Source: Bifidobacterium breve (GTDB lineage Bacteria; Actinomycetota; Acidimicrobiia; Acidimicrobiales; Acidimicrobilacustridaceae). Taken from it: a DNA stretch of 34,321 nucleotides. Shown in pieces: positions 1 through 34,321 of this stretch; the first letter of the stretch is position 1; each line of letters opens with the position of its first letter. The stretch covers positions 1-34,321 of the forward strand of contig CAMCTW010000007.1 in assembly GCA_945878645.1 (NCBI GenBank), read 5' to 3'. The notes beneath the pieces are model-generated. The model saw nothing but the letters and a program-made list of their open reading frames with translations, was not told the origin of the DNA and did not search any database. Position numbers and translations under genes: made by a program.

Positions 1-1
1 T

Positions 2-421
2 CCCCCTCCACCTCCCCCGCCCCAGTTGCTTGCTCCAGACGGAAGCGCCCCGTTGCCGCCAGCGTGGCCGGCCACTCCTCCTCCCCTACAACCCGCCTGG
101 CAGGGGCCAAAGTTCTCCGGCCTCGCCATTGCCGCGATGGTGTGCGGGATCCTCTCCATTACCTGCACCGGATTTGTCGGCATCATCCTCGGTCCCACGG
201 CATTGGGCCTTGGTATCAATGGCCGCCGAGCAATCGCTCGGTCAAATGGTTGGAAAAAGGGCGACGGCATGGCCACCACGGGCATCGTGCTTGGCGTTAT
301 CGGGATCGTCTTGTCAATCGTTTACCTGATCTTCCTCGTCAAGAACCCGAACTTCATCACCGACTTCGTGAACAACCTCACAACCACCACGACCACGGCC
401 GGAAAACTGCAAGGCGCCTGA
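2..421 (+). CDS. DUF4190-type small membrane protein, 5' end outside the window
   Basis: The reading frame is open to the left edge, so the N-terminus is missing; a TTG at 26 is a possible but unlikely start. The visible part begins with a proline-rich stretch, typical of the cytoplasmic tail that precedes DUF4190 domains in actinobacterial proteins. Two hydrophobic segments follow, roughly codons 45-70 (AIAAMVCGILSI and following) and 95-115 (GIVLGVIGIVLSIVYLIFLV). Between them sits a polar loop with Gly-Arg-Arg and Gly-Trp-Lys-Lys-Gly-Asp-Gly, the usual hairpin layout of this family. The C-terminus is Thr-rich. The family has no established function; it is often found near stress or cell-envelope genes. 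The family call rests on layout and motif style, not on an alignment. Confidence 0.7.
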   Translation, partial: PPPPPPPQLLAPDGSAPLPPAWPATPPPLQPAWQGPKFSGLAIAAMVCGILSITCTGFVGIILGPTALGLGINGRRAIARSNGWKKGDGMATTGIVLGVIGIVLSIVYLIFLVKNPNFITDFVNNLTTTTTTAGKLQGA

Positions 422-467
422 GCCGTAGACTCTTCGTGTTTCGCAGAGCATCGGAAAGGCTCCCCCA

Positions 468-2744
468 ATGGCAGTTTTCGCCAGTACCCCCATCGAACTG
501 ATCAACGGCGTCTACGGCCGTCTCGCAACCAACGTTGCTATCGGTCGCGAGCGCCTCGGGCGGCCCCTCACCTTCGCCGAGAAGGTCCTCATCAATCACC
601 TACGCGACCCGCGTACCCAGGAACTTGAACGCGGCCGCAGCTACGCCGATCTCGACCCTGATCGTGTTGCCATGCAAGACGCAACAGCACAAATGGCATT
701 GCTGCAGTTCATGACCGCTGGTCTTCCCCAAGCAGCTGTGCCATCGACGGTTCACTGCGACCATCTCATTCAGGCAAAGAGCAACGCGCGCATCGATCTT
801 GCAACGGCAAACGATGTCAACGCCGAGGTGTACGACTTCCTTGAATCGGTTTCCGCCAAATACGGCATCGGTTTCTGGAAGCCAGGTTCGGGCATTATTC
901 ATCAGGTCGTGCTCGAGCAGTACGCATTCCCGGGCGGAATGATGATCGGCACCGACAGCCACACGCCCAACGCTGGCGGTCTCGGCATGATCGCAATTGG
1001 TGTTGGTGGCGCCGACGCCGTCGACGTAATGACGGGCTATCCGTTCAACGTTCGTTGGCCAAAGCTCATCGGCGTGAAACTCACCGGCACACTCGCTGGC
1101 TGGTCGACGCCGAAAGACATCATCCTCGAGGTCGCTCGCATCCTCACCGTCAAGGGCGGCACGGGTGCAATTGTCGAATACTTCGGTCCCGGCGCGGAAT
1201 CCATTTCGTGCACCGGTAAGGCCACCATCTGCAACATGGGTGCAGAAATTGGTGCGACCACTTCGTTGTTCCCGTACGACCCCGCGATGGCGCGTTATCT
1301 CGCGTCAACTGGTCGAGCCGATGTCGCCGAAGCTGCCGATGCGGTTGCTTCCGACCTTCGTGCTGACGATGAAGTTCTCGCCGATCCGACGTCGTACTTC
1401 GACGAGATCATCGAGATCGATCTTTCTTCACTCAAGCCGCTCATCAATGGTCCCCACACGCCAGACCGTGCTCGCAAGGTCAGCGAACTCGGCGCCGAAG
1501 CCAAGGCCGAAGGCTGGCCCATGGAAATTTCTTCAGCACTCATTGGCTCGTGCACGAACTCTTCGTACGAAGACATCAGTCGCGCTGCAGCCATCGCTCG
1601 ATTCGCACATCAGAACGGGCTCAGCACCAAGACGCCGTTGCTCGTCACTCCCGGTTCGGAACAGGTTCGCGCCACCATCGAACGCGACGGATTGCTCGCC
1701 GATCTCGAGCAGATCGGCGCCACTGTGCTGGCGAACGCTTGTGGACCGTGCATCGGTCAGTGGTCCAGAAGCGACGTTGAAGAGGGAACCGAGAACATCA
1801 TCGTCACCTCGTATAACCGCAACTTCCCAAAGCGAAACGATGGACTCGCATCAACGCTTGCCTTCGTCACCTCACCCGAAACAGTTGTGGCAATGGCATT
1901 AGCCGGGCGCGTCGATTTCGACCCGACTACCGATTCGCTTACGAACGCTTCTGGCGAACAGGTCATGATCCCAGTTCCCGTTGGCGTTGAACTTCCACCA
2001 AAGGGTTTCACCGCTGGCGAGAACACCTTCATCGCACCCCCGGCCGATTCGTCGAGGGTTGTCATCAAGGTGTCGCCCTCCTCTGATCGACTGCAACTTC
2101 TCGAACCGTTCGACGCATGGGACGGCAACGACTTCCTCAACCTTCCGATTCTCATGAAGGCCAAAGGCAAGTGCACGACCGATCACATTTCTGCAGCTGG
2201 TCCGTGGCTCAAGTACCGCGGTCACCTTGAAAACATCTCGGGCAACATGTTCATCGGTGCCGTCAATGCATTCACCGACGAAGTTGGCCAGGGTAAAGAT
2301 CAACTCGACGGAACAACAAAGTCGTTCCCCGACATTGGCAAGAGCTACCACGCTGCTGGTCAAGGTTGGATCGCTATTGGCGACGAGAACTACGGCGAAG
2401 GTTCCTCACGTGAACATGCCGCAATGGAACCGCGATTTCGCGGTGCCAAGGTTGTTCTTACCCGTTCGTTCGCTCGCATCCACGAGACGAACCTCAAGAA
2501 GCAGGGCGTGTTGCCGCTCGTCTTCGCCGATCCAAAGGTCTATGACCTCATCGAACAAGACGACCGCATCAACGTGCTCGGTCTTGCTGATCTGACTCCC
2601 GATGTTCCGGTCAAGTGCCAGATCGTGAAGCCCGATGGCACCACCATCGACTTCGAAGGCATTCAAACGATGAACGACGAACAGATCGGCTGGTTCAAGG
2701 CCGGCGGTGCGCTCAATATCATCCGTCAGCGCCAAGGCGTCTGA
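468..2744 (+). CDS. acn: Aconitate hydratase, mitochondrial type
   Basis: Interconverts citrate and isocitrate in the TCA cycle, in the cytoplasm, using a [4Fe-4S] cluster. The 758-residue length fits the mitochondrial-type aconitase branch (about 750-780 residues) rather than the longer AcnA/IRP branch near 900. The three expected cluster ligands are visible: Cys362 in SCTNSSYED and Cys425/Cys428 in CGPCIGQW, with the same spacing as the Cys358/421/424 set of pig mitochondrial aconitase. The substrate-binding stretch [10 protein letters not shown] is near residue 645 at the swivel domain. The start ATG has an AAAGG ribosome site eight bases upstream (455-459). The gene stands alone on its strand, with citrate synthase 3.6 kb downstream; the next gene converges on it. 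Nothing appears broken. Confidence 0.96.
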
Positions 2745-2780
2745 ACGCTCAGCATTTCAGCACTCTAAAATTTCAGAGAG

Positions 2781-3656
2781 TTACCGACGAGGCAGTCCGA
2801 GGATTGCTGCAGCTTCGTCACAAGTTGCGACAGCAACACCCATGCGCTCGCACACTTCGGCTGCGTTGCGGGTGAGTTCGGCATTCGTAGGCTGACGATC
2901 GCCACCGTAGAACTCGAGTCCAAGGTGAAGATGGCCACCACGTTCGATTGCGTATTCGGCGAGGCCGGCTTCGATCGGATCTCCACCAACAACTGATAAT
3001 GCCCACGGCACCGGACAATCGCCGAGCATTTCGAGATACGCGTCGAGCGCCAATCGGGTTGGCGGCAGACCGAATGGCGCCCCCATGTACCCACGATCAG
3101 TCGACAGGTAGAACTTGATCATTGTGCCGGCCGGAAGCTTTCCTGCCTTCCAGTACAACATCGTGGTGCGCATGAAGGCCGGTTCGTAAATCGCAAGACT
3201 CGGTCCCACGCGATCGGCGGAAGCTTGTTCCATTTGAATGCGGATCGAGTCGTAACTATTTGAGTACACGATGCCTGCGTTCGGAATGCCGTCAGCATCG
3301 ATACCGCCGAGGTTGGTTGAACCTGGATCACACAAACTGACTTTCATGAGTCCGGTTTCGGCGAGGAGATGCAAGTGCTCGAAATCAAGTCCACCGTTTG
3401 TGAAATTTGCTGTTGGGTACAACAACGCATCGGGACGTTCAGCAAACACCGGCATCCACCCCGCCAAATAATCATCGGCGACCTCACGGGGATCACCAAA
3501 GACCGCACCGTGATTGTGAATGATCGACGCGCCGGCAGCGAGCGTCTCAAGCGTGTCGTTAGCAAGTTCTTCATGCGACCGCGGGACGTTCGGATTGTGT
3601 TCCTTGGTCCGATTCCCGTTGATCGCTGCTTCGATGATGACTGGTCCGCGTTCCAT
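2781..3656 (-). CDS. BKACE family beta-keto acid cleavage enzyme (DUF849)
   Basis: The family condenses a beta-keto acid with acetyl-CoA and releases a CoA ester plus acetoacetate; 3-keto-5-aminohexanoate cleavage (Kce) in lysine fermentation and dehydrocarnitine cleavage are known members. This protein has 291 residues, the family's normal size. Metal ligands are visible as His47 and His49 (IIHNHG) and Glu248 (GLEFYGG). The frame is open further upstream to 3824, but the family begins near MERGPVIIEAAING, and the ATG at 3656 lies seven bases after a TACTGT box, so a leaderless start here is preferred. It is divergent from the LysR gene at 3867, which is its likely regulator. The usual HxHxR pattern is HNHGAV here, so the substrate may differ from Kce. 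The substrate cannot be named from sequence. Confidence 0.88.
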   Translation of the reverse strand: MERGPVIIEAAINGNRTKEHNPNVPRSHEELANDTLETLAAGASIIHNHGAVFGDPREVADDYLAGWMPVFAERPDALLYPTANFTNGGLDFEHLHLLAETGLMKVSLCDPGSTNLGGIDADGIPNAGIVYSNSYDSIRIQMEQASADRVGPSLAIYEPAFMRTTMLYWKAGKLPAGTMIKFYLSTDRGYMGAPFGLPPTRLALDAYLEMLGDCPVPWALSVVGGDPIEAGLAEYAIERGGHLHLGLEFYGGDRQPTNAELTRNAAEVCERMGVAVATCDEAAAILGLPRR

Positions 3657-3663
3657 AGCGCCG

Positions 3664-3669
3664 ACAGTA
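3664..3669 (-). promoter_or_regulatory. -10 box for leaderless BKACE transcript
   Basis: The minus strand reads TACTGT followed by seven bases and then the ATG at 3656. TAnnnT 6-7 bases before the start codon is the actinobacterial leaderless arrangement, and it recurs before several genes in this window. There is no ribosome site before this ATG. Confidence 0.55.
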
Positions 3670-3681
3670 GGCCGAAAACGA

Positions 3682-3710
3682 CCGAAGCCGACCCTTTGGG
3701 TCGGCTTCGG
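3682..3710. promoter_or_regulatory. Perfect 13-bp inverted repeat over the BKACE -35 region
   Basis: The arms CCGAAGCCGACCC (3682-3694) and GGGTCGGCTTCGG (3698-3710) are perfectly complementary around a TTT loop. If transcription starts at 3656, the dyad covers about -26 to -54. No gene ends here, so a terminator has no obvious client, and only a short T run follows on the minus strand. It may be an operator or a block to antisense transcription. The dyad is certain; the role is not. Confidence 0.5.
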
Positions 3711-3866
3711 AGCGGAGGTGGAAACCGGGGGGACAGTCTCAACACCATCTACGGACTCTGCAGAGGGGGATCCGCTTTTTGAGTCCGACACTTGCTGGTC
3801 GCAGTGTGCCCCTATGTTACCCATCGGTCCAACTGTTTATCGTGATCTGTGCCATCATTATTTGTG

Positions 3867-4799
3867 ATGGACCTCCGCCAGCTCTCTACGCTCCTTGCCG
3901 TTGTCGATCATGGCGGCTTTACCGCTGCTGCTCGATCGCTTCATACCGTGCAATCCAACGTTTCTGCCCATATTTCTCGGCTTGAGAAGGAACTCGGAGC
4001 GACCCTGATCGATCGCTCCACCGGGCTCCCCACCGCCGAAGGAACCGTCGTGGTGGAACGAGCCCGGCGCATTTACGCGGAACTCGCCGCGCTCAGCGCT
4101 GACGTCCATTCGGTCAGGTCCGAGGTGTCAGGGACTGCTCGCATCGGCATTATCGGAACCACTGCTCGGTGGCTCGCTCCGTTGCTCATCGAGGCGACAG
4201 CCACAAGGCACCCGCTTATCCGGGTTGAAGTTCACGATGCCACCACGGCCTCGCTTCTTCTCAAACTCGACACCGGCGCAATTGATTTCGCTGTTCTCAC
4301 GACACCCACTAACGATCCTGGAGTCGTTTCGACCTCACTGTTCACCGAGGACCGCATCCTTGCCACTCCGGTCGGCCATCCGTTATTCGGACGTGACCAC
4401 ATCACACTTGCCGATCTCAATGGCGTGAATCTGATCGTCGAACCGCCTGGCCGTCCGTTCCGCGACCAACTCGATGCGTTGTTTGCCGAACGTGGGTATG
4501 TCTTGGCTATGAAAGCCGAGGTGGACGGCACTCGACTTATGGCCTCGCTGGCCTTTGAAGGGTTCGGCGCGGCGATTCTTCCTGCGAGCGCGGTATCGAC
4601 CCGATCCGACCTTGGCTGGCATACCGCACCGGTCGAGGGACTTCCCGGCCGAGCAGTGGGACTCGCCACCCGCCGACAGGCGTTACTCTCGGCTCCAGCC
4701 CGAGTGTTAGTCGATGTCCTCAAAGACGTCGTCGCCGCTCAGGGCAACCGCCGTCCGGGCATTCACCCGGCCATTGGCTCCACCACCTCTTCTGGTTGA
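3867..4799 (+). CDS. LysR-family transcriptional regulator
   Basis: A 310-residue protein of standard LysR length. The N-terminal winged helix-turn-helix spans residues 1-60 (MDLRQLSTLLAVVDHGGFTA, then SNVSAHISRLEKELGATLIDR), followed by a periplasmic-binding-protein-like effector domain from about residue 90 to 295. In-frame GTG codons at 3849 and 3864 are possible, but the ATG at 3867 gives the canonical LysR start. The gene is divergent from the BKACE gene and its stop overlaps the start of the AccD6-like gene (TGATG), so it is likely cotranscribed with the carboxyltransferase and could control both directions. The effector cannot be read from sequence; a beta-keto acid or acyl-CoA precursor is a guess from context. 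Confidence 0.92.
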   Translation: MDLRQLSTLLAVVDHGGFTAAARSLHTVQSNVSAHISRLEKELGATLIDRSTGLPTAEGTVVVERARRIYAELAALSADVHSVRSEVSGTARIGIIGTTARWLAPLLIEATATRHPLIRVEVHDATTASLLLKLDTGAIDFAVLTTPTNDPGVVSTSLFTEDRILATPVGHPLFGRDHITLADLNGVNLIVEPPGRPFRDQLDALFAERGYVLAMKAEVDGTRLMASLAFEGFGAAILPASAVSTRSDLGWHTAPVEGLPGRAVGLATRRQALLSAPARVLVDVLKDVVAAQGNRRPGIHPAIGSTTSSG

Positions 4800-6220
4800 T
4801 GACACCTCCCGCTACCTCCGCCCCCAAGAGCGGAAGGTTCGCGTCCAACACCGGGCGAGCAGTCCATCTCCGAGCAAAGGTCCCTGGCGTCGTCCACGCC
4901 GACATTGACGTTCTTGAAACGATGAGTGGGCCGCGCCCCATCGTTCGCGTTCGAATTGGCGGCGACGCAAACGAAGACGGTAAAGGTGGAGCGCTGTCAC
5001 CGCGAGACGGCGAAAGCATCGCAAACGCTGCCCATGTCGCGTTAGCGGAACGACTTCCTGTTGTTGTCGAACTTTCATCAACCGGCGCTGACATCAGCGA
5101 AGGACTCGCCGCACTGCACGGTTGGGGACAGGCCGCGAAAGCGTTGAGTTCCTGTTCCGGAATTGTTCCGACGGTGATGGCCGTTTCCGGACCAGCGGTA
5201 TCGGGACCAGCGCTTCTTTTGGGCCTCGCCGATCATGTGGTGATGACCGAAGACGCGTACGCGTTTGTGAGCGGTCCCCACATGGTGCGCCAATTCACCG
5301 GTGTTCCTATCGACAAAATGGACCTCGGAGGCGCCGGCGCCCACAGTCGAACGACCGGCGTTGCTTCCGCAGTTGTTGCCGATGCAGCCGCAGCGATGGA
5401 CTGGGTAGCAAACCTGTTCGACTATTTGCCTGGCCATAACGATGAACTTCCACCTCGGTTGGTCACGAGCGATCCCGTCGATCGATTGACGCCCGAGGCT
5501 GGCGCCATCATCCCGGCAACTCCCACAGGCTCCTACGACGTTCGCACCGTGATCAGAGCAATTGCCGACGACGGAGAACTCTTCGAACTACGCGCCGCGT
5601 GGGCAGCAAACCTCGTCACTGCCTTTGCATCAATCGGTGGACGACCAGTCGGCTTCGTGGCCAACCAACCGTGTGCACTCGCAGGAACGCTCGATATTCC
5701 GGCATCGCAAAAGGGCGCTCGTTTCGTTGCGTTCTGCGATGCGTTCAATATCCCGCTCATCACCCTCGTCGACACGCCCGGGTTTTACCCCGGCAAAGAT
5801 CTTGAATGGCGCGGCATGATCCGCCACGGCGCACAAATGGCGTTTGCCTATGCCCGCGCCACCGTGCCGAGAATCAATGTCACATTGCGCAAGAGCTACG
5901 GCGGTGCCTACATCGTCATGGATTCAAAGCGCATGGGAAACGACCTTGCCCTTGCGTGGCCATCGGCAGAAATCGCGGTCATGGGAGCCAAAGGTGCGGT
6001 AGAGATCCTCAACCGCGGCATCGCCGACGACGACCGCCAAGCTCTTGAAGATGCCTATGAAGCGCGCCTTCTCAACCCCTACATCGCTGCCGATCGCGGA
6101 TTTATTGATGCCGTCATCGACCCGGCCAATACTCGCACGGAGATCGCTGCCGCTCTCGAGGCACTCGATCACAAGCGAGAACGCCTTCAGCCCCGCTCGC
6201 ACGACAACACTCCCCTCTGA
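4799..6220 (+). CDS. accD6: Acyl-CoA carboxylase carboxyltransferase, AccD6-like
   Basis: Transfers a carboxyl group from carboxybiotin to acetyl- or propionyl-CoA; AccD6 in mycobacteria supplies malonyl-CoA for fatty acid synthesis. The 473-residue length equals that of M. tuberculosis AccD6 and is shorter than the 510-540 of typical PccB/AccD5. Both crotonase-like halves are present: the N-half carries the oxyanion-hole region around GPAVSGPALLLGLADHVVM (residues about 133-151) and the C-half begins near YDVRTVIRAIADD, with DTPGFYPG, RKSYGGAYIVMDSK and AWPSAEIAVMGAKGAVEIL. The C-terminus DNTPL resembles the AccD6 tail. The ATG at 4799 overlaps the LysR stop by one base; a TTG at 4796 is an alternative. 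No biotin carboxylase (AccA) is in the window, so the alpha subunit must be elsewhere. The AccD6 assignment rests on remembered similarity, not an alignment. Confidence 0.82.
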   Translation: MTPPATSAPKSGRFASNTGRAVHLRAKVPGVVHADIDVLETMSGPRPIVRVRIGGDANEDGKGGALSPRDGESIANAAHVALAERLPVVVELSSTGADISEGLAALHGWGQAAKALSSCSGIVPTVMAVSGPAVSGPALLLGLADHVVMTEDAYAFVSGPHMVRQFTGVPIDKMDLGGAGAHSRTTGVASAVVADAAAAMDWVANLFDYLPGHNDELPPRLVTSDPVDRLTPEAGAIIPATPTGSYDVRTVIRAIADDGELFELRAAWAANLVTAFASIGGRPVGFVANQPCALAGTLDIPASQKGARFVAFCDAFNIPLITLVDTPGFYPGKDLEWRGMIRHGAQMAFAYARATVPRINVTLRKSYGGAYIVMDSKRMGNDLALAWPSAEIAVMGAKGAVEILNRGIADDDRQALEDAYEARLLNPYIAADRGFIDAVIDPANTRTEIAAALEALDHKRERLQPRSHDNTPL

Positions 6221-6299
6221 CATCGACGCTTTGGCGTTCGGTGGGATGCTGTTTACGAATCATTCACGCTCGGCCGACCGATAGCCGCTCTGGGGCCAC

Positions 6300-6305
6300 T
6301 AGGAT
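6300..6305 (+). promoter_or_regulatory. Possible -10 box of citrate synthase
   Basis: TAGGAT lies in the 133-base gap before the citrate synthase gene, 48 bases upstream of the GTG. No convincing -35 was seen at 16-18 bases. This would give a leader of about 40 bases that includes the AGGAG site. Confidence 0.3.
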
Positions 6306-6353
6306 GCCACTGCAGGGGATCCGAAAACACGACGAAATACAGGAGTTCCACGA

Positions 6354-7622
6354 GTGGCCGAGAGTGTGACCATCACCGACAACCGCACTGGCGAATCGGT
6401 TGAAGTTCCGATTGTCAATGGCGGTGTTGACTCAGCGGCATGGTCGAAGTTGATGCCAGGGACCTGGTTCTACGACCCGTCGTTCTCTACAACTGCTGCA
6501 GCCGAGAGTTCCATCACCGAACTCGACGGCGAAAACGGAATCCTGCGCTATCGCGGCTACCCCATCGAGCAGTTAGCCGAACAGTCGACCTATCTCGAAG
6601 TTGCCTACCTGCTCCTCAATGGTCAACTTCCCACCGAAACCGAAATGGCCGAGTGGACACACGAGATCACCTACCACACGTTCATTCACGAAAACGTGCG
6701 CAAGCGCTTTATGGAGGGCTTCCACCACGACGCTCATCCCATGGGCATTCTCGTTTCAACCCTTGCCGCACTTTCCACCTTCTATCCCGATGCGAAGAAC
6801 ATTTTCGATCTGGAAAGTCGTCAGAAGCAGATCATCCGTCTGATCGCCAAGATGCCGACCATCGCTGCTGGCGCTCACCGCCACAGCGTCGGCATGCCGT
6901 TCGTCTACCCGGACAACAGCCTCGACTTCACCTCGAACTTCCTTTCCATGATGTGGCGCGTCGCCGAGCCCAACTACGAACCAAATCCGGTTCTGGCTAA
7001 GGCCCTCGATGTGCTGTTCATCCTGCATGCCGACCACGAGCAGAACTGCTCGACCACGGCCATGAGGGTCGTGGGTTCTGCCCATGCCGATCCCTATTCA
7101 TCCTCGGCCGCAGCTGCCGCTGCGTTGTACGGCCCTCGCCATGGCGGCGCCAACGAAGCCGTGCTTCGCATGCTCAACTCCATAGGCTCTCTCGACAACG
7201 TCGATGGCTACGTCAAAGACGTCCGCGAAGGCAAGATGGTTCTTCAGGGTTTCGGCCACCGCGTGTATAAGAACTACGACCCGCGGGCCAAGATCATCAA
7301 GAAGATCGCCTACGACGTCTTCGAAGTCACCGGCAAGAACGAACTTCTCGACATTGCCCTCAAACTTGAAGAAACCGCTTTGGCCGACGATTACTTCGTG
7401 AGCCGCAAGCTGTATCCGAATGTCGACTTTTACTCGGGCCTCATTTACCAAGCCATGGGCTTTCCCATCGAGATGTACACCGTGTTGTTCGCCATTCCCC
7501 GTATGGCGGGTTGGCTTGCTCACTGGAGCGAAATGCTCGATCAGAACTCCCGCATCGCACGCCCCCGTCAGCTCTACACAGGCTCCGGCGTTCGCGACTA
7601 CGTGCCGATCGCTCAGCGCTAA
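6354..7622 (+). CDS. gltA: Citrate synthase
   Basis: Condenses oxaloacetate and acetyl-CoA to citrate at the entry to the TCA cycle, in the cytoplasm. The 422-residue length and the N-terminal beta-rich domain with TWFYDPSF match the hexameric, NADH-sensitive GltA type of Gram-negative bacteria and many actinobacteria. The catalytic triad is visible: His263 in GPRHGGANEA, His302 in FGHRVYKNYDPR and Asp358 in NVDFYSG. Oxaloacetate-binding HADHEQNCS is near residue 225. Translation starts at GTG 6354 with AGGAG at 6341-6345, eight bases upstream. It lies 133 bases after the AccD6-like gene, both drawing on acetyl-CoA. It ends 26 bases from the converging quinone oxidoreductase gene. Confidence 0.97.
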   Translation: MAESVTITDNRTGESVEVPIVNGGVDSAAWSKLMPGTWFYDPSFSTTAAAESSITELDGENGILRYRGYPIEQLAEQSTYLEVAYLLLNGQLPTETEMAEWTHEITYHTFIHENVRKRFMEGFHHDAHPMGILVSTLAALSTFYPDAKNIFDLESRQKQIIRLIAKMPTIAAGAHRHSVGMPFVYPDNSLDFTSNFLSMMWRVAEPNYEPNPVLAKALDVLFILHADHEQNCSTTAMRVVGSAHADPYSSSAAAAAALYGPRHGGANEAVLRMLNSIGSLDNVDGYVKDVREGKMVLQGFGHRVYKNYDPRAKIIKKIAYDVFEVTGKNELLDIALKLEETALADDYFVSRKLYPNVDFYSGLIYQAMGFPIEMYTVLFAIPRMAGWLAHWSEMLDQNSRIARPRQLYTGSGVRDYVPIAQR

Positions 7623-7648
7623 GTACACCGAGCAATTACACGAGGCAA

Positions 7649-8641
7649 CTACACGTCGATCAGGATCTTGCCAACGTTCGCGTTGGTCTCCATGTATGCA
7701 TGCGCATCGGCAATTGCCGACAACGGGTAGCGAGAATCAATTACCGGTTTTACGAGACCGGTATCGAAGAGCGGCAGAATCTCGGCCACGAATCGCTGCG
7801 TAATGGCGATCTTCTCGCCAAGCGGTCGAGCTCGCAGCACCGTGCCGATCAAACTGGCCCGCTTTGGCAACAACATGCCGATGTTTACCTCGGTACGGCC
7901 ACCACCCATCGTACCGACTTGAACAATGCGACCACCGACGCGAATCGCCGCGATGTTCTTGTCGACGTAGTCGCCACCGATCACGTCGAGTACAACATCG
8001 ACACCCGTGCCAGTGGTGAATGAGATGCACTCTGCAACAAAATCTCCAGACGCGTAGTCGATTGCAAGATCGGCGCCGAGTTCACGACACGCATGGAGCT
8101 TCCCCGCCGATGCGGTAACAATCACGCGAGCACCGAGTGCTTTGCAGATCTGAATGGCCGCAGTACCGACACCAGAGGCACCAGCGTGCACGAGCGCAGT
8201 GCGCCCAGATGTGAGCCCACCTTGGGCCACGAGTGCGTCGAACGCTGTGATCCAAACTTCGGGAATTGCCGCAGCATCTTCTACAGACACCGTGGTCGGG
8301 ATGCGCATGAGTTGATGTTCGTGGATGACGAGCCGTTGCGCGTAGGAACCACCGCCTACAATGCCCATAACCTCCTCGCCCACCGACCATGACGTAACTC
8401 GCCCGCCGAGTGCAGCGACACGGCCGGAAAACTCCATGCCAGGGATTTCCGGAGCCGGTGGCGTGAACCCGGCCAGCGGCGGGCTGGGATACAGGCCGCG
8501 ACGCTGAAGAAGATCAGCACGATTTAATGCCGTAGCCACAATGTCAATGAGCACTTCCTCGGGACCAGGCACCGGATCAGCGACCTCGGTAATGGTGAGG
8601 ACATCAAGATCGCCATAAGCAGTGAGAACGACAGCTTTCAT
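7649..8641 (-). CDS. NAD(P)H quinone oxidoreductase, PIG3 family (zinc-independent MDR)
   Basis: A 330-residue medium-chain dehydrogenase/reductase of the quinone oxidoreductase branch, expected to reduce quinones or enone-type substrates with NADPH. The N-terminus MKAVVLTAYGDLDVL and NRADLLQRRGLYP are typical of PIG3/TP53I3-like proteins. The nucleotide-binding Rossmann motif is HAGASGVGTAAIQICKALGA near residues 152-171. No catalytic or structural zinc cysteine cluster is present, as expected for this branch. The start is an ATG with no ribosome site; instead TAGGCT lies six bases upstream. It is divergent from the molybdopterin oxidoreductase gene, with only 22 bases between the two start codons, so the two share promoter DNA. 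The natural substrate is unknown. Confidence 0.92.
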   Translation of the reverse strand: MKAVVLTAYGDLDVLTITEVADPVPGPEEVLIDIVATALNRADLLQRRGLYPSPPLAGFTPPAPEIPGMEFSGRVAALGGRVTSWSVGEEVMGIVGGGSYAQRLVIHEHQLMRIPTTVSVEDAAAIPEVWITAFDALVAQGGLTSGRTALVHAGASGVGTAAIQICKALGARVIVTASAGKLHACRELGADLAIDYASGDFVAECISFTTGTGVDVVLDVIGGDYVDKNIAAIRVGGRIVQVGTMGGGRTEVNIGMLLPKRASLIGTVLRARPLGEKIAITQRFVAEILPLFDTGLVKPVIDSRYPLSAIADAHAYMETNANVGKILIDV

Positions 8642-8647
8642 CGGCGC

Positions 8648-8657
8648 AGCCTACGCT
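8648..8657. promoter_or_regulatory. Overlapping divergent -10 boxes for two leaderless genes
   Basis: AGCCTACGCT contains TACGCT on the plus strand (8652-8657), six bases before ATG 8664, and TAGGCT on the minus strand (8653-8648), six bases before the ATG at 8641. The two boxes share the central TA (8652-8653), so the arrangement is symmetric. Neither gene has room for a ribosome site upstream of its ATG. Confidence 0.7.
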
Positions 8658-8663
8658 CGGGCC

Positions 8664-10916
8664 ATGACTTCGGACACAACGCACTACCGCACTTGCCCGC
8701 TTTGCGAAGCGACCTGCGGCCTTGAGTTGACCGTTCGTGATGGCGCCGTTCTTCGTGTCCGTGGCGACCGCGACAACACCTTCTCAAAGGGCTTCATCTG
8801 CCCAAAGGGATCAGTGCTTCACAAGTTGCACACCGACCCTGACCGCCTACGCGCCCCCATTGTGCGACGCGGTGATGACCCAGAAACGGCCACATGGGAC
8901 GAAGTGTCGTGGGACGATGCCTTCGCCATCGTTGCCGAAGGCATCCAAGGCGTTATCGACCGGCACGGTCGCCATGCGGTGGGCGCGTATTTCGGAAATC
9001 CAAGTGTTCATTCACTCGGCACCGTCATTTACAACCGCGTACTCATTCAGGCAATGGCCAGTCCGCAGATGTATTCCGCGTCAACTGTCGATCAGATGCC
9101 CAAGCATGTTTCCAGTGGTTTGATGTTTGGGAATCCGATCCTGATTGCGGTACCTGACATTGACCGTACCGATCACTTGTTGATCCTCGGGGCGAACCCC
9201 TACGAATCAAACGGTTCACTGGCCACTGCACCCGATTGGCCTGGCCGCATGAAGGCCATACGCGAACGCGGCGGAAAGATTGTGGTTGTCGATCCTCGTC
9301 GCACCAAGACCGCAGCAAACGCCGACGAGTGGCACTCGATTCGCCCCGGAGGTGACGCGCTGTTGTTATGCGCGATGTTGCACGTGTTATTTACCGAAGA
9401 TCTGATCGATGCCGGTCGAGCGCCGGGCATGACCAGTGGCCTTCGCGAGATCGCCGATGCCGTTGAGCCGTTCACGCCGAGTGCAGTTGCCGAACGCATT
9501 GGAATCGACGCCGACACGATTTCCCGCATGGCTCGCGAACTCGCGGCCGCACCCACCGCCGTCGTGTACGGACGCATCGGCACACAAACCGTCGGCTTCG
9601 GAACGATCGCGGCATGGGCGGTCGACGCCCTCAACCTGGTCACCGGGAACCTTGATTCTCCTGGTGGAGCGATGTTCCCGCTCACGCCACATGAAAGTGG
9701 TCGAGGAAAAGGCCGCGGCCGCGGATTCCGCATTGGCCGTCGCCACAGCCGTGTGCGCAACTACCCCGAAGTACGCAGCGAGTACCCCGTTGCCGGTCTG
9801 GCCGAGGAAATCACGACCCCCGGCGATGGTCAGATCCGCGCCATGGTCACCGTGGGCGGAAACCCCGTTCTCTCCACCCCGCATTCGGCAGCACTCGATG
9901 CGGCAATGCGGGAATTGGAGTTCATGGTCAGTGTCGATCCGTATCTAAACGAAACCACCCGCAACTCAAATGTGATCCTTCCCCCACCCACTGCTCTTGA
10001 GCGCAGCGAATACCAAATGGCATTTATCGGGTTAGCCGTGCGCAACTTCGCGCAATGGGCTCCGCCCATGTTCGAGAGCGACTGTTTGCAAGAGCACGAA
10101 ATCCTCGGTCGACTCTCGCTCATTTTTACCGGCCCCGATGCCGGCAATGACCCTGCCGTGATCGATGCGATGTTGCTCGACGGCGCGCTGCAGTCAGCAA
10201 TCGATTCCACCGCCTCCCCCATTGCCGACCGATCCGTCGAGGAGTTGCGGGCGATCGTGCAAACCAATCCGTCGCGCACTGCCATCGATCACATTCTCGA
10301 TGTCATGATCCGCACTGGATCAAGCGGCGACTGGTTTGGCGCGGTCCCCGATGGACTTTCGCTCGACGCGTTCGAACAGAACCCGCACGGAATCGACCTC
10401 GGGGCGCTCCAACCCCGGCTACCTGAAGCGCTTCGTACCGAATCAGGAACCATTGAACTGGCACCACAAATTATTGTCGACGAGTTAGCTCGCCTCGCTA
10501 CCACGCTCGACACACCAATCGATACAGATGGATTGGTGCTCATTAGCCGACGTCATTTGCAGTCCAATAACTCGTGGATGCACAACGTTGAGGCGCTCGT
10601 GAAGGGAAAGGTTCGTTGCACACTGCTTGTTCATCCAAACGATGCCGCACGACTTTTGCTCATCGATGGTTCCGAAGCAGTCATTGCCTCTCGAGTTGGT
10701 TCGGTCAGTGCGCCTGTTGAGGTCACCGACGAAGTTCCCGTTGGGGTCGTGAGCCTTCCTCACGGCTGGGGCCACGATATGGCCGGCACTGTTTCTAAGG
10801 TCGCTTCGAAACGACCAGGTGTGAACTCGAATCTGCTCACCGATCCAGAACTTCTCGATCCGTTATCGGGCAATGCCGTGCTCAATGGCATTCCCGTCAC
10901 CGTTGTTCCGGCCTAG
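8664..10916 (+). CDS. Molybdopterin-dependent oxidoreductase (DMSO reductase family)
   Basis: A 750-residue member of the MopB/DMSO reductase superfamily, which moves electrons between a Mo-bis(molybdopterin) site and partner proteins. An N-terminal [4Fe-4S] site is visible as Cys11, Cys14, Cys18 and Cys46 (CPLCEATC and FICPKG). Cofactor-binding stretches follow, such as LILGANPYESNGS, VVVDPRRTKTA and a C-terminal molybdopterin dinucleotide-binding domain from about residue 610 (SRRHLQSNNSWMHN, LPHGWGHDM). No Tat signal is seen, so the protein should be cytoplasmic. No selenocysteine codon is apparent, and the Mo ligand is not obvious. No FeS or membrane partner subunit lies next to it, so the electron partner is unknown. 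ATG 8664 is preferred over TTG 8622 because it places the Cys motif normally and sits six bases after TACGCT. Confidence 0.88.
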   Translation: MTSDTTHYRTCPLCEATCGLELTVRDGAVLRVRGDRDNTFSKGFICPKGSVLHKLHTDPDRLRAPIVRRGDDPETATWDEVSWDDAFAIVAEGIQGVIDRHGRHAVGAYFGNPSVHSLGTVIYNRVLIQAMASPQMYSASTVDQMPKHVSSGLMFGNPILIAVPDIDRTDHLLILGANPYESNGSLATAPDWPGRMKAIRERGGKIVVVDPRRTKTAANADEWHSIRPGGDALLLCAMLHVLFTEDLIDAGRAPGMTSGLREIADAVEPFTPSAVAERIGIDADTISRMARELAAAPTAVVYGRIGTQTVGFGTIAAWAVDALNLVTGNLDSPGGAMFPLTPHESGRGKGRGRGFRIGRRHSRVRNYPEVRSEYPVAGLAEEITTPGDGQIRAMVTVGGNPVLSTPHSAALDAAMRELEFMVSVDPYLNETTRNSNVILPPPTALERSEYQMAFIGLAVRNFAQWAPPMFESDCLQEHEILGRLSLIFTGPDAGNDPAVIDAMLLDGALQSAIDSTASPIADRSVEELRAIVQTNPSRTAIDHILDVMIRTGSSGDWFGAVPDGLSLDAFEQNPHGIDLGALQPRLPEALRTESGTIELAPQIIVDELARLATTLDTPIDTDGLVLISRRHLQSNNSWMHNVEALVKGKVRCTLLVHPNDAARLLLIDGSEAVIASRVGSVSAPVEVTDEVPVGVVSLPHGWGHDMAGTVSKVASKRPGVNSNLLTDPELLDPLSGNAVLNGIPVTVVPA

Positions 10917-10932
10917 CCCGCACTCCCAAGAA

Positions 10933-12195
10933 TCAGCTCAGGTCGGTTTCGGCTGCTAGCGGATGAACGGCGAGTGCTTCCGCCTCAGCCTCTGCTCGAA
11001 GTGCCCGAGTCATGAACAAGAACACGATGCCCCACAGAAGGCTTCCACCGCCAATGATGGCGATCGTTGCCGATGGACCGATCACACCACTCATGAGCCC
11101 CGAGAACACCAGCGACAGGCTCATCGCCAACGTTACGAGTGCAGCATCAGCAGCAAAGATCCGACCTCGCAGTTCATCTGGTGTCAGCATTTGCAGGCCA
11201 TAAATGGTGAGTGCCCACTGCGCGCCGCCACCGAGGTGGGCCAGCATCACGCCAATCGCCGCAAGCACCAACCATGGAGCGATTGCGACGCCCAAATACA
11301 TCGTTCCGTAGCCGATCGCCGCGAACCCACACGCCAGCAGCACTCCATGAATACCCCGAGCGACAAGGCGAGTAATAAGTAGCGGGCCTAGGACAACACC
11401 AACCCCCCGACCGGCAAGTAAAAGCCCGATGGCGCCGTCGCTTCCTTGAAATTTCACTGTTGCCAACACAGCCAACATGCCCACAACCCCAGCACCGAAA
11501 CCGAAACCGATATGCGAACCAATCAACGCCATGATCGCAGGGTGTCGCCGCGCATGGGCGAGAGCCTCCCGGGTATCACGAATTGGTCGCATCCGCTCGG
11601 TGTAAACCCGCGCCGTTCCCGAAGCCTGAAGTGACTCACGAATACTCAAAATGAGAAGTGCCGCCATAACAAAACTTGCTGCATCAGCAATGAATGCAGC
11701 ATTGCGACCAAACGCGACCGTGAACAGTGCACCGAGCGCTGCGCCTATCGCGAGCATCGCTCCCCATGTCGCGGCCATCATCGAGGTCGCCGTTGCGAGG
11801 TCCTTTTCCTCCACGATGTTCGGAACGCCAGCCTGTGCTGCGGGGCCAAAGAACGAACCAAACGCTGCGACTCCACCTTGGGCAACAAACACGATCCACG
11901 GTGCACCGTGACCAGCAAGGAGAAACGTCAGCGCAACAACTGCCTGGGCAAAGGACGCAATAATCAAAATCTTGCGACGATCAAACCGATCGGCCACGGG
12001 ACCCGCAATCGGTCCCATGATGAATGTGGGAAGCGTTTGAGCAACCCAAAATAAGGACGCGAGAAAATCCGAACCAGTTGCGTCGAGCAATAGGCCGATA
12101 GCGGCGACCGCGGCAAACCAGTCACCGCCGTAGCTAATGACCTGTGCGGTGAAAAGTTTTCGGAATGCAGGGTTACGACGAAGCAGCGACCACAT
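10933..12195 (-). CDS. MFS transporter, EntS/MFS_3-like
   Basis: A 420-residue major facilitator protein with about 12 hydrophobic segments. The N-terminus (RNPAFRKLFTAQVISYGGDWF) and the conserved A-loop PVADRFDRRKILI after TM2 match the EntS/MFS_3 group of exporters. The long central loop near residues 190-215 (ARVYTERMRPIRDTREALAHAR) separates the two six-helix halves. It is probably a proton-driven exporter in the cytoplasmic membrane; the substrate is not predictable. The gene starts six bases after the stop of the gene at 12202-13329, so the two are probably cotranscribed. It converges with the molybdopterin oxidoreductase gene, 16 bases away. Confidence 0.88.
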   Translation of the reverse strand: MWSLLRRNPAFRKLFTAQVISYGGDWFAAVAAIGLLLDATGSDFLASLFWVAQTLPTFIMGPIAGPVADRFDRRKILIIASFAQAVVALTFLLAGHGAPWIVFVAQGGVAAFGSFFGPAAQAGVPNIVEEKDLATATSMMAATWGAMLAIGAALGALFTVAFGRNAAFIADAASFVMAALLILSIRESLQASGTARVYTERMRPIRDTREALAHARRHPAIMALIGSHIGFGFGAGVVGMLAVLATVKFQGSDGAIGLLLAGRGVGVVLGPLLITRLVARGIHGVLLACGFAAIGYGTMYLGVAIAPWLVLAAIGVMLAHLGGGAQWALTIYGLQMLTPDELRGRIFAADAALVTLAMSLSLVFSGLMSGVIGPSATIAIIGGGSLLWGIVFLFMTRALRAEAEAEALAVHPLAAETDLS

Positions 12196-12201
12196 CAGTG
12201 G

Positions 12202-13329
12202 TTAGGCCGGATTCCAACCATCGACCATGCCAGTGAGTCCTGTGGGCTCGTGAGGGCCAAACGACAGTTGCTCGAGCACGCCGACACCCACTCGATCACC
12301 CATACGAACCTTGCACAGGGTCTGGATATGGATGCACGAAGGATCCTGCGGGTTGAACTCGCCCAAGGGAACCGATTCGCTACCAACTTCAAGGGTTCCG
12401 TGCAAGGAACCATGCGCCCAATGCGGGTGGCTGTAGCCGATGCCACGCATACGGAATGTGTAGAGGGGCTCGAATTCAATGCGATCGACGGTGCCATCGG
12501 CGTGGCTCACTTCGATGGCCGCCGATTCCATCTCGCGGCGACCTTTTTGCCATTGGAGTTCGTAACGAATGTTGCCGACCTCTTCAGGTTCGACGATATC
12601 GGCACCCCATGTCGGGGCATCAGGCGAATCAAGCACAGGGACAACGAGCGCCGATTCCATCCAGCGCGTTCCATCGGCACGTTCGAACATTGCAAGGTGA
12701 GTACACATGTCGTCGAAGTGCAACGGCGCCCACAACCAGAAAATTTGCATTTCACCAGGCGTGAAGTTTGTTGGTGTCTGCACGCCAACACCACGAACGC
12801 CCCACGAACGATCGCGAACACCGAATGTGGATTCGGCCTTTACATCAATGATCTGGCCCTTGACGTTGATCGTGCCTTCCCACGTTCCCCACTGCGTCAG
12901 ACGCGTGTAGTCCATGATCTTGACGTTGTTGCGAACAATGGTTTGCTTCGGCTCTTCAATCACTGCGGTGCGCGCACGAAACAACAAGTCACACGAAATG
13001 TTTTCGTCGTTGGGGGCGACGGTGAACCGAATTTCCTTCAATGGTTCGGGCACTGAAATGGAGATCGGACCAATTGTCGTTTCGCGGCCCAGCGGCATTG
13101 CCCCAGAGGCGAAAATCGAGTGCTCAACACCATCGACAACGACACTGAACGCGGCGTCGATAACGCCGCGATTGGGGTAGTGCCCCATGGCACCGCCAAT
13201 GAAGAAAGCGCCGTCTCGATCACAGCCGTTAAAGAAGTAACGGTCGTAATGATTCGGATCGGCGCTGACGGTCTGAACGATTGGATCCCCGGTCTGATGG
13301 ATCGGGAAATCGTCGAATGGTGTGATCAT
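12202..13329 (-). CDS. Uncharacterised protein, possibly AttH/CrtC-like lipocalin fold
   Basis: A 375-residue protein I cannot name. It begins MITPFDDFPIHQTGDP and carries FGVRDRSWGVRG near residue 175, which resembles the G-x-RD-x-SWG motif of AttH/CrtC (carotenoid hydratase-like) and related DUF7064/7065 proteins of mycobacteria. No signal peptide or membrane helix is visible. Trp- and aromatic-rich beta segments are spread along the length, fitting a double lipocalin-like barrel. The frame runs open to 13470, but that extension crosses tRNA-Val, so the ATG at 13329 with an AGGGGGAAG ribosome site is used. It is likely cotranscribed with the downstream MFS exporter, hinting at a hydrophobic ligand or product. 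Function is inference only. Confidence 0.75.
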   Translation of the reverse strand: MITPFDDFPIHQTGDPIVQTVSADPNHYDRYFFNGCDRDGAFFIGGAMGHYPNRGVIDAAFSVVVDGVEHSIFASGAMPLGRETTIGPISISVPEPLKEIRFTVAPNDENISCDLLFRARTAVIEEPKQTIVRNNVKIMDYTRLTQWGTWEGTINVKGQIIDVKAESTFGVRDRSWGVRGVGVQTPTNFTPGEMQIFWLWAPLHFDDMCTHLAMFERADGTRWMESALVVPVLDSPDAPTWGADIVEPEEVGNIRYELQWQKGRREMESAAIEVSHADGTVDRIEFEPLYTFRMRGIGYSHPHWAHGSLHGTLEVGSESVPLGEFNPQDPSCIHIQTLCKVRMGDRVGVGVLEQLSFGPHEPTGLTGMVDGWNPA

Positions 13330-13378
13330 GGTGCTTCCCCCTGTGCTGCGTAAGAATGACATTGGCCTGAAGCGACAA

Positions 13379-13398
13379 CGGCCGCCTGAGGGCGGCCG
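13379..13398 (-). terminator. GC-rich hairpin after tRNA-Val
   Basis: Arms CGGCCGCC (13379-13386) and GGCGGCCG (13391-13398) form a perfect 8-bp stem with a TGAG loop, 14 bases past the 3' end of tRNA-Val on the minus strand. The following T content is poor, so termination may be partial and could let transcription into the 13329 gene. Confidence 0.5.
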
Positions 13399-13411
13399 AA
13401 GTGCTTGAGAG

Positions 13412-13485
13412 TGGACCCGACTGGACTCGAACCAGCGACCCCTTCCGTGTCGAGGAAGTGCTCTAGCCAACTGAGCTACGGGTCC
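13412..13485 (-). tRNA. tRNA-Val(GAC) with C33
   Basis: A 74-base cloverleaf: acceptor GGACCCG/CGGGTCC, D stem GCTC/GAGC, anticodon stem CTTCC/GGAAG, T stem GCTGG/CCAGT (one G-U pair), discriminator A. CCA is not encoded. The anticodon loop on the minus strand is TCGACAC, giving anticodon GAC (valine). Position 33 is C where almost all tRNAs have U. All stems are intact, so it looks like a working gene rather than a decayed copy. A TAGGGT -10 box lies upstream. Confidence 0.93.
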
Positions 13486-13499
13486 TTACAAGGCCCCGA

Positions 13500-13505
13500 A
13501 CCCTA
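13500..13505 (-). promoter_or_regulatory. -10 box of tRNA-Val
   Basis: The minus strand reads TAGGGT, 14 bases before the mature 5' end of tRNA-Val. The same TAGGGT box precedes tRNA-Gly and the Thr-rich gene. Confidence 0.5.
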
Positions 13506-13550
13506 GCAGCACCCCCAGCCCCTTCCCCCAAGCTGGCCCGGGCAATACCA

Positions 13551-14110
13551 ATGTCAACCCAAGTCTGGCCAACGACGTTGCCTCCCACGACAACTACCGC
13601 CGCGGCATGGCCCAAAGGACCCGTCCTCACTCTTCCCGCGGCCGGTGCTGTGCCGGTGATCTCCGCGATTGCCACGGCTGATCCCGATTATTTCTTTCGC
13701 GTTCTCGCTTCGGGCGGAACGATCAACTCTCATACCAAGCCACATAGGCAACTCACAAGGCTCAGTGCCGCGTTGCAGCGCAATGAAATCTGCGGCATGA
13801 GAGACACCCTTGGTCACATATGTTTGTTCCCGGCCACTTGTTCCGAGCGCCTTACGGCCTCAGCAATGGGGCGACTCAAACCGCTGCTGGTAGTTGCAGC
13901 ATCAACGCTGTGCTGTTTTGGCACGCAGTGTTGAACGATCGCCGAATCGACTATCAACATGGCGACCAACTGCAACCTGGTGACATTGTCCTCGCTCATT
14001 TCACTGCCGACCTTTACGACAACATTCGAGGTCTGTTGTGGCAGTGCGCACTACAAAGCCTCACGGTTGCTCCGATCGAGGACTACTTACCCCTTCCCGG
14101 AGACGGCTAG
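13551..14110 (+). pseudogene. Decayed polysaccharide deacetylase (NodB/CE4) gene
   Basis: Two plus-strand frames together encode the C-terminal part of a CE4 deacetylase. The first (from 13551) carries DYFFRVLASGGTINSHTKPH with the HTxxH metal motif and NEICGMRDTLG. The second (through 14110) carries FRAPYGLSN (RxPY motif), a stretch reading NDRRIDYQHGDQLQPGDIVL with LAHF (LxH motif), and an IEDYLP end. The frames join at about 13811-13822 by a one-base change. The catalytic TFDDG motif expected before HTxxH is absent; instead a Thr/Pro-rich linker runs into PVLTLPAAGAVPVI, suggesting an internal deletion as well. The remnant is wedged between tRNA-Val and tRNA-Cys, and its TAG stop is part of the tRNA-Cys -10 box. 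Sequencing error could explain the frameshift but not the missing motif. Confidence 0.8.
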
Positions 14111-14113
14111 AGT
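14108..14113 (+). promoter_or_regulatory. -10 box of tRNA-Cys
   Basis: TAGAGT lies 11 bases before the 5' end of tRNA-Cys. Its first three bases are the stop codon of the decayed deacetylase frame. Confidence 0.45.
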
Positions 14114-14124
14114 GAGGCGGCCAT

Positions 14125-14199
14125 GGCGGCGTGGCCGAGTGGCTTAGGCAGGGCCCTGCAAAGGCCCGTACCCCAGTTCGACTCTGGGCGCCGCCTCCA
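14125..14199 (+). tRNA. tRNA-Cys(GCA), CCA encoded
   Basis: The cloverleaf has acceptor GGCGGCG/CGCCGCC, anticodon stem GGGCC/GGCCC with loop CTGCAAA (anticodon GCA, U33 present), T arm CCCAG/CTGGG and discriminator U73, the identity base for cysteine. The mature body is 14125-14196 and CCA follows at 14197-14199. Confidence 0.96.
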
Positions 14200-14204
14200 A
14201 ACTG

Positions 14205-14236
14205 AAGAAGGCCCGGCCAATCGGCCGGGCCTTCTT
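14205..14236. terminator. Strong intrinsic terminator after tRNA-Cys
   Basis: Arms AAGAAGGCCCGGCC (14205-14218) and GGCCGGGCCTTCTT (14223-14236) pair perfectly around an AATC loop, ending in a T run. A/T flanks on both sides let it work in both directions, for tRNA-Cys and for the minus-strand gene ending at 14292. Confidence 0.9.
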
Positions 14237-14240
14237 TGCA

Positions 14241-14278
14241 CGCTCGTCTCATTCGGGGGGCGGAGTCAGAGACGAGCG
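14241..14278 (-). terminator. Second hairpin at the 3' end of the secreted-protein gene
   Basis: Arms CGCTCGTCTC (14241-14250) and GAGACGAGCG (14269-14278) pair perfectly around an 18-base loop, 13 bases past the stop of the minus-strand gene. It lacks a T tail and probably protects the 3' end or assists the adjacent terminator. Confidence 0.45.
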
Positions 14279-14291
14279 GGTGTTGCGGGAC

Positions 14292-14894
14292 TCAGTTAGC
14301 CGCAGGAGCGGTTGGCTTCTGACCAGCCGGTCCACCCTTGGGACCATTACCGCCGCGGCGACCACCTTCGGGGCGAGGGTTGTTCACTCGCTCGGTGACA
14401 CGGTCGGTGACGTTGGCCAGTTTCTCGTCGGCCTGAGCTTGGGTGATTTCACCTGAGGCAACTTCCTCATTGATGTGGTTGGTTGCCGATGCAACAAGAG
14501 CGTCGATGACGACCTGGACGTTGACTCCCTTTGACTCAGCGACCTGCGCAAGCGTCTGTCCACCCTTGAGAGCGGTGTGCAGTTCATCGGTGGTCATGCC
14601 GAGGGCCTGAGCAGCCACATCAAGGCCAGGACCGCCCTTGGCGCCCTTGGGGCCAGCTTCCTTGAGCGCGGCGACCACTGCGTCGGCCTGGGCCTGAGTG
14701 ATGGTGCCAGCGTCAACGAGGGGCTTGAGGGTCTCGTTGAGACGCACTGACGGATCAGGACGGTTAGCGGGGGCGGTTGCTGCGGTGGTGTTGGCCGTCT
14801 GGGCACCAGAGATTGCCGGGACAGCAATGAGGCCAGCGGCAGATCCGACGACGAGGCCGGCTCCGAGACTGATGGAAACAAGTTTCTTGTTCAT
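14292..14894 (-). CDS. Secreted helical-repeat protein of unknown function
   Basis: A 200-residue exported protein. A signal peptide is clear: MNKK, a hydrophobic core (LVSISLGAGLVVGSAAGLIA) and a probable cleavage site near ISGAQTA, about residue 31. The mature part holds two related helical pieces built on GTITQAQADAVVAAL (about 62-76) and GEITQAQADEKLANV (about 155-169), like the repeat of DUF2680/YckD-type proteins. Between them is LGMTTDELHTALKGGQTLAQ, also common in such secreted proteins. The tail is rich in Gly, Arg, Lys and Pro and probably disordered. The ATG at 14894 has an AAGGAG site seven bases upstream, the best ribosome site in the window, suggesting high expression. The function is unknown. 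Confidence 0.82.
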   Translation of the reverse strand: MNKKLVSISLGAGLVVGSAAGLIAVPAISGAQTANTTAATAPANRPDPSVRLNETLKPLVDAGTITQAQADAVVAALKEAGPKGAKGGPGLDVAAQALGMTTDELHTALKGGQTLAQVAESKGVNVQVVIDALVASATNHINEEVASGEITQAQADEKLANVTDRVTERVNNPRPEGGRRGGNGPKGGPAGQKPTAPAAN

Positions 14895-15016
14895 GGTGAG
14901 GCTCCTTGATTGGGATGTGGGGGTGGGGGGGTGTCCGTTGGGGACACACACAGCATCAACGCGAGAGGTAAGAAGCCCCCGAAATGAAGGTGAGAATTTG
15001 GGAAGAATCCAGGATT

Positions 15017-15811
15017 TCAGGAATTCGGCGAGAAATCAACCAAATCGATCGCGGCGAAGTCGGGTTGACGGCGTTCGGCCAATGCCACCATCGCTTCCAT
15101 GTTCGCAGGACGGCCCATGAGATAGGCGAAGGCTGCATTTTCGCGATCGCGCGCGGCATCGATCTGTGGCTTGATCGCCGCCATGATCGTCTTCTTCGAC
15201 TCGACCAACGAAGAAATCGATTTCGATGCAAGTACACGCGCGTGCTTCATGGTTTCTTCCATCAGCGCATCGGGTTCACAAACTTTCCACGTGATGCCCA
15301 TCTCAAGACATTCCTGCGCGGATAACCATTCGGAACTCATGAGCGCCCATGTTGCATTGTGGCGACCAATCATTGCGGGGAACGTATAACTACTTGCCGC
15401 TTCAGGCGCCACTGCAAGCGCAGTGAACGGGCATCGAACACGCGCTTCGGTGGACATGAAGACAAGGTCAGAAAGCGCAAGCATTGTTGCGCCAATTCCA
15501 AGTGCCATTCCGTTCACTGCGCAGATCAACGGTTTTGGAAAATCAACGAGATTGTCGACGAGTCCGGGAAAACCGTGACGACCACTTTCGACACCACCGG
15601 TATTGCGCATCGCCATTTCAACAACATCGGTGCCGGCGGAGAACGAACGCCCGGTTCCCGTGATAATGACGACCGCAACCGAATTGTCAGCAGCTGCATC
15701 GAGAAGAGCATCGGTGGTTGCGTCATAGAGCGCTTCGTTAAATGCATTGAGCGCGTCGGGCCGGTTCAGCGTGATGATCCGGATGCGATCGACGTCAGTA
15801 ATTTCCAGCAC
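15017..15811 (-). CDS. Enoyl-CoA hydratase/isomerase family protein
   Basis: A 264-residue crotonase-fold protein, expected to hydrate or isomerise an enoyl-CoA in fatty acid or related acyl-CoA breakdown. The N-terminal strand RIRIITLNRPDALNAFN, the CoA-binding and oxyanion-hole stretches FSAGTDVVEM (near 65) and NGMALGIGATM (near 105), and PEAASSYTFP are typical. Glu of the APEAAS stretch sits where the second hydratase acid is expected, but the first acid is not obvious, so isomerase or another crotonase activity is possible. GTG 15811 is chosen because AGGGGGG precedes it by six bases; an ATG at 15859 has neither a ribosome site nor a TAnnnT box. It lies 80 bases after the acyl-CoA synthetase gene on the same strand and is likely cotranscribed with it. 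Confidence 0.88.
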   Translation of the reverse strand: MLEITDVDRIRIITLNRPDALNAFNEALYDATTDALLDAAADNSVAVVIITGTGRSFSAGTDVVEMAMRNTGGVESGRHGFPGLVDNLVDFPKPLICAVNGMALGIGATMLALSDLVFMSTEARVRCPFTALAVAPEAASSYTFPAMIGRHNATWALMSSEWLSAQECLEMGITWKVCEPDALMEETMKHARVLASKSISSLVESKKTIMAAIKPQIDAARDRENAAFAYLMGRPANMEAMVALAERRQPDFAAIDLVDFSPNS

Positions 15812-15891
15812 GGTGTCCCCCCTGAGCGCCGGGAATTTCCAGTCGGCACGTCTCCACATCGTGCCACCCAGAGAGAGCTCCGCCGAACTCG

Positions 15892-17370
15892 CTAGGAAAA
15901 CAGTTCTCGAACGGCAACTTTGGTGACCTTGCCCATTTGATTACACGGTAGGGCGTCGAGCACGACGTAACGATATGGAACCTTGGCTGGTGCCAACCGT
16001 TCCTTACCCCACGAGCGAAAATCGGTATCGGTGGGACGCTCTGTGCCGTCGGCGACCCACGCCATAGCAACGCGCTCCCCCCATTCGTCGTCGGGCAATC
16101 CAACTACGGCGCAATCGGCCACTGCTGGGTGGGTGCGGAACACTTCTTCAATATCGAGAGCGGAGACTTTTTCACCTCCCGACTTGATGATGTCGACCGA
16201 CGCGCGCCCAAGCAGGCGATAACCATCGGGCGTGAGTTGGGCAACATCGCCGGTGCGGAACCATCCATCGACAAATGATTCGGCCGTTGCATCCGGAAGA
16301 TTCAAATAGCGATTGAACACTTGGTCACCACGAACGAGTAGTTCCCCGCTCTCACTGTCAGCAACGTCAGTTCCAGACTCGTTCACAATTCGAACCTCGA
16401 CTCCGGGGAATGGCCAACCCACGTGACCCGGCACACGTCGATCAAGCGTGTTCCCGAGCGCCATTCCGAGTTCGGTCATTCCGTAACGCTCGAGCAGAAC
16501 ATGCCCACTGATCTTGCTCCATTGCTCAAGCGTCGACACTGGCAACGCCGCCGAACCTGAAACCATCAAGCGCAACGACGCAGCGTCTGCCGACCAACGC
16601 GCCTTCGTTTCGTCATTGGCATCAAGCCACGAACGAACAAGGCGCGAATAGACGGTGGGAACCGCCATGAACACCGTGACCTCACCAGAAGCGAGCCGTT
16701 CCCATGTCGCGAGCGCATCGAAACCACCGGGAGTTTCGATCGCTGCGCCAACCGTGAGCGGCGTGAACGTGACATTCACAAGACCATGGACATGATGGAG
16801 AGGGAGAACACAAACGATGCGATCGGTTGCGCTCCATCCCCACGACTCAACCATTGCGGCACACTGCGCAGCGAGCGAACGATGCGTGTGCACCACGCCT
16901 TTCGGAAGGCCAGTGGTGCCGCTGGTGTAAATGATCATTGCATCGGCATCCGAAAGAACTGATGGAAGCTCAGCTGTGAGCGGCTGTGCAACCGCTTCAC
17001 GAACGTCGATGACCGTCGCTCCGGTAAACGCGGCGATTTCCTGCGCAAGACCCTTGGTCTCCGGTGCACACAGCACATGAGTGACGGCAGAGTCGGTAAT
17101 GGGGTGACGCAGTTCGGCCGGAGGATGTGATGCTTCGAGCGGCAACAGCACGCCACCGGAGCGCCATACGCCAAACGTTCCCGCTAACCACCAACGACCT
17201 GCAGGACAAACGGTGGCGACAACCGCTCCTGGCGTCACTCCCGCATGAACGAGTGCAGCGGCAACTGCGTTCGCAGCACTATCGAGATCGGAATAGGACT
17301 GCGAACCCTCAGCGTCAATGACAGCAACTGACGCGCCAAACTGCGTGAGTTGCATTCCGAACGTGGCCAC
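15892..17370 (-). CDS. Acyl-CoA synthetase, malonyl/methylmalonyl-CoA synthetase-like (MatB/ACSF3)
   Basis: An AMP-forming ligase of 492 residues that makes acyl-CoA from a carboxylic acid, ATP and CoA. The P-loop is IIYTSGTTGLPKGVVHTHRS, the adenylate motif ERYGMTELGMALGN, then GWFRTGDVAQ, GRASVDIIKSGGEKVSALDIEE and the C-terminal MGKVTKVAVREL with the catalytic Lys. The run of ERYGMTE, SVDIIKSGG and NQMGK closely follows MatB/ACSF3, the malonate or methylmalonate ligases, rather than long-chain ligases. The start is uncertain: GTG 17370, eight bases after TACGGT, and ATG 17355 are the candidates; a longer frame to 17454 overlaps the NlpC/P60 gene. It follows that gene by 34 bases and precedes an enoyl-CoA hydratase. 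Together with AccD6 it points to malonyl-CoA metabolism; the substrate is inferred. Confidence 0.88.
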   Translation of the reverse strand: MATFGMQLTQFGASVAVIDAEGSQSYSDLDSAANAVAAALVHAGVTPGAVVATVCPAGRWWLAGTFGVWRSGGVLLPLEASHPPAELRHPITDSAVTHVLCAPETKGLAQEIAAFTGATVIDVREAVAQPLTAELPSVLSDADAMIIYTSGTTGLPKGVVHTHRSLAAQCAAMVESWGWSATDRIVCVLPLHHVHGLVNVTFTPLTVGAAIETPGGFDALATWERLASGEVTVFMAVPTVYSRLVRSWLDANDETKARWSADAASLRLMVSGSAALPVSTLEQWSKISGHVLLERYGMTELGMALGNTLDRRVPGHVGWPFPGVEVRIVNESGTDVADSESGELLVRGDQVFNRYLNLPDATAESFVDGWFRTGDVAQLTPDGYRLLGRASVDIIKSGGEKVSALDIEEVFRTHPAVADCAVVGLPDDEWGERVAMAWVADGTERPTDTDFRSWGKERLAPAKVPYRYVVLDALPCNQMGKVTKVAVRELFS

Positions 17371-17404
17371 GGATCTCAACCGTACCCACCAAACTTGCTC
17401 TTGC

Positions 17405-18514
17405 TCAGAGATTGAGACGGCCGTAGCCCGATGGGCGCATCCACCAACCCTCAAGTGCGGTCACGGCAACACCACCAGAACCAAATGCATGCACTAGTTG
17501 GTCGTTGCCCATGTAGATGGCCAAATGGGCCGAACCGCTACTGCCCCAGAACACAAAGTCGCCCGGCTGAAGCTGCGAGGCCGAGATACGCGTAGTCATT
17601 GCATAGACCGCGCCGCTGAAATGCGGGAGGCTGACGCCGGCTTGGCCAAATGCCCATTGAGTGAAGCCCGAGCAGTCGAACGCGTTCGGACCAGCAGCCG
17701 CCCAGACATAGGGGCTTCCGACTTTGGTCAGACCAGCACGGATGGCGGCGTTGGCAACCGTGCCGTTTGCGGGAGGAACGTTGACAGGCCCCTGGCTTGA
17801 ACTGCGAGAACTCGATCCGACGCTGGCACTGCGGCGGGCCGCGGCTGCAGCAGCAGCAGCAGCAGCCCGGATTACTTCTTGTTCTCTGCGAACCAACTCG
17901 GCGACTTCGCCCTGGGCCTTGGCGTTTAATGCGGCCTGTTCGTCGCGCTGCGCCTTGGCCTGATTCCGAGCAGTTTCGATCTCCTCAGCGCTGGCCTTAG
18001 CTTCCGCCTCGGCCCCGGCGAGGCGTGTCGCATCCTCTTCTGCTTGATTGCGGGCTGCGTTCAGCGCATCGACATAGTCCTGGCGATTGCCTGACAATGA
18101 GGACATGTAGGTCGTGGAGATAGCCCCGCTCGATGCGTCGTCGGTGAGCAACGCGTCGGCCGCCGCACCATCGGTTCCGCCCTTGTAGGCCTTAACGGCA
18201 TACCCACGAAGTTCACCGGCCCGCTTTTCCATCTCGGCTTTGGTGATGGTGGCCATGCGCTTCGCTTCGGCCACCGCGGCCTCGGCCTGATGAAGCTTGA
18301 AGTTGGCGGCCTCGAACCGGGCGTTAACTTCCATCATGGCCCCGTCGAGTTGATTCAGACGGGCAGCAATCTTGGCCGCTTCGGCCCGCTTATCGGAAAG
18401 CTGATCGGCGCCCACAGGCGGCACGACGAGGCCGGCAAGAACAGCAAAGCCGAGCAGAACCGCCAGCGTGCGCAGGCGAAGAACGAAGCGGAGTGGTCGG
18501 CGGGGGGTCGACAT
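17405..18514 (-). CDS. NlpC/P60 peptidoglycan endopeptidase with N-terminal coiled coil
   Basis: A 369-residue exported cell-wall hydrolase of the RipA/P60 type, which cuts peptide stems in peptidoglycan. A signal peptide spans about residues 1-37 (basic start, then LAVLLGFAVLAGLVV and a cut near VGADQ). A long coiled coil follows (about 40-225: KRAEAAKIAARLNQLDGAMM onward), then a poly-Ala/Ser linker, then the catalytic domain (about 250-369). The catalytic Cys281 is in NAFDCSGF, with His330 in AHLAIYMG and His342 in LVHAFG. The coiled coil probably docks on a divisome activator or autoinhibits the enzyme, as in RipA/RipC relatives. ATG 18514 is preferred to TTG 18523. A 166-base structured leader separates it from tRNA-Gly. 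Six CAG repeats encode part of the Ala linker. Confidence 0.93.
   Translation of the reverse strand: MSTPRRPLRFVLRLRTLAVLLGFAVLAGLVVPPVGADQLSDKRAEAAKIAARLNQLDGAMMEVNARFEAANFKLHQAEAAVAEAKRMATITKAEMEKRAGELRGYAVKAYKGGTDGAAADALLTDDASSGAISTTYMSSLSGNRQDYVDALNAARNQAEEDATRLAGAEAEAKASAEEIETARNQAKAQRDEQAALNAKAQGEVAELVRREQEVIRAAAAAAAAAARRSASVGSSSRSSSQGPVNVPPANGTVANAAIRAGLTKVGSPYVWAAAGPNAFDCSGFTQWAFGQAGVSLPHFSGAVYAMTTRISASQLQPGDFVFWGSSGSAHLAIYMGNDQLVHAFGSGGVAVTALEGWWMRPSGYGRLNL
17848..17865. repeat. (CAG)6 trinucleotide repeat in the NlpC/P60 linker
   Basis: Six tandem CAG units on the plus strand (GCT-type, Ala codons on the coding strand) lie in a ten-Ala linker between the coiled coil and the catalytic domain. 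Unit gain or loss would keep the frame and change linker length. Confidence 0.85.
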
Positions 18515-18569
18515 GAAGCTCAAGTTTCACATGGTCCTATTACAAACCGCAACCCATTCGTCATGAAAC

Positions 18570-18632
18570 TGACATATTTGGAGGAGCGATCCCAAGGGCC
18601 CATTGGGATCGCTCAGATGCGGCCATATGTCA
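18570..18632 (-). promoter_or_regulatory. Nested dyad in the NlpC/P60 leader
   Basis: An inner perfect 12-bp stem, GAGCGATCCCAA (18584-18595) with TTGGGATCGCTC (18603-18614) around GGGCCCA, is framed by an outer 8-bp stem, TGACATAT (18570-18577) with ATATGTCA (18625-18632). No T run follows in either direction, so it is not a standard terminator. A smaller hairpin (CGGGA/TCCCG near 18644-18662) lies further upstream. The position is 56-118 bases before the hydrolase start. It may be a structured RNA leader or a protein-binding region. Confidence 0.5.
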
Positions 18633-18680
18633 CGGACTGTCATCGGGAGACCGACGGTTCCCGGCTGACCCTTCAATTCC

Positions 18681-18718
18681 ATAAGAAAAGCCCCGGCCGA
18701 AGCCGGGGCTTTTCTTAT
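18681..18718. terminator. Intrinsic terminator of tRNA-Gly
   Basis: A perfect 17-bp stem: ATAAGAAAAGCCCCGGC (18681-18697) and GCCGGGGCTTTTCTTAT (18702-18718) around CGAA. On the minus strand the stem ends in a T-rich run. It abuts the encoded CCA end of tRNA-Gly, overlapping it by one base. Confidence 0.92.
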
Positions 18719-18793
18719 GGAGCGGACGACGAGATTCGAACTCGCGACCCTCACCTTGGCAAGGTGATGCTCTACCAGCTGAGCCACGTCCGC
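18718..18793 (-). tRNA. tRNA-Gly(GCC), CCA encoded
   Basis: Acceptor GCGGACG/CGTCCGC, D stem GCTC/GAGC, anticodon stem TCACC/GGTGA with loop TTGCCAA (anticodon GCC), T stem GCGAG/CTCGT (closing G-U pair) and discriminator U, matching bacterial tRNA-Gly. The body is 18721-18793 and CCA is encoded at 18718-18720. Confidence 0.96.
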
Positions 18794-18803
18794 AGAAGGA
18801 GAC

Positions 18804-18809
18804 ACCCTA
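18804..18809 (-). promoter_or_regulatory. -10 box of tRNA-Gly
   Basis: TAGGGT on the minus strand, 10 bases before the mature 5' end, with a possible -35 TTGCCT 16 bases further upstream. Confidence 0.5.
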
Positions 18810-18844
18810 CCAATGGCGGCTCCCAAGGCAAAAACCGAAGCGAA

Positions 18845-19492
18845 TTACGACTCGGCGCCCAATCGCTCGAGGGCCGCGGCGACGAGCGATGCACAGTGAG
18901 GGTCGAGATCGAGGGCCAACGCTGCGGCCTGGCCGCGAGGACCCATCTTTGGCACGGTGCGCACGAGGACGTCGATCATTTTTTCATCACCAAGTTGGGT
19001 GGTGACAGGAATGAACTGCGTCTGCAAGAACACCAGACACAGCGAGTCTTCATGCACCTGCACCGCTGGCGATCGACCATCGACATCGGCAATTCCGCCT
19101 TTGCCAAGACCTTGTTTCGAGACCAACGCCTGCACGCGTTCGATGGTGTCATCACCGTCAACGCCGTATCCAACGTCACTGAGGATCTCCCCCACCAATG
19201 CGGCATGACGTTTACGCGCTTCGATACGCCACTTCAAATATCCCGCGCGACCTTCGGGTTGCTCGGTGCGCGGGTAGGCCCAGCGTCGCAAATGGTGAGC
19301 TCGCGCAGCGAGCAATTGCGCGTCGTCGGCTTCAGGGTCAAGCGTCTTCACCCATTCGCACATCAGCCCTGAATGAGCGAGTTCTTTGGGGCGAGTCACC
19401 TCAACGCCATCAACGGCATAAGTAACGGTGAATGGATCATCAGCATTCGCAGCATCAATCGCTGCTAACGCGTCATCAAAACGTGTACTCAT
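18845..19492 (-). CDS. DUF4202 family protein
   Basis: A 215-residue soluble protein of the DUF4202 family, with no established function. The family hallmark is visible: a His-rich, HD-like helix ARAHHLRRWAYPR at 63-75 and GRAGYLKWRIEARKRHA at 81-97. The repeated His/Arg pattern suggests a metal-binding all-helical domain resembling HD hydrolases, but this is inference. No signal peptide is present. A small gene lies 12 bases upstream on the same strand, so the two are probably cotranscribed. It ends 35 bases before the tRNA-Gly promoter. Confidence 0.85.
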   Translation of the reverse strand: MSTRFDDALAAIDAANADDPFTVTYAVDGVEVTRPKELAHSGLMCEWVKTLDPEADDAQLLAARAHHLRRWAYPRTEQPEGRAGYLKWRIEARKRHAALVGEILSDVGYGVDGDDTIERVQALVSKQGLGKGGIADVDGRSPAVQVHEDSLCLVFLQTQFIPVTTQLGDEKMIDVLVRTVPKMGPRGQAAALALDLDPHCASLVAAALERLGAES

Positions 19493-19504
19493 GATGTCTA
19501 CCGC

Positions 19505-19726
19505 TCAGCTTTTGGGACGAAGATCGATGGTGAGCGTGAGGATGCCGTCATCAAGGGTGGCGGTGGCGTCAGCGATGATGGCGAAGTCCTGAAAATCGTT
19601 CTGTGCTTGTTCAATGAAGCGAGCACGCTCATCGCCACCAATCGGCGGAAGATTGCGACCCTTTACCGCGGCGGCCCGGTCTCGGAACCGCTGAAGCATT
19701 GCATCAAGATCAAGTTCGTTAGCCAT
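19505..19726 (-). CDS. Small protein of unknown function (73 residues)
   Basis: I do not recognise the family. The protein starts MANELDLDAMLQRFRDRAAA, an amphipathic helix, and ends with alternating residues LDDGILTLTIDLRPKS that look like a beta hairpin. This gives a compact alpha/beta layout without membrane segments. The coding case is good: ATG 19726 lies six bases after TAGCGT (a leaderless box), the DUF4202 gene follows after 12 bases, and no other frame is better. A partner role for DUF4202 is a guess from adjacency. Confidence 0.72.
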   Translation of the reverse strand: MANELDLDAMLQRFRDRAAAVKGRNLPPIGGDERARFIEQAQNDFQDFAIIADATATLDDGILTLTIDLRPKS

Positions 19727-19732
19727 GGCCCA

Positions 19733-19738
19733 ACGCTA
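19733..19738 (-). promoter_or_regulatory. -10 box for the leaderless small-protein/DUF4202 transcript
   Basis: TAGCGT on the minus strand, six bases before ATG 19726, placed between this gene and the upstream Thr-rich gene (stop at 19741-19743). Confidence 0.55.
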
Positions 19739-19740
19739 GA

Positions 19741-20382
19741 TCAGACAAGACCAAGATCGTCGCGAGTCACAAACGGATCTGGTCGCAACGCCTCGGCCAA
19801 CATCGGGCTCACAGGACCAACAGGACCGGTTGTGTCGGGTATGCCACCGGAGCCAATTCCGTCACTGTCGCTCGGAAGCCTGCCCCCCGGTCGAGTCGCT
19901 TGCCAATAGAAGTAGGTGAGCACCCCCATCGCAACGGCCGCTAGTAGTAGCAACGTGACAACAACAGCAATCTTTTTTCCGGTGGACCAGAACGGCGAAC
20001 CCTTGTCACTTGAGCCTTTGCTGCCCGACCCCACCGCAGCCACGACCGTCGTGGTTGTGGAAGAAGACGTGGTTGTGCTTGGCGTGCTCGAGGTGGAACT
20101 CGCCGTCGCACTGCGCTGAGTCGTCGATGTGTTGCGCTGCGTGGTGGTGGTCTGCGGTGCTCCCGTAGTGGTCGGCGCCGCGGTGGTCGTTGTTGGCGCC
20201 GTCGTGGTTGTTGTGGGCGCAACCGTGGACGTCGTGGTTGTCGTAACTGGCGCCGTCGTGATTGTCGTATCTTCTGCCCCGACGGGACCGGCGCCGATCG
20301 CGAACATCGAAATCATGAGCATCAGTGCTGCACCACTCAGGGCCGCGACGGAGGCTCGGCGGGGGAAAGACGGGCGGATCAC
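19741..20382 (-). CDS. Thr-rich single-pass membrane protein
   Basis: A 213-residue protein with an N-terminal signal segment (VAALSGAALMLMISMFAIGA, cut near VGAED), a long Thr/Ser/Pro-poor-in-charge stretch (about residues 37-125, many TTTT runs), a transmembrane helix (about 140-162: KIAVVVTLLLLAAVAMGVLTY) and a basic/Gly-rich cytoplasmic tail ending RPDPFVTRDDLGLV. The Thr-rich part should be outside the cell and may be O-mannosylated, as such linkers are in actinobacteria. The GTG at 20382 is used because TAGGGT lies seven bases upstream; the frame is open to 20505 but that would overlap the glycosylase gene. It could be an anchor or surface spacer; no domain with a known activity is visible. 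Confidence 0.75.
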   Translation of the reverse strand: MIRPSFPRRASVAALSGAALMLMISMFAIGAGPVGAEDTTITTAPVTTTTTSTVAPTTTTTAPTTTTAAPTTTGAPQTTTTQRNTSTTQRSATASSTSSTPSTTTSSSTTTTVVAAVGSGSKGSSDKGSPFWSTGKKIAVVVTLLLLAAVAMGVLTYFYWQATRPGGRLPSDSDGIGSGGIPDTTGPVGPVSPMLAEALRPDPFVTRDDLGLV

Positions 20383-20389
20383 GGGTGCA

Positions 20390-20395
20390 ACCCTA
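20390..20395 (-). promoter_or_regulatory. -10 box for the leaderless Thr-rich gene
   Basis: TAGGGT on the minus strand, seven bases before GTG 20382, in the gap after the glycosylase stop at 20424. Confidence 0.55.
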
Positions 20396-20423
20396 GACCG
20401 GCGGCCGATGAAGTCCCGGGCGA

Positions 20424-21209
20424 TCAACGCTGGTGCTGAGGACAGGAGTACGTCGTACGCCCACCAATAGTCCTGCGCAGCAACGCTGCTCCATCGGTCG
20501 GGCACAACCCGCCGCGTTGGCGCGAGTCCTGCAGATCGCCGAGATGTGAGCCCCCCCGCCTACCTAACACTCGCAATGTTGAGCGCATCGTCTTCCTCAA
20601 CTTCGCAACGTCATCAGCGGTCAGCGAACCCGCTGCTCGAGCCGGATCAAAACCAGCGCGCCACAAGGTCTCATCGGTTAAAAGATTTCCTAAGCCGGCG
20701 ATGCGCGCCTGATCCATGAGTCGAGCCTTTAACGGAGCGTTACTCTCGGCCAGGATCGCTGTGAGTTGTGCGACCGAAACATCGCCGGCATCGGGGCCAA
20801 GTCGCTCTTCCTCGGGATCAAGTTCCACTCCACCTAAACGACGCGGATCACGAAGACGCAATGCTCCCCCGTCGTCAAAATGCACCGCGAATCGTTCCCA
20901 TGCTGGATCTTTTCGATGACTCGAATATTCGAGACCATCGATTGCGGCAACCCCGTCGAGTTCCAACACGCCTGTCATACCGAATCGCAACCCAAGTGTC
21001 GGCCCATCATCACTCGTGTCGAGCAACAACAACTTTCCGCGACGGCGATCAGCAACAAACGAGCGACCAACTAACGCAGCGACCACCGAGCCTTGATCAG
21101 CCCCGCCCTTGAGAAACCAAGCATCGGGCGCGTCGACAGCAACGATGCGGCGACCCAAGGTTGCCGCCGCTGCTTGCCGGTAGATCTCAACCTCGAGCAT
21201 CTCCGGCAT
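20424..21209 (-). CDS. Fpg/Nei family DNA glycosylase, variant zinc finger
   Basis: A 261-residue base-excision repair enzyme that removes oxidised bases and nicks the abasic site. The N-terminus is MPEMLEVEIYRQ, giving the Pro2 nucleophile and Glu3. The helix-two-turn-helix region is near RIAGLGNLLTDETLW (residues about 169-183), with the conserved N/G loop. The C-terminal zinc finger reads CPTDG, then GGRTTYSCPQHQ: the usual four cysteines (CxxC...CxxC) are Cys, Asp, Cys and His. The beta-hairpin that contacts the lesion is kept (RTIGGRTTY). The start ATG lies five bases after the stop of the PLP enzyme gene, so the gene rides on the methionine operon. Whether it is Fpg or Nei type cannot be settled here. 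Confidence 0.88.
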   Translation of the reverse strand: MPEMLEVEIYRQAAAATLGRRIVAVDAPDAWFLKGGADQGSVVAALVGRSFVADRRRGKLLLLDTSDDGPTLGLRFGMTGVLELDGVAAIDGLEYSSHRKDPAWERFAVHFDDGGALRLRDPRRLGGVELDPEEERLGPDAGDVSVAQLTAILAESNAPLKARLMDQARIAGLGNLLTDETLWRAGFDPARAAGSLTADDVAKLRKTMRSTLRVLGRRGGSHLGDLQDSRQRGGLCPTDGAALLRRTIGGRTTYSCPQHQR

Positions 21210-21214
21210 AACGA

Positions 21215-22399
21215 CTACTTAATCTGATCGATGGCTTGCGCGAAATCGGCCACGAGGTCATCGGCATGTTCGAGCCCAACCGACACACGAATAGTCGAGG
21301 GTTCGATCCCTGCAGCCGCGAGTTCCTCAGGGCTCAACGCCACATGCGTGGTTGATGCAGGGTGCGTCACAAGCGTTTCCGGGCCACCCAACGAGGTCGC
21401 TAACTGCGCAATGCATACCGCTTCGACAAACGTTCGGCCCTCATCGAGTCCACCTTCGAGTTCAAAGGCCAACTGCCCACCCGGCAGATCGAGTTGACGC
21501 TGCGCCAGTTCATATTGCGGATGCGATGGAAGGCCGGGCCAACGAACGGTCTTTACTTTTGGGTGCGATTCAAGGAACTCGGCCAACACGCCCGCATTTT
21601 TGCTTTGACGCTCAAGCCGCACGCCCAAGGTTCGCAGTCCACGCAACGCGTTCATGGCATCGAACGGTGACGCGACCGCACCTTGAATCACTGCATAGGA
21701 GTAGAGCCAATCGATGTACTCGGCCGATCCAGCAACAACGCCGATTGTTGCGTCGTTATGCCCCGCGATTCCCTTCGTGGCCGAATGCACCACAAGGTCA
21801 ATGCCGAACTCAAGCGGACGTTGAGCAAGAGGGGTCGCAAAGGTCGAATCGACAACCTTGATGGGCCCCTTGATGGCACCAAGTTCGGCAAGATCAACAA
21901 GGTCGAGCCTCGGGTTGGCTGGTGTCTCGGCGTAGATCATGGTGGTACGCCCAGGAATCACCGCAGCAGCGAACGCACCGGGTTCCGTGCCATCGACAAA
22001 CGTGACATCGATACCGAAACGCAGGCACACCGCCTGAAACAGGAGTTGCGTTGCTCCATAAAGCTGGTTCTGCGTGACGATGTGATCACCGGTCGAGCAC
22101 AGTCCCAACACCACCGCGCTGATTGCACCCATCCCCGAAGCAAAGGCGCGGGCCTTTTCCGCGCCCTCGAGTTGGGCGATTGCATCCTCAAAGCCAGCAA
22201 CTGTGGGGTTGCCGTAACGGCCGTAGAACCGCGAAGAGCCAACGCCAGTCGCCATCTCGCGAGCTTCGGCGACGGTGGGCGTCACGAATGTGGTGGTCGC
22301 CCAAAGAATCGGAGCGAGCGCGGTGTCGTTATCGGCACGACCAGCACGAATAGCGCGAGTCTCAGGATGAAGTTCGGAGTTGTCGTGATTGTTCGTCAT
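21215..22399 (-). CDS. Cys/Met metabolism PLP enzyme (MetB/MetZ-type)
   Basis: A 394-residue gamma-elimination/replacement enzyme of the trans-sulfuration family. The PLP-binding Lys209 is in VVHSATKGIAGHND; the phosphate-binding YGRYGNPT is near 59-66, and ASGMGAISA near 88-96. This family includes cystathionine gamma-synthase, O-acetylhomoserine or O-succinylhomoserine sulfhydrylase and cystathionine lyases. The coding region overlaps the metX stop by four bases (ATGA), and MetX makes O-acyl-homoserine, so the enzyme probably uses that product to make cystathionine or homocysteine. Sequence alone does not separate the two. It is covered by the same SAM-riboswitch transcript as metX. Confidence 0.9.
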   Translation of the reverse strand: MTNNHDNSELHPETRAIRAGRADNDTALAPILWATTTFVTPTVAEAREMATGVGSSRFYGRYGNPTVAGFEDAIAQLEGAEKARAFASGMGAISAVVLGLCSTGDHIVTQNQLYGATQLLFQAVCLRFGIDVTFVDGTEPGAFAAAVIPGRTTMIYAETPANPRLDLVDLAELGAIKGPIKVVDSTFATPLAQRPLEFGIDLVVHSATKGIAGHNDATIGVVAGSAEYIDWLYSYAVIQGAVASPFDAMNALRGLRTLGVRLERQSKNAGVLAEFLESHPKVKTVRWPGLPSHPQYELAQRQLDLPGGQLAFELEGGLDEGRTFVEAVCIAQLATSLGGPETLVTHPASTTHVALSPEELAAAGIEPSTIRVSVGLEHADDLVADFAQAIDQIK

Positions 22400-23604
22400 G
22401 AGTTTTTAAGGTTCGTTTCAATCTCAGCGAGGAAAGGTTTCAGCGCGGCACCAACAGCCTGATGTTCGGTGAGGAAACCATCGTGGCCCGCTTTGGAATG
22501 AATGATCTCGTGGCGACTGCTTCCGCCATTACTCACAATCTCATCGTGCAAGAACTGCTGTTGACGCGTCGGATAGAGCCCGTCACTGCTAATGGAAAGC
22601 GTCAGTAGCGGAGCCGAGAGTCGAGCGAGGGCGCGCTGCAACCCACCACGACCGCGACCGACATCGTGGAGATCCATGGCTTTATTGATCACCAAGTAGG
22701 AATTGGCGTCGAATCGGCGAATCAGTTTTTCGGCCTGGTAATCGAGATAGCCCTCAACCGCATAGCGCTGCCACGGGGCAAACCCTCGATCCATCACGTC
22801 TTTTTCGTGACGACCTTGCTTTGCGTCGATTAGTTCTTCGCTCTGATAGGTCAGGGTTGCTTGTTCACGCGCCAAACCAAGCCCAAAGTGCGGGCCTTCG
22901 TTTGGAGCAGCGTCGTAGTAGTCGCCGCCATTCCATTTGGGATCAAGAACGATCGTGCTTCGTTGCACGCTTGATTGACCGATCTGAAATGCGCTTGCCG
23001 CAACACAGCTCGCGAGCGGCGCAAGTGACCGCACGCGATCGGGGTACATGATTCCCCATTCAAGAACTTGCATTCCGCCCATCGATCCACCGATAACCGA
23101 AAACCATTTAGCAATACCGAGTTCATCGGCAACCGCTGCTTGGGTTCGCACAATGTCGCGAATCGTCACGACCGGGAATGACGAACCATACCGACGGCCT
23201 GTATCGGGATCGATTGACGAAGGCCCGGTTGTGCCTTGGCAACCGCCAAGCACGTTCGTGCACACGATGAAGTACTGATTCGTATCGATTGCTCGACCCG
23301 GACCGATCAGCGGATCCCACCAACCATCGGTTGGGTGACCAGGACCACTCGGGCCTGCGGCATGACTGTCACCAGTCAGCGCATGGCAAACGAGAATGGC
23401 ATTCGATGCGTCGGCGTTCAGTTCGCCCCAGGTTTCATAAGCAACAGTCACGCCCTTAAGCGAACCGCCTCCTTCGAGTTGAAACTTTCGGTTGACATCA
23501 AACGCGACGAAGCGCCGCTGACCGACCGGGTCACCGGGTTGCCACGCGCCAGAGGCGGGTAGCGGTTCGACGCTCAGGGGCGCCCGAACATTCACTTCGG
23601 TCAA
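22396..23604 (-). CDS. metX: Homoserine O-acetyltransferase
   Basis: Transfers an acyl group from acetyl-CoA (succinyl-CoA in some members) to homoserine, the first committed step of methionine synthesis. It is an alpha/beta-hydrolase fold of 402 residues. The catalytic triad is visible: Ser174 in GGSMGGMQ, Asp341 in SSDGLYP and His374 in KAGHDGF. NVLGGCQGTTGP (about 118-129) is typical of MetX. The start is a TTG at 23604, supported by GAGGAG five bases upstream. It is the first gene of a metX-metB-glycosylase unit, and a SAM-I/IV-type riboswitch sits 47 bases upstream. Acetyl versus succinyl specificity is not resolved. Confidence 0.95.
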   Translation of the reverse strand: MTEVNVRAPLSVEPLPASGAWQPGDPVGQRRFVAFDVNRKFQLEGGGSLKGVTVAYETWGELNADASNAILVCHALTGDSHAAGPSGPGHPTDGWWDPLIGPGRAIDTNQYFIVCTNVLGGCQGTTGPSSIDPDTGRRYGSSFPVVTIRDIVRTQAAVADELGIAKWFSVIGGSMGGMQVLEWGIMYPDRVRSLAPLASCVAASAFQIGQSSVQRSTIVLDPKWNGGDYYDAAPNEGPHFGLGLAREQATLTYQSEELIDAKQGRHEKDVMDRGFAPWQRYAVEGYLDYQAEKLIRRFDANSYLVINKAMDLHDVGRGRGGLQRALARLSAPLLTLSISSDGLYPTRQQQFLHDEIVSNGGSSRHEIIHSKAGHDGFLTEHQAVGAALKPFLAEIETNLKNS

Positions 23605-23650
23605 TGCAACTCCTCGAACTGGTTGTTGCCGCCACCGGAGGGTGGAGGCC

Positions 23651-23731
23651 GCATCCCCACCAATTGGTGGGTTGGCACCTTGGGTGTTCGCCCCAGGTTG
23701 CCGAGCCCGGAAATCCGGGCCACTCGTGATG
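23651..23731 (-). ncRNA. SAM-I/IV-type riboswitch upstream of metX
   Basis: Read on the minus strand, CATC (23731-23728) and GATG (23655-23652) can close P1. P2 is ACGAG...CTCGG with CCCGG/CCGGG and an ATTT loop. The conserved core CGGCAACC pairs with GGTGCC to form P3, with an inner TGGG/CCCA stem and the AAGGTGCCAA stretch typical of SAM-I-clan aptamers. P4 is CCCACC/GGTGGG around AATT. The core and four-helix order match the SAM-I/SAM-IV clan. The metX start is 47 bases downstream, and CTCC stretches between the two could mask the GAGGAG site, which suggests translational control. The family call comes from motif recognition, not a covariance-model search. Confidence 0.75.
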
Positions 23732-23789
23732 TGAGAAGTAATGCTGCCAGCCCAACAGGGCTGCGGTCAAAGATTTGACCAAAACCGGC

Positions 23790-23966
23790 CTAGGGAGTGC
23801 CTTTGGGGGCCCGGACAGACCGAGGAATCCACCAACTCAAGACCGCTTGCGCCGCATCTGGCTCGAGACCGTAGGCCCCCGTAAGGGTCACAGCGGCTGC
23901 CTCCAGTTCGCCGTCTTGCAACTGTCGAGCTCCTTCGACCCACCGATCACGGTTTCCGAAATCTAG
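23790..23966 (-). pseudogene. C-terminal remnant of a truncated gene
   Basis: A minus-strand frame of 58 codons, open from a stop at 23967-23969 to a TAG at 23790-23792, without an ATG or a ribosome site. The composition is that of host coding DNA (RWVEGARQLQDGELEAAAVT, then YGLEPDAAQAVLSWW). I cannot name the protein. It ends where the lower-GC insert begins, so it looks like the tail of a host gene cut by the insert. Confidence 0.45.
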
Positions 23967-24018
23967 TTACCTAGCTCTGTTGGCATTTCCTTTGACAATC
24001 CAGAAAATGGCTAATCGA

Positions 24019-25260
24019 CTATCTCAACTCAATTCTTGAAAGAACAAAATTTTCGGTCTCCCTATCTTGAAAATAGATCGAACAAGACTTCATGCCTCGG
24101 GTAAGAAGCACCCGATACGTGTGTGCCACCATTCGCGTGAATTCCGATTCCGATTTTGTCGCCGAACGCTTCACTACTCGATCGTGACTGAAAGTTGATT
24201 GGCCCACCCAACCCATACGCGACCGATAGACCAAGTCGTTACCCCAAATCAATCCAACATGATCGAATTCAAAACCCTGCGCTGTGTAAACACATCCAAC
24301 TTGTTCGACACCACCTGAATCAGTCGCCCAGAAATCTGCTTTAGGGATTCCTTTCGCCAATCTCGTGGCGTCGGGTTGAGCATTCCATGGCATTGCCCAG
24401 TCACCTATTTGAACGTCGTCAACAAGAGTTCCGTCATCTTTAGGTTTTGACCAAGGCCAGCAGTATCCCGCAACGAGTCGCGATGATTCACCGCTTGCAA
24501 CACGAGTGCGCATCTCTGCTTCTAACTCCTCAACAGAATCAAGAACGTTGAGGTCAAAAGCATCTGCATCGTTCCAGAGGATTTGAGAGGTTTCTTCGAG
24601 TCCCAGAGTGTTATCCACCCACTGCACATAAGCATCTGATCCATTGCACCGAAATTGAGCCTCAAGTTCATGCTCAACTAGCCGGGCTCCAGCTCGACGC
24701 GCTGCGTCACGAATCAGGCCAGTTGAACCAACTTCACCCGGCCGAACGACCTGCTTGTCATCGATAAAAAACGCCGTGACTTTTGCAGCATGAATGAGCT
24801 CATCAATTTGAGGCTTTTCACTTCGCTTCGCAGCCGGCGTAAATCGCGTGTTCGAATTCAATCGAATCCGGTGGGCTTCATCCGCGACGATTAGGTCAAT
24901 TAGATTTTCGTCTGCTTGGGCGTAGTTATTGAAATACCTGAAAAGGTTCTTGGCTCGCGACCCCACCGTCTTCTGCATGGTTTTCGTGAACGCTCGAGAC
25001 CCAGTCGCGTGTTCGACCACCAGACCTTGGCGCGCGAGTTCACCCATCAAATTTACCGCAATCAAGCTCTTCCCAGTTCCAGGACCTCCGCGGATTAAGA
25101 AGACTGTCTTTTGATTACCTAGTTGGTGAGCGCGAACTTTCGCGATGATGTCGTTGCAAGTCACACGTTGCTCATCCAACAAGGTGAATGACGGCTCTCC
25201 GTCAATTACCCCCGCCACATGTGTCAACAAACCTGAACTCGGTTTGTACTGTCCGGCCAA
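24019..25260 (-). CDS. DUF2075 nuclease-helicase, C-terminal (helicase) part
   Basis: This 413-residue frame is the SF1-like ATPase part of a DUF2075 (COG3410) protein. Walker A is GGPGTGKS (58-65), the Walker B/DEAH box is IVADEAH (124-130), followed by IDDKQVVRPGE (sensor-like), EAQFRCNGSDAY, YTAQGFEFDHVGLIWGND and RVLLTRGMKSCSIYF (motif VI). The first residues MAGQYKPSSGLLTHVAGVIDG are normally internal in this family, directly after the nuclease part. The TTG at 25260 is therefore not a true start: the frame continues upstream to the G9 tract at 25287-25295, where it meets the nuclease part in another frame. The full protein would be about 625 residues if the frame were restored. A defence role is inferred from the architecture. 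Confidence 0.85.
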   Translation of the reverse strand: MAGQYKPSSGLLTHVAGVIDGEPSFTLLDEQRVTCNDIIAKVRAHQLGNQKTVFLIRGGPGTGKSLIAVNLMGELARQGLVVEHATGSRAFTKTMQKTVGSRAKNLFRYFNNYAQADENLIDLIVADEAHRIRLNSNTRFTPAAKRSEKPQIDELIHAAKVTAFFIDDKQVVRPGEVGSTGLIRDAARRAGARLVEHELEAQFRCNGSDAYVQWVDNTLGLEETSQILWNDADAFDLNVLDSVEELEAEMRTRVASGESSRLVAGYCWPWSKPKDDGTLVDDVQIGDWAMPWNAQPDATRLAKGIPKADFWATDSGGVEQVGCVYTAQGFEFDHVGLIWGNDLVYRSRMGWVGQSTFSHDRVVKRSATKSESEFTRMVAHTYRVLLTRGMKSCSIYFQDRETENFVLSRIELR

Positions 25261-25268
25261 AATCGTTT

Positions 25269-25895
25269 CTAAAACTGATGCACCATCCCCCCCCCGACGT
25301 TCAAAACTAGGTATCGAGCTAACTCTTCGACCCCATCCGAGACGTAAGACGGCACCGCTTCAATCAGAGAATCGAATTTCGAGTCAAAGATTGCATCGGC
25401 ATTTTGGGGGCGAAGATTGTGAAGGTAACCACACGCATTGAGAGCAACGTCTCCGCCTGAAAATGATGTGTGTGTATCCAGCAAATAGCGTTGGTAATCA
25501 GCGGCTTGACGGCTGGGATGTAAGTGCGGACGAACTCGACCACCAATAAAAGTTTCGACACAATCTTCAATATCAGAGGGCGCAACTTCGTCCCACTGTT
25601 TCAATTCCACCACGACTCCGCTTGGTTGCCCGGCGGTATTATTCCCGGAAACCATCACATCTAGCCGTTTTGAAGTGAGCGGCATTTGATACTCGACGAT
25701 GATCCCTTGATCAATCAGATCTGCTATCTGAAGGACCTGAGAGAATCGTGACAGCGAATTCTGCCAAGACCTAACTTCGGAGTCAGAAGGTTTGTGCCGA
25801 TACTGCTCCTTAAAATTCCGAACAAGTTCATCAACAATCCGAGCGTTCGCAGTATCCGCGATAAAGGTCGTGGACATCCCTGAATACAGATGCAT
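25269..25895 (-). CDS. DUF2075 nuclease-helicase, N-terminal (nuclease) part
   Basis: This frame encodes the PD-(D/E)xK-like nuclease part: Asp79 in KRLDVMVSG and Glu97-x-Lys99 in VVVELKQW. It starts MHLYSGMSTTFIADT at 25895, the usual beginning of this family (an in-frame TTG at 25997 is less likely). It ends just after the G9 run with GGGMVHQF and a TAG, eight bases before the helicase frame. Family members carry the nuclease and helicase in one chain, so this is one gene split by a frameshift. Seven or ten G instead of nine would restore one frame. The lower GC (47-48% in two hand-counted lines, against well over 60% in a sampled metX line) and the absence of a TAnnnT box at the normal distance point to recent acquisition. 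Confidence 0.85.
   Translation of the reverse strand: MHLYSGMSTTFIADTANARIVDELVRNFKEQYRHKPSDSEVRSWQNSLSRFSQVLQIADLIDQGIIVEYQMPLTSKRLDVMVSGNNTAGQPSGVVVELKQWDEVAPSDIEDCVETFIGGRVRPHLHPSRQAADYQRYLLDTHTSFSGGDVALNACGYLHNLRPQNADAIFDSKFDSLIEAVPSYVSDGVEELARYLVLNVGGGMVHQF
25287..25295. repeat. Homopolymer run of nine G/C inside the DUF2075 gene
   Basis: Nine C on the plus strand (nine G in the coding direction) lie exactly where the nuclease and helicase frames part. Slippage by one base up or two down would fuse them. Confidence 0.97.
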
Positions 25896-26018
25896 AGAAA
25901 CCAGTTCCGCCGATCTACCTAAGTCAGTTGTTGCAAACCAATCAAGATTCCGTTGACAAACAGCACTTTTGCAACTCGAAATGACAAGTGTAGACAACTA
26001 ACTCGATTCTCTTGCTTC

Positions 26019-26147
26019 TCAAATACAAGAGAAGTTTCGCGGAAGAATTCGACCCTGAATCCCTTTGATCTCGGGCCAAAGATTTACAACATCTATCGCA
26101 TCGGCCGTTCCCACAAAGGCACGGTCCACTAGTTCGTCGGCAACGGC
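26019..26147 (-). pseudogene. Possible coding remnant at the right edge of the insert
   Basis: A 42-codon minus-strand frame, ADELVDRAFVGTADAIDVVN and following, is open between stops at 26148-26150 and 26019-26021. The first part looks like real protein, but its family is unknown and no clear start exists. It may be a broken host gene or a remnant brought in with the insert. Confidence 0.25.
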
Positions 26148-26230
26148 TCAAGGCGTGTAGTGCACACCATCACGCCGACGGCGACTCGGCTCAAGCGAGG
26201 TTTCGTAGTCCCGACCGGGATCGGACACGT

Positions 26231-27400
26231 TCAGCCAACTGCAGAATCAGTGCGCGGATCCCACGCAGCGAGATCGGCGAGGCGCTTATCGTTCGAAAAC
26301 ACCTCGACGATGGGCTGGTTGAGTTTCAAACGTTTCAACAAACGCTTGACCTCAAGTTCTTCGTTCCACATGACGAGTGTGGCCACGACTCCATTGGCTC
26401 CGGCGCGCGCTGTACGACCGGAACGGTGGAGATAGGCCTTTGAATCTTCCGGTGGGTCGTAGTGGATGACGACATCGACCTCATCGACATGAATACCGCG
26501 AGCGGCAACGTCGGTGGCAACAAGTGCTTTCAATTTTCCGTCGCTGAAATCTTTCAGTGCCTTCTCGCGCTGACTCTGGCGCAGATCGCCGTGGATTGAT
26601 GCGGCGTCGACACCCTCGCGTCGAAGATTCTCGGCCACCCGATCGGCAGCGCGCTTGGTGCGCACGAAAATGATGGTGCGGTTTGAATTGTGAATGATGG
26701 TCGCGGCGACCTTCACTTTGTCCATATCGTGCACCTGCAAGAAACGGTGCTGCATCTGCTCGACAGTGACCTGTTCGGAAACAACCTCGTGCATCGCCGG
26801 ATCGGTTTGATAGCGCTTGATGAGCGTGTCGACGACACCATCGAGGGTTGCAGAGAACAACAGCGTCTGATGCTGACCAGGAACATGGCGAAGGATCCAC
26901 TCGACCTGGGGGAGGAATCCCATATCGGCCATGCGGTCGGCTTCATCGATCACAACTTGAGCGATGTCGTCGAGGAATATTTCCTTGCGCTCGATCATGT
27001 CGATCATGCGACCCGGAGTGGCCACGACGATCTCGACACCCTTTTCGAGTTCCGCAACCTGTGTTTCCATTTTCGCTCCGCCGTAAATGGCGGTAACGGT
27101 GACATCGCGAACCTCGCCGAGTGGCGCGAGTTCGTCGCGCACCTGCGTGGCGAGTTCACGAGTGGGAACCAGAATCAAAGCGAGAGGGCGTCGGGCTTGT
27201 GCGCCCTTCACCTTTTCGAGCAACGGGAGACCGAACGCGAGCGTCTTGCCCGAACCAGTCTTGGCCTTTCCGCACACATCGCGGCCGGCAAGTGCATCGG
27301 CAATGGTGAGTTCTTGCACTGCGAATGGCGACATGATGCCGCGTGACTCGAGGGCGGCGGTGAGATCGGGCGAAACGCCCAGATCGGCAAATGTAGGCAT
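26231..27400 (-). CDS. DEAD-box RNA helicase
   Basis: A 389-residue ATP-dependent RNA helicase of the RhlE/CsdA type, expected in RNA folding, ribosome assembly or decay. Both RecA domains are complete: Q motif FAVQELT, Walker A AKTGSGKT (46-53), PTRELA, ATPGRM, DEAD (152-155), SAT (183-185), then ATDVAARGIHVDEVD and HRSGRTARAG (325-334). The basic C-terminal tail common in CsdA is absent, so it is the short form. The ATG at 27400 has GGAAAG upstream and starts the family domain MPTFADLGVSPDL; ATG 27415 is an alternative. The gene stands between the lipoprotein gene and the DUF2075 insert; no shared role is evident. Confidence 0.93.
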   Translation of the reverse strand: MPTFADLGVSPDLTAALESRGIMSPFAVQELTIADALAGRDVCGKAKTGSGKTLAFGLPLLEKVKGAQARRPLALILVPTRELATQVRDELAPLGEVRDVTVTAIYGGAKMETQVAELEKGVEIVVATPGRMIDMIERKEIFLDDIAQVVIDEADRMADMGFLPQVEWILRHVPGQHQTLLFSATLDGVVDTLIKRYQTDPAMHEVVSEQVTVEQMQHRFLQVHDMDKVKVAATIIHNSNRTIIFVRTKRAADRVAENLRREGVDAASIHGDLRQSQREKALKDFSDGKLKALVATDVAARGIHVDEVDVVIHYDPPEDSKAYLHRSGRTARAGANGVVATLVMWNEELEVKRLLKRLKLNQPIVEVFSNDKRLADLAAWDPRTDSAVG

Positions 27401-27522
27401 TGGTTGGCTTTCCATGAGGGGGTGCGACACCCCACTGGATGCCACCGGACGACCGACGGTCGTCCCAACGCTGATAATCCTACCGTTCACTACCGCAATG
27501 ACCCATTCGGGACAAGCTGGGC

Positions 27523-28635
27523 TCAGGAAACGAGGGTAAAGACTCCACCTTGTACGACCTGAACCGCAGCGGCGTAGGTCGGTTCATGGTTCGAGTCGTA
27601 GCCGAAGGCACCAAGAACGGTTTCCACCGTCCCGATTTTGCTCAATGCAGCCTGGATGTCAGCAGACGAGGTGGTCTTGGCCTTCTTCATGGCCACGAGC
27701 AATACCTGAATGGCGGCATAGCCCTGGGCGGCGAATGCGTCAGGGGCTGCATTGTTCGCCTTGGTGTAAGAGTCGACGAACTTTTTCGAATTGGCATTGC
27801 TGGTGTTGATATTCCACGAACCAGAGACGATGAGCCCGTCAGCCGCAGCACCTGAAGACTTGAGCACCGCCGCCGAGTTGAATCCGTTTCCGCCAACACG
27901 AACAGCCTTTGAGGTGGCGGTTGCGACTAGGAAGTCGCCGGCAACAGCAGAACGCAGTGCGAAGAAGATCGCATCAGGCGATCCCGATGATGCAGTGGCA
28001 GCAATGGAGCTAGCCGTAGTTACACCATCGACGTATTTCTGTTCGCCAGTAATGGTGATGCCATTTGCTTTCGCTGCCGAGCGGAACGACTCAGCCGAAC
28101 CAGTTGAATAGCCATCGGCTGGCTCCCAAATAAGCACTGCGCTCTTCACCGACTTCTTCGATGCGGCGTACTTCACCGAAGCCGACACCATTGCGTTTTC
28201 CGAAAGTGAAACTCGCCAAATCAAATTACCGATCGTTGCCATATCAAGCGTGGCGTTCGTAACGCCCAAGACAGGCACGCCTGCTGATTGTGCAATTGGA
28301 TCGGCAGCAGCAGCAACGGGCGACAGAGTCGGACCGAGCACCACCTGAACGCCATCGGAAATAGCTTTCTTCATTTCCGCGGTTCCGGTCTGCACATCAG
28401 ACAAGTCGTCATAGGCGCGCAGATCGATCGAACCATTCGCCAATTCGCTCACAGCCAAGGCCGTTCCGTTTTGCTGACTGACCCCGTAGGGCGCGGCGCT
28501 GCCGGTCCTCGAAGCAATCGATGCGACAAGCAAGGGGGTCTTCGAACTTGTCGATGACGAACCGCAGCCGACACCAAGAACAGAAACGGCAAGTGTGAGA
28601 GCGAGCGCGGGAACAACACCACGGAAGCAGCGCAT
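27523..28635 (-). CDS. Lipoprotein substrate-binding protein (branched-chain amino acid/LivJ-type)
   Basis: A 370-residue periplasmic-type binding protein anchored to the membrane. The signal peptide ends in the lipobox VLGVGC, with acylated Cys24, followed by GSSSTSSK. The mature part has the type I fold of the Leu/Ile/Val and amide-binding group (SIASRTGSAAPYG, GVQVVLGPTLSPVAAA, GVPVLGVTNATL, then FAAQGYAAIQVLLVAMKKAK). ABC permease and ATPase genes are not in the window, so the transporter partners are elsewhere or the protein acts as a sensor. It starts eight bases after the glutathione peroxidase stop, as the last gene of the dehydrogenase-lgt-gpx operon. The ligand cannot be predicted. 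Confidence 0.88.
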   Translation of the reverse strand: MRCFRGVVPALALTLAVSVLGVGCGSSSTSSKTPLLVASIASRTGSAAPYGVSQQNGTALAVSELANGSIDLRAYDDLSDVQTGTAEMKKAISDGVQVVLGPTLSPVAAAADPIAQSAGVPVLGVTNATLDMATIGNLIWRVSLSENAMVSASVKYAASKKSVKSAVLIWEPADGYSTGSAESFRSAAKANGITITGEQKYVDGVTTASSIAATASSGSPDAIFFALRSAVAGDFLVATATSKAVRVGGNGFNSAAVLKSSGAAADGLIVSGSWNINTSNANSKKFVDSYTKANNAAPDAFAAQGYAAIQVLLVAMKKAKTTSSADIQAALSKIGTVETVLGAFGYDSNHEPTYAAAVQVVQGGVFTLVS

Positions 28636-28643
28636 GGCGTGGT

Positions 28644-29114
28644 TTAGGAAACCTTTGACTCGATGGCCGCAATAATTTCGTCGGCTTCTGGATCGACGGT
28701 GGGACGGAAGCGAGTGACTGAACCATCGGCGCCTACGAGAAACTTCTCGAAGTTCCACTGCACGTCGCCGGCTTCGCCCGCTGCGTCGTCAACAGCAGTG
28801 AGTTCGTTATAGAGACGATGGCGAGCTTCGCCGTTCACCTCAATCTTCTCGCTGAGCGGGAATGACACGCCGTAGGTCGTTGAACAGAAGGTTTGAATCT
28901 CTTCAGCAGTTCCGGGCTCTTGTCCCATGAACTGATTGCACGGAACACCAAGAACGGTGAACGAGTCGCCACCGAATCGCTGCTGCAAACGCTCAAGACC
29001 TTCGTACTGCGGAGTGAGTCCGCACTTCGAGGCCACGTTCACAACCAGAACGGTCTTGCCGTCGGTATCGGGAAGCGTTGTGCCATCAAGAGCGGTGAGA
29101 TCAGACAGGTTCAT
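28644..29114 (-). CDS. Glutathione peroxidase family protein (thioredoxin-type peroxidase)
   Basis: A 156-residue peroxidase that reduces hydrogen or lipid peroxides. The peroxidatic Cys31 is in ASKCGLTPQY, followed by VPCNQFMGQEPG and WNFEKFLVG (Trp120), which complete the active site. Cys77 in FCSTTYG is a plausible resolving Cys, so the enzyme probably takes electrons from thioredoxin, as the non-selenium bacterial and plant GPx do. Actinobacteria generally lack glutathione. The gene overlaps the lgt stop by four bases (ATGA). A link to the upstream dehydrogenase through peroxide made by acyl-CoA oxidation is a guess. Confidence 0.93.
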   Translation of the reverse strand: MNLSDLTALDGTTLPDTDGKTVLVVNVASKCGLTPQYEGLERLQQRFGGDSFTVLGVPCNQFMGQEPGTAEEIQTFCSTTYGVSFPLSEKIEVNGEARHRLYNELTAVDDAAGEAGDVQWNFEKFLVGADGSVTRFRPTVDPEADEIIAAIESKVS

Positions 29115-29986
29115 GTGGTTTCTTCTTTCTCGGAAGGATTTGTGGTTTCGGCAGTAGCCGGAGTCCAGATGTGACCGTCACGATAGGGCTCATCGACATC
29201 GGAGGCACGCCGACGCACGCCGCGGGTGATGAACACGAGGATTGCCCCGCCAATACCGATTATCGACATCCAGATGTTGATGCGTAATGGGCCAATCGTG
29301 CTGGCAGTATCGATTCGCAATGCTTCGATCCACAAACGACCGGCAAAGTACAACCCGACGTAAAGAGGCAAGATGTTGCCCGGCCGCATGACGCGCTTTT
29401 TATCCACGTAAATGAGCACGCCGCACAGCGCGAGATTCCACAACATCTCGTAGAGGAAAGTGGGCTGGAAGACCGAGAAGGCGATGTACTCGACAGGTCG
29501 ATACTGCACATCGACCTGCACGCCCCAGGGAAGACTCGTCGGCTGGCCAAACAATTCTTGATTCCACCAGTTACCGAGACGACCAATCGCCTGGGCTAAC
29601 GGAATAGCCGGGATGACCGCATCGAGGCCCGCCGACAGCCGCCAACCGCGGCGGTAGGCAACAACGAGGCCGACAGCCACCCCGAGCGCAACGCCACCGG
29701 GAATGCCTAGACCGCCTTCCCAAATTTTGAACGCGTCGATCCAGCGCCCCTGGTACGAACGCCAGTCGGTGGCAACGTGATAGAGCCGCGCTCCAATGAG
29801 CCCTGCTGGCACTGCCCAAAACGCAATGACATAGAGATCGTCAGGATCGCCGCCACGCGCCCGCCAGCGTTTGCGACCGAGTTCAACCGCAGCGAGAACG
29901 CCGAGGGCAATCATCAGCCCGTACATGTGGAACGGACCAAGTTGGTTTGACGAAGGGCTCGGAATGGAAGCGAGAAGGTCAATCAC
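29111..29986 (-). CDS. lgt: Prolipoprotein diacylglyceryl transferase
   Basis: Adds diacylglycerol from phosphatidylglycerol to the lipobox Cys of prolipoproteins, in the cytoplasmic membrane. It has 291 residues and about seven hydrophobic segments. The signature GRLGNWWNQELFG carries Arg136 and Asn139; His70 is in ARLYHVATDW, and GGLGIPGG (91-98) is conserved. The GTG at 29986 lies four bases after the acyl-CoA dehydrogenase stop. Longer frames reach 30112 but run into that gene. The lipoprotein at 27523-28635 in the same operon is one of its clients. The tail (SDVDEPYRDGHIWTP) is polar and cytoplasmic. Confidence 0.95.
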   Translation of the reverse strand: MIDLLASIPSPSSNQLGPFHMYGLMIALGVLAAVELGRKRWRARGGDPDDLYVIAFWAVPAGLIGARLYHVATDWRSYQGRWIDAFKIWEGGLGIPGGVALGVAVGLVVAYRRGWRLSAGLDAVIPAIPLAQAIGRLGNWWNQELFGQPTSLPWGVQVDVQYRPVEYIAFSVFQPTFLYEMLWNLALCGVLIYVDKKRVMRPGNILPLYVGLYFAGRLWIEALRIDTASTIGPLRINIWMSIIGIGGAILVFITRGVRRRASDVDEPYRDGHIWTPATAETTNPSEKEETT

Positions 29987-29990
29987 GAAA

Positions 29991-31799
29991 TCACAACGCT
30001 TCGTTCGAGATGGCATAGAGATCTTCGAACCCCGCCGTGACTGCCGACTCAAGACCAAGAACTCCAGGCAGGAGATTGTCGCAATAGAAACGAGCAACGG
30101 TGACACGAGCATTCAAGTACTCGGCATCACCAACACCAGCGTCGATATCGGCCTTTGCGGCAAGTGCGGAGTCGGCAAGGTAACGAGCGCCCACCAGTAG
30201 ACCGAACATGCGCAGGAATGGCGTTGCGCCCGCAAGCGCATTGCGAACGTCGGCAATGCCGTGTTCCATGAGCCACATCACCGTTTTGCGCACACAGGCC
30301 AACGATTCATCAAGACGGTCACGAATGCCGACGAACTCAGCACCCGCGGCATCGAGACGAGCAACTAGCGAGCTGATTTGTGTGAGGTAGTCGTCCATGA
30401 CTCCCCCGGCTCGCATGGGCAGCTTGCGTCCGACCAAATCCATGGCCTGAATGCCGTTCGTTCCTTCGTAAATCGCGGTGATGCGCGCATCGCGGAAATG
30501 CTGCGGGACACCAGACTCTTCGATGTAGCCCATACCGCCATAGACCTGAATAGCCAACGACGTCGCTTCCATGCCCATATCGGTGCCGAAACCCTTCGAC
30601 ACCGGAATGAGCAGTTCGACCAGTTCCTGGTTGCGCTGACGAACATCTTCATCGGGATGATGGTTCGCCATATCAAGTGCATACGCATTCACGTAAATGA
30701 TCGCTCGCAACGCATCGATGATCGCTCGCATCGTGAGCAACATGCGGCGCACATCAGGAAGGTCGATGATGTAACTCATTCCACCGTCTTCAGGCGCCGG
30801 GACAACGGGAGCGCGACCCTGGCGTCGCTCTTGGGAATACTGCAGCGCGTCTTGGTAGGCCCGCTCAGCGAGCGCCAGCCCCTCAAGACCAACTGACAGC
30901 CGTGCGCTATTCATCATCGTGAACATGTAACTCATGCCGCGATTTTCTTCGCCAATGAGATACGCAATTGCGCCATCGTCTTCGCCAAATGACATCACGC
31001 ACGTAGGCGATGCCTTAATGCCCATCTTGTGTTCGATAGAAACAACCTTGACGTCGTTGCGCGCGCCAAGCGACCCATCGTCATTCACCAAGTACTTCGG
31101 AACGATGAAGCACGAAATGCCCTTAGTGCCGGCTGGCGCATCGGGAGTGCGAGCGAGCACGAGGTGAACGATGTTCTCGGCCATGTCGTGCTCGCCGAAG
31201 GAGATGTAAATCTTCGTGCCGGTGATGCGATAGGTGCCGTCGGTTTGAGGCACGGCTTTCGTGCGCACCGCGCCCACATCGGAACCAGCTTGTGGTTCGG
31301 TGAGGTTCATGGTGCCGGTCCATTCGCCGGTGACCATGCGCTTCAGATACTTCTCTTTCTGCTCTTCATTGCCGTGATGCATCAGCAGATCGATTGCACC
31401 TTGCGTAAGCAGCGGCGCCATCGAGAACGCCATGTTCGCTGACGAGATGAATTCCTGCATGACGATGCCAACCAGCCACGGGAACCCGCCACCGTCATAC
31501 ACCTCGGGGAACGGAACGCCACCCCAACCGGCATCGACATACTGGCGATAGGCATCGATGAAGCCATCGGGAGTACGCACAGAATTCGTTGCTGGTTCGA
31601 ATATCGAACCAACGATGTCGCCAATGCGATTGAGTGGGGCGATGACTTCAGCGACAAAGCGGGCATTCTCTTCAAGAACACCCTTGATGGTGTCGCCATC
31701 GAGTGCTGAGTAGGACGGCAGGGCACAGAGGCCATCGAGATCGACAAGGTGATCGAGGACGTAGTTGACGTCGCGTAATGGGGGTCGGTAGTCAGCCAT
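29991..31799 (-). CDS. Acyl-CoA dehydrogenase, long form with C-terminal domain (DmdC-like)
   Basis: A 602-residue FAD enzyme that introduces a double bond in an acyl-CoA. The standard domains are present: N-terminal helical part, middle beta part (MNLTEPQAGSDVGAVRTKA, TGTKIYISFGEHD, VPKYLVNDDGSLG) and C-terminal helical part (RDARITAIYEGTNGIQAMDL), plus about 130 extra C-terminal residues found in the DmdC/AidB-like long forms. The DmdC type oxidises methylmercaptopropionyl-CoA in DMSP breakdown, but the group also serves ordinary acyl-CoAs, so the substrate is open. ATG 31799 lies six bases after TAGCCT, giving a leaderless transcript that probably runs through lgt, the peroxidase and the lipoprotein gene. 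The divergent isomerase-like gene starts 41 bases away. Confidence 0.93.
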   Translation of the reverse strand: MADYRPPLRDVNYVLDHLVDLDGLCALPSYSALDGDTIKGVLEENARFVAEVIAPLNRIGDIVGSIFEPATNSVRTPDGFIDAYRQYVDAGWGGVPFPEVYDGGGFPWLVGIVMQEFISSANMAFSMAPLLTQGAIDLLMHHGNEEQKEKYLKRMVTGEWTGTMNLTEPQAGSDVGAVRTKAVPQTDGTYRITGTKIYISFGEHDMAENIVHLVLARTPDAPAGTKGISCFIVPKYLVNDDGSLGARNDVKVVSIEHKMGIKASPTCVMSFGEDDGAIAYLIGEENRGMSYMFTMMNSARLSVGLEGLALAERAYQDALQYSQERRQGRAPVVPAPEDGGMSYIIDLPDVRRMLLTMRAIIDALRAIIYVNAYALDMANHHPDEDVRQRNQELVELLIPVSKGFGTDMGMEATSLAIQVYGGMGYIEESGVPQHFRDARITAIYEGTNGIQAMDLVGRKLPMRAGGVMDDYLTQISSLVARLDAAGAEFVGIRDRLDESLACVRKTVMWLMEHGIADVRNALAGATPFLRMFGLLVGARYLADSALAAKADIDAGVGDAEYLNARVTVARFYCDNLLPGVLGLESAVTAGFEDLYAISNEAL

Positions 31800-31805
31800 T
31801 CCTGC

Positions 31806-31811
31806 AGGCTA
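31806..31811 (-). promoter_or_regulatory. -10 box for the leaderless dehydrogenase-lgt operon
   Basis: TAGCCT on the minus strand, six bases before ATG 31799. On the other strand CATGCT (31829-31834) is six bases before ATG 31841, a weaker box for the divergent gene. Confidence 0.55.
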
Positions 31812-31840
31812 GAGGCCCCCGCCCGTGCCATGCTCTGCCC

Positions 31841-32521
31841 ATGAGCACTCCCGCTGTTGAACTTTCTTGGCAAGGCCCCGACGGCATCGTCGCCGTCATC
31901 ACAATGGACGCGGGCGAGAACCGCTTCGATCTTGACGTCGTTCGCCATTGGCACGGGCTCATCGACCAGGTCGCGGCCAAAGAGGGTCCGCTCGCGCTCA
32001 TCACGACGGGCACCGACAAGTTTTATTCAAACGGACTTCAGCTTGAATGGCTAGTGGCCAACCCCGATATGGCTCGCGAGTTTCTTCATGAACTCAATCA
32101 CTTATGGGGTCGCATCCTCGGCCTCGATTGCCATACCACCGCCGCAGTGAACGGTCACTGCTTCGGCGCCGGTGCACTGCTCACCAGTGCCCACGACCGC
32201 ATCACGATGCGCTCCGACCGGGGGTATTGGTGCATGCCCGAGCTCGATCTTGGCCTACCGGTGAGCGAGAAAATGGCGCAGTTACTGCTCACTCGATTGC
32301 CCCGCACCGCCATCGCTCGGGCTCTCAACACCGCCCACCGATTCACCGGACCAGAAGCGCTTGCCGCTGGAATCGCCGACGAGATCCTTCCTGCGGACGA
32401 GCTTTTGGCCGCCACCATTGCCCATTCGGCGCTCATGGCCGCCAAGTCACGCGAAACCATCGCCACCCACAAGCAGATGCTCTACGGAACGACCATCCAT
32501 TCACTCACCGAAGGCAACTAG
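31841..32521 (+). CDS. Enoyl-CoA hydratase/isomerase family protein (ECI-like)
   Basis: A 226-residue crotonase-fold protein, shorter than usual hydratases (about 260). The fold markers are AVITMDAGENRFDLDVV, FYSNGLQLEW (CoA/oxyanion region), VNGHCFGAGALLTSAHD and MPELDLGLPVSEKM. Both hydratase glutamates appear to be missing at the normal places, while the Glu in MPELDLG (about residue 131) sits where delta3,delta2-enoyl-CoA isomerases have their base. The eukaryote-like ECI branch is therefore plausible. It starts a three-gene group with a SnoaL-like protein and an SDR, consistent with breakdown of unsaturated acyl or steroid-type chains. Confidence 0.87.
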   Translation: MSTPAVELSWQGPDGIVAVITMDAGENRFDLDVVRHWHGLIDQVAAKEGPLALITTGTDKFYSNGLQLEWLVANPDMAREFLHELNHLWGRILGLDCHTTAAVNGHCFGAGALLTSAHDRITMRSDRGYWCMPELDLGLPVSEKMAQLLLTRLPRTAIARALNTAHRFTGPEALAAGIADEILPADELLAATIAHSALMAAKSRETIATHKQMLYGTTIHSLTEGN

Positions 32522-32524
32522 GTT
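32519..32524 (+). promoter_or_regulatory. -10 box made from the upstream stop codon
   Basis: TAGGTT starts with the TAG stop of the isomerase-like gene (32519-32521) and lies six bases before ATG 32531, which suggests a second, leaderless promoter for the SnoaL-like and SDR genes. Confidence 0.45.
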
Positions 32525-32530
32525 CAAACT

Positions 32531-32986
32531 ATGACTGATCATCGCGGAGCCATTGAAAACCTGCTTTATACCTATGCCGAAGCAATCGATGCCGGCGACT
32601 ACGAAGCCATCGGCGCATTGTTTGCCCACGGCGCAATTGCCGATGCCGACGGAACACCCATGGTGATCGGCGCCCAAGCCGTCACCGCCATGTATGTCGA
32701 GGGCACCCGCAAGTACGAAGACGGAACGCCCCGATCACATCACGTCACCACGAACCCATTGATCGAGATCGCCGACGACGAGAAGACCGCCATCTGTCGT
32801 TCTCGGTTCACGGTGTTTCAGCAGACCGACGAGATTCCTCTTCAGCCGATCATCACCGGTTCGTACACCGACGCGTTCGAACAGGTCGACGGCAAATGGC
32901 GTTTCGTTGAGCGTCGGATGCGGCCCACGCTGTACGGCGATCTTTCAAAGCATCTGCTCATGGATATCGTTCCTCCAAAAGATTGA
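32531..32986 (+). CDS. SnoaL-like/NTF2-fold protein
   Basis: A 151-residue protein with the NTF2-like layout: three N-terminal helices (RGAIENLLYTYAEAIDAGDY, IGALFAHGAI) and a curved beta sheet at the end (CRSRFTVFQQT, PIITGSYTDAFEQVDGKWRF). The GDYEAIGALFA and DGKWRFVERRM marks are common in the SnoaL_4 group, which includes small dehydratases, isomerases and ligand carriers. No enzyme activity is provable from the sequence. The gene ends inside the start region of the SDR gene (four-base overlap), so they are cotranscribed; substrate shuttling for the SDR is a guess. The ATG is six bases from the TAGGTT box. Confidence 0.85.
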   Translation: MTDHRGAIENLLYTYAEAIDAGDYEAIGALFAHGAIADADGTPMVIGAQAVTAMYVEGTRKYEDGTPRSHHVTTNPLIEIADDEKTAICRSRFTVFQQTDEIPLQPIITGSYTDAFEQVDGKWRFVERRMRPTLYGDLSKHLLMDIVPPKD

Positions 32987-33759
32987 GCGCGAGCATCTTG
33001 AACGAACTTTTCGATATCTCGGGTAAGACGGCACTGGTTACCGGCGGAAGCCGCGGCATTGGCCTCATGATCGCTAGCGGTTTTATCGAAGCCGGCGCAA
33101 AGGTTGCGATCTCGTCACGTAAAGCCGACGTATGCGATGCCGTCGCCGCCGAACTTGGCCCCAACTGCGTTTCGTTTCCCGCTGACCTTTCCACCGAAGC
33201 CGAATGCCTTCGCCTCGCTCGTGCGGTTGGAGAATGGTGCGACGGATCACTCAACATTCTTGTGAATAACGCGGGCGCAACCTGGGGCGCTCCATTCGAC
33301 GACTTCGACGATGCCGCATGGGACAAAGTTCTCGACATAAACGTGAAGGGCGTGTTCCAACTCACACGCTTCTTGCACGCTGAACTCATTGCTGGGGCTT
33401 CGGCTCCCGACCCAGCACGCGTCATCAACATTGGTTCAGTCGATGGCATACACGTTCCAACGCTCGAGACCTATTCGTATTCAGCGTCGAAAGCAGCGGT
33501 ACACCAGCTCACTCGCGTGCTGGCCAAGCGTCTCGCAGGCGAACACATCACGGTGAATGCAATCGCTCCAGGTCCATTTGAATCAAAGATGATGGCGGCA
33601 ACACTGGAGAACTTCGGCGACTCGGTTAAGGCGTCGATCCCTCTGCACCGCATCGGCGAACCTTCCGACATGGCCGGAACCGCCATCTTCTTGTCGTCGA
33701 AGGCGGGCGCCTACATCACCGGCGCGGTCATTCCTGTCGACGGCGGATTACTTCTCTGA
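32983..33759 (+). CDS. Short-chain dehydrogenase/reductase
   Basis: A 258-residue classical SDR, probably NADPH-linked. The cofactor motif TGGSRGIG is at 20-27, NNAG at 95-98, the catalytic Ser at about 152 (NIGSVDG), and Tyr166-x3-Lys170 in YSASK. The PGPFESKM stretch and the C-terminal IPVDGGLLL are typical of the FabG-like group. The start is a TTG at 32983 overlapping the SnoaL-like gene stop, or a TTG at 32998; both are plausible. Likely substrates are 3-hydroxyacyl or steroid-type alcohols, by its neighbours. Confidence 0.92.
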   Translation: MSASILNELFDISGKTALVTGGSRGIGLMIASGFIEAGAKVAISSRKADVCDAVAAELGPNCVSFPADLSTEAECLRLARAVGEWCDGSLNILVNNAGATWGAPFDDFDDAAWDKVLDINVKGVFQLTRFLHAELIAGASAPDPARVINIGSVDGIHVPTLETYSYSASKAAVHQLTRVLAKRLAGEHITVNAIAPGPFESKMMAATLENFGDSVKASIPLHRIGEPSDMAGTAIFLSSKAGAYITGAVIPVDGGLLL

Positions 33760-33781
33760 ACAATTCTCAACCTTCACTGAC

Positions 33782-34003
33782 TTAGGTCAGGAAGATGAAC
33801 GACACAAGCATGCCTAGAACGAAGATCACGGCGAGTCCGCCGAGGATCTTCGTGAGCAAGCCATTGCCCGGATGCATGAGGCCGAAATCGAGAACATCCT
33901 CGCGGCTGCGCTTGAGCCGATAGGCGTCATTCTGCGGCGTACCGACCTTGGGAAGGTGGTGCTGCGGTTTACGGGGCTTTTGAGTCTTCTTGTGGTTGGC
34001 CAC
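33782..34003 (-). CDS. Small basic membrane protein (73 residues)
   Basis: An unrecognised protein with a basic, Lys/Pro-rich N-terminus (VANHKKTQKPRKP) and one C-terminal transmembrane helix (LLTKILGGLAVIFVLGMLVS). It could be tail-anchored; the helix ends at the C-terminus. GTG 34003 is chosen because TATCGT lies six bases upstream; longer frames to 34282 run through the divergent gene. The coding case is moderate, supported by the promoter placement and the clean helix. Confidence 0.62.
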   Translation of the reverse strand: MANHKKTQKPRKPQHHLPKVGTPQNDAYRLKRSREDVLDFGLMHPGNGLLTKILGGLAVIFVLGMLVSFIFLT

Positions 34004-34009
34004 GGCGAG

Positions 34010-34015
34010 ACGATA
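34010..34015 (-). promoter_or_regulatory. -10 box for the leaderless small membrane protein
   Basis: TATCGT on the minus strand, six bases before GTG 34003. Confidence 0.5.
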
Positions 34016-34021
34016 GCCCCC

Positions 34022-34027
34022 TACGCT
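34022..34027 (+). promoter_or_regulatory. -10 box for the leaderless MBL-fold gene
   Basis: TACGCT, seven bases before ATG 34035. It lies six bases from the divergent TATCGT box. Confidence 0.55.
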
Positions 34028-34034
34028 CAGGCCT

Positions 34035-34321
34035 ATGACCGATCTCGGGCCGATGCCTCCAACCCCTGACATCGGCCCGGTTGCGAGCGGCGCTGGCAGT
34101 CTGCAGCCCATCGCCCCCAACGTGTGGGCGTGGATCGGAATGGGCACCGGCAATGCCGGAGTCGTCATCGAAGACGATGGCATCACCGTGATCGACACAC
34201 TGCTGGCGCCGTCGGTCGCGCGGGCACTCAATAACGAGCTCGCTGACCGCTTTGGCCTTCCCATCAAACGAGTCATCTTCACCAGTAGCCATCTCGACTC
34301 GGTTGGTGGTTCTGCCGTGTT
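34035..34321 (+). CDS. Metallo-beta-lactamase-fold protein, 3' end outside the window
   Basis: The first 95 codons of a gene that runs off the right edge. After a Pro-rich start (MTDLGPMPPTPDIGP) the fold begins with NVWAWIGMGTGNAGVVIEDD and GITVIDTLLAP, the usual first strands and the conserved Asp of MBL proteins. The metal motif, normally HxHxDH, reads SSHLDS (in TSSHLDSVGGSA), so two of the His are Ser. The protein could bind one metal or have lost hydrolase activity; the later ligands are outside the window. ATG 34035 is seven bases after TACGCT. Confidence 0.72.
   Translation, partial: MTDLGPMPPTPDIGPVASGAGSLQPIAPNVWAWIGMGTGNAGVVIEDDGITVIDTLLAPSVARALNNELADRFGLPIKRVIFTSSHLDSVGGSAV

Follow-up and report, generated by a model that had tools for sequence, protein, structure and literature searches.

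Does a run of nine G between the two halves of a nuclease-helicase gene form a switch for a putative defence enzyme, or was the gene broken by accident in a single genome? The run lies on the minus strand of the window, i.e. the whole stretch of 34,321 nucleotides that was analysed. An earlier note had read the locus as one gene split into a nuclease and a helicase part exactly at this run, and the reading of the frames bore this out, coordinates and motifs included. The run comprises exactly nine G at 25287-25295; this length is known from a single draft assembly of 172 contigs that is 83% complete. The N-terminal frame (25269-25895, minus strand, 208 aa) begins with ATG at 25893-25895, and its start MHLYSG is kept in close relatives. 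It carries the PD-(D/E)XK-like nuclease with RxD79 and E97-L-K99 and ends in GGGMVHQF and the stop codon TAG (25269-25271) just past the run. The C-terminal frame (24019-25260, minus strand) encodes the SLFN-g3/DUF2075 helicase with intact GGPGTGKS and DEAH motifs; it ends at 24019-24021, and the nearest start is a TTG at 25258-25260. From stop to stop the helicase frame has 446 codons and extends without a stop past the G run, upstream to about 25359. Thus, both frames overlap across the run. As the note had also claimed, with nine G the nuclease terminates at GGGMVHQF, while seven or ten G bring the two frames into register. The resulting read-through agrees with the linker of the family, V-G-x-G-D-G-x-S-V-L-E-T. 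The locus therefore has one feature of a phase-variable gene, a coding homopolymer that determines the reading frame by its length.

The family assignment was examined for both parts. The note had suggested a search of the joined protein against DUF2075; the helicase part yielded a full-length match to PF09848 with 295 bits (cut-off 24; profile positions 1-354 of 354). Pfam now lists this family as SLFN-g3_helicase, DUF2075 being the older name. The upstream part had no Pfam match at the Pfam cut-off. The residues D79, E97 and K99 (RxD, ELKQW), which had been singled out as those of the nuclease, were indeed invariant in a five-sequence alignment. A structure model of the nuclease part, of low confidence with a pLDDT of 62, predicted the alpha-beta-beta-beta-alpha-beta order of PD-(D/E)XK enzymes, so that RxD, ExK and the order of the core elements point in the same direction, the last of them in a weak model. 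The best structural matches of this weak model had Z-scores of at most 6.8 and included several restriction enzymes and other PD-(D/E)XK nucleases, among them Kpn2I, BstEII, Can2, Card1, EndoMS and HamA. Foldseek returned nothing significant with the model (best E 0.06), and a sequence search for relatives of solved structure found none. Because the structural matches are weak, the nuclease assignment leans mainly on the motifs. The model may represent a family that is missing from the VIA list. The PF09848 nuclease-helicase proteins have the same domain order, a full-length helicase domain and about 620-630 aa in the relatives; those on plasmids are annotated as 'DUF2075 domain-containing protein'. 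In contrast to these relatives, in which both domains share a single open frame, the frame is broken here between the two domains by the G run. In our view the gene is an unremarkable member of a known family that probably carries a recent slippage lesion.

If the split were a property of the family, relatives should share it. All 24 full-length aligned relatives, which came from the genus, the order and the phylum, had a single frame of about 620-630 aa. This confirmed the view that DUF2075 proteins of this kind are normally one protein, and a naturally split family was ruled out for the relatives of the main family. The closest comparison was a copy in a relative of the same genus (L007 = G008:C37) with an open frame of 632 codons and identities of 79% in the nuclease part and 87% in the helicase part. 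The break maps to a linker that is Gly-rich in close relatives (V/L-G-x-G-x-G). The same-genus copy lacks the nine G at this linker (GGCCGCGGCGACGGT), and its linker reads GTCGGCCGCGGCGACGGT. Among the aligned relatives, G runs in the linker did not exceed five, so that a conserved G tract was ruled out. As far as visible, the nine-G tract is thus confined to this genome. Contingency loci keep their tract across strains or species; here it was absent in all relatives examined, so that, private to one lineage, it cannot be called a conserved contingency tract. No further strain of the species with the gene turned up among the 21 genus genomes or in a wider search of genome contigs. Hence no length variation was observable.

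The family as such is sporadic, with occurrence in 6 of 61 relatives and in 32 of 396 genomes of the phylum sample. It is also found on plasmids (36 records) and is rare in phage records (4), and a search of viral contigs yielded no relative. Damaged copies exist elsewhere in the family. Genome G188 keeps only the C-terminal part of the nuclease-helicase, and there is a copy on a Marivirga plasmid whose alignment falls into four pieces over a stretch that carries no gene annotation. Tandem nuclease-helicase pairs were seen in Nocardia yamanashiensis (L009:2329-6230), within the phylum sample in two genomes that belong to a single genus (L098 and G218:C2:23272-27258) and on a Hymenobacter plasmid (L105:5904-9890).

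The age of the break was estimated from the constraint on both parts. Compared with the same-genus copy the nuclease part differed at 36, 14 and 120 first, second and third codon positions, respectively (third positions 120 of 170), with a dN of 0.14. The corresponding values of the helicase part were 49, 25 and 257 (third positions 257 of 331) with a dN of 0.085. dS was saturated in both parts. No further stop codon or other lesion was found in either part. The preponderance of third-position differences and the absence of other stops indicate that coding selection lasted until recently. With both parts constrained and otherwise free of lesions, the break is either recent or does not exist in the cells, the latter being a base-count error.

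The genomic setting bears on how the gene came to its present place. It sits in an acquired insert of about 2.15 kb (23954-26103), inside of which there was no match to congeners, while the flanks are 88-96% identical to them. Each boundary is fixed to within a few bases, the left one at 23952-23954 and the right one at 26103-26115. The note had described the insert as lower in GC, which was substantiated with 49% versus about 58% in the surroundings; the copy of the same-genus relative is located at a different locus and has 59% GC. Direct or inverted terminal repeats of 9 or more bases were not detected at the ends of the insert, by which mobile-element ends with such repeats were ruled out. 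The insert is bordered by the remains of an N6-adenine DNA methylase gene on the minus strand. Its 5' remnant of about 41 codons (26104-26228) contains an in-frame TGA at 26148-26150, and its 3' remnant (23790-23953) consists of the last approximately 53 codons and the stop. The conserved flanks beyond, likewise on the minus strand, are a DEAD-box RNA helicase gene (26231-27490) and a gene of a MetX-like homoserine O-acetyltransferase, named from its sequence (22396-23604). In 12 of 16 genus genomes examined the interval between the MetX-like and the DEAD-box gene holds an intact N6 DNA methylase of about 500-610 aa (PF02384, 49 bits). Since only the methylase ends remain on either side of the insert, the nuclease-helicase gene replaced the middle of the methylase gene. 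The location of the insert within a gutted N6-adenine methylase remnant is a new observation. Whichever way the G run is interpreted, accessory genes have clearly turned over at this single site, where a nuclease-helicase has taken the place of a methylase that is common in the genus.

By family resemblance the nuclease-helicase is probably an anti-phage or anti-invader gene. Both fragments and the intact relatives matched the PADLOC model PDC-S41 (657 positions) in N- and C-terminal stretches, with no more than 67 bits over three stretches; at such low scores the protein is a distant relative of PDC-S41 and not a clear member. Weak PADLOC matches of 33-48 bits in intact relatives reflect a resemblance of the helicase core to Nhi and AbiO. 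Nhi combines nuclease and helicase in one gene and acts against phages (PMC12904381). Yet, the matches to Nhi and AbiO are confined to some 150 residues of the helicase core, and the N-terminal nuclease is unmatched. The 81 proteins encoded next to the relatives included three C5 methylases, McrBC, GmrSD_N and Uma2, and a copy on a Hymenobacter plasmid adjoins a restriction-modification cluster. The gene in the window is surrounded by housekeeping genes and the methylase remnant. A MazG-like gene (PF12643) adjoins the nuclease-helicase in three relatives (L103:7394-7729, minus; L097:6161-6493, minus; L100:8701-9030, plus), and an annotated nucleotide pyrophosphohydrolase lies near a copy on a Marivirga plasmid (L104:1-611). 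From this arrangement a two-gene unit of the family, MazG-like plus nuclease-helicase, seems possible. The insert of the window has no room for a MazG-like gene. A literature search yielded no paper that joins DUF2075 with phage defence or with MazG.

Mismatch repair bears on the stability of a run of nine G. NucS was present in 19 of the 21 genus genomes and MutS was detected in none of the 21; controls behaved as expected. According to a mycobacterial study NucS-dependent repair corrects substitutions, not frameshifts; frameshifts in runs of 7-9 bases were measured there at 1e-5 to 1e-2 per CFU, and homopolymer frameshifts in glpK of Mycobacterium tuberculosis were proposed as reversible silencing (PMC10159617). 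A survey of Propionibacterium acnes listed 54 variable tracts, nearly all of G/C and some of them intragenic and truncating; tract lengths mostly followed clades, and some were doubtful due to sequencing error (PMC4746626). The G run resembles the glpK C-run and the P. acnes tracts in being a coding G/C homopolymer whose length sets the frame in an actinobacterium with NucS and without MutS found. It differs from them in that no length variation was seen and in its restriction to a single genome. With NucS present and MutS undetected in the genus, an origin by slippage is mechanistically plausible. We infer by analogy that the mycobacterial slip rates carry over to this genus; nine G should then slip easily, and a reversible OFF state is plausible without any selection for switching.

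On balance we favor, at somewhat better than even chances, a recent slippage mutation in a lineage-specific G run, which is possibly reversible and is not an evolved switch. According to this proposal a PD-(D/E)XK nuclease and SLFN-g3 (DUF2075) helicase in a single gene would have arrived by horizontal acquisition and landed in the N6-methylase gene, with loss of the middle of the methylase. Synonymous and near-synonymous changes in the Gly-rich linker may then have created an uninterrupted G run in this lineage, and a one-step slip would have left it out of register. As assembled, the gene is OFF with respect to the complete enzyme: its products would be a nuclease cut short and, at best, a helicase initiated on its own. 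As NucS is present without detectable MutS, such indels are probably uncorrected, and slips back and forth should be frequent. The population may thus be mixed, and switching would be a by-product of the G run and not a conserved device. It is likewise by inference that we take nine G to be the number present in the cells, the gene to be defensive, the run to slip in vivo and the state to be reversible. If the nine G are real, the locus would be a worked example of an acquired defence gene silenced at an accidental homopolymer, in principle reversibly, in an organism without standard mismatch repair. Homopolymer silencing would then extend from mycobacteria to an environmental, uncultured actinobacterial genus.

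A miscounted nine-base G run is a standard artefact, and the gene may be intact in the cell with a wrong number of G in the draft. The genome is a draft in 172 contigs, both halves look fully constrained without another lesion, the in-register junction exactly fits the family linker, and such tracts needed Sanger checks in P. acnes (PMC4746626). On the other hand, the long frames of conserved genes on the same 34-kb contig (for example those of 758, 602, 520 and 422 aa) show no sign of a frame break, and runs of this kind are expected to slip genuinely where a genome lacks MutS. A base-count error is for us the second most likely reading, at clearly less than even odds; in that case the locus would be an ordinary intact accessory gene.

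The note had gone further and proposed an ON/OFF phase-variable locus. For selection to keep the run as a contingency tract of a costly nuclease speak its position in the nuclease gene exactly at the frame break, the genus without detectable MutS and the reversible homopolymer silencing proposed for glpK (PMC10159617). When tract length was looked at in related genomes, as the note had advised, no relative had the run. This includes the 79/87% same-genus copy, so the claim found no support. Furthermore, the G9 runs of the genome are below expectation, neither of the other two lies deep within a long coding frame, and no length variation or second strain with the gene was found. An evolved switch is accordingly quite improbable. 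Little more credence is due to a newly arisen but truly switching ON/OFF locus, in which a G run that came up by chance in a glycine linker would now act as a mutational switch of a costly defence enzyme and slippage or recoding would perhaps keep some full protein. Recoding by itself, i.e. RNA polymerase slippage or a -1 ribosomal slip on the G run that produces some full-length protein beside free nuclease, would use the overlap of the frames, as the helicase frame is open across the run, the direction of the shift fits, and a -1 slip on consecutive GGG codons yields the family linker sequence. But there was no stimulatory RNA structure downstream of the run (z = -0.09) and the arrangement is conserved in no relative, which makes recoding very improbable.

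Finally, G9 runs were counted in the genome and in the genus. The genome contains three, while about 12 were expected from the dinucleotide frequencies of the window. Thus a genome rich in G9 tracts was ruled out. Of the three, only the run described here is located well within a gene, where it marks the frame break; the others (G000:C64:12033 and G000:C72:4318) are found between ORFs or at their edges. G9 occurred in 11 of the 21 genus genomes; many of the sites are intergenic or at the edges of ORFs, or fall within what seems to be a tRNA gene. Four congeners (L018, L024, L030 and L032; genomes G012, G013, G011 and G008) share a G9 in the context AGGGCGGA-G9-ATTCGAACCCCCGG, and this context resembles the 3' portion of a tRNA gene. 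Another congener, G014, has a G13 (L020:1508-1520) and a G9 (L023:1461-1469) in near-identical contexts, GTTC-Gn-CTTC.TAGCCGAG; these sites are apparently repeated elements that differ in tract length.
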